Part shown: piece by piece, positions 1 through 64,000 of the stretch
How the letters are laid out: each line of letters starts with the position of its first letter
Position numbering within the stretch: the first letter of the stretch is position 1
Assembly (NCBI GenBank): GCA_016869975.1
Contig: VGCZ01000023.1
Coordinates: forward strand, 1-64,000
DNA length: 64,000 nucleotides
Direction: 5' to 3'
DNA from: Alphaproteobacteria bacterium
GTDB lineage: Bacteria > Pseudomonadota > Alphaproteobacteria > Reyranellales > Reyranellaceae
Program-made: the position numbers and the translations under genes
Notes under the pieces: model-generated
What the model was told of the DNA's origin: nothing
The model's database searches: none
What the model saw: only the letters and a program-made list of their open reading frames with translations

Positions 1-122
1 CAGATCAGGGCCGAACATAAGGCTCTTGCATCCGAAGCCGCCACGGAGTTCAAATTGGCAGCGTAACCGGCGCAGCGAACTGTCTCATAACCGTGCCCCG
101 GTACAGTGGCGATCACGAAGAA

Positions 123-2393
<2,271 letters not shown>

Positions 2394-4076
2394 TCAAGCC
2401 CGCGCCGCCATCAGGCGATCGGCGGCGGCGCGCGCTTCGGCGGTGACCTCGGCACCGGCCAGCATGCGCGCCAGCTCCTCGCGCCGTCCGGCGGCGTCGA
2501 GCGCCACAACCTCGGTCGCCGCCTTGGTCCGGCTCGACGTCTTGCGGATCAGCCAGTGCTGGTCGGCCAGCGCCGCGACCTGCGGCGAATGCGTCACGAC
2601 CAGCACCTGCAGGTCGCGCGCCAACCGACGAAGGCGCTCCCCCACCGCCGCCGCCGTGGCGCCGCCGACGCCGCTGTCGACCTCGTCGAACACCACCGTG
2701 GCGACGTCGCCGATCTTGGCCATCGCCACCTTCAACGCCAGCATGAAGCGCGACAGCTCGCCGCCGGACGCGATTTTGCCGATCGGGCCCGGCGGTGTGC
2801 CGGGATTGGTCGACACCAGGAACTCGACGCGATCCACACCCGAGGCCGACCAGTCCTTCTCGGCCAAACGATCGATACGCGTGACGAACTTCGCGCGCTC
2901 CAGGCGCAATGGCCCTAGCTCACCGATCACCGCCTTGTCGAGCTTCGCCGCCTGCTTAGCGCGCGTGCCCGACAGCGCCTCGGCCGCGCCGACGAAGGCC
3001 CCGCGCGCCTTGGCCGCTTCGGCCTCCAGCCGGCGCCGGCGCGCCTCGCCATCGTCGAGCGCGGCGAGCTGCTCAGCCATGCGGCCACGCAATCCGGCGA
3101 GTTCGCCCACCGGCACGCCATGCTTGCGCGCCGCGGCGCGCAACGCGAACAGCCGCTCCTCGACACGTTCGAGCGCGCCTGGATCGTCGCCCAGGCTCTC
3201 GCGCGCCTGCTCGAGCTGCGCCACTGCCTCGGCCGCTTCCGACAGGGCGCGATCGAGCGCACCCAGCGCCGCGTCGAGACGGCCGGCGGCGTTGCCCGCC
3301 TGGCGCTCGATCAGCCGATGCGCCGACGACAGCTTGCCGGTGACGCCCTTGTCGCGTTCCAGGCCGTCGAGCGCCTGCGCCACTGCCTCGCCGATCGCCG
3401 CGCCATGGCGCAGCAATTGGCGTTTCGCCGCCAAGGTCTCCTCGTCGTCGGCCTTGGGATCGAACTTGTCGAGCTCAGCCACCGCGTGACGCAGATACTC
3501 CTCGTCGCGCTGCGCCTGCTCGAAGGCGGCCGCCGCCTCGGCGCGCGCCGTCTCGGCGGCGCGCCACGCGGCCCACGCCGCAGCGACGCGCGCGGCGTCG
3601 GCCTGCAGGCCGCCGAAGGCGTCGAGCGTATCGCGATGATTGACCGGCACCAGCAGACCGTGCTGCTCGAACTGGCCCTGAATCTCGACCAGGGTCTCGC
3701 CCAGCCGCTTCAGCAGACCGACCGAAGCGGGCTGGTCGTTGACATAGGCGCGACCGCGGCCGTCGGCGCCGACGACGCGCCGCAGCAGCAGGCTGTCGCC
3801 CTCATCGGCCACGCCCTGCTCGGCGAGGATAGCGTGCGCGGGGTGATCGTCGGACAGGGTGAACTCGGCGCCGATCACGGCCTGCGTCGCGCCCGCGCGC
3901 ACGACGCCCTGCGCCGCTCGCCCACCCAACGCCAGGCTGAAGGCGTCGAGTAGAATCGACTTGCCGGCGCCGGTCTCGCCGGTGAGCGCGCCCAGGCGCG
4001 AGCCTTTGCCCGTCGGGAAGGTGAGGTCCAGCTTCTCGATCAGAACGAAGTCGCGGATCGAGAGACAGCGCAGCAT
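2394..4076 (-). CDS. recN: DNA repair ATPase RecN
   Basis: An SMC-like cytoplasmic ATPase acting in recombinational repair of double-strand breaks (family knowledge). The 560-residue protein has Walker A GETGAGKS at about residues 33-40. Long Ala/Glu/Arg-rich helical arms form a coiled coil over about residues 150-370. A C-terminal ABC signature (ASGGELSRFMLAL) is followed by Walker B VVFDEVDSGVGG and THSPQVA. Its ATG overlaps the bamD stop by one base (TGATG), so translation is probably coupled. No alphaproteobacterial LexA box (GAAC or GTTC spaced by seven) was noticed immediately upstream. Confidence 0.97.
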   Translation of the reverse strand: MLRCLSIRDFVLIEKLDLTFPTGKGSRLGALTGETGAGKSILLDAFSLALGGRAAQGVVRAGATQAVIGAEFTLSDDHPAHAILAEQGVADEGDSLLLRRVVGADGRGRAYVNDQPASVGLLKRLGETLVEIQGQFEQHGLLVPVNHRDTLDAFGGLQADAARVAAAWAAWRAAETARAEAAAAFEQAQRDEEYLRHAVAELDKFDPKADDEETLAAKRQLLRHGAAIGEAVAQALDGLERDKGVTGKLSSAHRLIERQAGNAAGRLDAALGALDRALSEAAEAVAQLEQARESLGDDPGALERVEERLFALRAAARKHGVPVGELAGLRGRMAEQLAALDDGEARRRRLEAEAAKARGAFVGAAEALSGTRAKQAAKLDKAVIGELGPLRLERAKFVTRIDRLAEKDWSASGVDRVEFLVSTNPGTPPGPIGKIASGGELSRFMLALKVAMAKIGDVATVVFDEVDSGVGGATAAAVGERLRRLARDLQVLVVTHSPQVAALADQHWLIRKTSSRTKAATEVVALDAAGRREELARMLAGAEVTAEARAAADRLMAARA

Positions 4077-4930
4077 CAGAAGATCGATCTCCAGGCGCGG
4101 CCGAGCCAGGAGCGTTCGTCCTTCTCAGGCCGCAGATCGACGCCCTCGAGCAGGAAGTAGGTGTCGGCGTACCAGTCGCTGCCCGGAAAGTTGTGCCCCA
4201 GCACGGCGGCGGCCATCTTGGCCTCGTTGGTCACGCCCAGCGCGAGATAGCATTCGACCAGCCGATGCAGGGCCTCGGGCGTGTGCGTCGTGGTCTGGTA
4301 CTGCTCAATGACGCGCCGGTAGCGGTTGATCGCCGCGACCCATTGCTTGCGTGTCTGGTAGAAGCGGCCGACCTCCATCTCCTTGCCGCCGAGATGGTCG
4401 ACGGCGAGATCGATCTTCAGGCGCGCGTCGCGGGCATAGGGCGTGTCGGGAAAGCGCTTCACGACCTCGCCCAGGGCGGTCAGCGCCTGCTCGGTCATGC
4501 GCTGGTCGCGGCCGACATCGGAGATCTGCTCGTAGTAGCTGAGCGCCTTCAGATAGTAGGCGTAAGGCACGTCGCGGTGGCCGGGATGCAGGCCGATGAA
4601 GCGGTCGAGCGCGATGATCGCGTCGTCATACTTGTTGGCCTGGTAGTGGGAGAAGGCGAGCATGATCTGCGCCTTCACCGCCCACACCGAATAGGGGTGC
4701 TGGCGATCGACTTCCTCGAAGGCCTTGGCGGCATTCCTGTAGTCGCTGCCGCCCAGCGAATCGAGCGCGCGGTTGTACAGCTGCTCGACCGGCGCCTCGG
4801 CGTAGACCTTGTCGTCGTCGCTACCGCCAAATAGGCCGCAGGCGCCCAGCGCCAGGGTTGTCGCCAATACCAGCGCCCTCGCCGCCGCACCCGCGTACCG
4901 TCGCATCGCCAGCCTCGTTCCGCCTGTCAT
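4076..4930 (-). CDS. bamD: Outer membrane assembly lipoprotein BamD
   Basis: A lipoprotein of the Bam complex that inserts beta-barrel proteins into the outer membrane. The N-terminus has basic residues, a hydrophobic stretch and a lipobox LGAC, with the lipidated Cys at residue 31 of this reading. Tetratricopeptide-like repeats follow (LYNRALDSLGGSDYRNAAKAF, then motifs around HPYS and YPYAYYLKALSYY-like segments). An alternative ATG at 4906 has a GAGG at good distance and would give a 22-residue signal peptide. A -10-like TATAAG lies at 4976-4981, between this gene and the terminators after ftsZ, so it may have its own promoter. Confidence 0.94.
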   Translation of the reverse strand: MTGGTRLAMRRYAGAAARALVLATTLALGACGLFGGSDDDKVYAEAPVEQLYNRALDSLGGSDYRNAAKAFEEVDRQHPYSVWAVKAQIMLAFSHYQANKYDDAIIALDRFIGLHPGHRDVPYAYYLKALSYYEQISDVGRDQRMTEQALTALGEVVKRFPDTPYARDARLKIDLAVDHLGGKEMEVGRFYQTRKQWVAAINRYRRVIEQYQTTTHTPEALHRLVECYLALGVTNEAKMAAAVLGHNFPGSDWYADTYFLLEGVDLRPEKDERSWLGRAWRSIF

Positions 4931-4992
4931 GGTTTCGTCCGCCGCGCCAGCGCGGGGGATGCGCCGACAGCCCGGCTTATAGCATAGGACGG

Positions 4993-5020
4993 CAAAGAAA
5001 ACGGGGGCGCGAAGGCCCCC
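4993..5020 (-). terminator. Intrinsic terminator, distal of two after ftsZ
   Basis: Read on the minus strand, GGGGGC (5020-5015) pairs with GCCCCC (5008-5003) around a six-base loop, followed by the T-rich GTTTTCTTTG. It lies 30 bp beyond the first terminator and before bamD. Confidence 0.7.
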
Positions 5021-5043
5021 GGGAGTGACGTGTGGAGATACGG

Positions 5044-5070
5044 AAAACGGCCGGGCGTGGCCGCCCGGCC
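5044..5070 (-). terminator. Intrinsic terminator immediately after ftsZ
   Basis: On the minus strand, GGCCGGGCG (5070-5062) pairs with CGCCCGGCC (5057-5049) around a four-base loop, followed by GTTTTCC. It starts eight bases after the ftsZ stop codon and closes the dcw transcript. Confidence 0.85.
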
Positions 5071-5077
5071 AACGCGG

Positions 5078-6784
<1,707 letters not shown>

Positions 6785-6920
6785 GGCATTGTCTCCACAC
6801 GTAGACGAGGGGTAATCTTCGTTGGATGACGTCGCGGTATTTTTTGGTCTAACCGTCGACGGCGCCGGCGTTTTTTGTGCCGGTCAAGTGGGGAGTGCCA
6901 GTCCCGCCTCAAATTCTAGA

Positions 6921-8168
6921 CTAAAAGTTCTCACGTATCCAACTGCCAATTCGCCCTAAACGACCGACAGGCGGCTCCGCCGACTGGGCCGCCTGTTGCG
7001 GCTGATTGGTGACCTGCTGGGCGGCGTGGATCAGCAGGCCGGCGCAGGCGGCATAGGCCGGGCCGCCGGTCGACTCGGCCAGGCCGGCGACGCGGATCGG
7101 CCCGCCGATGCGGACCTTCTTCTTCAGGATGTCGGCGGCGACGTCGCCCAGCCCGTCGAGCTGGCTGGCGCCGCCCACCAGCACGGCCCGCCCGCCGGCC
7201 AGGCGGTCGACACCGCTGGCCTCGAGCCGGCTGCGCACCAGCTCGAAGGTCTCCTCGATGCGGGGGCGGATGATGCCGACCAGGATGCTGCGCGGCACAT
7301 GGTTGGGCGTGGTGCGCTCCTGCTCGCCGATCAGCGGCACGTCGATGATGTCGTACTCGTCGTTGGGCTTGGCGCGGGCGCGACCGATCAGGGTCTTCAT
7401 GCGCTCGGCGTCGGCGATCGGCGTCGACAGGCCGCGGGCGATGTCGCTGGTCACGTGCATGCCGCCGATCGGGATCGAATCGACGTGCACGAGATGGCCG
7501 TCGTAGAAAACGGCGATCGAGGTCGTGCCGCCGCCCATGTCGATCAGGGTGGCACCAAGATTGCGCTCGTCGGCGACCAGCGAGGCCAGCCCCGAGGCGT
7601 AGGCCGAGACGACGCGGTCGGCGATGTCGAGATGGGCGCGCTTGACGCAGATGCCAAGATTGCGCATCGCGCCAGTGGCCGCGGTCACCAGATGGATCTG
7701 CCCACCCAGGCGCTCGCCGTACATGCCGCGCGGCTCGACCACCGCCGAGCCGTCGACGGTGTAGCCGATCGGCAGGGTGTGAATGAGATCGCGGTCGGCG
7801 GTCTCGGCCGGCAGGTGCACCTGCGACAATAGGCGGCGCACGTCACGCTCGCCGATTTCGTGGTTACCGACCTGCACGTCGAGCTGCTGGTTGTGCGAGG
7901 CCGGCTGGCCGCCGCCGACGCCGACCAGCACTTCTCGCACCGTCTCGCCGCACATCTCCTCGGCAGCGCTGACCGCCGAGGAGATCGCGCGGGTCGCGGC
8001 CTCCATGTCGACGATGTTGCCGGAGCGCAGGCCGGTCGAGTGGTGCTGGCCGATGCCGATGACGCGCAGGCCTGAGCCATCGATCCGTGCCACGAAGCAG
8101 ACGACCTTGCTCGTACCGATGTCGAGCGCCGCGACGATACCGTTCCTCGCCTTGATCACTGTACTCAC
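6921..8168 (-). CDS. ftsA: Cell division protein FtsA
   Basis: An actin-like ATPase that tethers FtsZ to the membrane. The 415-residue protein opens with the phosphate-1 motif AALDIGTSKVVCFVA and carries the phosphate-2 motif LIDMGGGTTSIAVF. The C-terminal segment RLGRIGSWIRENF is a good amphipathic membrane-targeting helix, the expected FtsA ending, preceded by a Gln/Pro-rich linker. It starts three bases after the ftsQ stop. Confidence 0.97.
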   Translation of the reverse strand: MSTVIKARNGIVAALDIGTSKVVCFVARIDGSGLRVIGIGQHHSTGLRSGNIVDMEAATRAISSAVSAAEEMCGETVREVLVGVGGGQPASHNQQLDVQVGNHEIGERDVRRLLSQVHLPAETADRDLIHTLPIGYTVDGSAVVEPRGMYGERLGGQIHLVTAATGAMRNLGICVKRAHLDIADRVVSAYASGLASLVADERNLGATLIDMGGGTTSIAVFYDGHLVHVDSIPIGGMHVTSDIARGLSTPIADAERMKTLIGRARAKPNDEYDIIDVPLIGEQERTTPNHVPRSILVGIIRPRIEETFELVRSRLEASGVDRLAGGRAVLVGGASQLDGLGDVAADILKKKVRIGGPIRVAGLAESTGGPAYAACAGLLIHAAQQVTNQPQQAAQSAEPPVGRLGRIGSWIRENF

Positions 8169-8171
8169 CCT

Positions 8172-9239
8172 TCAAGTCTTTTGGCCGCCACGCGGCTTGC
8201 CGTCTGGGGCTGGTTGCGTCGCCGGGGGCTTGGCGACGGGGGGTTTGGCCGGGCCGCCGGTCGCGGCCGGCGGCGATGGGGGCGCGGGCTCAGGACGCGC
8301 GCCCACCGACGATAGCGGGTCGGGCGCACCAGCGCGGCGCAGCGTGATGCGGTCGGGCAGCCGCAGATCGATCACGGAAAGGTCGCGCGAGAGCAGCTGG
8401 TCGCTGCGGTCGAGCTCAAGCACGCGCTTGAGCGCCTCGCCGGCACCCTCTTCCGGCAGGCGAATCTGCAGACCGCCATCGAGGATCAGGTTCCAGCGCC
8501 GCTGGCCGACGAAGACCGCCGAGCGCAGCCTGTCGGCGATCGGCTTGACGTCCTGCAGCAACAGGAACAGTCCGGCCACCTGCTCGGGCGCGCCCTCGCC
8601 GGCGAGCAGCAACCGCACCGAGCTCTCGGCGGGATCGACGGTGCGCACCTTTCGGCCGGTGCGGTCGATCAGGATGTACTCGGCGGCGGCGCCGGCAGCG
8701 GCCGTCTTCGACTGCCACAGCGCCACGGCCTGGCGCTCGCGCAGCGCGACATGGATGGTGTCGGGCCAGCGCCGCTCGACCGCGGCGTGCTCGACCCATT
8801 CGATACGCTCCAGCCGCTCGCGCGCGCCGTGCAGGTCGATGGTCAGCAGCGAATCGCCGCGCGCGGCGTTGAGCGCCTTGAGCACCGCGTCCTTGGTGAC
8901 GTGCTTGCGGCCTTCGACCGTGACGTCCTCGAGCGGGAACGGCGAGAAGCCGGTCACGCGTTTCTTGACACCCTCGAACCAGGCCTTGCCGTCTTCGATG
9001 GCGCCGCTCTTCCACAGCGCGTAGCCGGCGATGGCGCCGCCGCCCAGGGTCATGACCACCACGCCCAAGATGAGGGCGGCGCGCCACGATACGTTCAGGC
9101 GAAAGCGCCTGCGCGCGGCCTTGCGGCCCTGCGAGGGCCTGGCCGCACCGGGACGCGGCGCTCCCGGCCGCCGCGTGGCGCCGCGGCGCGGGCGGACGTC
9201 GATGTCCTTGCCGAACGGCGTGGTGGTTACGGCGGACAT
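8172..9239 (-). CDS. ftsQ: Cell division protein FtsQ
   Basis: A bitopic divisome protein of the FtsQBL complex. The 355-residue protein has an Arg/Pro/Gly-rich cytoplasmic tail of about 50 residues and one membrane helix (ALILGVVVMTLGGGAIAGYAL). A POTRA domain follows (FPLEDVTVEGRKHVTKDAVLKAL), then the FtsQ beta domain (WPDTIHVALRERQAVALW). The C-terminus adds a Pro-rich extension ending KPRGGQKT. The ATG at 9239 lies 13 bases inside the 3' end of ddl. The same frame stays open far upstream, but that part is antisense-type low-complexity sequence over ddl. Confidence 0.95.
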   Translation of the reverse strand: MSAVTTTPFGKDIDVRPRRGATRRPGAPRPGAARPSQGRKAARRRFRLNVSWRAALILGVVVMTLGGGAIAGYALWKSGAIEDGKAWFEGVKKRVTGFSPFPLEDVTVEGRKHVTKDAVLKALNAARGDSLLTIDLHGARERLERIEWVEHAAVERRWPDTIHVALRERQAVALWQSKTAAAGAAAEYILIDRTGRKVRTVDPAESSVRLLLAGEGAPEQVAGLFLLLQDVKPIADRLRSAVFVGQRRWNLILDGGLQIRLPEEGAGEALKRVLELDRSDQLLSRDLSVIDLRLPDRITLRRAGAPDPLSSVGARPEPAPPSPPAATGGPAKPPVAKPPATQPAPDGKPRGGQKT

Positions 9240-10159
9240 CGCGCGTTCTCCACCAACCAGGCCACGAGCTGCGGAAACTCGATGCCGGCCCACTTCGCCT
9301 GCTCCGGCGCCAGCGACAGCGGCGTCATGCCGGGCTGCGTGTTGAGCTCGAGGATCACCAGGCCCTCGGCGCCGGGCTTGCTGTCGTCCCAGCGGAGATC
9401 GGCGCGGCTCAGCCCCGAGCAGCCCAGCGCGCGATGCGCCGAGAGCGCCCAGTCCATGGCCAGGTCGCGCACCGCGTCGGGAATCGGCGCCGGCACGAGA
9501 TGCTGCGTCACACCGTCGGTGTACTTCGCCTCGTAGTCGTAGAATGCGACGGTCGGCCTGAGCTCCGTCACCGTCAGCGCGCGGTCGCCCAGCACCGCGA
9601 CGGTCAGTTCGCGGCCCGGCACGTACTTCTCGACCAGCACGCGATCGCCGAACTTCGCCTCGGCCGATTCGACGACGGCGAGGTTGTCGCCGGGGCGCAC
9701 GATGTACACGCCGATGCTGGAGCCCTGGTCGATCGGCTTGACGACGTAGGGTCGGGGCATCGGATCGCCGGCCAGCAGCGCGCGGCGTTCGATCACCATG
9801 CCCTCGGCACAGCGCATGCCCAGCGAGTTGAAGATGTGGCGCGACAGCGGCTTGTCCATCGCCACCGCCGAGGGCAACACGCCGGAATGAGTGTAGGGCA
9901 CGCGCAGGATGTCGAGCACGCCCTGCACGCAGCCATCCTCGCCCCACTTGCCGTGCAGCGCGTTGAACACGACGTCGGGGCCGCCGCCCTTGGCCGGACG
10001 CAGCGCCTCGATCAGCGCCGGCAGGTCGCGCGTCACGTCGATCTCGGTCACCTCGTAGCCGGCGCTACGCAGGCCGGCGGCGCATTCGCGGCCGGTGACC
10101 AGCGAGACCTCGCGCTCGGGCGACCAGCCGCCTTTGAGGACCGCGACGCGCTTGCTCAT
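9227..10159 (-). CDS. ddl: D-alanine--D-alanine ligase
   Basis: Makes the D-Ala-D-Ala dipeptide added by MurF. The 310-residue ATP-grasp protein starts VAVLKGGWSPEREVSL. It has FNALHGKWGEDGCVQG, the substrate-binding segment PYVVKPIDQGSSIGV, the metal site VILELNTQPGMT and the SRADLRWD motif. The ATG at 10159 overlaps the murB stop (ATGA), the usual junction in this operon. Confidence 0.96.
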   Translation of the reverse strand: MSKRVAVLKGGWSPEREVSLVTGRECAAGLRSAGYEVTEIDVTRDLPALIEALRPAKGGGPDVVFNALHGKWGEDGCVQGVLDILRVPYTHSGVLPSAVAMDKPLSRHIFNSLGMRCAEGMVIERRALLAGDPMPRPYVVKPIDQGSSIGVYIVRPGDNLAVVESAEAKFGDRVLVEKYVPGRELTVAVLGDRALTVTELRPTVAFYDYEAKYTDGVTQHLVPAPIPDAVRDLAMDWALSAHRALGCSGLSRADLRWDDSKPGAEGLVILELNTQPGMTPLSLAPEQAKWAGIEFPQLVAWLVENARCPP

Positions 10160-11103
10160 GCCGGCACTCCCGGCGTCACGGGCGCCGACGCGAATTCGCC
10201 GATGCGCTTGATCTCCCAGCGCAGCGCCACGCCGCTGTGCTCGAACACGCGCCGACGGACCTCCTCGCCCAGCGCCTCGATGTCGTGAGCGGTGGCGTCG
10301 CCGGTATTGATCAGGAAGTTGCAGTGCTTCTCCGAGACCTGCGCGCCGCCGAGCCTCAGGCCGCGGCATCCGGCGCGGTCGATCAGCTCCCAGGCCCTGG
10401 CGCCGGGCGGATTGACGAAGGTCGAACCACCGGTGCGGCTGCGCGGCTGGCTGGCCTCGCGCGCCTGGTCGATCTCGACGATGCGCGCGCCGATCGCGCC
10501 GTGATCGCCGGCGCGACCGCGCAAGGTCGCGCCGACGAAGATCGCGTCCTCGGGCGCGGCGCTGTGACGGTAGGTGAAGCCGAGCTCCGCCGCCGACATG
10601 GTGCGTCGCGCGCCGTCACGCCCGACCATCTCGGCGGACTCGACGATGTCCTTCATCTCGCCGCCATAGGCGCCGGCGTTCATGCGCAGCGCGCCGCCGA
10701 TCGTACCCGGCACGCCGCTCAGGAACTCAAGCCCGGCCACGCCATGATCGCGCGCGGTGAGCGCCACGTTGAGATCGAGCGCGCCGGCGCCGGCGATCAC
10801 CGTCGTGCCCTCGACCGTCACGTCGACGAAACCACGCAGCAGGCGGATCACCACACCGCGCACACCGCCGTCCCGCACGAGCAGGTTGGAGGCGACGCCC
10901 AGCACCGTGACCGGGATGTCGTTTGGCAGCGCGGCGAGGAAGGCCTGGAGATCCTCGACATCGGCCGGACGGAAGAGAACCTCGGCCACGCCGCCGACGC
11001 GGAACCACGTGACGGGTGCCAGCGGCGCGTCCGATGTCAGGCGGCCGCGCGCCTTGGGCAGGCGGTCGATCAGATGCGGGGCGGAGCGCGTGCCGGCCAT
11101 CAT
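10156..11103 (-). CDS. murB: UDP-N-acetylenolpyruvoylglucosamine reductase MurB
   Basis: The NADPH- and FAD-dependent reductase that makes UDP-MurNAc. The 315-residue protein has the FAD-binding start [13 protein letters not shown], the [11 protein letters not shown] and [26 protein letters not shown]-region motifs, then [12 protein letters not shown] and [20 protein letters not shown] near the C-terminus. Two ATG codons in tandem (ATGATG) open the gene; the first overlaps the murC stop. Confidence 0.96.
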
Positions 11104-12560
11104 GCGACCGACCCGGGATCGTTGGCCACGGCGCGCGGCGCCTGCTGCGTGGCGATCTGCTGCAGCTGGCCGGGCAGCGCGTGCGCCCAGGCGGTGATGT
11201 TGCCGGCGCCGAGGCAGACCACCACGTCGCCCGGCCGCGCGATGCCCCACACCAGGGCCGGCAATTGCCCGGGACCCTCGAGCGCGTAGACCCGCTGATG
11301 GCCGGCGCGCCCGATGCGCTCGACCAGCATGTCGCGATCGACGCCGGCGATCGGCGCCTCGCCGGCGGCATAGACGTCGGCGACGACCACGGCGTCGGCG
11401 TCGCCGAAGCAGCGCGCGAAATCATCGCGCAGGTCGCGCAGGCGGGTATAGCGATGCGGCTGGACCACGGCGATCACCGCGCCCGAGCCGCCATAGGCCT
11501 GGCGCGCGGCGCGCAGCACGGCGGCGATCTCGACCGGGTGGTGGCCGTAATCGTCGATCACCGTGATACCGTGCGCCTCGCCGACGCGGGTGAAACGGCG
11601 GCGCACGCCGCTGAAGCCCGCCAGGCCGCGCCTGATGGTCTCGTCGTCGATGCCCATCTCGTGCGCCACGGCGATGGCGGCGAGCGCGTTCTGCACGTTG
11701 TGCTGGCCGAACATCGGCAGGCGCAGCCCGGTCATCATCGCCGACTGGTTGGTCGCGCGGTTCTCGATCATGACGTCGAAATCGGCGCCGTTGCGATCGA
11801 GCTTGAGGTTGAGCGCGCGCACGTCGGCGCTGGCGCCCAGGCCGTAGGTGACGATCTTGCGGTCGGCGACGCGCGGGATGATCGCCTGGACCTCGGGGTG
11901 GTCGCTGCACAAGGCGGCGAAGCCGTAGAACGGGATGTTCTCGACGAAGCGCACGAAGGCCGAGCGCAGCGCGTCGAAATCGCCGTAGTGGTCGAGATGC
12001 TCGGGATCGATATTGGTGACGACCGCGATGGTCGCCGGCAGGCGCAGGAACGAGCCGTCGGATTCGTCGGACTCGACCACCATCCAGTCGCCCTGGCCGA
12101 GCCGCGCGTTGGTGCCGTAGGCGTTGATGATGCCGCCGTTGATGACGGTCGGATCGAGATGCGCCGCGTCGAGCAGGGCGGCGATCATCGAGGTCGTCGT
12201 CGTCTTGCCGTGCGTGCCGCCGACCGCCACCGACCATTTCAGGCGCATCAGCTCGCCGAGCATCTCGGCGCGGCGCACGACGGGGGTGAAGCGCGCCCGC
12301 GCCGCCAGCACCTCGGGGTTGTCGGGCTTCACCGCCGAGGACACGACGACGACCTGCGCCGCGCCGACATTCTCGGCGCGGTGGCCGATCATGACCTTCA
12401 TGCCCAGCGAGGCCAGCCGCTTGCAGTTGGCGTTGTCGGCGAGATCGCTGCCCTGGACCTTGTAGCCCAGATTGTGCAGCACCTCGGCGATGCCCGACAT
12501 GCCGATGCCGCCGATGCCGACGAAATGGATCAGGCCGATATTCAGCGGCAGCGCCCTCAC
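11100..12560 (-). CDS. murC: UDP-N-acetylmuramate--L-alanine ligase MurC
   Basis: Adds the first amino acid, L-Ala, of the peptidoglycan stem. The 486-residue Mur ligase has the Rossmann start [17 protein letters not shown], the ATP-binding loop [12 protein letters not shown] at about residue 110, and the C-terminal motif [14 protein letters not shown]. The start codon is GTG (12560), forming a GTGA overlap with the murG stop. Confidence 0.97.
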
Positions 12561-13663
12561 GGATGCGTACTCCTCTTCATCACGCCGACGACGATGTCGG
12601 CCAGGCGCGACGCGGCGTCGGGGTGGCCAGCCTCGCGCGCCGCCTTCGCCATGCCGGCCAGGCGCCCTGGATCGGCGAACAAGGCCTCGAGATGGAGCCG
12701 CAGGGCGTCGGCCGTAAAGGCCTCGTGCGGCAGCAGGATGGAAGCGCCCACCTCGTCGACCGCCAGGGCGTTCGCGCGTTGATGGTCCTCAGTTGCGTGG
12801 GGGAAGGGGATGAGGACCGATGGCCGACCTGAAGTCGTGAGTTCGGCCACCGTCGACGCCCCCGCCCTCGCGACAACGAGGTGGGCCCCGGCCAGACGCG
12901 CCGGGAAGTCTCGGAAGAACGGCGCGCATTCGGCATCGATGCCGCGCGCCGCGTAGAAGGATTTCACCCGCTCGAGATCCTCGGCGCGGCATTGCTGCGC
13001 CAGGCGCAGGCGTCGCCGCAGCGCCTCGGGCAACGCCGCGATCGCCTCGGGAATCACCGTACTGAACGAGGCCGCGCCCTGGCTGCCGCCGATCACCACC
13101 ATGCGGATCGGCCCGTCGGCGCCGGGCGGCTCGTAAGCCACCTCATGCAAGGCGCGCACGGCGTCGCGCACCGGATTGCCGACGAGATGGATGCGCGGGT
13201 CACCGTCGGCGATGTGGCGGACCTTGCGGAACGACGTCGCGATGGCGCGCGCGCCGGCCGCGGCGACGCGGTTGGCGCGGCCGAGCACCGCGTTCTGCTC
13301 GTGCACGACGCGCGGCACGCCGCGGAAGCGCGCGGCCAGGAGGGTCGGCACCGAGGCGTAGCCGCCGAAGCCGACGACCACCGACGGCCGCACCCGGCCG
13401 ATCACGCCGAAGGCCTGCGCCGTGCCCATCGCCAGGCCCAGCGTGTTGGCAAGCCGGCGCGCGATGCCGCCGGCGCTCGGGCTGCCGCCGCGCACGTGGT
13501 GCACGGGATGGCGCGCCAGCTCGCCCGGCCATTGCTTGCCGCGATCGTCGGTGATCAGCGCCAGGCTGACGCCGCGCGCGGCCAGCTCGCCGGCCAGCGC
13601 TTCGGCCGGGAAGACATGGCCGCCGGTGCCGCCGGTGGCGAGGACGACGGGCTGGGTGCTCAT
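12557..13663 (-). CDS. murG: UDP-GlcNAc transferase MurG (lipid II synthesis)
   Basis: The membrane-associated GT28 glycosyltransferase that converts lipid I to lipid II. The 368-residue protein begins [20 protein letters not shown], the expected glycine-rich loop. It also has [38 protein letters not shown] and [11 protein letters not shown]. The ATG at 13663 overlaps the ftsW stop by ATGA; the longer upstream open frame is a shadow of ftsW. Confidence 0.97.
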
Positions 13664-14787
13664 GCCGCCTCCCCCAACCCGGCGCGCTCGCGCGTCAGCG
13701 CCAGCAGCATGCCGACCGCGAGCGCCACCGAGATCGCCGAGGAGCCGCCATAGGAGATGAATGGCAGGGTCATGCCCTTGGCCGGCATCAGCTGGATGGT
13801 CGAGGCGAAGTTGATCGCCGCCTGCAGGCCGAACTGGATGGCGAGCCCGCTGGCCGCCAGCATGATGAACAGGCTGGTCTCCTTCATCGAGCGTGCCAGC
13901 GAGCGCAGCACCACGAAGACGAACAGCGCGACGATGAACAGGCAGGTGATCAGGCCGAACTCCTCGCCGGCCACCGCCATGACGAAGTCGGTATGGGCGT
14001 CCGGCAAAAGCGCCTTCACCGTGCCTTCGCCCGGTCCCCGGCCGAACAGGCCGCCGCTGCCGAAGGCGTCGAGCGACATGGTGACCTGATAGTTGTCGCC
14101 AGAATCCGGATAGATGAAGCGATCGATGCGGCTTTGCACGTGCGGGAAGGCGAGGTAGGCGCCAACCATCGACACCATCGCGCCGATCGCGCCGAAGCCG
14201 ACGACCCAGACCGGCATGCCGGCGAGGAAGAACTGCGCCGACCACACGGCGGCGACGACGATGGTCATGCCGAGATCCGGCTGGCCGACCAGCAGGCCCA
14301 TGACGAACAGGAACAGCACGGTCGCCAGCAGATAGCCGGGAAAGGACGGGTTGAGCTTCTTCTGGGCGAAGAGCCAGGCCGAGATCACCACCAGGCTCGG
14401 CTTGACGAACTCCGACGGCTGCAACGTGCCGAAGCCGGGCAAGGACAGCCAGCGGCGCGCGCCCTTGATTTCCGTGCCGATCACGTAGGTGCCGATCAGA
14501 CCGACCACGCTGGCGGCGAAGACCAGCAGCGCGACGCGTCGGACCATGCGCGGCGAGGCCATCGAGGCGACCAGCAGCACGCCCAACGCGAGCGGCAGGA
14601 ACATCAGCTGGCGGCGCACGAAGTGGAACGACTCGGCGCCGATGCGCTCGGCGGCCGGCGGCGAGGCCGCCATGGTCATCAAGATGCCCAGCGCCATGAT
14701 CACCAGGACGGCGCCGAGGGTCCAGCGATCGACCGTCCACCACCAGCGGCCGACGACCGACGTGTCGTTGCGCGAGAGCGTGATCAT
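13660..14787 (-). CDS. ftsW: Lipid II polymerase / division protein FtsW
   Basis: The SEDS-family septal glycosyltransferase that partners FtsI. The 375-residue protein has about ten hydrophobic segments. It carries the SEDS signatures QPDLGMTIVVAAVW, GSGGLFGRGPGEG, PDAHTDFVMAVAGEEFG and FISYGGSSAISVALAVGMLL. The ATG at 14787 overlaps the murD stop. Its position between murD and murG supports FtsW rather than RodA. Confidence 0.97.
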   Translation of the reverse strand: MITLSRNDTSVVGRWWWTVDRWTLGAVLVIMALGILMTMAASPPAAERIGAESFHFVRRQLMFLPLALGVLLVASMASPRMVRRVALLVFAASVVGLIGTYVIGTEIKGARRWLSLPGFGTLQPSEFVKPSLVVISAWLFAQKKLNPSFPGYLLATVLFLFVMGLLVGQPDLGMTIVVAAVWSAQFFLAGMPVWVVGFGAIGAMVSMVGAYLAFPHVQSRIDRFIYPDSGDNYQVTMSLDAFGSGGLFGRGPGEGTVKALLPDAHTDFVMAVAGEEFGLITCLFIVALFVFVVLRSLARSMKETSLFIMLAASGLAIQFGLQAAINFASTIQLMPAKGMTLPFISYGGSSAISVALAVGMLLALTRERAGLGEAA

Positions 14788-16172
14788 GCCGCCGCTCCCG
14801 TCTCGACCATGGCGCCCGGCAGCGCCCGCGCCATGGCGCGGAAGGCATCGCCGCGCGCCTCGAAACTCGCCCACTGGTCGTAGGACGCGCAGGCCGGCGA
14901 CAGCAGCACCACCGCGCCGGCGCGCCGCTCGCGCTGCGCCATGGCGTGCGCCTGGTCGAGCGCGGTCCTCAGATCGCCCGAGCGCGTATAGGGCACGCGA
15001 CCCTCGAGCGTGGCCGCGAAAGGCTCGCTCGACGCGCCGACGAGGAAGGCGTGCACGACGCGCGGGAACCACCGCGACAGCGGCGCGATGCCCTCGGCTT
15101 TCGCCGTGCCGCCGACGATCCAGTAGATCGTGTCGTAGGCGGCCAGCGCCTTGTCGGTGGCGTCGGCGTTGGTCGCCTTGCTGTCGTTGATGTAGACGAT
15201 GTCGCCCACGACGGCGACGCGCTCCTGGCGATGCGCCAGGCCCGGATAGCTGCGCAACCCCTGTTCCACCAGCCTCGCCGACAGGCCGAGCGCGCGACAC
15301 GCCGCCCACGCCGCTGCGGCGTTCTGCCAGTTGTGCGCCCCGGGCAAGGTCTTGATGCCGCGCAGATCGACCGTCGCGCCGTCGCCGGCGTCGCGCAGGA
15401 TGCCGGCGTCGACCGACACGCCGGCCGGCGTACCGCCCTTCACCGTGATTCCGATCGTCTTGCGCCCAGTGGCGAGGCGAAGCGCCTCGGCTTGCGACGC
15501 CTCGTCGTCGACGCCGACCACGGCGACATCCGTTGACCGCTGATTGTCGAAGATGTGGCGCTTGGCGGCGATGTAGCCCGCGAGGTCTCCGTGGCGATCG
15601 ATGTGATCGGGCGTGATGTTCAGCCAGACGGCGACGTCGAAGCGCAGGCTGGGCACCAGCTCGAGCTGGAACGACGACATCTCCAGCACGTAGACGCCGT
15701 CGGCGCCGAGCGGCCGGAAATCCAGCGCCGCCGGTCCGAGATTGCCGCCGATCTCGCAGTCGACGCCCGCCGTGCGCAGGATATGGCCGATCAGCGCCGT
15801 CGTCGTCGACTTGCCGTTGGTGCCAGTGATGCCGACGAAGCGCGCCTTGGAACCGCTCAGCGCCAGCAGCTCGATATCGCCGATCAACGGCACACCGGCT
15901 GCCTTCGCCGCCGCCGCCGCCGGGTGCGGCTTGGGAAAGGAATGCGGAATACCGGGGCTCATCACCAACCCGGCGACGCCGGACCAGTCGATGCCCGCGG
16001 GATCGACGATGCGCACGCCTTCGGCGGCCAGCGCCTGGCGCCTGGCGGCGTTGTCGTCCCATGCCGTGAAGTGCATCCCCGCCGCCTTCAGCGCGCGCGC
16101 CGCCGCGAGGCCGCTGCGGGCGAGCCCGAGCACCACGAAGCGCGAACCTTTGACGGCGGAGAGGTCGATCAT
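14784..16172 (-). CDS. murD: UDP-N-acetylmuramoylalanine--D-glutamate ligase MurD
   Basis: Adds D-Glu to UDP-MurNAc-L-Ala. The 462-residue Mur ligase has the N-terminal Rossmann segment FVVLGLARSGLAAARAL, the ATP loop GITGTNGKSTTTALIG, NITPDHIDRHG and VYINDSKATNADAT. The C-terminal LLSPACASYDQW segment is the classic MurD ending. It is seven bases downstream of mraY. Confidence 0.97.
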   Translation of the reverse strand: MIDLSAVKGSRFVVLGLARSGLAAARALKAAGMHFTAWDDNAARRQALAAEGVRIVDPAGIDWSGVAGLVMSPGIPHSFPKPHPAAAAAKAAGVPLIGDIELLALSGSKARFVGITGTNGKSTTTALIGHILRTAGVDCEIGGNLGPAALDFRPLGADGVYVLEMSSFQLELVPSLRFDVAVWLNITPDHIDRHGDLAGYIAAKRHIFDNQRSTDVAVVGVDDEASQAEALRLATGRKTIGITVKGGTPAGVSVDAGILRDAGDGATVDLRGIKTLPGAHNWQNAAAAWAACRALGLSARLVEQGLRSYPGLAHRQERVAVVGDIVYINDSKATNADATDKALAAYDTIYWIVGGTAKAEGIAPLSRWFPRVVHAFLVGASSEPFAATLEGRVPYTRSGDLRTALDQAHAMAQRERRAGAVVLLSPACASYDQWASFEARGDAFRAMARALPGAMVETGAAA

Positions 16173-16179
16173 CGGGCTC

Positions 16180-17271
<1,092 letters not shown>

Positions 17272-17277
17272 GTCCGT

Positions 17278-18714
17278 TCAGCCCTTTCCCGGTCCGCCGC
17301 GCACCGCACCCATCGCCAGGATGGCGTCGACGACCACTTTCATCTTCGAGCCCAGCGAGCCCTTGACCGCCACGACGTCGCCAGCGCGCAGTCCTTCGAC
17401 CACGCGCTGCGCCAGTCGCGCCGAATCGATCGCATGGATCGCGCGCAGCGACGCCGGCAGCGCCGCCCGCAGCTTCTCCATGTTCGGCCCGCAGGTGAAA
17501 ACCTGCGAGACGCCGGCCGCCTCGATATCGGGCGCCAGCCCGACATGCGCCGCCTCGGCCTCGGCGCCGAGTTCGAGCATGTCGCCCAACACCAGCACGC
17601 GGCGGCCACCGGCCGCGGGCCTCGCCATCGCGACGTTCGACAGCATGGCGCGCACCGCGATCGGGCTGGCGTTGTAGCTCTCATCGATCAGCTCGATGTC
17701 GCCGCCGCGCAGCGCCACGAGGCGACGCGCGCCGCGCCCGGCCGGCGGCGAAACGCTGGCCAGCGCCGCCGCCGCCGCCCCCACGTCGGCGCCCAGCGCC
17801 TCGACCGTGGCCAGCACGGCGAGGCTGTCGCGCGCCCAGTGCAGGCCCGGCGCGCCGACGCGATAGCGAAGTTCGCGGCCCAGGACCAGCGTCGCAACGT
17901 CGCTGCCGTTCACATCTGTTCCACAGGCCGTCAGGCGCACGTCGGCGGCGACGTCCTCTCCGAAGCTGATGATCCGCTGGACGCCATGGCCGCGCGCGAT
18001 GGCCGCCAACGCGTCGAAATGCGGCGAATCGCGTTCGAGGATGGCGGTGCCGCCGGCCGAGCCGGCGAAGATCTGGCCTTTCTCGCGCATGATGGCGTCG
18101 ATCGTGCCGAAATGCTCGATATGCACCGGCTGGACCGTGGTGATGATGGCCACGTCGGCGCGCACCATGCGCGCCAGCGGCTCGATCTCACCGGGATGGT
18201 TGGTGCCGACCTCAAAGATGCCGAAGCGCGCATCGACTGGCAGGCGTGCCAGGGTCACCGGCACCCCGATATGGTTGTTGAAGCTCGCGGCGGCGGCATG
18301 TGTGGGACCCTGGCGCGACAGCACGTGGCGCAGCGCGTCCTTGGTGCTGGTCTTGCCGACGCTGCCGGTGACCGCGATCGCCTTGGCCAGGGATCGCGCG
18401 CGCGCCACCACGCCCATCGCCGCCAACGCCTTCAACGAGTCCGCGACACGCAGCAGCGGTCCGCCGGCGGCCTCGACCGTGAGCGTCGGGTCATCGACGA
18501 GCGCGGCGGCGGCACCGCGCGCGAAGGCGTTGGACACGAAGGCGTGGCCATCGCGATCGCCGCGCAAGGCGACGAACAGATCGTCGCGTTCCAGCGTGCG
18601 GGTGTCGATAGCGATGCCCGATGCCAGCCACGCCGGCCCCAGCGCGAGGCCGCCAGTCGCCGCCTGCGCGTCGACGCTGGTCCACAGCGGGCGCCTGACG
18701 AAGCCGACGCTCAT
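17278..18714 (-). CDS. murF: UDP-MurNAc-tripeptide D-Ala-D-Ala ligase MurF
   Basis: Adds the D-Ala-D-Ala made by Ddl to the stem peptide. The 478-residue Mur ligase has the N-terminal substrate region (SGIAIDTRTLERDDLFVAL), the ATP loop AVTGSVGKTSTKDAL, the motif EVGTNHPGEIEPLA and DESYNASPIAVRAML. The ATG overlaps the murE stop (ATGA). Confidence 0.96.
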   Translation of the reverse strand: MSVGFVRRPLWTSVDAQAATGGLALGPAWLASGIAIDTRTLERDDLFVALRGDRDGHAFVSNAFARGAAAALVDDPTLTVEAAGGPLLRVADSLKALAAMGVVARARSLAKAIAVTGSVGKTSTKDALRHVLSRQGPTHAAAASFNNHIGVPVTLARLPVDARFGIFEVGTNHPGEIEPLARMVRADVAIITTVQPVHIEHFGTIDAIMREKGQIFAGSAGGTAILERDSPHFDALAAIARGHGVQRIISFGEDVAADVRLTACGTDVNGSDVATLVLGRELRYRVGAPGLHWARDSLAVLATVEALGADVGAAAAALASVSPPAGRGARRLVALRGGDIELIDESYNASPIAVRAMLSNVAMARPAAGGRRVLVLGDMLELGAEAEAAHVGLAPDIEAAGVSQVFTCGPNMEKLRAALPASLRAIHAIDSARLAQRVVEGLRAGDVVAVKGSLGSKMKVVVDAILAMGAVRGGPGKG

Positions 18715-20192
18715 GCCGCCGCCCCCGTCGCGCGACCGCCCGACAGCTCGCGCACGACCTCGGCGTCGTCGAAGGGATGCGTCACGTCGCCGATGGTCTG
18801 GCCGCGCTCGTGGCCCTTGCCAGCGACAACAACAAGATCATCGGCGCCGCGCGCCGCGTCGAGCGCCGCCGCGATCGCCGCGCGCCTTCCGTCAATCACC
18901 TCATGCACGTGAGCAGCGCCATCAGGCACGCCGCGCATGATCTCGCGACGGATATCGGCCGGCGCCTCGCTGCGCGGATTGTCGTCGGTCACAAAGACAA
19001 GATCGGAAAGACGCGCGGCGATGCCGCCCATGACCGGCCGCTTGGCACGATCGCGATCGCCGCCGCAGCCGAAGACCACGATCAGCCGACCGCGCGTGAA
19101 AGGCCGCATGGTGCGCAGCACGATCTCCAGCGCGTCGGGCTTGTGCGCGTAATCGACATAGACCGCCGCGCCCGAGCGCGCGCGGCCGACCATTTCCATA
19201 CGGCCGGGCGCGCCGCGCAGGCCGCCCAGCGTCGCCACGGCACGATCCACGTCGTCACCGGCGGCGATCACCAGGCCGAGCGCCGCCAGCGCGTTGGCGG
19301 CCATGAAGTCGCCGATCAGCGGCAGCTCGACCGCGTACGATCGCCCAAACAGCGAAAGCGTCAGCGACTGCCCCCGCGTCAACGGCGTCGCCCGCTCGAG
19401 CTTCAGCTCGCGGCCGGCCGCGCCGTAGGTCCACACCCGCACGCCACGTCGCCGGCAGATCTCGGCCAGCGCGACGGCGCGATCGGAATCGGCGTTGATC
19501 ACCGCGGTGCCGTCGGGCGCCAGCAGGTCGGTGAACAGCCGGGTCTTGGCCGCGAAGTACGCGTCCATGCTCGGGTGGTAGTCGAGATGCTCGTGCGTAA
19601 GGTTGGTGAAGGCGGCGGCGCGCGGGCTCACGCCATCGAGGCGGAACTGATCGAGACCATGGCTCGACGCCTCCATCGCCACGCGGTCGACGCCAGCGCG
19701 CGCGAGGCTGGCGAGATCGGCGTGCAGCGCCACCGGATCGGGCGTCGTCAGCCCCGACGGCCTGCTGAGCGCCGGCGAGACGATACCCAACGTGCCAACG
19801 CTGGCGGCGGGATGGCCGAGCGCGGTCCAGATCTGGCGCGTAAAATCGGCGGTCGAGGTCTTTCCGTTCGTGCCGGTGATGGCGACGATGGTCGAGGGCT
19901 GCGCGCCGGCGAAGGCCCGGGCGATCCGGGCCAGGGCGCGGCGCGGCTCCGCGTCGCGCAGCACCATGATGCCGTCGGGAACGCCGTCGAGCACGGCGTC
20001 GCGCCCGGCGAGGATGGCGATTGCGCCCGAACGCACGGCCTGCGCGACGAAGCGCGCGCCGTCGACCTTGCTGCCAGGCAGCGCCGCGAACAGATAGCCC
20101 GGCCTGACCGCGCGCGAATCCGCCGTCACACCGGCGATCTCGCGGTCCGAGGCGCGGTCGAGGCTGATCGGCAGGAGTTCGCTCAAACGCAA
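18711..20192 (-). CDS. murE: UDP-MurNAc-tripeptide synthetase MurE (meso-DAP adding)
   Basis: Adds meso-diaminopimelate to the stem. The ATP loop GTNGKTS lies at about residues 107-113. The DNPR motif (TDDNPRSEAP) is the marker of meso-DAP specificity in this family, and AGKGHERGQ is present. I chose the TTG at 20192 (protein start MRLSELLP, 493 aa) because GGGAGG sits eight bases upstream and family members begin at this point. No ATG fits here: the next in-frame ATG upstream is inside ftsI and would add low-complexity Arg/Pro sequence. The start lies one base after the ftsI stop. Confidence 0.95.
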   Translation of the reverse strand: MRLSELLPISLDRASDREIAGVTADSRAVRPGYLFAALPGSKVDGARFVAQAVRSGAIAILAGRDAVLDGVPDGIMVLRDAEPRRALARIARAFAGAQPSTIVAITGTNGKTSTADFTRQIWTALGHPAASVGTLGIVSPALSRPSGLTTPDPVALHADLASLARAGVDRVAMEASSHGLDQFRLDGVSPRAAAFTNLTHEHLDYHPSMDAYFAAKTRLFTDLLAPDGTAVINADSDRAVALAEICRRRGVRVWTYGAAGRELKLERATPLTRGQSLTLSLFGRSYAVELPLIGDFMAANALAALGLVIAAGDDVDRAVATLGGLRGAPGRMEMVGRARSGAAVYVDYAHKPDALEIVLRTMRPFTRGRLIVVFGCGGDRDRAKRPVMGGIAARLSDLVFVTDDNPRSEAPADIRREIMRGVPDGAAHVHEVIDGRRAAIAAALDAARGADDLVVVAGKGHERGQTIGDVTHPFDDAEVVRELSGGRATGAAA

Positions 20193-20193
20193 C

Positions 20194-22053
20194 TCAACGG
20201 CCTCCCGGCTGCGGGGTGGTGCCGAGGATCTGGTCGATCGTCGTGCCGGCGGTCTTCGCCGCGGCGGGCTTGGTCGCCGCGGGCGGCGGCGCCGGCGCCT
20301 GCGCCGGCTTCGCGGCCTCGCGCGCCGCCGCGGCATCGCTCGCTGCCATGGCCTTGGCGGCCGCCGCCGGATCGACCGGCGGAATACCATACAGCACGGT
20401 GATGCGTTCGATGATCGCCTTCACCGAGGGCGCCGCCACCCAGCCGCCGGTGGCGTGGCCGCCGGTTTCCTTGGTGCCCTTGGGCTCGTCGATCGACACC
20501 ATCACGACGTAGCGCGGCGCGCGCATGGGAAAGGCGCCGACAAAGGAGCTGATCAGCGCTTTCTCGCGATACCCCGACTTGCCCGGCTTTTCCGCCGTCC
20601 CGGTCTTGCCGCCGACTTCGTAGCCCGGCACGTCGGCCGACTTGCCGGTGCCCTCCGACACTACCAGCCGCAACATTTCCCGCATTTGCTGCGAGGTCCG
20701 CGGCTGGATCACCCGAACGCCGACCTCGGCGGCCCTGGGGCCGTCGCGCTTCAACAAGGTCGGCGGATGGTAGATGCCGCCGTTGATCATCGCCGCCGTG
20801 CCCGACACGACGTGCAGCGGCGTCACCGACATGCCGTGGCCGAAGGCGATCGTCAGCAGGTTGATCTTGCGCCAATGCTTGGGAAAGAGCGGCCGGCCGA
20901 CTTCCGGCAGCTCGACCGGCAGCGGCTTGAGGAAGCCGATCTTGTCGTAGAAGGCGCGCTGGCCCTCGACGCCGAGTTCCAGCGCCATCTTGGCGGAGCC
21001 GATATTGGACGAGAACTTGAAGATGTCGGAGACCGACATCACGCGGTGCTGACCGTGATAGTCGTTGATGGTGAAGCGGTCGATCTTGATGGGCTCGCGC
21101 GCGTCGAAGGCCGAGGCCGGGGTGAAGCGCCCGGTGTCGAGCACCATCGCGGTGTTGAAGATCTTGAAGGTCGAGCCCTGCTCATAGACGCCAAGCGTCG
21201 AGCGGTTGAACAGCGCCTCGGGCGATATCGTGCGATGCTTGTTGGGGTCGTAGGCCGGCAGCGAAGCCAGCGCCAGGACCTCGCCGGTGTTGGCGTCCAT
21301 CACGGCGGCGGTGGCGCCGATCGCCGAGAATTTCTGCACGGCGCGCGCCAGCTCCTGCTCGACGAAGCGTTGCAGGCGCATGTCGATCGAAAGGGTGAGC
21401 TTCTCGCCCTGGCGCAGGCGCTGGTCGAAGGTCCTCTCGATGCCGGCGACGCCGGTGTTGTCGACATCGGTGTAGCCCAGGATGTGCGGCGCGATGGCGC
21501 CCTGCGGGAAGATTCGTCGCTCCTGGTTCTGGAACTCGAAGCCGGGCAGGCCCAGGCGATTGACCGCGTCCTGCTCGCGCGGGCTGAGCGCGCGCTTGAC
21601 CCACACCCAGCTCTTGCCGGACTCGAGCTTCTCGCGGATGTCGTCGGGCTTGAATTCGGGCAGCACGGACGAGAGCTTGCGCGAGGCCTCGTCGACGTCG
21701 ATCACCTGGCGCGGATTGACGAACAGCGAGGCCACGGGCAGCGAGGTCGCCATGATCACGCCGTTGCGGTCGACGATCTCCGCGCGCTCCGCCCGCACCG
21801 TGTTGCCGGCCACCGCCGTGCCCGGACCGCCGCCCTCGCCCGCCTCGCGCAGCAGCGAAACATGCGCCATACGCAGCGCGATCACGCCGAACAGTACGAC
21901 GAACAGCGCGCCGGCGATCGACAGGCGCGAGCGCGCGATGTCGAGCGCGTCGCGCGGCGCGGCCGTTGGGCGGCTGGGAACGGACAGTGGGTCGTCGACC
22001 GTGGGCGCCTCGACATCGTCGGCCGGACGACGGCGCCACAGCCGCGCGATCAC
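20194..22053 (-). CDS. ftsI: Septal transpeptidase FtsI (PBP3)
   Basis: The class B penicillin-binding protein that crosslinks septal peptidoglycan. The 619-residue protein has a short cytoplasmic tail, one membrane anchor at about residues 45-62 and a pedestal domain. The transpeptidase domain has SxxK as STFK (294-297), SSN (348-350) and KTGT (483-486). The tail after about residue 575 is Ala/Pro-rich. The start is GTG, overlapping the ftsL stop as GTGA. Confidence 0.97.
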   Translation of the reverse strand: MIARLWRRRPADDVEAPTVDDPLSVPSRPTAAPRDALDIARSRLSIAGALFVVLFGVIALRMAHVSLLREAGEGGGPGTAVAGNTVRAERAEIVDRNGVIMATSLPVASLFVNPRQVIDVDEASRKLSSVLPEFKPDDIREKLESGKSWVWVKRALSPREQDAVNRLGLPGFEFQNQERRIFPQGAIAPHILGYTDVDNTGVAGIERTFDQRLRQGEKLTLSIDMRLQRFVEQELARAVQKFSAIGATAAVMDANTGEVLALASLPAYDPNKHRTISPEALFNRSTLGVYEQGSTFKIFNTAMVLDTGRFTPASAFDAREPIKIDRFTINDYHGQHRVMSVSDIFKFSSNIGSAKMALELGVEGQRAFYDKIGFLKPLPVELPEVGRPLFPKHWRKINLLTIAFGHGMSVTPLHVVSGTAAMINGGIYHPPTLLKRDGPRAAEVGVRVIQPRTSQQMREMLRLVVSEGTGKSADVPGYEVGGKTGTAEKPGKSGYREKALISSFVGAFPMRAPRYVVMVSIDEPKGTKETGGHATGGWVAAPSVKAIIERITVLYGIPPVDPAAAAKAMAASDAAAAREAAKPAQAPAPPPAATKPAAAKTAGTTIDQILGTTPQPGGR

Positions 22054-22601
22054 CGACGACCTCCAATCGCCGGTGGTGTCGCAGGCGCCGCCGGGGGCGG
22101 CGGCGTGGCAGCTGGTTGCGACGGCGGCTCATCCTCGTCGATACCCGAGGTCACGGGCTCGGCGACCGCTGGCTTGGCCGGTGAAGGACTGGAGGCTGGC
22201 GTTTTCACGCCAGCCTCCGTTCGCGCCGCGGCGGGGCGAGGAATCGCCGACGCTGAGGGGGCGTCGGCCTTTGAGGGGGCGTCCGACCCGGATTTTCCGG
22301 TGTCTGTGGCGATCGCCCCGCCCGCGCGCCGCGGCGGAATCTGGTTGATGGCGCCGATCTGGCGCATCGTGATGGGTTGCAGACGGATGTACTTGGCGTT
22401 GAGCGCCTCGATGCGGTTGACCTCGCCGAGATGCGCCCACTCCACCCGAAGGATGTTGGTCGCGCGCTGGTTCTCGACGATTTGCCGGTTGAGCGCCTCG
22501 AGCCGCTCCTCCAACCGCCGCTCGTGATACTTCACGACGAACAGGCCGATGCCGGTGAGGATCGCCGCGACGATCCAGAACACGACGCCGCGGTTGATCA
22601 T
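22050..22601 (-). CDS. ftsL: FtsL-like divisome protein with Pro/Ala-rich C-terminal extension
   Basis: A small bitopic protein expected to form the FtsQBL complex that activates FtsWI. The N-terminal membrane helix ([18 protein letters not shown]) is followed by a charged coiled coil (residues 25-60) and the segment [13 protein letters not shown]. The first 90 residues match the FtsL plan. The remaining 90 or so are Ala/Pro/Glu-rich low-complexity sequence not found in E. coli FtsL (121 aa). The position between rsmH and ftsI fixes the identity better than sequence similarity does. It overlaps both neighbours by four bases. Confidence 0.88.
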
Positions 22602-23560
22602 GCCGCGCCTCCTGTTCTCTCACCGACTCGCAGCTTGGCCGAGCGCGCGCGCGGATTGCGCGCGATCTCCGCCGCGCCAGGCTCGATCGGCCGGCGCGTG
22701 ACCAGCCGCCAGCCCGGCCGGCGTGGATCGACGCGGCGCGCATCAGGGAGATGGCGCGACGGACGCGGGCCTTCCTCGGCGCGGCCGCGCAGGAAGCCCT
22801 TCACCAGGCGGTCTTCCAGCGAATGGAACGAGACGACCGCGAGCCGGCCGCCGGGCGCCAACGCGCGCTCGGCGGCGGCCAGGCCGCGCTCGAGCTCGCC
22901 CAGCTCGTCGTTCACGTGGATTCGCAACGCCTGGAAGGTGCGCGTCGCCGGATCGATCGCCGCCCGCGACGCCGCCGGCCCCAGCGCGCGACGCACGATA
23001 TCGGCGAGCTGGCCGGTGCGCTCGATGCGCGCGAGCCTGCGCGCGCCGACGATAGCGCGCGCGACGCGGCGCGACTGGCGCTCCTCGCCGTAGCGGTAGA
23101 TCAGGTCGGCGAGCTCGCCTTCCTCGGTGTCGTTGACCACGTCGGCCGCCGACGCGCCATTCGAGGACATGCGCATGTCGAGCGGACCGTCGAGGCGGAA
23201 CGAAAAGCCGCGCTCGGCGCTGTCGATCTGCATCGACGACACGCCGAGATCGAGCGTCACGCCGTCGACCGTGCCGGGCGCCACGTCGTTGGCCGCCAGC
23301 AAAGTGTCGAGGTCGCCGAAGCGGCCCTCGATCAGCCGCAGGCGACCGGCGTATTCGGCGACGAGAAGCTGGCCGGCATCGATCGCGGTGGGGTCGCGAT
23401 CGATGCCGATCACGCGGCAGGACGCCGCGCCCAGCAGCGCACGGGTGTAGCCACCCGCGCCAAAGGTGCCATCGACGAGGAGCGCGCCATCGCGCGGCGA
23501 CAGCGCGCCGACGACTTCCTCGACGAGGACGGGGACGTGAGGGACCGGCATCGCGCTCAT
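22598..23560 (-). CDS. rsmH: 16S rRNA (cytosine-1402-N4) methyltransferase RsmH
   Basis: N4-methylates C1402 of 16S rRNA with SAM (formerly MraW). The 320-residue protein starts [13 protein letters not shown]. It has the SAM loop [54 protein letters not shown] and the C-terminal [17 protein letters not shown]. The ATG at 23560 overlaps the mraZ stop (ATGA). Confidence 0.97.
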
Positions 23561-24063
23561 CGCCCGTCTCCGGGCAGCGGCACGACGCGCCGGCCGGCGA
23601 TACGCGCCATGAACCGCTCGCGCTCGCGCTCGGCCTGCGTCGCCCAGGCAGCGGCGGTCCAGATCTGGAAATAGGAATTGCGGCCGACGAAGGCGAGCTG
23701 ACCGGGCTTCTCGCCGCCGCCACCAACGCCCAGCGACGACCACATCGTCGCCGGCAGCGACAATCGACCTTCGCCATCGAACGACACGTCGATCGCCACG
23801 CTCGACAAGTAGGCCGCGTCGTTGTCGCCCTCGACGAAGAGCTCGGTCTCCAGCGTGCCGGCGCGCGCTTCGCTGTCGCTGCGCAGCTTGGCCATCAGCT
23901 GGCCAAAGCCGCCTTTGCCGCGCGCGTCGATCGCGGCGTGGGTCAGCGACGGGAAGGCGATGAAGCCGTCGAAGCCGTCCTGGCTGAGATGGGCGCGCCA
24001 AGCGGCCGGGACGGAAACCCGTCCCTTGCCGTCCACCTTCATCAGGTATGTGGATAGGAACAT
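23557..24063 (-). CDS. mraZ: Transcriptional regulator MraZ
   Basis: An AbrB-fold DNA-binding protein that represses its own dcw operon in E. coli (established there). The 168-residue protein starts [19 protein letters not shown]. It has the two internal SpoVT/AbrB repeats, each with a D-x-x-G-R-(V/L)-S-(V/L)-P core (DGKGRVSVP and DGEGRLSLP). The ATG at 24063 has a G-rich ribosome site (GGGGGATGGG) just upstream. The C-terminus is extended with charged residues. It heads the dcw operon. Confidence 0.96.
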
Positions 24064-24147
24064 GTCCCATCCCCCATGCGCCCGGTCTTTGAGCCCCCTC
24101 CGCCCCACGCGGAACCGGTGGCATCCCACGCCGACATCGGCGGCTTA

Positions 24148-24172
24148 CGGGATATCATGGGATATCATGGGA
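24148..24172. promoter_or_regulatory. mraZ: Predicted MraZ box: three GGGA repeats at 10-bp spacing
   Basis: The + strand carries CGGGA (24148), TGGGA (24158) and TGGGA (24168), each followed by TATCA in the first two units. This gives the spacing TGGGN-N5-TGGGN-N5-TGGGN. E. coli MraZ binds direct TGGGN repeats with 5-nt spacers upstream of mraZ (established). The array starts 85 bp upstream of the mraZ ATG and overlaps the predicted -10. Here the TGGG strand is the one opposite to transcription. Confidence 0.75.
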
Positions 24173-24187
24173 AAAAGCGGGCGTCAA
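24159..24187 (-). promoter_or_regulatory. Predicted sigma70-like promoter of the dcw operon
   Basis: On the minus strand, TTGACG (24187-24182) lies 17 bases before TATCCC (24164-24159). The -35 matches the consensus well; the -10 keeps only TAT. The predicted start would give a leader of roughly 90 nt before mraZ. Overlap of the -10 with the MraZ box fits autorepression. Confidence 0.55.
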
Positions 24188-24394
24188 ACCCTTGCGTGGG
24201 CAAAAATGGACGTTTGGAGAATGGGTTAGCTTCAAACTTCTCAGGCTGGCCACCCCCGCTAATGGTGCGGCCCGATGCGGTCACCCTCTACAGCCTGCGG
24301 AAACAACGACCAAAAATACACGATGAGCATATATCACATGCGTGTCGTGGATTGAATCACGTTTCGTTCGATGCGTCGACCGGTTACGGCGCAG

Positions 24395-24436
24395 AAAAAG
24401 GGCCGCCGGGCGGCGAGACGCATCCGCCCGGCGGCC
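24395..24436 (-). terminator. Intrinsic terminator after the small exported protein gene
   Basis: On the minus strand, GGCCGCCGGGCGG (24436-24424) pairs perfectly with CCGCCCGGCGGCC (24413-24401) around a 10-base loop, followed by CTTTTTCTG. It begins 15 bases after the stop codon at 24451 and insulates the mraZ promoter from upstream transcription. Confidence 0.9.
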
Positions 24437-24450
24437 TCATACCGGCCGGC

Positions 24451-25038
24451 TCACTGCAGCGGTGACTCGACCGCGCAAACCGTGTTGTCGACGTAGAGCT
24501 GACCCTGCGGTCCGCGCGCCGGGGCCTCGACACGCTGACCCGGCGCGATGCCGCGCAGCGTGATCTTGGCCTCCTCGACCAGAAGGCGGTCATTGTTGAA
24601 TCGGCAGCTGATCTGGGCGTCGATGGCGCGCTCGCCGTTGTTGGCGAGGATCAGCGTGGCGACCCATCGCTCGCGGTCGACCAGGCGCAACGACGGCGTC
24701 TCCAGCGTGACGATCGGCACCGAGCCGCCCGGGCGCGAGAGCACCGGCACCGTGCCGATCACCCTGACATCAGGCACCTGGATCGACACCGTCGGCGTGC
24801 GCACCACTTGCTGACGCGGATCGAAGGCGCGGTCTTGCGGCAGCACCGGCTTCGTGTCGGGCTGGCCGACATTGTCGGGCGTCCAGACCTTGCCGGTCTC
24901 GTCGCGGAAACCGGCCGCGCCATCGATCGCGCCGCGCGGCGGCGGATCAAGCTGCGCCAGGGCCGGCACAACGGGCGACGCGACGGTCGCCAGCCCGGCG
25001 AGGATAGTGACGGTCTTGCTCAGGGTCGAAGCGCGCAT
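24451..25038 (-). CDS. Hypothetical exported protein (195 aa)
   Basis: No family recognised. A Sec signal peptide is clear (basic N-terminus, hydrophobic core, predicted cleavage after PALA near residue 28). A Pro/Asp-rich linker (30-80) leads to a beta-rich domain with the segment ERWVATLILANNGERAIDAQ and a pair of cysteines at 145 and 188 that could form a disulfide in the periplasm. GGAGAAGACC precedes the ATG. It ends at a strong terminator and is transcribed alone or with the small lipoprotein gene upstream. Confidence 0.85.
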   Translation of the reverse strand: MRASTLSKTVTILAGLATVASPVVPALAQLDPPPRGAIDGAAGFRDETGKVWTPDNVGQPDTKPVLPQDRAFDPRQQVVRTPTVSIQVPDVRVIGTVPVLSRPGGSVPIVTLETPSLRLVDRERWVATLILANNGERAIDAQISCRFNNDRLLVEEAKITLRGIAPGQRVEAPARGPQGQLYVDNTVCAVESPLQ

Positions 25039-25145
25039 GGTCTTCTCCTTTCAGCAATAGCTCACGCCGACCGCTGTTCGCTTGAGGCGAGCGGCGAGAC
25101 GAGAGACGCGGGAACTCAAATGGCGGCGCGCGGTGCCGCGTCAGG

Positions 25146-25376
25146 TCAGCGGGGCGTGGTCGCCGCGCCGATGCCGGCACCGACGGCGCCACCGATCAGC
25201 GCGCCGCCCAGAATGGAGACACCACCAGTCATCGCGCCCAGCGCGGCGCCGCTGGCGGCACCGATGCCGCCGCCTGTCACGGCGCGTTGCCCCCAGGTGT
25301 TGCCACAAGCCGACAGCAGCAGCGATGTCGCGATCAGGACTGGCGCGACCCTGAGGCCGACGAGGATCTTGGTCAT
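25146..25376 (-). CDS. Small glycine-zipper lipoprotein (76 aa)
   Basis: Starts MTKILVGLRVAPVLIATSLLLSAC-type signal with lipobox LSAC, so Cys24 is probably lipidated. The mature part is a Gly/Ala-rich run with repeated GxxxG spacing (GGGIGAASGAALGAM, GGALIGGAVGAGIG). This resembles glycine-zipper outer membrane lipoproteins or entericidin-like peptides. GGAGAAGACG precedes the ATG, almost the same site as in the neighbouring exported protein gene. Function unknown. Confidence 0.8.
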   Translation of the reverse strand: MTKILVGLRVAPVLIATSLLLSACGNTWGQRAVTGGGIGAASGAALGAMTGGVSILGGALIGGAVGAGIGAATTPR

Positions 25377-25595
25377 CGTCTTCTCCACGTTTGTTATTAT
25401 GTAGGCGATCGCGCTCCGACCACCTGGACGCCCATAAAGCTGGGAACCGCCCATGGCGACAATAAGGCGGCAGCTGGCTCATTCCGGGGCTTCGGCCGCC
25501 GCGTTTTCGCCATCTTCGGTGCTTGTCGCAACCCGGTTCATTGACGAAAATCCACCCCACGCAAGCGCCGAAGCGCGGGCGCGCCGGAGAGCGTG

Positions 25596-26549
25596 ATGAG
25601 CACACCGATCGTCAAAGTGACCGATCTCGCCTGGGGCCGCCTGCGCGCGCCCGATCTGGACGTGATGGAGGAGTTCCTCACCCATTTCGGCATGGTGCGC
25701 TCGGCGCGCACCAACAACGCGCTCTACATGCGCGGCTCGGACGCCCCGCACCACATCCACGTCACCGAGAAGGGCGATGCGAAGTTCGTCGGCTTCGCCT
25801 ATCACGCCCGCAGCGAGGACGATCTGCGCAAGCTCGCCGCCCTGCCCGGCGCCTCCGGTGTCGAGACCATCGACGAGCCCGGCGGCGGCAAGCGCGTGCG
25901 GCTACGCGAGCCCAACGGTTACCAGATCGAGGTCGTGCACGGCGTCGCCGAGCTGCCGCCGATCACGGTTCTGCGCGACCCGCCCAACAGCGGCGACGAG
26001 CCGCTGCGCCGCAAGGGCCGGCTGATGCGGCTCTCGAAATCGCCGACCATGATCAAGCGCATCGCCCATGGCGTGATGGGCACGCCGAAGCTCGAGGAAA
26101 CCGTGAAGTGGTTCCGCGACACGCTGGGCTTCGTGCGCTCCGACGACGTCTACGCCGGTTCGCCCGACAACGTGATCGGCTCGTTCAACCGCCTCGACCG
26201 CGGCGACGACTATGTCGACCACCACGTATTCTTCTGCATCCGCCACGAGAAGACGGGACTGAATCACCTATCCTACGAGGTCCCCGACATTGACGCGGTG
26301 ATGCAGGACCACGAGTATCTGAAGAGCTTGGGCAAATACGAGCATATGTGGGGCATCGGCCGCCATCTGCTGGGCAGCCAGGTCTACGACTACTGGTGCG
26401 ATCCGTGGGGCCGCACGCACGAGCGCTGGGCCGACACCGACCGTCTCAACACCGCGCAGGGCGGCAATCTGCTGAGCGCCGAGGAAGGCCTCGTCTCGCA
26501 ATGGGGCGAGCGCCCGCCGGCGAAGTTCCTGTCTAACATCCAGCCGTAA
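25596..26549 (+). CDS. Two-domain VOC / extradiol dioxygenase-like protein
   Basis: A vicinal-oxygen-chelate protein of 317 residues with two glyoxalase-like modules (about 5-125 and 150-290), the plan of type I extradiol ring-cleavage dioxygenases. The C-terminal module shows the three metal ligands in order: His in IKRIAHGVMG, His in GLNHLSYEV and Glu in WGRTHERWAD. It likely binds Fe(II) and opens a catechol-type ring; the substrate cannot be read from sequence. GGAGA precedes the ATG at 25596; a GTG one codon earlier is the alternative. Confidence 0.85.
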   Translation: MSTPIVKVTDLAWGRLRAPDLDVMEEFLTHFGMVRSARTNNALYMRGSDAPHHIHVTEKGDAKFVGFAYHARSEDDLRKLAALPGASGVETIDEPGGGKRVRLREPNGYQIEVVHGVAELPPITVLRDPPNSGDEPLRRKGRLMRLSKSPTMIKRIAHGVMGTPKLEETVKWFRDTLGFVRSDDVYAGSPDNVIGSFNRLDRGDDYVDHHVFFCIRHEKTGLNHLSYEVPDIDAVMQDHEYLKSLGKYEHMWGIGRHLLGSQVYDYWCDPWGRTHERWADTDRLNTAQGGNLLSAEEGLVSQWGERPPAKFLSNIQP

Positions 26550-26579
26550 CAGGCGGCTGCGCCAAGGGGGAAAACGAGA

Positions 26580-27710
26580 ATGACACGGACGATACGCGCG
26601 ATCGCGCTGGCCGCGATCGCGGCCATGGCTTTGTGTGCCGGCGCCGCAGCGCAAACGCCGCAGGAGGCCGCCGACTGGCTCAAGGGACTGGGCATCAAGC
26701 TGAACTCCAAGGACGCCACGCCCGAGCTGGTGCTGGCCGCGACGGCGGTCGATTTCAACGGCCTGGCGCGCGACAAGAAACTCGATCCCGCCGACCTCGC
26801 CAAGCTCAAGGCGTTTCCCAAGCTTGTCGAGGTCGGCCTCGGCAATCAGGCCGGCACCGACCAGGGCGTCGCCGAGCTGGTCAAGGCGGTGCCGAAACTG
26901 CAGCGCCTGAGCATCCACAACTCGGCGATCACCGACGCGGCGCTGGCCGAGATCGCCAAGCTCGGCGATCTCACCGAGCTGGTCATGTTCTCGACCAAGG
27001 TCACGCCGGCCTCGATGGCTCACGTCGCAAAGCTCGCCAAGCTGCAACGGCTGGATATCAGCAGCACGGCCGTCGGCGACGAGGGGCTGGAAGCGATCAA
27101 GGCTCTGCCGGCGCTTCGCAATCTGTGGTTCAACAGCATGAAGGGCGTCACCCGCAAGGGCATGGCGGCGATCGCCGCGATGCCGGCGCTGCGCAACCTC
27201 GTCATCCAGTTCGCCGAGATCAACGAGGAGATCGAGGAGCTGGCCAAGGCGCCACAGCTCGAAGACATCACCTTCATGGCGAGCAAGCTCGACGACGCCG
27301 GCGGCCAGCATCTCGGCAAGCTCAAGAACCTGCGCCGCCTGTTCGTCTGGAAGACCAAGATCACCGACAAGAGCATGCCGGCGATCGGCAGCCTGGCGAA
27401 GCTCGAGACGATCTACCTCAACGACACGGCGATCACCGACGCCGGCCTGAAGGAGCTCGCGGCCAACAAGGAGCTGCAAACCCTGTGGCTCGACAACACC
27501 GCGATCGGCGACGCGGGGCTCGCGTCGCTGACCGGCCTGCCCAAGCTGTCGTGGATCAAGCTCGACGGCACCAAGGTGACCGACGCCGGCATGACGTCGC
27601 TGGCGCGGATCAAGTCGCTGACCTCGGTGGGCGTCGCCAAGACGGCGGTCACCGAAGCCGGCTACAAGGCGCTGCTCGACGCCAATCCGAAGATGCGCAT
27701 CAGCAAGTAG
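26580..27710 (+). CDS. Exported leucine-rich-repeat protein
   Basis: A 376-residue protein with a signal peptide (cleavage near AGAAA, residue 24). About eleven degenerate leucine-rich repeats of 23-24 residues follow, with the recurring core L-x-x-L-x-L-x-x-T-x-I-T-D-A-x-L. No membrane anchor or second domain is visible, so it is probably a soluble periplasmic binding or scaffold protein. It starts 30 bases after the VOC gene with GGGGG upstream, so the two may be co-transcribed. The biochemical role is unknown. Confidence 0.85.
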   Translation: MTRTIRAIALAAIAAMALCAGAAAQTPQEAADWLKGLGIKLNSKDATPELVLAATAVDFNGLARDKKLDPADLAKLKAFPKLVEVGLGNQAGTDQGVAELVKAVPKLQRLSIHNSAITDAALAEIAKLGDLTELVMFSTKVTPASMAHVAKLAKLQRLDISSTAVGDEGLEAIKALPALRNLWFNSMKGVTRKGMAAIAAMPALRNLVIQFAEINEEIEELAKAPQLEDITFMASKLDDAGGQHLGKLKNLRRLFVWKTKITDKSMPAIGSLAKLETIYLNDTAITDAGLKELAANKELQTLWLDNTAIGDAGLASLTGLPKLSWIKLDGTKVTDAGMTSLARIKSLTSVGVAKTAVTEAGYKALLDANPKMRISK

Positions 27711-27711
27711 A

Positions 27712-28125
<414 letters not shown>

Positions 28126-28131
28126 CCTCAG

Positions 28132-28875
28132 CTAGGCCCGCGCACAGGCCGCGTCAAGCGCGCGCGCCAGCGCCAGGCACTCGGCGTCGGCGCGACCGTC
28201 TATCCGCGCCGGGCGAAAGCGGCGCTGGAAGGCGACGATGATGTCGGCCGCATCGACCTCGACGATGTCGGCGAAAGCCGATTCGTCGCTGTTGTCGACA
28301 TAGGCCTGGCGACCAGCGCGTGTGCCATAGCGGTGCGGCGGCGGGTAGCCGATGCGCCGCAGGACGGCCAGCAGGTCCGCCTCGTCGGCCGGGCCGCCGG
28401 CCGCCGAAGCCACTGGCCACAGGCCGACACCCACCGATGCCAGCGCGCGCCAGAAGAAGCGGCCGCCGGGATCGTCCTTGCGCTTGGGCGCGATGTCGGA
28501 ATGGCCGACCACGTTGCGCGCGGCGATGCCGGGATGGCGCGCGAGGATGGCGCGGCAGAGCCCGATCACTGCATCGCGCTGCGCATCGGGGTAATCGTGG
28601 ACGTTGCCGTCCATGTTGACGATCTCGACGCCGATCGAGCTCTCGTTCAGGCCCTGGGCCTCGCCCCACCACGACAGCCCGGCGTGCCAGGCGACGCGAT
28701 CCTCGGCGACCAGACGATAGATGTCGCCATTGACGTCGACGACATAGTGCGCGCTGACGCGGCCGAAGCGCAGCAGGTCAAGAGACACGTCGAGCGGCTG
28801 CGCGGTGTGGTGCAGCACGAGATGCGCCACCGGCGACCCGCGCGGCGCATGGTTGTTCGAGGGCGCGTCGATCAT
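28132..28875 (-). CDS. N-acetylmuramoyl-L-alanine amidase, AmiD/AmpD type
   Basis: A zinc amidase_2 enzyme that cuts the bond between MurNAc and L-Ala. Zinc ligands are visible at HLVLHHT (His22 or His23) and in GHSDIAPKRKDDPG. The strand with VSAHYVVDVNGDIYRLV and the WHAG motif are typical. Residues about 165-245 resemble a C-terminal peptidoglycan-binding domain, as in AmiD. No signal peptide or lipobox is seen, so it may act on imported cell wall fragments in the cytoplasm. Its stop is just upstream of rnpB. Confidence 0.88.
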   Translation of the reverse strand: MIDAPSNNHAPRGSPVAHLVLHHTAQPLDVSLDLLRFGRVSAHYVVDVNGDIYRLVAEDRVAWHAGLSWWGEAQGLNESSIGVEIVNMDGNVHDYPDAQRDAVIGLCRAILARHPGIAARNVVGHSDIAPKRKDDPGGRFFWRALASVGVGLWPVASAAGGPADEADLLAVLRRIGYPPPHRYGTRAGRQAYVDNSDESAFADIVEVDAADIIVAFQRRFRPARIDGRADAECLALARALDAACARA

Positions 28876-28884
28876 CGCGCGAGC

Positions 28885-29958
28885 CTAACGCGCCGGCGCG
28901 CCCTCGGCGAGGCGGCGCAGCGCGGCGCGCGCCGGCCGCTCGATCGCGACATGCAGGGCAAAGGCGGCCACCAGCGATAGCACGATCAGCGCGGCGAAAA
29001 ACAGCCAGCCGACCGCCGATCCGACGGCCAGCCCGAGCCGATCGAACGCCCACCACAGGCATTCGAAGACGAACCAGTGCACGACGTAGAGCGCGTAGGA
29101 CGCCTCGCCGATCGCGCGCGACGCGCGGCTCGACAAGACGTTGGTCAGCACGCCTCGCCCCTTCGCCACGCCGACAAGGATGCCGGCGAACGCCACGATC
29201 AGAAGATGATCGACCCACAGCGTCGGGGCGACGTCGATCATCGTCACGATCGCCAGGGCGGCGCAGATGCCGGCAAGCACGCCGCCGGATGCCGCCGCGC
29301 CCCCGACCTGGCGCCAGGCGCGCCACAAGAAGACGCCCGCAAGGAACTCCGCCGCCACGCGCGCGCCGCCATGCGCCGCGGCGGTGTGCAGCGACGGCAA
29401 GCCGTGGGCATGCGTGTAGATCGCGTGCGCCGCCAAGCTCGCCAGAGCCAAAGCGAGACAGGCGAGCACCGAGCGCAATCGCACCGCCACCGCGAGCGCG
29501 ACCGGCAGCAGCAGCGAGGCGGCCCATTCGTAGCTGAGACTCCAGCCCGGCGGATTGATGCGCTCGGCGTCGGCCCAGCCCCAGCTCTGCATCAAGAGCG
29601 CGTAGAGCGACCACAGGCCGGGATCGTCGGCGACGCGCAGGCCGCCGCCGCCCAGGCCGCTTAGGCGGCCGATCTCGGCCTTGAGCGCGAACAGCGCCAG
29701 CACCACCAGCCAGACCGGCCACAATCGCGCCACGCGGCGGCATAGATAGCGCGCGTAGAACGCAAGCCCGTCGCGCGCGAAGACCGGCGCGTAGACATGC
29801 GCCAGCACGAAGCCCGAGAGGACGAAGAACAGGTCGACGCCGAGATAGCCGTGGCGGATCACCGGTGGCGCGACGCCGGTGAAGGCGGTGGCGTGGAAGG
29901 CCACAACCCACAGCGCCGCCAGCGCCCGCAACCCGTCGAGCGCCGGCAAGTGGGTCAT
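28885..29958 (-). CDS. Acyltransferase-3 family membrane protein (OafA-like)
   Basis: A 357-residue integral membrane acyltransferase that would O-acylate a surface sugar. It starts THLPALDGLRALAALWVVAFHATAF, where the early His and the DGLRALA motif are the family signature. About ten hydrophobic segments follow, with FFVLSGFVLAHVY and YALYVVHWFVFECLW. The ATG overlaps the stop of the DnaJ-domain gene (ATGA). No SGNH domain is attached. Confidence 0.9.
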   Translation of the reverse strand: MTHLPALDGLRALAALWVVAFHATAFTGVAPPVIRHGYLGVDLFFVLSGFVLAHVYAPVFARDGLAFYARYLCRRVARLWPVWLVVLALFALKAEIGRLSGLGGGGLRVADDPGLWSLYALLMQSWGWADAERINPPGWSLSYEWAASLLLPVALAVAVRLRSVLACLALALASLAAHAIYTHAHGLPSLHTAAAHGGARVAAEFLAGVFLWRAWRQVGGAAASGGVLAGICAALAIVTMIDVAPTLWVDHLLIVAFAGILVGVAKGRGVLTNVLSSRASRAIGEASYALYVVHWFVFECLWWAFDRLGLAVGSAVGWLFFAALIVLSLVAAFALHVAIERPARAALRRLAEGAPAR

Positions 29959-30695
29959 CGCGTGTCGGCGGATCCGGCGGGTAGCGCGGCGCGGGCTTTG
30001 TCGTAGGCCGCATTGATGGCGGCAAACTCGCGATTGGCGAGCTCGATCGCCTCGGCCGGCAGGCCGCGCGCCATCAGGCGGTCGGGGTGGAACTCCAGGG
30101 CCAACCGACGATGGGCGCGCTTGAGTTCCTCGGCGTCGGCGTTGGGCATGACACCGAGAATCGCCCAGGGATCGTCGCGCAGTGTGACGCCGGCGGTGGC
30201 AAAGGCGCGGCGCAGGCGCGCCTCGCCGAGGCCGAATACCGCCGAGACGGCGCGCAGCCACTCGATCTCGGACAGCGAGGCCGACCCGTCGGCGCCGGCG
30301 ATCAGGCACAGCCCGACGAGCACCTCCTCCAGCACGTCCGGATCGTCGGGAAACAGTCCAGCGACCTGGCGCGCATAAGCCTCGAAGCCATACGTGTCGC
30401 GCTTGGCGATGTCGAAGAAGCGGCCGACGCTCTCGACATCTTCCGGTGGCACGTGGAAAAACGAGCGGAACGCATCGATCTCATGCCGCGTCACCCGTCC
30501 ATCGGCCCGCGCCAGCTTGGCGCCCAGCGCGACGACGCCGATGGTAAAGGCGATCTGCCGTGTCGCCTCGGGCCGGCCGTCCGGCCGCGCGTTGGATGAG
30601 TCGTCGCGCCGGCCACCGGCGCCGAGCAGCGCGCCGATCGGTCCGCCGATCACGGCGCCGGCGGTGCCGCCGAGAATCCTGCGCCAGATACTCAT
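29955..30695 (-). CDS. djlA: TerB and J-domain protein, DjlA-like co-chaperone
   Basis: A protein of 246 residues with a Gly-rich hydrophobic N-terminus (MSIWRRILGGTAGAVIGGPIG) like the DjlA membrane anchor. A TerB-like acidic helical domain (about 50-165) precedes a C-terminal J domain with DPWAILGVMPNADAEELKRA and the HPD motif (FHPDRLM) needed to stimulate DnaK. I chose 30695 because DjlA proteins begin MSIW; an ATG at 30713 would add six residues and neither has a strong ribosome site. Confidence 0.88.
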   Translation of the reverse strand: MSIWRRILGGTAGAVIGGPIGALLGAGGRRDDSSNARPDGRPEATRQIAFTIGVVALGAKLARADGRVTRHEIDAFRSFFHVPPEDVESVGRFFDIAKRDTYGFEAYARQVAGLFPDDPDVLEEVLVGLCLIAGADGSASLSEIEWLRAVSAVFGLGEARLRRAFATAGVTLRDDPWAILGVMPNADAEELKRAHRRLALEFHPDRLMARGLPAEAIELANREFAAINAAYDKARAALPAGSADTR

Positions 30696-30743
30696 CGGCT
30701 CACGTTTAGCCATCGAGCGGCCGTCTCACAACCGGCGCGTCGC

Positions 30744-31580
30744 CTACGGGGCCGCCTTCTTGTTGAGGACGGCGAAGCGGTCCTTCGGACTCTTGTCGCG
30801 CGCGGCGGCACCGTAGGTGCCGCGCTCGATGCGGGTCGGGATCGTCATCATGTAGTTCTTGAAGGCGATCTCGATCGCCTGGCGCTGACCCTGCGCGTCG
30901 AGCGTGTCGTTGACCGAGCGCTTGGCCATGCGCAGCGAGAAGGGATCGTGCACGGCGATCTTCTTCGCCAGCGCCATGGTCTCGCTCTCCAGCGCTTCGC
31001 GCTTGACCACGCGGTTGACCAGGCCCATGCGCTCGGCATCGATCGCGGTGAAGAACTCGCCGGTGAAGATGTACTCCTTGGCCTTGCGCGGCCCGAGATC
31101 CCAGGGCATCGAGAAATACTGCACGTGCGCGCCACCCCAACGGATGGCGCGGTCCGCGAACAACGCATCCTCGCTGGCGATAATCAGGTCGCAGGACGAG
31201 GCCAGCATGAGCCCGCCCATGATGCAGTAGCCCTGGACCTGGGCGATGGTCGGCTTCGGCACATCGCGCCAGCGCAGGGTGATCTCGAGGAACAGCTCGC
31301 TCAGACGCTGGTACTCGCCCGCGAAACCCGGATCGACAGGATGGTTCGTCGCGTCCTCGATCTCCTCCGGGCTGCCGAGGTCGTGGCCGGCGGAGAAATG
31401 CTTGCCCGCGCCGGCGACGATGATCACCCGCACGTCCTTGTCGTCGGCGGCGCGTTTGAACGCGGCGTCGAGCTCGTGCAGCATCACCCGGCTCTGCGCG
31501 TTGAGCACGTGCGGGCGGTTGGTGGTGATGCGCAGGACGCTATCGAAGCGTTCCCAGGTCAGCGTCTTGTAGTCGGCCAT
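30744..31580 (-). CDS. Enoyl-CoA hydratase/isomerase family protein lacking catalytic Glu pair
   Basis: A crotonase-fold protein of 278 residues. The oxyanion-hole segment KHFSAGHDL and the GYCIMGGLMLASSCDLIIAS helix are clear. Compared with rat enoyl-CoA hydratase, the position of Glu144 is Met125 and that of Glu164 is Ala145 (FADRAIRWGG). A standard hydration reaction is therefore unlikely; it may bind an acyl-CoA and do another crotonase reaction. It lies seven bases after the SDR gene, so the two probably act on one pathway. Confidence 0.88.
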   Translation of the reverse strand: MADYKTLTWERFDSVLRITTNRPHVLNAQSRVMLHELDAAFKRAADDKDVRVIIVAGAGKHFSAGHDLGSPEEIEDATNHPVDPGFAGEYQRLSELFLEITLRWRDVPKPTIAQVQGYCIMGGLMLASSCDLIIASEDALFADRAIRWGGAHVQYFSMPWDLGPRKAKEYIFTGEFFTAIDAERMGLVNRVVKREALESETMALAKKIAVHDPFSLRMAKRSVNDTLDAQGQRQAIEIAFKNYMMTIPTRIERGTYGAAARDKSPKDRFAVLNKKAAP

Positions 31581-31587
31581 TGTCCCC

Positions 31588-32328
<741 letters not shown>

Positions 32329-32371
32329 GATGTTTCCTCCACCTTGTCGTTGTCGACATCTTAGCGGATTG

Positions 32372-33103
32372 TCAGAGGAAGGGCGTGACGATGGCGACGA
32401 CGGTCAGGATGATCAGCGCCAGACGGCGGAAGAAGGTTTCGCTGGCGAACTTGAACAGCCGCTCGCCGACCAGGCCACCGCCGACATAGGGCAGCACGAA
32501 GATCGCCGCGAGAAGCAGCGCCTGGCTCGTCATCAGCCCGCGCGCCGTGAGCCCGAGCAGCGCCACCAGATCGACGGCGGCGAAGTAGACGATGAAGCTG
32601 GCGCGGATCGCCGCCGCCGCGCCGGCGCCGGCAAGGTAGTAGAAAGCGATCGGCGGCCCGGCCATGCCGGCCAACCCGTTGAGGAACCCGCTGGTGGCGC
32701 CGGCCGCCAGGGTGCCGGCGAGCACGGGCTTGCCGGTGTAGCGCCAGCCGCTGACCAGCAGCAGCACGGCGCCCAGCACGATACCGGAGATCGCCCAACG
32801 TATCGCCGCGGGATCGGCCCAGGCGAGCAGCCATACGCCGAGCGGCACGCCGAGCGCGGCGGCCACCAGCAGGGTGGCGATCTGCCGCCAGTCGACCAGC
32901 GGCAGGGCCTGGCGCAGCAGCGGAAAGGAAATGCAGAACTCGACCAGCAGGCAGACCGGCACGCCCACCGCCGGTCCATAGAACGCCGAGAACACCGGCG
33001 TGAGGATCATCGCCGCGCCGAAGCCAGCGAAGCCACGCACCACGCCGGCGAGCACGGCGGTGGCGGCGCAGACGATGGCGGGGACGAGAAGCAGTTCGGG
33101 CAT
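32372..33103 (-). CDS. TauE/SafE family permease
   Basis: A 243-residue membrane protein with about eight helices and the duplicated TauE/SafE pattern: GFAGFGAAMILTPVFSAFYG near the N-terminus and TSGFLNGLAGMAGPPIAFYYL in the middle. Such proteins are proposed exporters of sulfite or organosulfur anions, but the substrate cannot be assigned. The ATG at 33103 has no ribosome site and is three bases from a palindromic repeat, so the true start could be internal. Confidence 0.88.
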   Translation of the reverse strand: MPELLLVPAIVCAATAVLAGVVRGFAGFGAAMILTPVFSAFYGPAVGVPVCLLVEFCISFPLLRQALPLVDWRQIATLLVAAALGVPLGVWLLAWADPAAIRWAISGIVLGAVLLLVSGWRYTGKPVLAGTLAAGATSGFLNGLAGMAGPPIAFYYLAGAGAAAAIRASFIVYFAAVDLVALLGLTARGLMTSQALLLAAIFVLPYVGGGLVGERLFKFASETFFRRLALIILTVVAIVTPFL

Positions 33104-33105
33104 CT

Positions 33106-33178
33106 GGGAGCGCCGGCGTCTCGCCGACTCGTCCTTCGTGTTGTCGGAAGAAATGGCCGGCGCGACGCCGGCGCTCCC
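33106..33178. repeat. Inverted repeat with perfect 15-bp arms
   Basis: GGGAGCGCCGGCGTC (33106-33120) is repeated as its exact reverse complement at 33164-33178, with 43 bp between. The interior also has partly pairing GCCGAC/GTCGG segments. It fills the gap between gmd and the permease gene. It looks like a dispersed palindromic element; no second copy was noticed in this window. Confidence 0.75.
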
Positions 33179-33184
33179 GACAGG

Positions 33185-34222
33185 CTACATCAGCTGCTGG
33201 CCAGCCTTCACACGATCGTAGTCGGCGCGCGCCATCATCGTCACCAGGCCGTCGAAGTCGACCTTGGGCGACCAGCCGAGCTCGCGGCGCGCCTTGGATG
33301 AGTCGCCCAGGAGGGTGTGGACCTCCGCCGGTCGGAAGAACTCCGGGCTGATCTCGACCAGTACCTTGCCGGTGCGCCGATCGCGCGCTTTTTCGTCGAC
33401 ACCCGAACCCGACCAGTCGAGCTCGAAGCCCAGCGCAGCGGCGGCGGCGAGCACGAACTCGCGCACCGAGCGCGTCTGGCCGGTGGCGATGACATAGTCG
33501 TCGGCTGTCTCGGCGCACACCATCATGTGGATCGCCTCGACATAGTCGCCGGCGAAGCCCCAGTCGCGCTTGGCGTCGAGGTTGCCCAGCCGCAACGTGG
33601 TCGGCGCCCCGGCCTTCATCTCGGCGAGCGTCGCCGTGATCTTGCGGGTGACGAACTCGCGGCCGCGCAACGGCGATTCGTGGTTGAACAGGATGCCGGC
33701 ACAGGCGTGCATGCCGTAGGATTCGCGGTAGTTCACCGTGGCGTGGTGGCCGAAGGCCTTAGCTACGGCGTAGGGGCTACGGGGATGGAACGGCGTGGTC
33801 TCGTTGAGCGCCACCGGACTCACGCCGCCATACATCTCCGAGCTCGACGCCTGGTAGAAGCGGATCGCCTTGTCGACGCCGCGGCAGACCTCGAGCAGGC
33901 GCAGCACGCCCATGGCATCGGCGTCGGCGGTGTAGAGCGGCTGCTCGAAGCTCGAGCCGACGAAGCTCTGGGCGGCCAGGTTGTAGACCTCGTCGGGCCG
34001 CAGCCGATCGATCAGCCGGCGCATGTTCTCGTACTCGAGCAGGTCGAAATACTCGAACTTGACGTGCCGCTCGACGTCCACATCGCGCAGCCGCCAGGAG
34101 TTCCACGATGCCGAACGCCGCGCCGCGCCATAGACCTCGTAGCCCCGCTCCACCAGGAGCTTCGTCAGATACGCCCCGTCCTGCCCGAGGATCCCGGTAA
34201 CCAGGGCTTTCTTCTTCGCCAT
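33185..34222 (-). CDS. gmd: GDP-mannose 4,6-dehydratase
   Basis: Converts GDP-mannose to GDP-4-keto-6-deoxymannose, the precursor of fucose, rhamnose and perosamine sugars on surface polysaccharides. The 345-residue extended SDR has GILGQDGAYLTKLL, the RRSASWNSWRL segment near the N-terminus, catalytic SSSEMYG with YAVAK, and LFNHESPLRG, all GMD signatures. No reductase, epimerase or aminotransferase partner is adjacent. Its start faces uvrB across a 206-bp gap. Confidence 0.94.
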   Translation of the reverse strand: MAKKKALVTGILGQDGAYLTKLLVERGYEVYGAARRSASWNSWRLRDVDVERHVKFEYFDLLEYENMRRLIDRLRPDEVYNLAAQSFVGSSFEQPLYTADADAMGVLRLLEVCRGVDKAIRFYQASSSEMYGGVSPVALNETTPFHPRSPYAVAKAFGHHATVNYRESYGMHACAGILFNHESPLRGREFVTRKITATLAEMKAGAPTTLRLGNLDAKRDWGFAGDYVEAIHMMVCAETADDYVIATGQTRSVREFVLAAAAALGFELDWSGSGVDEKARDRRTGKVLVEISPEFFRPAEVHTLLGDSSKARRELGWSPKVDFDGLVTMMARADYDRVKAGQQLM

Positions 34223-34343
34223 CGCCGTCCGACCACCCTATCGATTCGCGCGCGCCCTTATAGCAGCCGGCGGCGATTCGGCGACCCCCCTTGGCGGGAA
34301 CGACCACGACCGCAGACAGATGCTCACAGGACTCGGGCGAGAT

Positions 34344-34363
34344 CGTAGAGTGGACCGTCTACG
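34344..34363. promoter_or_regulatory. Operator-like dyad between gmd and uvrB
   Basis: CGTAGA (34344-34349) and TCTACG (34358-34363) form a perfect dyad with an 8-bp centre, just before TTGACC at 34367. It lies in the divergent gmd/uvrB gap. The bound protein is unknown and the dyad is short enough to be chance. Confidence 0.3.
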
Positions 34364-34416
34364 TCATTGACCACAAACGATAATATTGATCCCAGCCCGA
34401 TCGCTGCGCGGCCTGA

Positions 34417-34422
34417 TATAGT
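34417..34422 (+). promoter_or_regulatory. uvrB: Possible -10 element of uvrB (leaderless start)
   Basis: TATAGT lies six bases before the uvrB ATG at 34429, and no ribosome site is seen between them. Transcription starting at the usual distance would begin at or near the ATG. No good -35 lies 17 bases upstream, so support is weak. Confidence 0.35.
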
Positions 34423-34428
34423 CACGCC

Positions 34429-36630
34429 ATGCCAGACACCCGCGTCGTTCCCCTCGCCATGCCGTGGCTGCAGCGCCGTCCGGCCCTGCCGGATGGCAAG
34501 CCTTTGCGCGTTGTCTCGGATTACAAGCCCGCCGGAGACCAGCCCGAGGCGATCCGTCAGCTGATCGACGGCATCGAGCAGCGCGAGCACGACCAGGTGC
34601 TGCTGGGTGTGACGGGCTCGGGCAAGACGTTCACGATGGCCAATGTCATCCAGGCGGTGAACCGGCCGACCCTGGTGCTGGCGCCCAACAAGACCCTGGC
34701 GGCGCAGCTCTACGGCGAGATGAAGGGCTTCTTCCCCGACAACGCGGTCGAGTACTTCGTCTCCTACTACGACTATTACCAGCCCGAAGCCTACGTGCCG
34801 CGCTCGGACACCTATATCGAGAAGGACTCGTCGATCAACGAGCAGATCGACAGAATGAGGCACTCGGCGACGCGCGCGCTGATGGAGCGCAACGACGTGG
34901 TGATCGTCGCCTCGGTGTCGTGCATCTACGGCATCGGGCCGCTCGAGAACTACCAGGCGATGACCTTCCGCCTGCATGCCGGCGAGAAGATCGATCGCAC
35001 CCAGCTGCTGCGCCGCTTCGTCGAGATCCAGTACAAGCGCAACGACAACGCCTTCGCGCGCGGCACGTTTCGCGCCCGCGGCGATACGGTCGAGTTGTTC
35101 CCGGCGCACTACGAGGACAAGGCCTGGCGCTTCTCGCTGTTCGGCGACGAGATCGAGAGCATCGTCGAGTTCGATCCGCTGACCGGCGAGAAGACGGCGA
35201 CGCTGCAGGACGTGGTGATCTACGCCAACAGCCACTACGTCACGCCCAAGCCGACGATGGAAGGCGCCATCAACCAGATCAAGGAGGACCTGCGCAGGCG
35301 GCTCGAGGAGTTCAACCGCGCCGGCCGACTCCTCGAAGCCGAGCGGCTCGGCCAGCGAACGAATTTCGATCTCGAGATGCTGGCGACGACCGGCTCTTGC
35401 GCCGGCATCGAGAACTACTCGCGCTACCTCACCGGCCGCAAGCCGGGTGAGCCGCCGCCGACCCTGTTCGAGTACTTCCCCGAGGGTTCGCTGCTGATCG
35501 TCGACGAAAGCCACGTCACCGTGCCGCAGATCGGCGGCATGTTCAGGGGCGACTTCAACCGCAAGAGCATCCTCGCCGAGTTCGGCTTCCGCCTGCCCTC
35601 CTGCATCGACAATCGGCCGTTGAAGTTCGAGGAATGGGACGCGATGCGGCCTGAATCGCTCTTTGTCTCGGCGACTCCCGGCCCCTGGGAGATGGAGCGC
35701 ACCGGCGGCGTGTTCGTCGAGCAGGTGATCCGTCCCACCGGCCTGATCGATCCGGTCTGCATCGTGCGGCCGGTCGAAAAGCAGGTCGACGATTTGATCG
35801 CCGAGTGCAAGGCCTGCGCGGCGAAGGGCGAGCGCGTGCTGGTCACCGTGCTGACCAAACGCATGGCCGAGGACCTCGTGGAGTACATGCACGAGGCCGG
35901 CATTCGCTGCCGCTACCTGCACTCCGACATCGACACCTTGGAGCGCATCGAGATCATCCGCGACCTCAGGCTGGGCGCCTTCGACGTACTGGTCGGCATC
36001 AACCTCCTGCGCGAAGGCCTCGACATCCCGGAATGCGCCCTGGTGGCGATCCTCGACGCCGACAAGGAGGGCTTCCTGCGCTCGCCGACCTCGCTGGTGC
36101 AGACCATCGGCCGCGCCGCGCGCAATGTCGATGGCCGCGTGCTCCTCTATGCCGACCGCATGACCGACGCGCTGAAATACGCCATGTCGGAGACCGAGCG
36201 CCGGCGCAAGAAGCAGCAGGCCTACAACGAGGCGCACGGCATCACGCCCGCCTCGATCCGCAAGAACATCAACGAGGTGCTGCAGTCGATGTCCGAGCGC
36301 GACCACTACACGGTCGACACCGGCGTATCAGGGGACGTGCAGCTCGTCGGCCACAATCTCAAGGCCCATCTCGCCGAGCTCGAGAAGCGCATGCGCGACG
36401 CCGCCTCGAATCTGGAGTTCGAGGAGGCGGCGCGGCTGCGCGACGAGATTCGGCGACTGGAGGCCAACGAGCTCGGCCTGCCGCTCGAGCCGGGCAAGGG
36501 TGGCCGCGCGCTGGCCGATGTCGCGCCGCAGCCCTTCGCCGGACCGCGCGATACGCGCGTCTTCCGCGGCGTGCGTACCGGCTCGGGCTCGCGCGGCCGA
36601 CCCGCGCGCAAGAGCGGCGGCCGGCGCTGA
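34429..36630 (+). CDS. uvrB: Excinuclease ABC subunit UvrB
   Basis: The damage-verifying helicase-like subunit of nucleotide excision repair. The 733-residue protein has Walker [11 protein letters not shown] (about 60-69) and the beta-hairpin region [13 protein letters not shown]. Walker B with DESH ([13 protein letters not shown]) follows, then helicase motifs [15 protein letters not shown] and [12 protein letters not shown]. The C-terminal UVR domain ([24 protein letters not shown]) binds UvrC. The end is a short Arg/Gly-rich tail. Its stop overlaps the start of the MFS gene (TGATG). Confidence 0.98.
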
Positions 36631-37853
36631 TGGGCCCACCGGCTTCAGCCGGAACGTCCCGCTCACTGTACCTGATCGCGCTGCCTTCGCTGGCCGCGAT
36701 CCAGGTGCTGTCGACCATGGCGTTCAACAGCGGTCCCGTGCTGGCCCCGGCCGCCGCGCCGGTGATGGGCGCGAGCAAGGACGACGTCGCCTACTTCGTC
36801 GCCCTGGTCTTTCTCACGTCGATCGTCGCCGTGCTGGCCGGCGGCTCCATGACGCGCCGGCTGGGCCCGATCCGCTTCACGCAGATCGCGCTGCTGGTTG
36901 CGGCTTGCGGTGTGGCGCTGCTCACCGTCGGCCACATCGCCACCGCGATCCTCGCCGCGATGCTGATCGGCCTCGGCGGCGGGCCGGTGACCGTCGCCAG
37001 CTCGCAGATTCTTGCGCGCGTGACGCCGCCGCACCTGTCGAACGTCACCTTCTCGATCAAGCAGAGCGGCGTGCCGCTGGGTTTCGCGCTGACCGGCGCC
37101 GTCTTGCCCTCGATCGTCGAAGCGGCGGGTTGGCGCCACGCGGCGCTATCGATCGCGCTGATCACCGCGGCGACCGCCATCGTCATCCATCCGTTGCGTC
37201 GTCTGTACGACGACGAGCGCGCCTCGGGTGGCCGCATCTTCCCGAGCATCGCCACCATCATCGAGCCGCTGGCGATGTGCTGGCGCGATCCGCCGCTGCG
37301 GCTGCTCTGCCTGGTCGGCATGGCGTATTCGGCGACGCAGACGACGGTGACCAACTTCATCGTCAACTACGGCATAGACCATCTGCGGCTCGACTACGTC
37401 GCCGCCGGCGTGTTGCTCTCGGTCGCGAGCCTGGCCGGCATCGCCGGCCGCATCGGCTGGGGCGCGCTCGCCGACGCGCTGCGCCGGCCGCTGACGGTGC
37501 TTGCCGCGCTGGGTGTGATCATGGCGTTGTCGGGTCTCGCCATGGCGCTGGCCCAACCGCATTGGCCGCGCTGGCTCGTCTATGCCATCGCCGTCGTGAT
37601 CGGCGCCAGCGCCGTGGGCTGGAATGGCGTCTACATCTCCGAATGCGCACGCCGCGCGCCGCCGGGCCGGGCCGGCGAGTTCGTCGGAGCGACCTCGTTC
37701 TTCGTCTTCCTCGGCCCCGTCCTGTGGCCGACGCTGTTCCGCCAGCTCCTGTACGTCACGCAGTCCTACCCTCTGGGGTATGCCCTCATGGCGATCGCCG
37801 CCGGCTTCTGCACGCTGGCCATCCTCGGACGCATCCGGCTGGGCGAGCGTTAA
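36630..37853 (+). CDS. MFS transporter, first of a paralogous pair
   Basis: A 407-residue, 12-helix major facilitator protein. It has the loop 2-3 motif GGSMTRRLGPIRF and, in helix 4-5, SSQILARVTPPHLSNVTFSIKQ with SGVPLG. This stretch is nearly the same in the second MFS protein at 38172-39446, showing a common origin. The substrate is unknown. Start codon ATG overlaps the uvrB stop, so expression is probably coupled to uvrB. Confidence 0.9.
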   Translation: MGPPASAGTSRSLYLIALPSLAAIQVLSTMAFNSGPVLAPAAAPVMGASKDDVAYFVALVFLTSIVAVLAGGSMTRRLGPIRFTQIALLVAACGVALLTVGHIATAILAAMLIGLGGGPVTVASSQILARVTPPHLSNVTFSIKQSGVPLGFALTGAVLPSIVEAAGWRHAALSIALITAATAIVIHPLRRLYDDERASGGRIFPSIATIIEPLAMCWRDPPLRLLCLVGMAYSATQTTVTNFIVNYGIDHLRLDYVAAGVLLSVASLAGIAGRIGWGALADALRRPLTVLAALGVIMALSGLAMALAQPHWPRWLVYAIAVVIGASAVGWNGVYISECARRAPPGRAGEFVGATSFFVFLGPVLWPTLFRQLLYVTQSYPLGYALMAIAAGFCTLAILGRIRLGER

Positions 37854-38171
37854 CACCGATGGTAGTATTTCCCGGGAAACCGCAGATACTTGCCGGACAA
37901 GTCGCCGATCCGGCGCAGGATCGCCCGGCGCGGCCAAATCCCGGGGTAAACGCGCTGTGACTGGGCTTTGTGGCTAATCTCTTGACATTGCGCGATGCGT
38001 CGGGTCGGCGGGCGGCGATCGAAGCCGGCAATTGCTGATTGACGAGACGATTCACCACGCGAAGATTTTGTGCTATGTTTCGGAGAGTTGCTAACGCGCT
38101 TTTCACGCGCTTGGCCATAGGCCGTTTGGTATAGAACTAAGTCCGCAACAAGGCTCTACCTGTCGTTTTCT
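37854..38171. other. Intergenic region between the two MFS genes
   Basis: A 318-bp gap. It holds a possible promoter at 38051-38079 and several small imperfect hairpins, but no terminator with a clear T-run. A TTGACA hexamer at 37982-37987 has no matching -10. No coding frame with a ribosome site was found. Confidence 0.6.
38051..38079 (+). promoter_or_regulatory. Possible promoter of the second MFS gene
   Basis: TTCACC (38051-38056) lies 17 bases before TATGTT (38074-38079), each four of six matches to the sigma70 consensus. It would give a leader of about 85 nt. It lies in a locally A+T-richer stretch. Confidence 0.35.
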
Positions 38172-39446
38172 ATGGTCGCTTCTGACGCGAATCCGACGCC
38201 CCAGGACGGGGAAAGGGCCTTTGTAGCGGTCGCCAGCGCGATGCTGGCGGCTCAAACGCTGACCGCGTTCGCTTGGCAGACGATTCCAGTCCTCGCTCCC
38301 GCCGCGAGCGCGAGCTACGGTATCCCCGACGAGCACATCGGCTTCCTGACCTCGGTGGTCTACCTGTTCGCCATGGTCTCCGCCGTGATCGGCGGCTCGA
38401 TGGCGACGCGTTTCGGTGCCATCACGGTGAGCCAGCGTGCGCTCTTGTGCTGCGCCATCGGCGCGCTGCTATTCGGCATCGGCAGCTACTGGTCCATTAT
38501 CTTGGTCGGTGTGCTGATCGGCTGCGGCTATGGTCCGCCGACGCCGGCCAGCTCGCAGGTTCTGGCCCGCGTGACGCCGCCGCGCCTAACCAATGTGGTG
38601 TTCTCGATCAAGCAGACCGGCATTCCGCTGGGCGGCGTGCTGGCCGGCGCGACCGTCCCGTGGCTCGAGCGGTTGTGGGGCTGGCAGATCGCCGCGTTCG
38701 CCGTGACGCTGACCTGTGTCGTGTTCGCCTTCGCGCTGCAGCCGATGCGCCGGGTCTACGACATCGAGGCCAAGCTCAACGCCCATGAGCCGACGCCGCG
38801 GCTGCTCGATTTCATCAGGCCGGTGGGCGAGGTCTGGCGCCGGCCGCAATTGCGTCGCCTGGCGCTGGCGTCGACGTTCTTCTCGGCGACACAGGGATCG
38901 CTGTCGGTCTTTGTCGTCGTCTATGGCGTCAACCATCTGCACCTGTCGCTGGTCGAGGCCGGCGCCCTGGGCTCGCTGCTGGCGCTGTCGGGCATCTTCG
39001 GCCGCATCGCCTGGGGGATTATCGCCGAGATGACCCGCCGGCCCCGCCAGGTGCTGTTGGGCTTCGCGATCTCGATGACCGCCGGCTTGCTGGCCCTGGC
39101 GCTGGCGAAGCCGAGCTGGCCGCTGATCGCCTATACCGGGCTGGTGGTGTTCCTCGGTCTGACCGCGATCAGCTGGACCGGTGTCTATGTCGCGGAGATC
39201 GCCCGCCTGGCGCCGGCCGGCCGCGCCGGCGAGATCACCGGCGGCACCGTGGTCTTCACATTCGCCGGCCCCCTCATCAGCCCGGCGCTTTTCAGCATCG
39301 CGCTGCTGCTGACCAATTCCTATGCTTGGGGTTTCGGCCTGCTGGCCGTCGGGACCTTCGCCGCCATCTTCCTGATGATCCAAGTGCTGCGCGGCGATCC
39401 GGACGTGGAGCCGACCGCCCAGCCGGATCAGCGCCCGACGAGCTGA
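38172..39446 (+). CDS. MFS transporter, second of a paralogous pair
   Basis: A 424-residue, 12-helix MFS protein paralogous to the one at 36630-37853. Both share SSQ-x-LARVTPP, FSIKQ-x-G-x-PLG and the helix 10 motif W(N/T)GVY(I/V)(S/A)E. The loop motif is GGSMATRFGAITVSQ. No ribosome site precedes the ATG. The 3' end overlaps the convergent acetyltransferase gene by 19 bp. Substrate unknown. Confidence 0.9.
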   Translation: MVASDANPTPQDGERAFVAVASAMLAAQTLTAFAWQTIPVLAPAASASYGIPDEHIGFLTSVVYLFAMVSAVIGGSMATRFGAITVSQRALLCCAIGALLFGIGSYWSIILVGVLIGCGYGPPTPASSQVLARVTPPRLTNVVFSIKQTGIPLGGVLAGATVPWLERLWGWQIAAFAVTLTCVVFAFALQPMRRVYDIEAKLNAHEPTPRLLDFIRPVGEVWRRPQLRRLALASTFFSATQGSLSVFVVVYGVNHLHLSLVEAGALGSLLALSGIFGRIAWGIIAEMTRRPRQVLLGFAISMTAGLLALALAKPSWPLIAYTGLVVFLGLTAISWTGVYVAEIARLAPAGRAGEITGGTVVFTFAGPLISPALFSIALLLTNSYAWGFGLLAVGTFAAIFLMIQVLRGDPDVEPTAQPDQRPTS

Positions 39447-40033
39447 GCCCGCCAATCCTCGCCGAGCAAGGCGAACAGCACGTGGTCGTGCCAGACGCCG
39501 TTGATCTTCAGATACTGCCGCGCCAGGCCCTCCTCGCGGAAACCGACCTTGCGCAGCACCGACTTGCTGGGCTCGTTGCTCGGCAGGCAGGCGGCTTCGA
39601 GCCGGCGCAGGCGCACCTCGTCGAACATGAATGGCAGCAGCGCCGCCAAGCCCTCGGTCATGTAGCCCTGGCCGGCGTAGCGCTGGCCCATCCAGTAGCC
39701 GATGCTGGCGCTTTGCGCGACGCCGCGGCGCACGTTGGATACCGAGATGCCGCCGGTCAGCCGGCGCGTGTCGTTGAGGAAGATGAAGAAGGTGTAGCCC
39801 TCGCCCGCACGCCATTCCTGCATGTAGTGGCGCAGGCGGCGGCGAAAGGAGTCGCGGGTCAGCGCGTCCTCCGACCAAGTCGGTTCCCAGGGCGTCAGGA
39901 AGGCGCGACTGGCGGCGCGCAGCTCCGCCCATTCGCGCCAGTCGTCGAGGTTGGGCATGCGCAGGAAGACGCGCTCCGACGGCAGGCGCGGCGTCGAGGC
40001 CAGCGCAAGAGGCACGTCGGACAGGCGGAACAT
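39428..40033 (-). CDS. GNAT acetyltransferase, RimJ-like
   Basis: A 201-residue GNAT-fold N-acetyltransferase resembling RimJ and RimL, which acetylate ribosomal protein N-termini. It has RVFLRMPNLDDWREWAELR at the N-terminus, the acetyl-CoA loop region YWMGQRYAGQGYMTEGL and the C-terminal LPSNEPSKSVLRKVGF. The ATG at 40033 has GGGAG about ten bases upstream; a GTG at 40045 is the alternative. It follows the M16 peptidase gene, a common order in this group. Confidence 0.9.
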   Translation of the reverse strand: MFRLSDVPLALASTPRLPSERVFLRMPNLDDWREWAELRAASRAFLTPWEPTWSEDALTRDSFRRRLRHYMQEWRAGEGYTFFIFLNDTRRLTGGISVSNVRRGVAQSASIGYWMGQRYAGQGYMTEGLAALLPFMFDEVRLRRLEAACLPSNEPSKSVLRKVGFREEGLARQYLKINGVWHDHVLFALLGEDWRAQLVGR

Positions 40034-40104
40034 CCCTGGCGTCACTCCCTGGGGGTGCGCCGTTACTTTACACGATTCCTAAACTTTGCCCATGCCCAGC
40101 CACG

Positions 40105-41367
40105 CTAGGCGCGCAGGCGAGCCGCGATCGAGTCGTAGGTCTCCAGGCCCTCGACCGGCCCCAGGGCGCAGACGCTGGGCTTGCCGGCCAGCAACCGGCG
40201 GGCGACCCGTCGCACCGCGGCGCGATCGACCGCTTCGATGCGCGCCACGGTCTCGGTATAGGGAATCACGCGGTCGTAGGTCAGCAGGTGGCGCGCCGCC
40301 TGCTCGCAGCGCGCATGGGTGGACTCCAGCGCCATCAGCACGCCGGCCTTGAGCTGGGCGCGGGCGCGCGCGATCTCGCTCTCTTGCAGCGTGTCGGCCA
40401 CCGACACGAACTCGGCGCAGACCATCGGCACCAGCTCGGCGAGGCTTTCGGCGCCGGTGCCGGCGTAGATGCCGAACAGCCCGCCATCGCGATAGGACGA
40501 GGTGAAGGAGGAGATGCTGTAGACCAACCCGCGCTCCTCGCGGATGCGCTGGAACAGGCGCGAGGACATACCGCCGCCGAACAAGGTCGAGAACACCGCC
40601 GCCGCGTGGTGGTCCGCGTCGAGATAGGAAAGCCCCTTGGTGCCGATCAGCAGATGCACCTGCTCGAGATCGTCCTCGTCGCGCCGCTCGCCGCCTTCGT
40701 AGCGCGCCGGCACGGGCGCCGCGGCGTCGCCGGATTTCAGCACGCGCGCGAAGGCTTTCGCCGCCAGCTCGACGAAACGCTCGTGCTCGATCGCGCCGGC
40801 GGCCGACAGCACCATGCGCCCGCCGTGATAGCGGGCGCGCAGCCAGGCGAAGAGATCCTCGCGCGAGATCGACGTCACCGTCTCCTCGGTGCCCAGCACC
40901 GGCCGACCCAGAGGCTGGCCGGGGAACGCAACCTCCTGGAAGCGGTCGAAGATGATGTCGTCGGGCGTGTCGAGCGCCTGGCCGATCTCCTGCAGGATCA
41001 CGCCGCGCTCTCGGCTCATCTCCTCCTCGACGAAGGTCGAGTCGAGCAGGATATCGGCGATCAGATCGACCGCCAGCGCCACGTCCTCCTTGAGGATCGT
41101 GGCGTGGTAAGCGGTGGTCTCGCGCCCGGTATAGGCGTTGAGGCTGCCACCAACGGTCTCGATCTCCTCGGCGATGCCACGCGCGGTGCGCCGCCGCGTG
41201 CCCTTGAACGCCATGTGCTCGAGCATGTGCGCGAGGCCATTGCGCTCCCCGCTCTCGTGCCGCGCGCCGGCGGCGATCCACACGCCCAGCGCAACGGTCT
41301 CGACCGAGGCCATCGTGTCGGTGACGACGCGCAATCCGTTGTCGAGGGTGGTGACGCGGATGCTCAT
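40105..41367 (-). CDS. M16 zinc processing peptidase
   Basis: A pitrilysin-family metallopeptidase of 420 residues. It has the inverted zinc motif HMLEH (His47, Glu50, His51) with the downstream Glu in the segment EERGVILQEI-like (MSRERGVILQEI). The C-terminal half has GGGMSSRLFQRIREERGLVYSI. It is close to the beta subunit of the mitochondrial processing peptidase, whose ancestor is alphaproteobacterial. No signal peptide, so it probably acts in the cytoplasm. Its ATG overlaps the thrC stop. Confidence 0.94.
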   Translation of the reverse strand: MSIRVTTLDNGLRVVTDTMASVETVALGVWIAAGARHESGERNGLAHMLEHMAFKGTRRRTARGIAEEIETVGGSLNAYTGRETTAYHATILKEDVALAVDLIADILLDSTFVEEEMSRERGVILQEIGQALDTPDDIIFDRFQEVAFPGQPLGRPVLGTEETVTSISREDLFAWLRARYHGGRMVLSAAGAIEHERFVELAAKAFARVLKSGDAAAPVPARYEGGERRDEDDLEQVHLLIGTKGLSYLDADHHAAAVFSTLFGGGMSSRLFQRIREERGLVYSISSFTSSYRDGGLFGIYAGTGAESLAELVPMVCAEFVSVADTLQESEIARARAQLKAGVLMALESTHARCEQAARHLLTYDRVIPYTETVARIEAVDRAAVRRVARRLLAGKPSVCALGPVEGLETYDSIAARLRA

Positions 41368-42785
41368 CGCGGCGCCGGCGTGGTGTCCATCAGCTGCTGC
41401 AACGCCCTGAGATCGTTGCCCAGCACCGTGCAGCGCTCCGGCCGCTTGTAGAGATCGGCCATGCGCTCCGGCAGCTCCGGCCGCTTGCCGACGGCTTTTT
41501 CGACCGCGTCGGGGAACTTCGCGGGATGCGCAGTGCCCAGCACGACCATGGGCGTCGACGGATCGCCCCGCTTCTGGCGCGCCACCGCGTAACCCACCGC
41601 GGTGTGCGGATCGAGCAACTCGCCGGTGTCGCGGTACGCCTCGGCGATGACGCGCAGTGTGCCGCTGTCGTCGAGCCGGCCGGCGTCGAAGATACCGCGC
41701 GCGCGCAGCAACTGCGCGGCGCTGGCGCGCATCGTGCCGGTCGAGCGGAACGCCGCCATCACCTTGGCCAGCGCGCGCCCGTCGCGATCGAACAGGTCGA
41801 ACAGCAGTCGTTCGAAATTGCTCGACACCTGGATGTCCATGCTGGGCGACAGGGTCGCCTCGACGGCGGCCATGGTCTGCGCGCCGCTCTCGATGAAGCG
41901 CGCCAGGATGTCGTTGGTGTTGGTGGCGATGATCAGCCGGCCGATCGGCGCGCCCATCTGCTTCGCCGCGTAGGCCGCGTAGATGTTGCCGAAATTGCCG
42001 GTCGGCACGCAGAACGACACCGGCCGCTCGGCCGAGCCCAGCCGCGCGGCGGCCGCGGTGTAGTAGACGATCTGCGCCATCACACGCGCCCAGTTGATCG
42101 AGTTCACCGCGGTCAGGTGATGATGGTCGCGGAAGGCGAGGTCGTTGAAGCAGGCCTTGGCAAGGTCCTGGCAGTCGTCGAAGGTTCCGTCGATGGCGAC
42201 GTTGTGCACGTTGGGCGCCAGCACCGTGGTCATCTGCCGGCGCTGCACCTCGGATGTGCGGCCCCTGGGATGCAGCATGAAGATGTCGACGCGCCGGCTG
42301 CCGCGCACCGCCTCAATCGCCGCCGAACCGGTATCGCCCGAGGTCGCGCCGATGATGCGCGCGCGCTTGCCCGAGCGGCTCAGGATCTCCTCGAGCATGC
42401 GGCCGAGCAGCTGCAGCGCGACGTCCTTGAAGGCAAGTGTCGGGCCGTGGAACAGCTCCATCAGGTATAGATTATCGACCGCCAGCTTCTTGAGCGGCAC
42501 CACCTCGGGATGATCGAAGGTGGCGTAGGCTTCGCGCGAGAGGCGCAGCAGCTCCTCGGCCGAGAAGGCGTTGCCGACGAAGGGCGCGATGACGCGCGCG
42601 GCCATGTCGGCGTAGGGCATCGTGCGGTAGGCCGCGAGGTCCTCGGCGCTGAAGGTCGGCCAGCTCTCGGGCAGGTACAGGCCGCCGTCGCGCGCCAGGC
42701 CGGAGAGCATCACCTCCTCGAAGGTGAGCCGCTCGGCCATGTTCTGCGAGCCGCCGCGCGTGCTGATGTAGCGAATATCGGACAT
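41364..42785 (-). CDS. thrC: Threonine synthase ThrC
   Basis: The PLP enzyme that makes threonine from O-phosphohomoserine. The 473-residue protein starts MSDIRYISTRGG. It has the PLP lysine in GPTLAFKDVALQLL, the SGDTGSAAIEA loop and VCPTGNFGNIYA-like segment (FCVPTGNFGNIYAAY). I chose 42785 over upstream codons because this N-terminus matches the family. Its neighbour order with the M16 peptidase and GNAT protein is conserved in alphaproteobacteria. Confidence 0.96.
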   Translation of the reverse strand: MSDIRYISTRGGSQNMAERLTFEEVMLSGLARDGGLYLPESWPTFSAEDLAAYRTMPYADMAARVIAPFVGNAFSAEELLRLSREAYATFDHPEVVPLKKLAVDNLYLMELFHGPTLAFKDVALQLLGRMLEEILSRSGKRARIIGATSGDTGSAAIEAVRGSRRVDIFMLHPRGRTSEVQRRQMTTVLAPNVHNVAIDGTFDDCQDLAKACFNDLAFRDHHHLTAVNSINWARVMAQIVYYTAAAARLGSAERPVSFCVPTGNFGNIYAAYAAKQMGAPIGRLIIATNTNDILARFIESGAQTMAAVEATLSPSMDIQVSSNFERLLFDLFDRDGRALAKVMAAFRSTGTMRASAAQLLRARGIFDAGRLDDSGTLRVIAEAYRDTGELLDPHTAVGYAVARQKRGDPSTPMVVLGTAHPAKFPDAVEKAVGKRPELPERMADLYKRPERCTVLGNDLRALQQLMDTTPAPR

Positions 42786-42829
42786 GAGGGCGCGGACCAT
42801 AACGGCGGAGGAAGTGGCGGGCAAGGTGG

Positions 42830-43468
42830 TCAATCCCGACGGAAAACCACGACGCTCCAGTGCACGTCAGGCACGCCGAACAATCCCGCCCGCCGGCCGC
42901 GATGGATGGTGCTAAGCCCGCATGCCTCAGCCAGGGCGGCGGTCTCCTCGATCGACACATCGAACATGCGCCGCCCCTCGGGCACGGGCCCGTGCCGCAA
43001 CCGTATGGGCATGACGCCACCAGGCGCCAACAGGCCAGCCACACGTGGCATTGCGCGCCCCCGTTGCTCCAGGTCGAGGTGCATCCACACCGCCGTCAGC
43101 ATCACCACGTCGTAGTGCAGGCCCAGCGCATGCAAGACGTCCAGATCGGGCAATGAATCGTCAATCCAGGTGATGGCCGACGCACCGTGCAGGCGCTGGC
43201 CGTGCGCGCGCAGTTCCGGCGTCGGCTCGACGGCAGTGACGGTGTGGCCCATGGCGGCCAGCGCGGCGGCGTCGCGCCCGGTGCCAGCGCCGATATCGAT
43301 CACGCGACCCGGCGTCGTCGGCAGTAGGTGGACAACGTCGCCATTGACCTCGGCGAAGCTGACACTCTCGTAGGATCGAACCAGCGCGTCGGCCGTCTCG
43401 CCATAGCCCTCGGTGCCGCTGACCCGGCGCGGCGGTTCAATCGGCGGCACGGTCAAGGCAGGCGGCAT
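42830..43468 (-). CDS. Class I SAM-dependent methyltransferase
   Basis: A 212-residue methyltransferase with motif I VIDIGAGTGRDAAALAAMG, the acidic end of beta 2 in VTAVEPTPEL, and the later strands DVVMLTAVWMHL and LLAPGGVMPI. The substrate is unknown. The gene starts 32 bases inside the 3' end of the DUF1272 gene. Confidence 0.88.
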   Translation of the reverse strand: MPPALTVPPIEPPRRVSGTEGYGETADALVRSYESVSFAEVNGDVVHLLPTTPGRVIDIGAGTGRDAAALAAMGHTVTAVEPTPELRAHGQRLHGASAITWIDDSLPDLDVLHALGLHYDVVMLTAVWMHLDLEQRGRAMPRVAGLLAPGGVMPIRLRHGPVPEGRRMFDVSIEETAALAEACGLSTIHRGRRAGLFGVPDVHWSVVVFRRD

Positions 43469-43694
43469 GGTCCTTCTTCACTCGCTTGGTCGAGGCGGGG
43501 AAGCGGCCGAGTCTATCGGCCGGCCGCGTCGGGCGCTTCACCAGATCGCCACCGCAATTCGGGCAACGCCCGCCCAAGCGCTTCTCGGCGCAAGCGACGC
43601 AGAAGGTACACTCGAAGGTGCAGATCAGCGCGTCGGGGGCGCCGTTGGGCAGGTCCTTGTCGCAGCACTCGCAGTTCGGTCGCAGGTCGAGCAT
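43437..43694 (-). CDS. DUF1272 zinc-ribbon protein
   Basis: An 85-residue protein matching DUF1272: MLDLRPNCECCDKDLP, then ALICTFECTFCVACAEK and GGRCPNCGGDLVKRP. Eight or more cysteines in C-x2-C pairs suggest one or two zinc sites. The C-terminus is basic. Function unknown. It overlaps the methyltransferase gene by 32 bp, so the two are probably co-expressed. Confidence 0.88.
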   Translation of the reverse strand: MLDLRPNCECCDKDLPNGAPDALICTFECTFCVACAEKRLGGRCPNCGGDLVKRPTRPADRLGRFPASTKRVKKDHAACLDRAAD

Positions 43695-43850
43695 CGTGGT
43701 CTCCGGATCGTCGTGGCCCGCACCGTAACGCAATCGGGCGACCTCGGCGATTTTCCGCCTCTATGACTGTCGTCACTGGCGAGATTCGATAGCTGCCTCA
43801 AGCCATTAGGCGCCGCCCGAGGCCTCCGAGCGCCGTGGCTCCTGGTCCAC

Positions 43851-45350
43851 CTACTGGAGGTACCGTGCCCTCAAATGCGCCTTGAACGCCGCCGTGCCCA
43901 GCGGCGCGCCGGTGGCCTGTTCGAGCAGCGCGTCGGTCGACAGCAGCGAGCCCTGGCTGTGCACGGTCTCGCGCAGCCAGTGATAGAGCGGCGCGAAATC
44001 GCCGCGCGCCAGGCCGGGCTCGATGCCGGGATCGGCGGCGCGGGCGGCGGCGAAGAGCTGCGCCGCCGCCAGCGCGCCCAGGGTGTAGGTCGGGAAGTAG
44101 CCCCAGCCGCCATCGGGCCAGTGGATGTCCTGCAGGCAACCCAAGGTATCTGTCGGCGGCCGCACGCCCAGCGACTTTTCCATGCCCTCGTTCCAGGCGC
44201 CGGGCAGGTCGGCGAGCTTCAGCTCGCCGTCGATCATCGCGCGCTCCAGCCGGTAGCGCAGGATGACGTGCAGCGGATAAGTGACTTCGTCGGCGTCGAC
44301 GCGGATGAAGCCCGGCTTCACCACGGTGTAGACGCGATGGACGTTGTCGGCGCCCCAGGCCGCGCCCGTGCCGCCAAAGGCCGCCGCCATGCGTGGTGCC
44401 GCGAAGTCGATGAACGCGCGACCGCGACAGGCCTGCATCTCCAGCAGCAGCGACTGCGATTCGTGGATCGCCATGCCGCGCGCACTGCCGACCGGCTGGT
44501 GCCGCCAGTGAGGCGGCAGGCCTGCCTCGTACATCGCGTGCCCGGTCTCGTGCAGCACGCCCATCAGGGCGCGGGCGAAATCGGTCTCGTCGTAGCGCGT
44601 GGTGATGCGCACGTCGTCGGGCGTGCCGCCGGTGAAGGGATGCGCCGAGACGTCAAGCCGGCCCTTGGCGAAATCGAAGCCGACCGCCTTCATCAACTCC
44701 AGCCCAAGCGCGCGCTGCGTCTCGATCGGGAAAGGGCCTTTTAGCGGCAGCGGTGCCGGCCGCGACGCCTGGTGCTCCAGCACCTCCCCCAGCAGAGGCG
44801 GCAAGAAGCCTTCGAGATCGGCGAACAGCCGATCGATGCGCGTGGTGCGGCCATCGGGCTCGTACTCGTCGAGCAGCGCCTCGTAGACCGAGCAGCCGAG
44901 CTTCGCCGCCTTGGCCTGCCCCGCCTCGCGCGTCACGTCGAGCACCGCCTGCAGGTGCGGCAGCAGCGCGGCGTAGTCGTTCCTCGCCTTGGCCTCGCGC
45001 CACGCCATCTCGGCGCGCGAGATCGCGCGCGTGCGGCGCTCGACGAGATCGGATGTCAGCGCCGTGCTGTGCACCCAGGCCCGGCGCATCTCCCTGAGGT
45101 TGGCGAGCTGCCAGGCGTCGAGATCCGCGGTCCGCTGCTCGGCCGAGGCCAGCAGGTCACCGACCTCGGGTGCCGAAATCAGTTCGTGCGCGATCACACC
45201 CAAGGTCGCCGACTGCTCGGCGCGATCCTCGGCGCTGCCTGTGGGCATCATCACCGAGCGGTCCCAGCCGAGAATCGCCTGCGCGCCGCCGATCAGCGAC
45301 AGTCGTCGGAAGCGTGCTTCGAGCTGCGTGTAGGAATTGCTGACGCTCAT
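43851..45350 (-). CDS. Carboxypeptidase Taq (M32 family)
   Basis: A cytoplasmic zinc carboxypeptidase of 499 residues. It has the active-site HETGH (267-271), the third ligand Glu in AIHESQSLLLE, and M32 motifs HPFTGG and TRYDETDFARALMGVLH-region. The N-terminus starts SYTQLEARFRRLSLIGGAQAILGWD. It probably trims peptides from the C-terminus with broad specificity. Confidence 0.95.
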   Translation of the reverse strand: MSVSNSYTQLEARFRRLSLIGGAQAILGWDRSVMMPTGSAEDRAEQSATLGVIAHELISAPEVGDLLASAEQRTADLDAWQLANLREMRRAWVHSTALTSDLVERRTRAISRAEMAWREAKARNDYAALLPHLQAVLDVTREAGQAKAAKLGCSVYEALLDEYEPDGRTTRIDRLFADLEGFLPPLLGEVLEHQASRPAPLPLKGPFPIETQRALGLELMKAVGFDFAKGRLDVSAHPFTGGTPDDVRITTRYDETDFARALMGVLHETGHAMYEAGLPPHWRHQPVGSARGMAIHESQSLLLEMQACRGRAFIDFAAPRMAAAFGGTGAAWGADNVHRVYTVVKPGFIRVDADEVTYPLHVILRYRLERAMIDGELKLADLPGAWNEGMEKSLGVRPPTDTLGCLQDIHWPDGGWGYFPTYTLGALAAAQLFAAARAADPGIEPGLARGDFAPLYHWLRETVHSQGSLLSTDALLEQATGAPLGTAAFKAHLRARYLQ

Positions 45351-45411
45351 CGGTCCATTCGCGGATGGGAGTGGTGCGTCACTCCTTGTATCCGCATGAA
45401 CGGGGCGGGCG

Positions 45412-46440
45412 CTACTGGGTCAGCGCCTGGTCGAAGAAGGCCGGCAGCTCGACCGCCAGCCGGGCGAGCAGCGCCGCCCGGTCGAATCCCGGTGGATCGG
45501 CCGCCGCGTCGCCATCGGCGGTCTGGATCGGCGTGGCAGGGCGATCCATGAAGGCGAAATGCCAGGCGTTGGCGATCGGGTGGAACGCCGCACCGGGTAC
45601 GGTCCGCGCGATCCACTCGGCGTGGAAGCGCGGCACCAGCCAGCGGTCGAGCGCGGCGGCGTAGACCGCCACCGGCGTCTTGATGCCGGCCAGCGACGCC
45701 GCGGTGAACATCACGCCCAGCGGCGCCATGGCGACGACGGCGCGGACCCGCGGATCAGTCGCCGGTGGCAGCAATAATTCCGCCGATGGTGCCTGGTCGG
45801 TCCGCGCCATCGCGCAGAGGATCGGATCGTCGGCGCGATTCGCCCGGCAGTGATCGGCCATGCGCGACAGGTCGACCTGGCCGCCCGCCAACGCGACCGC
45901 GGTGTAGCCGCCTGCAGAATGCCCGAGCACGCCGATGCGCGGACCTGCCGCATCCGCAGCGATGCGGTCCTTCCAGTCGGGATCGGCGAGCAGCGCGTCG
46001 ATCACCCGCGACACCTGGCGCGGCCGTTCGCGGAAGAAGGCGCCCGGCGATTTCTCAAACAGCGAACGATCCTGCCAGTTGTCGCCGGGATGGCGCAGGG
46101 CGGCGACCAGGTAGCCGTGGCGCGCCAGCGCCTCGGCGAGGCTGCTATGGGCCAACTCGGAGCCGCCCGTGCCGTGGCTCAAGATGATCAGGCCCCTGAC
46201 CCGCGCTTCCGGCGGCGCCTGGATCGCTGCCCGGACGGTGAAAGGCCCCATGGCGATCGACCGCGCCGGCGCCTGGGTCGGGTAGGACAGCGCGACGGTA
46301 ATCGGCTCGGAAGCGGCCGCCGATGCCGGGACCGTGTAGGTGCGCCACCCCGGTTCGCTGGCCGTAGCCACCGTCGACAGCAATCCGCAGCCCATCAGCA
46401 GGAAGGTGGAGCATTGCGCCCGGAGCGTCGCATAGGTCAT
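45412..46440 (-). CDS. Exported alpha/beta hydrolase
   Basis: A 342-residue serine hydrolase related to dienelactone hydrolases and PAF acetylhydrolase-like proteins. A signal peptide covers residues 1-28 (cleavage after TATAS-like VATAS). The oxyanion segment LSHGTGGSELAH precedes the nucleophile elbow GHSAGG (Ser175). A likely catalytic His is in NAWHFAFMD. GAGGAGGC-like site (GAGGCTTTC) precedes the ATG. It is divergent from the LytTR regulator, 74 bp away, which suggests that the regulator controls it. Confidence 0.88.
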   Translation of the reverse strand: MTYATLRAQCSTFLLMGCGLLSTVATASEPGWRTYTVPASAAASEPITVALSYPTQAPARSIAMGPFTVRAAIQAPPEARVRGLIILSHGTGGSELAHSSLAEALARHGYLVAALRHPGDNWQDRSLFEKSPGAFFRERPRQVSRVIDALLADPDWKDRIAADAAGPRIGVLGHSAGGYTAVALAGGQVDLSRMADHCRANRADDPILCAMARTDQAPSAELLLPPATDPRVRAVVAMAPLGVMFTAASLAGIKTPVAVYAAALDRWLVPRFHAEWIARTVPGAAFHPIANAWHFAFMDRPATPIQTADGDAAADPPGFDRAALLARLAVELPAFFDQALTQ

Positions 46441-46514
46441 GAAAGCCTCCTCGAAGGACGAACCTAGGGCCTGCTACAATGTCTTCCTGCCCCCGGGCCA
46501 CGCTCCCTTCGTGA

Positions 46515-47303
46515 ATGGCAGCGGAAACTTCGCCAATGACCATCGCCGACTTCCCGCTTCGCGACTTGCCGACCGTCTGGCGGCGCCAGGGCATGCTCCT
46601 GCTGCCGCTGGCGGTGGCGCTCCTGCTCGCCGCGGTGGGCGCCTTCGGCTCCTACACCAGCATGGGCCTGCCGCTGCGTCTGCTGCATTTCGCGACCGTC
46701 GGTCTGCTGGTCGGCGCCTTGGCCACTGCCCTGTCGGTTGCCGCGCAGCGCTATCTGTTCGCCGGCGCCCTGCCGTTCTGGGCCGTTCTCGCCATCGCCG
46801 CGGTGACGGCGCCGCCGGGCGGATGGATCGTTCAGGAGTTGTTGAGCGCATGGGCGCCGCGAGCCTTGCGGCACGTGTCCTACCCGGAACTCACGGCGCA
46901 GGTACTTCTCGTCAACCTGCTGATCGGCACCGCCGCCTGGTGGATGCGTCGGCTGTCCGCGCCAACCGTCATCCCAGCCGCGCCTTCGGCGTCGGCCGAG
47001 CCCGATCTTCTGCGGTCGAAGCTGCCGTTCGCGCTGCGCGGCGCCGCCATCCTGTCGCTGAGCGCCGAGGATCACTATGTGCGCGTGCGCACGGATCGCG
47101 GCCAGGCTTTGGTCCTGATGAACCTCACCGACGCGGCGACGGCGCTCGGGCCGCACGCCGGTGTGCGCATCCATCGCTCGCACTGGGTGACGCATGACAT
47201 CGCGCGTGGCGCGACGCGACAGGCCGGCCGCCTCGTCGTACGGCTCGCCGACGACACCGTGCTGCCGGTCAGCCGCGCCGGACAGAAATCGCTGCGCGGC
47301 TAA
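46515..47303 (+). CDS. Membrane-anchored LytTR-family transcriptional regulator
   Basis: A 262-residue protein with four hydrophobic segments (about 26-46, 52-75, 80-100, 120-143), a short linker, then a C-terminal LytTR DNA-binding domain (about 165-262). The domain shows ILSLSAEDHYVRVRT, RIHRSHWVTHDIARG and DDTVLPVSRAGQKSLRG, all LytTR features. There is no receiver domain, so it is not a two-component regulator; a membrane signal may be sensed directly. The ATG at 46536 is an alternative start. It reads away from the hydrolase gene. Confidence 0.87.
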   Translation: MAAETSPMTIADFPLRDLPTVWRRQGMLLLPLAVALLLAAVGAFGSYTSMGLPLRLLHFATVGLLVGALATALSVAAQRYLFAGALPFWAVLAIAAVTAPPGGWIVQELLSAWAPRALRHVSYPELTAQVLLVNLLIGTAAWWMRRLSAPTVIPAAPSASAEPDLLRSKLPFALRGAAILSLSAEDHYVRVRTDRGQALVLMNLTDAATALGPHAGVRIHRSHWVTHDIARGATRQAGRLVVRLADDTVLPVSRAGQKSLRG

Positions 47304-48061
47304 CCGCGCTCCGGGACCGGCGACGGCGTGGGGCGACCGCGACGCCAGTGGTAGGCGACGTAGACGCCGACCAGGCTCAGCGCCAGCAGGAACCAGGTGA
47401 TCGAATACTGCAGGTGATCGTTGGGCAGGTTCACCCGGGTCTGGCCACCGATCGGAAAGCCGCCAGGGTTGGGCGCGGCGTCGGCGGCGACGAACCACGC
47501 ATCGGCCTTCAGCGCCGGCGCCTCGGCCAGCCCCGCCGTGCGGCGCATGGTGGCGACATCCATGGTCAGCCAGACATTGCGCTCGGGCTTGTTCTCGGGA
47601 ACGAACCAGTTCTGCAGGCCGGCCTCGCTCAGCCGCACAACGCCCTCGACGGTGACGACGCCCGGCACCTGCCCGGCCACACGTCGCGCCGGATCCTTCA
47701 GCCGCTCGGGGATCCAGCCGCGGTTGAACAGCACGATCTCGCCCGACTCCAAACGCAGCGGCGTGACAATCTGCAGCCCAACATTGCGGTTCAGGCTGCG
47801 CGCCAGAAGGTGCAGCTCCTTGTCGTGCAGGAAGGTGCCGGTGAGCCGGACCTTGCGGTACTCGGCCGCCTTGGGATCGGCGCCGACGCCGGCGACGTCG
47901 AGCGGTGCCATGGTCATGCGGCTCTGCAGGCGCGCGATCAAATCGTTCTTCCACTCCATGCGCTGCAGCTGCCAGGCGCCGAGCCCGAGCATCATCAGGA
48001 AGGCCGGCACGCTGAAGACGGTAGGCCAGAAGGACGGCTTGAAATGTCGCATGATGCTCAT
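47300..48061 (-). CDS. SURF1 family oxidase assembly protein
   Basis: A 253-residue membrane protein that helps insert heme a into cytochrome c oxidase subunit I. Two membrane helices bracket a periplasmic domain: FSVPAFLMMLGLGAWQLQRM at the N-terminus and ITWFLLALSLVGVYVAYHW at the C-terminus. The signature LGAWQLQRMEWK, GWIPE and PNDHLQYSITWF motifs are present. Its ATG overlaps the DUF983 stop. The 3' end overlaps the LytTR gene by four bases. Confidence 0.95.
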   Translation of the reverse strand: MSIMRHFKPSFWPTVFSVPAFLMMLGLGAWQLQRMEWKNDLIARLQSRMTMAPLDVAGVGADPKAAEYRKVRLTGTFLHDKELHLLARSLNRNVGLQIVTPLRLESGEIVLFNRGWIPERLKDPARRVAGQVPGVVTVEGVVRLSEAGLQNWFVPENKPERNVWLTMDVATMRRTAGLAEAPALKADAWFVAADAAPNPGGFPIGGQTRVNLPNDHLQYSITWFLLALSLVGVYVAYHWRRGRPTPSPVPERG

Positions 48062-48432
48062 GTAGGGCCATCCTCGCCCGCCGTCGAGCGTTGGCGGTGC
48101 TGCTGCGCCACTAGGACGCCCTTGATCAGCCGCAGCGGCAGGATGGTGAGCGCGATCACCAGCGGCGTCCAAAGCGCGAGATGAACCCAGACCGGCGGCG
48201 CGAAGCGGAACTCGACCCACAGCACCAGGCCCATCATCACCGCGCCCAGGCCGAGGATCACGAACACCGCCGGGCCATCGCCGGCGTCGTGACCGCGCAG
48301 GTCGAGGCCGCAATCGGCACAGGCGTCGCGGATCTTCAAAAGGCCGTCGAACAGCCTTCCCTTGCCGCAACGCGGACAGCGTCCGACGAGACCGGTCGAA
48401 AACGGCGACAGAGGCGGCCAGTCGGATGACAT
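48058..48432 (-). CDS. DUF983 membrane protein
   Basis: A 124-residue protein with a four-cysteine ribbon (CPRCGKGRLF, then DACADCGLDL) followed by two membrane helices. DUF983 is regularly found between ctaE and surf1 in alphaproteobacteria, so an oxidase-assembly role, perhaps in metal delivery, is inferred. GAGAGGGACGC precedes the ATG. Confidence 0.9.
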   Translation of the reverse strand: MSSDWPPLSPFSTGLVGRCPRCGKGRLFDGLLKIRDACADCGLDLRGHDAGDGPAVFVILGLGAVMMGLVLWVEFRFAPPVWVHLALWTPLVIALTILPLRLIKGVLVAQQHRQRSTAGEDGPT

Positions 48433-48485
48433 GCGTCCCTCTCGCTCATTCTTCCTTCCCCCGGAGGGATGAAGGTTGAAATGAA

Positions 48486-48513
48486 ACGACGCCGGCCTCG
48501 CGGCCGGCGTCGT
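48486..48513 (-). terminator. Terminator-like hairpin after ctaE
   Basis: On the minus strand, ACGACGCCGGCC (48513-48502) pairs perfectly with GGCCGGCGTCGT (48497-48486) around a GCGA tetraloop and is followed by TTCATTTC. The T-run is broken, so read-through into DUF983-surf1 is likely. It would set a lower level for the assembly genes. Confidence 0.6.
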
Positions 48514-48536
48514 CGCGCTATCGATGACGGCGCGGG

Positions 48537-49409
48537 TCAGTGCGCCGCCGGGATGGCCTTGCCCAGGCCCCACCAGTAGATGGCGAAGAACAGGAAGATC
48601 CAGACCACGTCGACGAAGTGCCAGTACCAGGCGGCCGCTTCGAAGCCGAAATGCTGTTCGGGCTTAAAGTGGTTGGCCATGGCGCGGAACAGGCAGACAG
48701 TCAGGAAGATCGTGCCGACCAGCACGTGGAAGCCGTGGAAGCCGGTCGCCAGGTAGAAGGTCGAGGAGTAGATGCCCTCGCGGAAGCCGAAGGCGGCGTG
48801 GGCGTACTCGTAGGCCTGCACGGCGGTGAAGAACACGCCGAGCAACACGGTGAGCAGCAGGCCGCGCACCGCGCTCTTCTGGTCGCCTTCGAGGATCGCG
48901 TGGTGCGCCCAGGTCACCGTTGTGCCCGAAAGCAGCAGGATCAGCGTGTTGATCAGCGGCAGGTCGAACGGGTCGAAGGGCGACACGCCCTTGGGCGGCC
49001 AGATGCCGCCGGTGGCCTCGGTGCGTCCCGGCATGTTCGCGGCGCCGGGGAACAGCGAGGCATCGAAGAAGGCCCAGAAGAACGCCAGGAAGAAGAACAC
49101 TTCCGAGGCGATGAACAGGATCATGCCATAGCGCAGGCCGAGCTGAACCACCGGCGTGTGGTGGATGCGCGATTCCTGGATCACGTCCTTCCACCAGTAC
49201 CACATGGTGATGAAGACCAGCAGCAGGCCGGGCGCGACCTTCCAGGCGCCCATCGCCTTCACCGTCGGCGCCAAGCCCGCGCCCAGCATCGTGGGATGCA
49301 TGAACAGGACGCCGCCAAAGGCGAGCACGATTCCGGCGAACGCGCCGATCAAGGGCCAGATGCTGGGATCGACCAGATGATACGGATGCTTCTGGGCTGC
49401 TGCGGCCAT
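48537..49409 (-). CDS. ctaE: Cytochrome c oxidase subunit III
   Basis: A seven-helix subunit of the aa3-type oxidase, 290 residues. It has HPYHLVDPSIWPL at the N-terminus, WWKDVIQES, FIASEVFFFLAFFWAFFDASL, TVTWAHHAILEGD and the C-terminal AAWYWHFVDVVWIFLFF. I chose the ATG at 49409, which follows GAGGGG, over a GTG at 49418. It starts one base after the ctaG stop. Confidence 0.97.
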   Translation of the reverse strand: MAAAAQKHPYHLVDPSIWPLIGAFAGIVLAFGGVLFMHPTMLGAGLAPTVKAMGAWKVAPGLLLVFITMWYWWKDVIQESRIHHTPVVQLGLRYGMILFIASEVFFFLAFFWAFFDASLFPGAANMPGRTEATGGIWPPKGVSPFDPFDLPLINTLILLLSGTTVTWAHHAILEGDQKSAVRGLLLTVLLGVFFTAVQAYEYAHAAFGFREGIYSSTFYLATGFHGFHVLVGTIFLTVCLFRAMANHFKPEQHFGFEAAAWYWHFVDVVWIFLFFAIYWWGLGKAIPAAH

Positions 49410-49410
49410 C

Positions 49411-50013
49411 TCACCCACCCCTCTTGCTGTCTGCCGGAGCCGTCAGCCGGCTCAGCAGCTCGCGCGCCTTGTCGGTGCGCGCTTCGAAGAACGTATAGGA
49501 CAACGTAATCGTGCTGATGCCGTCGTAGCGGCGTTCCTTCGCCATGTCAGGATCGACGAAGAACACCACGGGCATCTCGATGCTCTGACCCGGCATGAGG
49601 AGCTGCTCGGTGAAGCAGAAGCACTGGATCTTGTTGAACCACTGGCCGCTGATATCCGGCAGGACGTTGTAGGTCGAGGTGCCGACGATCGGACGCTGCG
49701 AGACATTGGTGGCCCGGTAGAAGACCAGCTTCTCCTCGCCCAGCCGCACCGTGACCTCACGCTGCAGCGGCTCGAATTTCCACGGCAGGTTGGCGTCGCG
49801 GCTGGCGTCGAAGCGCACGCGCACGGTGCGCTCCAGCACGCGGCCCGGCGCCGCCGTGGCGACCTGGGTGGTGCCGCCGAAGCCGGTAACCCTGCAGAAC
49901 AGCTCGTAGAGTGGCACCGAGGCGAAAGCCAGGCCGAGCATCGCCGAGCCGGCCAGCGCGACCATCAGCCCAACGCGCCGGTTGCGCCGCTGGAGATCGT
50001 CGGCGGGGCTCAC
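49411..50013 (-). CDS. ctaG: Cytochrome c oxidase assembly protein CtaG (Cox11)
   Basis: Delivers copper to the CuB site of subunit I. The 200-residue protein has one N-terminal membrane helix (VGLMVALAGSAMLGLAFASV), then PLYELFCRVTGFGGTTQ. The periplasmic domain contains the copper-binding CFCF motif in NKIQCFCFTEQLL. The start is GTG (50013), overlapping the stop of the small upstream gene as GTGA. Confidence 0.96.
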   Translation of the reverse strand: MSPADDLQRRNRRVGLMVALAGSAMLGLAFASVPLYELFCRVTGFGGTTQVATAAPGRVLERTVRVRFDASRDANLPWKFEPLQREVTVRLGEEKLVFYRATNVSQRPIVGTSTYNVLPDISGQWFNKIQCFCFTEQLLMPGQSIEMPVVFFVDPDMAKERRYDGISTITLSYTFFEARTDKARELLSRLTAPADSKRGG

Positions 50014-50183
50014 TTGAGGCCTCCGGCGCCGGGCATCACGCCGGCGCCGCCGAACTTGACGATGGTGATGACGAAGAACAGCACGCAGATACCGATGATC
50101 ACGCCCAGCACGAAACGGTTCTTGCCGCGCTGCTGAACGTGGCGCTCGGTGAGGTAGGGCTTGCGCGGATCGGGGGTGGCCAT
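50010..50183 (-). CDS. Small single-helix membrane protein of the oxidase cluster (57 aa)
   Basis: A 57-residue protein: a polar, basic N-terminal half (RHVQQRGKNR), one membrane helix (FVLGVIIGICVLFFVITIV) and a short Gly-rich tail. It lies between ctaB and ctaG and overlaps ctaG. Small proteins of this kind occur at this place in alphaproteobacterial oxidase operons; an assembly role is inferred. GGGGAG lies seven bases before the ATG at 50183; another ATG at 50189 is too close to it. Confidence 0.85.
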   Translation of the reverse strand: MATPDPRKPYLTERHVQQRGKNRFVLGVIIGICVLFFVITIVKFGGAGVMPGAGGLK

Positions 50184-50200
50184 CTCCATGCTCCCCGCCC

Positions 50201-51124
50201 TCAACCGAAGGCCAACCGGTCCGCGACCATGGCCACGAACAGCAGGAATAGGTAGCCGAGCGAATAGCGGAACATCGCGCGCGCGGCGCTCTTGTCGTCC
50301 TCGGGCGCACGCAGCACGCGCAACGCGTGGCCGACGAAGACCGCTCCCGCCGCCAGCGAGTAAGCGCCGTAGCCCCAACCCACCACGCCGGTCAGTGTCG
50401 GCAGCAGACCCACGGGCAGCAGCAGCAGGCAATAGGCCAGCATCTGCAGCTTGGTGTGACGCACGCCCGCGACCACCGGCAGCATCGGCACGCCGGCCCT
50501 GCGATAATCGTCGTCGCAATACAGCGACAGCGCCCAGAAATGCGGCGGCGTCCAGACGAAAATCAGCAGGAACAGCGAGACGCTGGCCCACGATACGTCG
50601 CCGCTCACCGCCGCCCAGCCGATCATCGGCGGGAAGGCACCCGCGGCGCCGCCGATGACGATGTTGTGCGGCGTGCGCCGCTTGAGCCAGACGGTGTAGA
50701 CGAAGACGTAGAATAGGATGGTGAGCGCCAGAAGGCCGCCGGCGACGGCGTTCGTCGCCACCGTCATCAGCGCCACGGAGAAGATCGACAGCAGCACGCC
50801 GAAGCCCAGCGCATCGTCGGGCGCCACCGCGCCGGTCGGGATCGGCCGGTTGCGCGTGCGGGCCATGACCGCGTCGATGTCACGGTCGTACCACATGTTG
50901 ATCGCGCCCGAGGCGCCGGCGCCCAACGCGATCGCCAGGATGGCCACGGCGCCCAGCACCGGGTTGATGTCGCCCGGCGCGAGCCACAGGCCGACCATGC
51001 CGGTGAAGACCACCAGGGACATCACCCTGGGCTTCAGCAGCGCGACGTAGTCGGCCACGCGCGACGGCGCCGGCACGGCGGTCGCACCGGTGTCGTGCAG
51101 GGTGATGGCGGACAGGTCGGTCAT
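50201..51124 (-). CDS. ctaB: Protoheme IX farnesyltransferase CtaB (Cox10)
   Basis: A nine-helix membrane prenyltransferase that converts heme b to heme o, the first step to heme a. The 307-residue protein has the Asp-rich motif NMWYDRDIDAVMARTRNRPIP and the second conserved region YTVWLKRRTPHNIVIGGAAGA. It lies downstream of ctaD across a 47-bp gap that contains a long palindrome. Confidence 0.97.
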   Translation of the reverse strand: MTDLSAITLHDTGATAVPAPSRVADYVALLKPRVMSLVVFTGMVGLWLAPGDINPVLGAVAILAIALGAGASGAINMWYDRDIDAVMARTRNRPIPTGAVAPDDALGFGVLLSIFSVALMTVATNAVAGGLLALTILFYVFVYTVWLKRRTPHNIVIGGAAGAFPPMIGWAAVSGDVSWASVSLFLLIFVWTPPHFWALSLYCDDDYRRAGVPMLPVVAGVRHTKLQMLAYCLLLLPVGLLPTLTGVVGWGYGAYSLAAGAVFVGHALRVLRAPEDDKSAARAMFRYSLGYLFLLFVAMVADRLAFG

Positions 51125-51140
51125 CGTTTGCCGTCAAGTA

Positions 51141-51166
51141 TCAGGGGGCGCCGCGGCGCCCCCTGA
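51141..51166. repeat. Perfect 26-bp palindrome between ctaD and ctaB
   Basis: The half-site TCAGGGGGCGCCG is followed directly by its reverse complement. In RNA it would form a very stable stem with little loop. There is no T-run on either side. It may stabilise the 3' end of ctaD mRNA or attenuate transcription into ctaB. Confidence 0.7.
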
Positions 51167-51171
51167 GGTCC

Positions 51172-53743
<2,572 letters not shown>

Positions 53744-53849
53744 GCATCCACTCCCTGCCGCTCGCCGCAATATCCACGCGGATGATGGGCGTATCTAGCA
53801 GAGGACGTAAAGCCCGGTCACCCCAATTCGCCCCTCATCGCGATGCGTC

Positions 53850-53872
53850 CGCCTGCCGCACTCCGGCAGGCG
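53850..53872. repeat. Hairpin in the ctaC/tldD divergent gap
   Basis: CGCCTGCCG (53850-53858) pairs with CGGCAGGCG (53864-53872) around a five-base loop. AAAAC follows on the + strand, so no T-run supports a terminator in either direction. It lies in a 251-bp gap between two divergent starts and could be an operator or a chance hairpin. Confidence 0.4.
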
Positions 53873-53994
53873 AAAACGTCCGTGGTCTCAGCCGGTTATT
53901 GGTGCCGTGAGCGGTCCCGAGGTCAGTGCGCGTTGGCGGGGTGACGTATCGAGGCCGGACGCCTATGTTCACTCTTGAGCCAGCGGAGCCCCCA

Positions 53995-55428
53995 ATGTCC
54001 CATATCGCCACCGCCACCGATCTGTTCTTCAAGCGCGCCGGCCTCGACGAAGCACGCACCGAGCGCATCGTGCGCGAGGCTCTGAGCGGCACCGACGACG
54101 GCGAGCTGTTCCTGGAGTATGCCCAAAGCGAGATGCTGGCCTGGGACGACGGCAAGCTGAAGAGCGCGTCCTTCGACGTCTCCCAGGGCTTCGGTCTGCG
54201 CGCCGTGAAGGGCGAGACGGTGGGTTATGCCCATGCCTCGGCCCTGGACGAGCAGGCGCTCAAGCGCGCCGCCAGCACGGTGCGCGCCGTCGCCAGCGGC
54301 AAGGGTGGCACGGCGGCCGAGGGGCCGCGTGGCACCAACTCTATCCTCTACACCGACGCCAACCCGCTCGACGGCATCGCCTTCGAGCGCAAGGTGAAGC
54401 TGCTGGAGGAGATCGACGCCTACGCCCGCGGCAAGGAGCCCTTGCTGAAGCAGGTCTCGGCCTCGATCGCCGCCTCCTGGCAGGTGATCGAGATCGTGCG
54501 CGCCGATGGCCGCAGGGTCGCCGACGTCCGGCCGATGGTGCGGCTCAACGTGTCGGTGGTGGCCGGCAAGGGCGATCGCATGGAAAGCGGCTCGTCCGGT
54601 TCGGGCGGGCGCATCGGCTACAGTGGCCTGTTCGAGCCCGAGTACTGGAAGACGCAGACCGACGAGGCGATCCGCCAGGCGCTCGTCAACCTCGACTCGG
54701 TCGACGCGCCAGCCGGCGAGTTGCCGGTCGTGCTGGGCGCGGGCTGGTCGGGAATCCTGTGGCACGAGGCGATCGGCCATGGCCTGGAGGGCGATTTCCA
54801 CCGCCGCAAGACCTCGGTGTTCACCCACCTGATGAACCAGCGCATCGCCTCGCCGGGCGTTACCGTGGTCGACGACGGCACCATGCGCGACCGGCGCGGC
54901 TCGCTCACCGTCGACGACGAGGGCACGCCGAGCCAGCGTACGGTGCTGATCGAGGACGGCAGATTGGTCGGTCTGATGCAGGACCGCCTCAACGCGCGCC
55001 TCATGGGCGTGGCGCCCACCGGCAACGGACGGCGGCAGAGCCACGCCCACAGCCCGATGCCGCGCATGACCAACACGATCATGCTGGCCGGCGACAAGGA
55101 CCCCAAGGAGATCATGGCGTCGGTGAAGCGCGGCCTCTACGCCGTGAATTTCGGCGGCGGCCAGGTCGACATCACCAACGGCAAGTTCGTCTTCAGCTGC
55201 ACCGAGGCCTATCTGATCGAGAACGGCAAGCAGGGCGCGCCGGTCAAGGGCGCCACCCTGATCGGGTCGGGCAGCGAGGCGCTGTTGAAGATCGGCATGG
55301 TCGGCAACGACCTGGAGATGGATCTCGGCGTCGGCACCTGCGGCAAGGACGGCCAGGGCGTGCCGGTCGGCGTCGGCCAGCCGACGCTGCGGCTCGATGG
55401 ATTGACGGTCGGCGGCACGGCGACCTGA
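53995..55428 (+). CDS. tldD: Metallopeptidase TldD
   Basis: The catalytic partner of the TldD/TldE protease that degrades unfolded peptides and processes some RiPPs. The 477-residue protein has HEAIGHGLEGD with the HExxxH zinc motif (His257, His262) and the late Cys region KFVFSCTEAYLIENG. GGAG lies seven bases before the ATG at 53995; in-frame starts at 53965 and 53926 are less likely. TldE (PmbA) is not adjacent. A tldD gene next to ctaC is a known alphaproteobacterial order. Confidence 0.96.
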   Translation: MSHIATATDLFFKRAGLDEARTERIVREALSGTDDGELFLEYAQSEMLAWDDGKLKSASFDVSQGFGLRAVKGETVGYAHASALDEQALKRAASTVRAVASGKGGTAAEGPRGTNSILYTDANPLDGIAFERKVKLLEEIDAYARGKEPLLKQVSASIAASWQVIEIVRADGRRVADVRPMVRLNVSVVAGKGDRMESGSSGSGGRIGYSGLFEPEYWKTQTDEAIRQALVNLDSVDAPAGELPVVLGAGWSGILWHEAIGHGLEGDFHRRKTSVFTHLMNQRIASPGVTVVDDGTMRDRRGSLTVDDEGTPSQRTVLIEDGRLVGLMQDRLNARLMGVAPTGNGRRQSHAHSPMPRMTNTIMLAGDKDPKEIMASVKRGLYAVNFGGGQVDITNGKFVFSCTEAYLIENGKQGAPVKGATLIGSGSEALLKIGMVGNDLEMDLGVGTCGKDGQGVPVGVGQPTLRLDGLTVGGTAT

Positions 55429-55431
55429 GTC

Positions 55432-56289
55432 TCAGGCCGGCGGGACCAGATCCTTTCGGCCCGACCATTCCCACGCTTGCCCCGTCCGCGAGACGCCCAG
55501 CAGCAGGCCACCCAGCTCGCGTGGATGGATCCAGCCGCCATCGGGCTCGGTGGCGGGGTCCTTGCCACGCGGCGTCCACTTCGCGCCGGCCTCCAGCAGG
55601 CGTGTGCGAATGCCTGGCCAATCGTGCGTTTCGATATAGGCCATGTAGAGCCCGTCGCCGCCGCGCCGCCGGGTGAAGCGCGCCATGGCGCTATCGGGCC
55701 CGGTGACTTGTGACAGCTCGATGCGATCCAGACGATTGGGCGGGTCGAACAGCGTGAGCGTGCCTTCGTAGCCGAAGCGCTTGGAGCCGATCTTCGAGAA
55801 CCGAGTCGGGTCGAGGTCGAACAGACTGGTGAAGGCCGCGGCGGCCCGTCGCCAGTCGGTGACCAGCACGCTGGTGGTCTCGTAGAGAAACGAGACCAAC
55901 CCGACGCGCACACGGTAGGTGCTTGGCGTGATCACCATCGGGAATCCCGGCGTGTGCGGCGGTCCGAGATGCAGCTGCGGCCCATCGTGGGCGTACGACA
56001 CACCCAGCCCGTCGAGACGACGCGCCAGCGCGGCGACGTCTACCGTCGAGTAGCCCGCGGTCATGATCGACTCGCCCCACCGCGCGAGAAAATCGTGTGT
56101 ACGGCCCGCGCCATCGGGCTCGACCAGCTCGATCTCGCTTTCGCCGACGGCCAGCACCAGCCGGTGCGCGCCGAGATAGGCGCTGCGATCTTCGCGCGCG
56201 ATCTCGGCGCCCAGCAGCCGGTGGTAGCGCTCGGCCACCGCCTTGCGGTCGGTGACCGCGACCTGCACCCGATCGCAGCGGTCCAGCAT
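55432..56289 (-). CDS. VOC/glyoxalase family protein
   Basis: A 285-residue protein with two VOC-like halves. The start MLDRCDRVQVAVTD and HRLLGAEIAREDRSAYLG resemble glyoxalase modules. The second half begins near VGLVSFLYETTSVLVTDWRR. Metal ligands are not fully conserved, so catalysis is uncertain. AAGGA lies seven bases before the ATG. It is last in a three-gene minus-strand operon and ends four bases from the convergent tldD stop. Confidence 0.82.
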   Translation of the reverse strand: MLDRCDRVQVAVTDRKAVAERYHRLLGAEIAREDRSAYLGAHRLVLAVGESEIELVEPDGAGRTHDFLARWGESIMTAGYSTVDVAALARRLDGLGVSYAHDGPQLHLGPPHTPGFPMVITPSTYRVRVGLVSFLYETTSVLVTDWRRAAAAFTSLFDLDPTRFSKIGSKRFGYEGTLTLFDPPNRLDRIELSQVTGPDSAMARFTRRRGGDGLYMAYIETHDWPGIRTRLLEAGAKWTPRGKDPATEPDGGWIHPRELGGLLLGVSRTGQAWEWSGRKDLVPPA

Positions 56290-56309
56290 TGTCGCGTCCT
56301 TGTCTGTGT

Positions 56310-57026
56310 CTATTTCGGCGCCGTCGGCATCGGCACGGTTACCCTCGGCGCGGGCACCGGCGGCGCCACGGGCTCGGGTGGTTTGGGTGGCTCGGGTGGC
56401 GGGGCCGAGGGCGGTACGGCGGGCGGCGCGGCCGCCGGTGCGGTCGGAGGCGCGGGCGCAGGCGCAGGTTCGGCGGGCGCCGCTGGCGCCAGGCGCGCGC
56501 GGGTGCGGAAGGAATCGAGGAAAGCGCGCACATGCGGCAGCGCCGCCGGCAGCTTCTCCCGGTTCACCACCGCCTCGACCTTGTAGACCGTCTCGGCCGT
56601 CACGCAGACGCGCGCGAAGTAATCCAGCTCGTCGGGCAACGGCGCCTCGATCAGGTGGCCCGGCGCGCCGCCGCCACATGAGTCGGCCTCGTTGCGCGTC
56701 GGCTTGTCGGCGCTGGCACGCGCCAGCATCAATGTCGCGAAGCGTTGCGCGATCAGCGGCGGCGTGGCGCTGCCGCGGATCGAGGGCGGATAGAACACCA
56801 CGGTGACGCTGAAGGCCTCCTCGACGCTGCCGGTGAGGTAGTGCACCGCCGGGAAGCCGCCATCGTTCCACGGCCGCTTCTGCACGATGCCCGGCACGCG
56901 GATGGTGAAATTGTCGGCGCCGCCGTCGTAGTCGCGCCAACGCGCCGGCGGCGGCACCGGCTCGAGCTGGGCGTGCGCGTCGGCGGCCGCCAGCAGCGCC
57001 GCGAGGAGGATGGCCGCGTGTCGCAT
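56310..57026 (-). CDS. Exported protein with Pro/Ala-rich tail
   Basis: A 238-residue protein, family not recognised. A signal peptide (cleavage near ADAHA, about residue 19) leads to a folded domain of about 150 residues with two Cys (DSCGGG and VCVTAE). The last 60 residues are Pro/Ala/Val repeats, a likely linker through the periplasm or cell wall. It starts seven bases after the FkbM gene stop and ends 21 bases before the VOC gene, so the three form one operon. Confidence 0.8.
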   Translation of the reverse strand: MRHAAILLAALLAAADAHAQLEPVPPPARWRDYDGGADNFTIRVPGIVQKRPWNDGGFPAVHYLTGSVEEAFSVTVVFYPPSIRGSATPPLIAQRFATLMLARASADKPTRNEADSCGGGAPGHLIEAPLPDELDYFARVCVTAETVYKVEAVVNREKLPAALPHVRAFLDSFRTRARLAPAAPAEPAPAPAPPTAPAAAPPAVPPSAPPPEPPKPPEPVAPPVPAPRVTVPMPTAPK

Positions 57027-57032
57027 CGGCCG

Positions 57033-58010
57033 TTACGACCGCCCCGCCGGGGCCGCCCCGCGGCGGCGGCGTTGCGACTCCAGCGCGGTGTCCTCGGGGC
57101 CGCTGACGGCGCGCATGCCGCGAACCTCCGCCGTGTCGCGCGGCGGCAGGCACAGCATGTTGGTCGAGAACACGTTGGTGAAGACGTCCTCGCGGACATT
57201 GGCGAAGTTGCCCTGGTTGAACAGCGGCGTCACATGCCAGTAGAGCCGGTAGCCCTGCTCGAGCAGCCACGCGATCAGTGGCGGCGAACCGTCGGTGCCG
57301 TTGTTCTCGACGAACAGGCGCGGCTGGTGGCGCCGGATGGTCTCGGCCGCGCCACGCAGCACGTCGAGCTCCATGCCCTCGACATCGACCTTGATGAGCG
57401 AGCAGCCCGGCAGGTCGAGCGAGTCGATGGTCACGACCGGCACGTGTTCCCCGGCGCCGCCGCCGCGCAAACCGACGCCGCCGTAATTGTTCTCCTGGCC
57501 ATGGTCGAGCGGCGGCACCACCGCCACGCCCGCAGTGGCGCCCAGCCCGCACCAATGCGCCACCACGTTGGCGAGGCCATTGGCGGCGATGTTGGCGCAT
57601 AGCATCTGGTGGACGAGGCGCTGCGGCTCGGCCGCCAGCACCCAGCCATCCGGGCCGACGCGCCGCGCCATCGGCACGCAGAGGGTGCCGATATTGGCGC
57701 CGGCCTCGACGACAATGTCGCCAGGCTTGATCAGGCGCAGCAGCAGCTGCAGCTCGAGCTCGGCGTATTCACCGTAGAGGTCGAGGCTGCGGCCGATATA
57801 GCGGTCGCGCGCGTTGTAGAGAAAGGCGCCGTGCCGGCAGCGCTTGGAACGGTAGGGTAAGGCGCCGGTCGGCGCCGCGGGCGGGGTCGCCGCCTCCCCC
57901 CGCGCCGGCGGGGTCGCGGCCGGCGCGGGCGCGCCGAACGCCGTTTCCTCCGGCGTCAATCCGACTTCCTGCTCGACACCCATGCTGCGCCCGCCGATCC
58001 GCCAAGCCAT
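57033..58010 (-). CDS. FkbM family methyltransferase
   Basis: A SAM-dependent O-methyltransferase of 325 residues. It has motif I VVEAGANIGTLCVPMARR, VLAAEPQ at the end of beta 2, and the FkbM signature SLIKVDVEGMELDVLRGA followed by LFVENNG. The first 50 residues are Pro/Ala-rich. FkbM proteins often methylate sugars, so a surface glycan target is possible. An ATG at 57983 could be the real start. Confidence 0.88.
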   Translation of the reverse strand: MAWRIGGRSMGVEQEVGLTPEETAFGAPAPAATPPARGEAATPPAAPTGALPYRSKRCRHGAFLYNARDRYIGRSLDLYGEYAELELQLLLRLIKPGDIVVEAGANIGTLCVPMARRVGPDGWVLAAEPQRLVHQMLCANIAANGLANVVAHWCGLGATAGVAVVPPLDHGQENNYGGVGLRGGGAGEHVPVVTIDSLDLPGCSLIKVDVEGMELDVLRGAAETIRRHQPRLFVENNGTDGSPPLIAWLLEQGYRLYWHVTPLFNQGNFANVREDVFTNVFSTNMLCLPPRDTAEVRGMRAVSGPEDTALESQRRRRGAAPAGRS

Positions 58011-58073
58011 CCGAACTGTAGCGGCTGCCGCCGCATCCGGCTATCGTCCTATCCAAACGAAGGAGGAACGTCG

Positions 58074-58910
58074 ATGGGCTATCAGACGATCGAGGTGCGC
58101 AAGATCTCGCCGGTGATCGGCGCGGAAATCCATGGTGTCGATCTCGGGGGCGAGCTCGGCAACCAGCAGTTCCAGGAGATCCACGACGCGCTGATGGACA
58201 ATCTCGTGATCTTCTTCCGCGACCAGAAGCTCAGCGTCGAGCAGCACAAGGCCTTCGGCCAACGCTTCGGCCGCCTGCACCTCCATCCCAACGCGCCCAG
58301 GCCGATCGAGGGCCATCCCGAAATCCTGGTGATCAAGGCCGACGAGAACAGCAAGCACGTCGCCGGCGAGGAGTGGCACACCGACGTCTCGTGCGACGAG
58401 GAGCCGCCGATGGGCTCGATCCTCTACCTTACGGAGGTGCCGCCCGACGGCGGCGGCGACACCATGTTCGCCAACACGTATCGCGCCTACGAGACCTTGT
58501 CGGAGCCCGTGAAGAAGATGCTGGTCGGCCTGACGGCGATCCACGACAGCCTCAAGGCGCACAGCCATCAGCAGAACAAGAAGGACGGCGCGCACCATTT
58601 CCCCAAGGCCGAGCATCCGATCCTGCGCACCCATCCGGTGACCGGCAAGATCGGGCTCTACGTCAACCGCGGCTTCACCACGCGCATCCCGCAGCTCAAG
58701 AAGGCCGAGAGCGACGCGGTCCTGGAGATGCTGTGGCGCCACATCGAGACGCCCGAGCTGCAATGCCGCTTCAAGTGGCGGCCCAATTCCGTGGCCTTCT
58801 GGGACAATCGCTGCGCCCAGCACCACGCGCTGTTCGACTATCACCCGCACCGCCGCTACGGGCATCGCGTCACGGTGTGCGGCGACAAGCCGTTCTATGG
58901 CGCCGCCTGA
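58074..58910 (+). CDS. TauD/TfdA family Fe(II)/2-oxoglutarate dioxygenase
   Basis: A 278-residue oxygenase of the TauD type. The iron ligands are His102 and Asp104 (EEWHTDVSCDEEPP) and a distal His near 250 (WDNRCAQHHALFDY); Arg265 should hold 2-oxoglutarate. Its N-terminus IEVRKISPVIGAEIHGVDL is typical. The substrate (taurine, an aryloxyacetate or other) is unknown. AAGGAGGAA precedes the ATG. It meets gshA end to end with no gap. Confidence 0.92.
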   Translation: MGYQTIEVRKISPVIGAEIHGVDLGGELGNQQFQEIHDALMDNLVIFFRDQKLSVEQHKAFGQRFGRLHLHPNAPRPIEGHPEILVIKADENSKHVAGEEWHTDVSCDEEPPMGSILYLTEVPPDGGGDTMFANTYRAYETLSEPVKKMLVGLTAIHDSLKAHSHQQNKKDGAHHFPKAEHPILRTHPVTGKIGLYVNRGFTTRIPQLKKAESDAVLEMLWRHIETPELQCRFKWRPNSVAFWDNRCAQHHALFDYHPHRRYGHRVTVCGDKPFYGAA

Positions 58911-60272
58911 TCAGTAGGCGTAGGCCTCGTACACAGCGCCGTAGTCACCCTTCAACGCGCCCGCCAGCCGGGCGCGTTTTTCGTCGGCCAGGGTGACGCC
59001 GCTATCGGCGATGCGCTTCAGCGGATCGAGATACATCGTCTCATCGCGACCCTGCGCGTCGAGCCTGGCGCGCGCCTTCAGGCCGGCCTCGGCGATCATC
59101 AGCGTTTGCTGCGCCAGCGTTCGCAGCGTGTGGCCCTTCATGACCGTCTTCAGGCCTTCGCGAGGCGACTGGTCGCGCAGGGCCTGCTGCTCGGCGACAC
59201 TCCAGCCCTTCACCAGATCCCAGGCGGCGTCGAGCGCCGTGGTGTCGTAGAGCAGGCCCATCCACAGCGCCGGCAGCGCCACGATCATGTCGCGCGGACC
59301 CGAATCGCAGCCCCGCATCTCGAGGTAGCGCTTCAGCCGCACCTCGGGGAAGGCCGTGGTGACGTGGTCGCTCCAGTCGGTGACGCGTGCGATATCGCCG
59401 ACGTCATTGTGCAGGCGGCCGGCCATGAAGTCGCGAAACGACTTGCCGCTGACGTCGATGTACTTGCCGTCGCGATAGACGAAGTACATCGGCACGCCGA
59501 GGATGTAGTCGGTATAGCGCTCGAAGCCGAAGCCCGGCTCGAAGACGAAGGGCAGCATGCCGCAGCGGTCGGCATCGGTGTCGGTCCAGACATGGCTGCG
59601 CCGGCTCTGGAAGCCGGTGTCCTGCGACTCGACGAAGGGCGAGTTGGCGTAGAGCGCGGTGACCAGCGGCTGCAGCGCCAGCGACACGCGGAACTTCTTC
59701 ACCATGTCGGCTTCCGAGCCGTAATCGACATTGGTCTGCACCGTGCAGGTGCGCAGCATCATGTCGAGGCCCATCGTGCCCTTCTTGGGCATGTAGGCGC
59801 GCATGATCTTGTAGCGGCCCTTGGGCATCCAGTCGAAATCCTCGCGCCGCCAGGTCGGCGTGAAGCCCAGCCCGGCGAAGCCCGCGCCCAGCGGGCCGGC
59901 GATCGCCTTGACCTCGTCGAGATGGTTGTCGGTCTCGACGGCGCATTCATGCACGGTGCTGAGCGGCGCGCCGCTGAGCTCAAGCTGGCCGCCCGGCTCC
60001 AGGGTGATGTTGGCGGCGCCGCGGGTCAGCGCGATGACATTGCCGTTTTCCAGCGCGCGCTGCCAGCCGAAGCGGTCGGCCAGGCCGTCGAGCATCGCCT
60101 TCACGCCGCCGGCATAGCGCAAAGGCCGGCGCGTGGCGCGATCGAAGCCGAATTTCTCGTGCTCGGTGCCGGCGCGCCATTGAGCCGCCGGCTTGCAGCC
60201 GGACTCGAAATACTCGACGAGCTGGCGGCGGTCCGTGATGGGCGCGCCTCCGCCACTGGGCGGTGCCGACAT
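58911..60272 (-). CDS. gshA: Glutamate--cysteine ligase, plant/alphaproteobacterial type
   Basis: Makes gamma-glutamylcysteine, the first step of glutathione. The 453-residue protein starts ITDRRQLVEYFESGCKP. It has the ATP/glutamate site RAGTEHEKFGFD, LEPGGQLELSG and QTNVDYGSEADMVKKFRV. Glu in TEHEKF matches the EgtA/plant GshA class rather than E. coli GshA. The ATG at 60272 has GGGGGAAA upstream. Its antisense strand near the 3' end contains a terminator for the TauD gene. Confidence 0.95.
   Translation of the reverse strand: MSAPPSGGGAPITDRRQLVEYFESGCKPAAQWRAGTEHEKFGFDRATRRPLRYAGGVKAMLDGLADRFGWQRALENGNVIALTRGAANITLEPGGQLELSGAPLSTVHECAVETDNHLDEVKAIAGPLGAGFAGLGFTPTWRREDFDWMPKGRYKIMRAYMPKKGTMGLDMMLRTCTVQTNVDYGSEADMVKKFRVSLALQPLVTALYANSPFVESQDTGFQSRRSHVWTDTDADRCGMLPFVFEPGFGFERYTDYILGVPMYFVYRDGKYIDVSGKSFRDFMAGRLHNDVGDIARVTDWSDHVTTAFPEVRLKRYLEMRGCDSGPRDMIVALPALWMGLLYDTTALDAAWDLVKGWSVAEQQALRDQSPREGLKTVMKGHTLRTLAQQTLMIAEAGLKARARLDAQGRDETMYLDPLKRIADSGVTLADEKRARLAGALKGDYGAVYEAYAY
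58955..58981 (+). terminator. Plus-strand intrinsic terminator inside the gshA 3' coding region
   Basis: On the + strand, ACGCGCCCG (58955-58963) pairs with CGGGCGCGT (58969-58977) around CCAGC and runs into TTTTT (58977-58981). It starts 45 bases after the TauD-like gene stop and lies wholly within the gshA coding sequence (on the opposite strand). Confidence 0.8.
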
Positions 60273-60370
60273 AAGGTGTTTCCCCCTGCCGGCGTCGCGG
60301 TCGATCGCGCCTGCCGACGTGTTGATGTTGTCGTGGTCGACGACGTTGCTAGCAAGCCCTGAGGCCGCGC

Positions 60371-61174
60371 TCAACCTTGCTCGCCGCGTCCTCGCATAAG
60401 GTTTCCTCGTTCGACCGCGCCGGCATAATCGGGCCAGCGCCGGGGCGTCGGCTCGCGCCAGTCGCCGATCGCCGCCTGCAGGCAGGCGAGCGCGGCGATC
60501 GCCGCCGTGTCGGCGCGCAGGATGCGCGGGCCCAGCCCGACCGGCAGCACGCCGGGCAGAGCCGCGATGCGATCGAGTTCCTCGCGCGCGAAGCCGCCCT
60601 CCGGCCCGATCAGCACCGCCCACGGCCCGGGCCGCGCGCCCGCCAGCGCGTCGAGGATCGGCTTGCCGCCGCCGGTCTCGTCGGCGATCAGCAGCCGCCG
60701 CCCGGCCGGCCACGCCGTCAGCAACCGTTCGAGCGACACCGGCTCGCGCACTTCAGGCACGCTCAGCCGCTCGGTCTGCTCCGCTGCCTCGACGGCGTTG
60801 GCGCGCAGCCGCTCGACATTGACCCGCTCGACGTTGGTGCGCCGCGTGATGACAGGCACCAGCGCCGAAACACCCAGCTCCGTCGCCTTCTCGGCGATGG
60901 AGTCGATGCGCGCCTTCTTCACCGGCGCGAAGCACAGCCACAGATTGGGCTCGCCGGCTTGCGGCCGGGTCTGGCTCTCGGCGCCGAGATCCATCGACCG
61001 CTTGGCGCTCGCCGTGACCGTCGCCCGCCACTCGCCATCGCGGCCGTTGAACAGCAGCACCGCGGCGCCGACGCCCAGCCGCAGCACGTCGCGCAGATAA
61101 TGCGCACGCGGGCCATCGAGGCCCAGCGCCGCGCCTGCCGCGAGATCGTCCTCGACGAACAGCCGCGGCGTCAT
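60371..61174 (-). CDS. rsmE: 16S rRNA (uracil-1498-N3) methyltransferase RsmE
   Basis: A SPOUT-fold methyltransferase of 267 residues. It starts TPRLFVEDDLAAGAAL. It has LNL-like CFAPVKKARIDSIAEKATELGV, the knot segment VLIGPEGGFAREEL and the C-terminal LGPRILRADTAAIAAL. I chose the ATG at 61174; a GTG at 61189 would add five residues. It is 98 bp upstream of gshA, as in many alphaproteobacteria. Confidence 0.95.
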   Translation of the reverse strand: MTPRLFVEDDLAAGAALGLDGPRAHYLRDVLRLGVGAAVLLFNGRDGEWRATVTASAKRSMDLGAESQTRPQAGEPNLWLCFAPVKKARIDSIAEKATELGVSALVPVITRRTNVERVNVERLRANAVEAAEQTERLSVPEVREPVSLERLLTAWPAGRRLLIADETGGGKPILDALAGARPGPWAVLIGPEGGFAREELDRIAALPGVLPVGLGPRILRADTAAIAALACLQAAIGDWREPTPRRWPDYAGAVERGNLMRGRGEQG

Positions 61175-61190
61175 GGGACCGGCCCCCACC

Positions 61191-61256
61191 CGTCATTCCG
61201 AGCGAAGCGAAGAATCTCCCGGCCGCGGGAGATCGCTCGCTGCGCTCGGGGTGACG
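61191..61256. repeat. Imperfect palindromic intergenic element
   Basis: CGTCATTCCGAGCG (61191) pairs at 11 of 14 positions with the reverse complement of CGCTCGGGGTGACG (ending 61256). An inner perfect stem CTCCCG/CGGGAG lies between. The CGTCATTCCGAGCGAAGCGA start is a sequence type seen as dispersed repeats in several bacterial genomes. One copy here. Confidence 0.6.
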
Positions 61257-61283
61257 AAGACGGCGACGGCGTCGCCCTCATCG

Positions 61284-61715
61284 TCATTTGACGGTGATCG
61301 TGATCTTCGGCGATATCACGGGCGGCTCGTGCGGTATGTGGTTTTGGTCGCCGAGCACGAGCTGCAGCGTGTGCCGGCCGGGCGGCAGGGTGATGGTCGC
61401 CTCGGTCTGGCCGTTGCCGAAATGGCGATGCTGGTCGTCGTTGGGCAGGTTCTCGCCCATCGGCGGCAGGGTGACGACGTTGATCAGCAGGTGATGGTGG
61501 CCGGTGTCCTTCATCTCGACGCCAGCCGGCGCCACGCCCATGCCCTTCAGCCCCATCCGCACCGTGATCGGCCCGGCGATCTCCTCGCCGTCCTTGGGCG
61601 AGATGAAATAGACCTGCGCGCCGGCGGGCGCGGGAGTTCGCGGCAATTGCGCCAGCGCGATGCTCGTCACGAGCAGCGCGGCCAGCGCGGACAGGATCGG
61701 GACCGAACGACGCAT
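61284..61715 (-). CDS. DUF4399 exported protein
   Basis: A 143-residue protein with a signal peptide (cleavage near SIALA, about residue 22). The DUF4399 core follows: VYFISPKDGEEIAGPITVRMGLKG-region, then DTGHHHLLINV and PPGRHTLQLVLGDQNHIPH. The many histidines suggest metal binding in the periplasm, but function is unknown. GAGAGGAGAGG precedes the ATG. It faces ubiA across 60 bp. Confidence 0.9.
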   Translation of the reverse strand: MRRSVPILSALAALLVTSIALAQLPRTPAPAGAQVYFISPKDGEEIAGPITVRMGLKGMGVAPAGVEMKDTGHHHLLINVVTLPPMGENLPNDDQHRHFGNGQTEATITLPPGRHTLQLVLGDQNHIPHEPPVISPKITITVK

Positions 61716-61775
61716 CGCACCTCTCCTCTCGCTAGATCGATTGAGCATAGCATCTCCTGTGACCATGATGGCGAC

Positions 61776-62699
61776 ATGACCGCCAAGGGATTCACCGACA
61801 TCAGGCCGCGGCACTGGACGTTGCGCCTGCTGCCGGCCTGGGCGCGGCCCTATGGCCGGCTGGCGCGCTGGGACCGGCCGATCGGCTGGGAGCTGCTGCT
61901 GTTTCCCTGCTGGTGGTCGATCAGCCTGTTCGCGCCGTTACAAACGCGCGAACAGATCACCGCGTGGGCGATCTGGATGGCGCTGTTCTTCGTCGGCGCC
62001 GTCGCCATGCGCGGCGCCGGCTGCACCTGGAACGACCTGCTCGACCGCGACATCGACGCCCAGGTCGAACGCACGCGCGATCGACCGCTGCCTGCCGGCG
62101 AGGTGACGCCGAGGCAGGCGCTGGTCTGGCTGGCGCTACAGGCGGCGATCGGCGCCGCCGTGCTCTTCTCGTTCAACCTCAACGCCATCGTCGTCGGCCT
62201 GGCCTCGCTGCTGATCATCGCGATCTATCCGCTGATGAAACGCGTGACGTCGTGGCCGCAGGTCGTGCTCGGCCTCGCCTTCAACTGGGGCGCGCTGATG
62301 GGCGACGTGGTGGCCAACGCCCGTGTCTCGTCCGCCGCGCTGGCGCTCTATGCCGGCGGCATCGCCTGGACCCTGGTCTACGACACGATCTACGCCATGC
62401 AGGATCAGCGCGACGACGCCATCGTCGGTGTGCGCTCGACCGCGCGCCGCTTCCAGAGCGCGCCGCAGGCCTGGCTCACCGTGTTCGCCACGATCACCGT
62501 GATCTGCTTCGGTGTCGCCGGCTGGCTCGCTGCGATCGGCTGGCTTTATTGGCTCGGCCTGGCCGGCGTCGTCGCGCATCTCGCATGGCAGGTCGGCACG
62601 GTGAAGCCGCACGACCCCGCCGATTGCCTGCACAAGTTCCGCGCCAATCGCTGGCTGGGCTGGATCCTGCTGCTCGGCATCCTCGCGGCGCGCTTCTGA
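61776..62699 (+). CDS. ubiA: 4-hydroxybenzoate octaprenyltransferase UbiA
   Basis: The membrane prenyltransferase that commits 4-hydroxybenzoate to ubiquinone. The 307-residue protein has about eight helices. The first Asp-rich motif is GCTWNDLLDRDIDAQVERTRDRPLP and the second DTIYAMQDQRDDAIVGVRSTA region is intact. RLARWDRPIGWELLLFPCWW at the N-terminus is typical. The ATG at 61776 is the first in-frame start that fits; its ribosome site is weak. The stop overlaps the next gene (TGATG). Confidence 0.96.
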   Translation: MTAKGFTDIRPRHWTLRLLPAWARPYGRLARWDRPIGWELLLFPCWWSISLFAPLQTREQITAWAIWMALFFVGAVAMRGAGCTWNDLLDRDIDAQVERTRDRPLPAGEVTPRQALVWLALQAAIGAAVLFSFNLNAIVVGLASLLIIAIYPLMKRVTSWPQVVLGLAFNWGALMGDVVANARVSSAALALYAGGIAWTLVYDTIYAMQDQRDDAIVGVRSTARRFQSAPQAWLTVFATITVICFGVAGWLAAIGWLYWLGLAGVVAHLAWQVGTVKPHDPADCLHKFRANRWLGWILLLGILAARF

Positions 62700-63364
62700 T
62701 GGCGCGTTCGCCCGACGATCCGGCCGGCTTCATCCGCACCTACACGGCGCTGGGCACGCCGGCCATGGTGCCGGAGCTGAAGCTGTGGCTGGCGGCGGAG
62801 TACCTGCCGATCTGGCAGGCCACCGAGGACTGGCTGGAGAAGCAGAACGTCGATCCGCCGTACTGGGCGTTCTGCTGGCCCGGCGGCCAGGCGGTGGCAC
62901 GCTATCTGCTTAGCCATCCCGACATGGTCAGGGGCAAGCACGTCATCGATTTCGCCGCCGGCTGCGGCGTCGCCAGCCTCGCCGCCGCGCGCTCCGGCGC
63001 GCGCCGCGCAGTTGGTAACGAGATCGATCCGGTGGCGATCGTCGCCATGAAACTCAACGCCGAAGCCAACGCGCTTGGCATCGAGACCAGCGAGGCCGAC
63101 TGGCTGCAAGGCCCGCCCGGCTCGCCCGAGGCCGATGTCGTGATTGCCGGCGACGTCTGCTACGAGCGCGAGATGACGGCGCGCGCCATGGACTGGCTAC
63201 GGGGACACGCGGCGAAGGGCCGGCTGGTGCTGCTGGGCGATCCGGGCCGCAACTACTTCACCGCCGACCGGCTGGAAGAGCTGGCGCGCTACGATATCCC
63301 CACCTCGCTGCAACTCGAGAACCGGGGCTTGCGCGAAACCACGGTGTGGCGGGTGCATCCATGA
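62699..63364 (+). CDS. METTL20-like protein lysine methyltransferase
   Basis: A 221-residue class I methyltransferase. It has motif I VIDFAAGCGVASLAAARSGA, NEIDPVAIVAMKLNAEAN, and the post-motif DVCY (D-x-x-Y) that marks the METTL21/METTL20 group of protein methyltransferases. Alphaproteobacterial members methylate the electron transfer flavoprotein beta subunit (established for Agrobacterium). ETF is not encoded here, so the target is inferred. Start overlaps the ubiA stop. Confidence 0.85.
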   Translation: MARSPDDPAGFIRTYTALGTPAMVPELKLWLAAEYLPIWQATEDWLEKQNVDPPYWAFCWPGGQAVARYLLSHPDMVRGKHVIDFAAGCGVASLAAARSGARRAVGNEIDPVAIVAMKLNAEANALGIETSEADWLQGPPGSPEADVVIAGDVCYEREMTARAMDWLRGHAAKGRLVLLGDPGRNYFTADRLEELARYDIPTSLQLENRGLRETTVWRVHP

Positions 63365-63458
63365 CCCTTCGCCCCACAGGGACAATAAAACCGTAACTAG
63401 TCCTTCACAATCGGAACCGCTACAAGCGGGCCGCGTCCCGCCAACCCCACCGAGCCGC

Positions 63459-64000
63459 ATGCCCTCACCGAAGCTCAAGCCCGAGGATTTCGCCAAGCTC
63501 TACGCGGGCTTCGAGGCGCCGGTATCGCGCTTCGACTGCGGCAAGAAATGCTCGCCCCTCAATAACGGTACGCCCTATTGCTGCTCGACGCAGATGGCCG
63601 TGCCGGTGGTCGAGAAGAGCGAGTTTGCCTTCCTCAAGTCGCGCACCGATCTGTGGCATCGCTTCAAGCCCTACGACGCCGCCACGCGCCAGATCGTTGC
63701 CGACCTGCATCCCGGGGCGTGCGCGGTGGAGTGCAAGGGCGCCGCCTTCTGCGAGCGCGAGAATCGCACCCTGGCCTGCCGCGCCTTCCCGTTCTTCCCG
63801 TACTTCACGCGGCAGAAGGAATTCATCGGGCTCAGCGTCTATTGGGTGTTCGAAGACCGCTGCTGGATGATCTCGAACATGGGCCTGGTCGAGAAGCCGT
63901 TCGTCGACGCGTTCGTGACCACGTTCGAGGCGATCTTCGCCAAGGACAAGCTCGAGTTCGACACCTATGTCGACTTCTCCGCCTCGATGCGCCGCGTCTT
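63459..64000 (+). CDS. YkgJ-like cysteine-cluster protein (truncated by window end)
   Basis: The first 180 residues of a protein whose end lies beyond 64000. Cysteines cluster as DCGKKC, YCC, then CAVECKGAAFC and LACRAFPFFPY, resembling the zinc/iron-chelating YkgJ family with its late CR-x-FP motif. Probably binds an iron-sulfur or zinc centre; function unknown. No strong ribosome site precedes the ATG at 63459. Confidence 0.8.
   Translation, partial: MPSPKLKPEDFAKLYAGFEAPVSRFDCGKKCSPLNNGTPYCCSTQMAVPVVEKSEFAFLKSRTDLWHRFKPYDAATRQIVADLHPGACAVECKGAAFCERENRTLACRAFPFFPYFTRQKEFIGLSVYWVFEDRCWMISNMGLVEKPFVDAFVTTFEAIFAKDKLEFDTYVDFSASMRRV

Follow-up and report, generated by a model that had tools for sequence, protein, structure and literature searches.

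A putative MraZ operator superimposed in inverted orientation on the dcw promoter of Alphaproteobacteria

The operator of E. coli mraZ1p and its MraZ boxes were reportedly described by Eraso et al. in 2014. Few regulators of bacterial cell division are as widely conserved as MraZ, and its mechanism is known from few species, with an operator located downstream of the promoter. In E. coli, where the protein represses its own operon via tandem repeats (PMC7761207), TGGG boxes with a 10-bp period precede mraZ as the first gene of the dcw cluster and have the same direction as the coding strand (TGGGAAATTGTGGGGCAAAGTGGGAATAAGGGG), starting after the -10 element (NC_000913 89520-89634). A similar arrangement is found at the PmraBc site of B. 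cenocepacia, where EMSA experiments have proven the binding of MraZ to four repeats with a 10-bp period in front of mraZ, and where the site is positioned downstream of the -10 and overlaps the transcription start, with a GTG polarity that, by the description of the paper, is forward (PMC7761207). The ring-forming MraZ proteins of mycoplasmas, as represented by cryo-EM structures from M. genitalium (9r4j, 9sz7), also combine the same fold with a four-box direct-repeat operator before mraZ, but they differ in the sequence of the box (AAAGTG[T/G]) and in their reported role as activators. A further known case is the UpsM/dcw promoter of the alphaproteobacterium R. sphaeroides, whose transcription start was mapped by dRNA-seq, 5' RACE and reporter fusions to a position 268 nt upstream of mraZ, at the head of a long leader with a terminator and an sRNA, and in whose description control by MraZ plays no part; long leaders of this kind are a general trait of Rhodobacteraceae (PMC5089854).

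We have analysed a 64-kb stretch of alphaproteobacterial DNA, referred to as the window, which contains an mraZ gene at the head of its dcw cluster, immediately followed by rsmH in the same orientation. Its relevant features are the following:

24149 to 24181, + strand: four-box array with its TGGG polarity on this strand, opposite to mraZ; proposed MraZ operator, from sequence and conservation.
24182 to 24187, - strand: TTGACG, the -35 hexamer of the dcw promoter, which immediately precedes box 1; from sequence and the class-wide spacer.
24159 to 24167, - strand: extended -10 element TGaTATCCC, with its CCC forming the third box; from sequence and class comparison.
24152, - strand: predicted transcription start (about +/-2), with a 5' leader of about 89 nt; deduced from the -10.
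24402 to 24416, - strand: terminator-like hairpin with T run, separating the dcw promoter from the gene that precedes it; by consensus match only.
23557 to 24063, - strand: mraZ, 168 aa, MraZ family (PF02381).
22598 to 23560, - strand: rsmH/mraW, next dcw gene, start codon approximate (PF01795, 322.5 bits).

The + strand between positions 24148 and 24187 reads CGGGATATCATGGGATATCATGGGAAAAAGCGGGCGTCAA and contains GGG tracts at 24149-51, 24159-61, 24169-71 and 24179-81, at a spacing of exactly 10 bp. The original prediction had described three GGGA units at this spacing, two of which share the spacer TATCA. Its account of the spacing, of the three GGGA units and of the repeated spacer is correct, but the count is too low by a fourth box, GGGC, which had escaped attention, as had the extended form of the -10 and the fact that promoter and array are locked in phase. 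Read on the strand of mraZ, the region becomes TTGACG-CCCGCTTTTT-CCCATGATAT-CCCATGATAT-CCCG. If at least three direct TGGG-type boxes with a 10-bp period upstream of mraZ are taken to define an operator of this kind, the locus offers four. Within the window, four GGG or CCC tracts in register occur a single time, at 24149, and a GGGA-N6-GGGA-N6-GGGA pattern free of mismatches is equally found once; when the 300 nt upstream of mraZ are shuffled by dinucleotides, a four-in-register array appears in 0.065% of cases (frequency 0.00065 per 300 nt). A looser search of the window for TGGG-N6-TGGG-N6-TGGG with mismatches found 10 sites compared to 5.6 expected, which is not significant by itself, and the evidence for the array thus lies in its exact register and its conservation, which together rule out an origin by chance.

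On the minus strand, the array is adjoined by the -35 element TTGACG (24187-24182), which is followed after a 17-bp spacer by TATCCC (24164-24159), with a TG at 24167-24166 completing the extended -10 inside the array. TATCCC is a poor -10 that is far from the TATAAT of the E. coli consensus, and a stock promoter scan of the window does not include the pair TTGACG/TATCCC among its matches because the hexamer breaks the rule of that scan for a T at position 6. The case for the promoter is therefore a comparative one. In 90 loci of the class, sampled at about one per family, the spacer between a TTGA and a TGnTAT located within reach of each other is 17 in 41, 18 in 21 and of other length in 2 (62 of 64 pairs at 17 or 18), and the offsets of the -35 and the -10 are both found at fixed phases of the 10-bp array, which therefore places the two elements exactly two boxes apart. 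The overlap of the array with the -10 of a minus-strand dcw promoter, as originally claimed, is thus borne out and is kept across the class.

In the order of the window, 70 of the 76 genomes searched yielded an mraZ; the array is retained in the same orientation in all 30 loci that were examined for it (L001-L030). Absence of the repeats from close relatives had been named beforehand as an observation that would count against them, and the relatives instead support an array of the MraZ type. In the class, 85 of the 90 loci contain a significant reverse array (shuffle p<=0.05) within 300 nt of mraZ, and the numbers of loci scoring at least 11 of 12 at periods 9, 10 and 11 are 0, 79 and 1, respectively. 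Among the others, L064 has its reverse array at -356, outside the 300-nt scan, L069 carries a forward array, L095 an apparent degenerate reverse one, and no significant reverse array is found within 300 nt of mraZ in L043 and L056. Conversely, in a sample of 31 Gammaproteobacteria (thirty loci and E. coli K-12), 28 arrays are forward and none is reverse, with the boxes located downstream of the -10. This form, which is that of E. coli and Burkholderia, is found neither in the window nor as the general pattern of its class, where the boxes point the other way and occupy the -10 and the spacer. The box itself is polar and alike in both classes (ATGGGAT in the alpha and GTGGGAA in the gamma form). 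Judged from these comparisons, a TGGG strand opposite to mraZ is the alphaproteobacterial rule and not an oddity: the original prediction was right about the opposite strand and wrong in calling it unusual. Its suggestion that MraZ might read either strand is not supported, as the box is polar and the array flipped as a whole, and the same box could be bound in the same way. The array appears to have been inverted and relocated as a unit, and we see no sign in the sequences of MraZ reading another strand of the box.

A few loci depart from this pattern. L327 (G085, family f12) and L069 (G315), both binned as Alphaproteobacteria, encode a divergent MraZ and carry a gamma-like forward GTGG array; these could be natural re-inversions, cases of gene transfer or of mis-binning, and they suggest that orientation can change in evolution. 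The family of L327 with its divergent MraZ probably represents sphingomonads. In L333 and L353 of the same family f12, short forward boxes of the TGGGGCAAA type adjoin reverse TCCC boxes, which makes mixed or converting arrays possible.

The array is tightly associated with mraZ. Its core CCCATGNTATCCCA is present in 58 of the 115 class genomes searched, with 61 sites in total and thus close to one per genome, compared to a single match of the reversed control, and all 30 of the sites that were fetched are located upstream of an mraZ and on its strand. In the genome of the window, no second full array was found; partial matches elsewhere either reside in long stop-free frames or are devoid of some of the units, and we have thus rejected the idea of other MraZ targets with a full array in this genome. 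Where no mraZ was found, none of 19 scorable rsmH loci reaches 11 of 12 in a scan covering three times more sequence, versus 79 of 90 loci with mraZ. The array accompanies mraZ and disappears along with the gene, with a remnant persisting in the reduced genome of L283, where three units (CCCATTGACGCCCAGCTATTCCCATGTTAT) remain before rsmH. Worn promoter-array remnants in front of rsmH are seen in L267, L270, L275, L277 and L278 as well as in L283, and they look like relics of an MraZ operator that has since been lost. In L278 and L267, a worn core and the promoter are left, resembling CCCATGGTAC. Partial arrays without mraZ such as that of L283 imply that some of the conservation may be that of the promoter and not of the operator. 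Worn cores are what would be expected if the same bases served as promoter and operator and the promoter role alone survived.

The product of mraZ matches PF02381 with 47.6 bits at a cut-off of 23. In its AlphaFold2 model (pLDDT 89.7), the chain is predicted to fold into the two swapped-hairpin (AbrB-like) halves characteristic of the family. The model superimposes on MraZ from M. pneumoniae (1n0e) with a Z-score of 15.8 over 136 aligned residues, with the next unrelated chain at 4.8, and on the MraZ-promoter complexes of M. genitalium, 9r4j and 9sz7, with Z-scores of 15.3-15.6; the entry 9sz7 (15.3) is entitled 'MraZ in complex with 4 box promoter'. A phmmer search of the PDB with the single MraZ sequence of the window returned unrelated weak matches only, and an alignment profile of alphaproteobacterial MraZ was thus needed to reach 1n0e (8.8e-18). 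Invariant in 39 of these proteins are D11, K13, G14, R15, P19, R23, G99 and R100.

The position of the promoter can be compared with the mapped start of R. sphaeroides. The combination of promoter and array was found in 103 of 108 loci of Rhodobacteraceae, a family in which the reverse array coincides with the predicted start, with only three recognisable boxes. With the start placed 7 nt after the -10, the median predicted leader is 260 nt, close to the mapped 268 nt; since R. sphaeroides itself is not part of the 108 loci, this agreement holds at the level of the family.

The surroundings of the promoter show further features. The gene upstream (24451-25038, - strand) is followed just downstream by the hairpin at 24402-24416, which would keep readthrough transcription from reaching the dcw promoter. 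Between the array and the start codon, the mraZ leader contains the stretch GGTTCCGCGTGGGGCGGAGGGGGC (24080-24105, - strand), which is conserved in genera g1 and g5. The mraZ mRNA of Caulobacter is listed as a target of the sRNA CcnA, and many CcnA targets contain a GGGG motif (PMC8959179). In genus g3 of the same family (L011-L030), 18 of 20 loci carry a pair of GANTC sites spaced by 11 bp (GATTCCTTGTGGATTC), 24-35 nt upstream of the array, and the -35 TTGAC is degraded to TTGC or TTGT, which possibly reflects a dcw promoter dependent on CcrM and GcrA. The pair is absent from the genus of the window.

We consider it probable that the array is an MraZ operator lying on top of the dcw promoter, which would confer autorepression by occlusion. 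TGGGA boxes that follow each other at one helix turn (10 bp) would present themselves on one face of the DNA, so that the subunits of a ring-shaped MraZ oligomer could contact successive boxes. With TTGACG as the -35 and TGnTATCCC as the extended -10 both lying within the spacers, at a distance of exactly two units (20 bp), MraZ and the sigma-70 RNA polymerase would have to compete for the same DNA. Most likely, a ring of MraZ would bind to the four boxes, keeping the polymerase off both elements, resulting in negative autoregulation. The main mechanistic rival is a MraZ that binds the array and activates or only modulates the promoter, as described for mycoplasmas (PMC7761207), and help of this kind might be needed at a -10 that is weak by consensus. 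This we regard as unlikely, since the boxes overlie the -10 and the spacer instead of preceding the -35, which favours occlusion, and since the E. coli protein represses through its array (PMC7761207).

Other explanations would dispense with MraZ as the ligand. The conserved blocks might be a core promoter only, or the site of NtrX, CtrA or GcrA. Part of the array is indeed promoter, cores like CCCATGGTAC outlast mraZ in L278 and L267, and NtrX controls mraZ in R. sphaeroides (PMC7240162). Yet the boxes extend past the -35 and -10 and keep their 10-bp period also at positions where a promoter element would not be expected, and the outer boxes erode in genomes lacking mraZ. GCA-N9-TGC, the published motif of NtrX, occurs once in the window, at 24327-24341, and is no commoner upstream of mraZ than in the control (10 versus 9 of 120 loci); for CtrA, neither TTAA-N7-TTAA nor TTAACC is found near the dcw promoter of the window. 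We thus view a promoter or another regulator as the sole cause of the conservation as quite improbable. Still harder to defend is a G-quadruplex on the template-side strand that would control the promoter. The four GGG tracts with 7-nt loops fit the canonical G3N7G3N7G3N7G3 pattern, and such an element was reported downstream of the S. aureus mraZ promoter (PMC11796246). However, a quadruplex would need neither a period of 10 instead of 9 or 11 nor the conserved T before and A after GGG, and four G tracts that could form one on that strand are found in only 42 of the 90 class loci, while the 10-bp array is general; in 26 of the 90, no more than two consecutive GGG units are perfect and the array is still recognisable.

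Returning to occlusion by MraZ, we are inclined to view the alphaproteobacterial dcw promoter and the MraZ operator as a fused element that is inverted relative to its counterpart in Gamma- and Betaproteobacteria. The opposite TGGG strand would reflect an array that, relative to the forward, downstream one of the gamma form, was reversed and shifted onto the promoter in one piece, and direct competition of MraZ with sigma-70 would replace action from a downstream site. The forward arrays of L327 and L069, as occasional re-inversions, would then show that the orientation of the operator is free for a ring-shaped regulator, and the locus may thus serve as a natural test case for whether such regulators care about it. 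Whereas MraZ operators as such are known, their inverted, promoter-embedded form across a class is apparently new: the literature searched, which was limited in coverage and may have missed an earlier mention, contained no relevant report of inverted MraZ boxes and none on the structure of MraZ with its operator. With such an operator throughout the class, the E. coli picture would not be transferable to Caulobacter, rhizobia, Rhodobacter and their kin, which would have a simple mechanism for autocontrol of dcw, and starts of dcw transcription would become predictable from sequence alone. In one further locus, L309, two copies of CCCATGATATCCCA are located 250 bp apart upstream of a single mraZ (G088:C6:190731 and 190981), constituting what appears to be a doubled promoter-operator.
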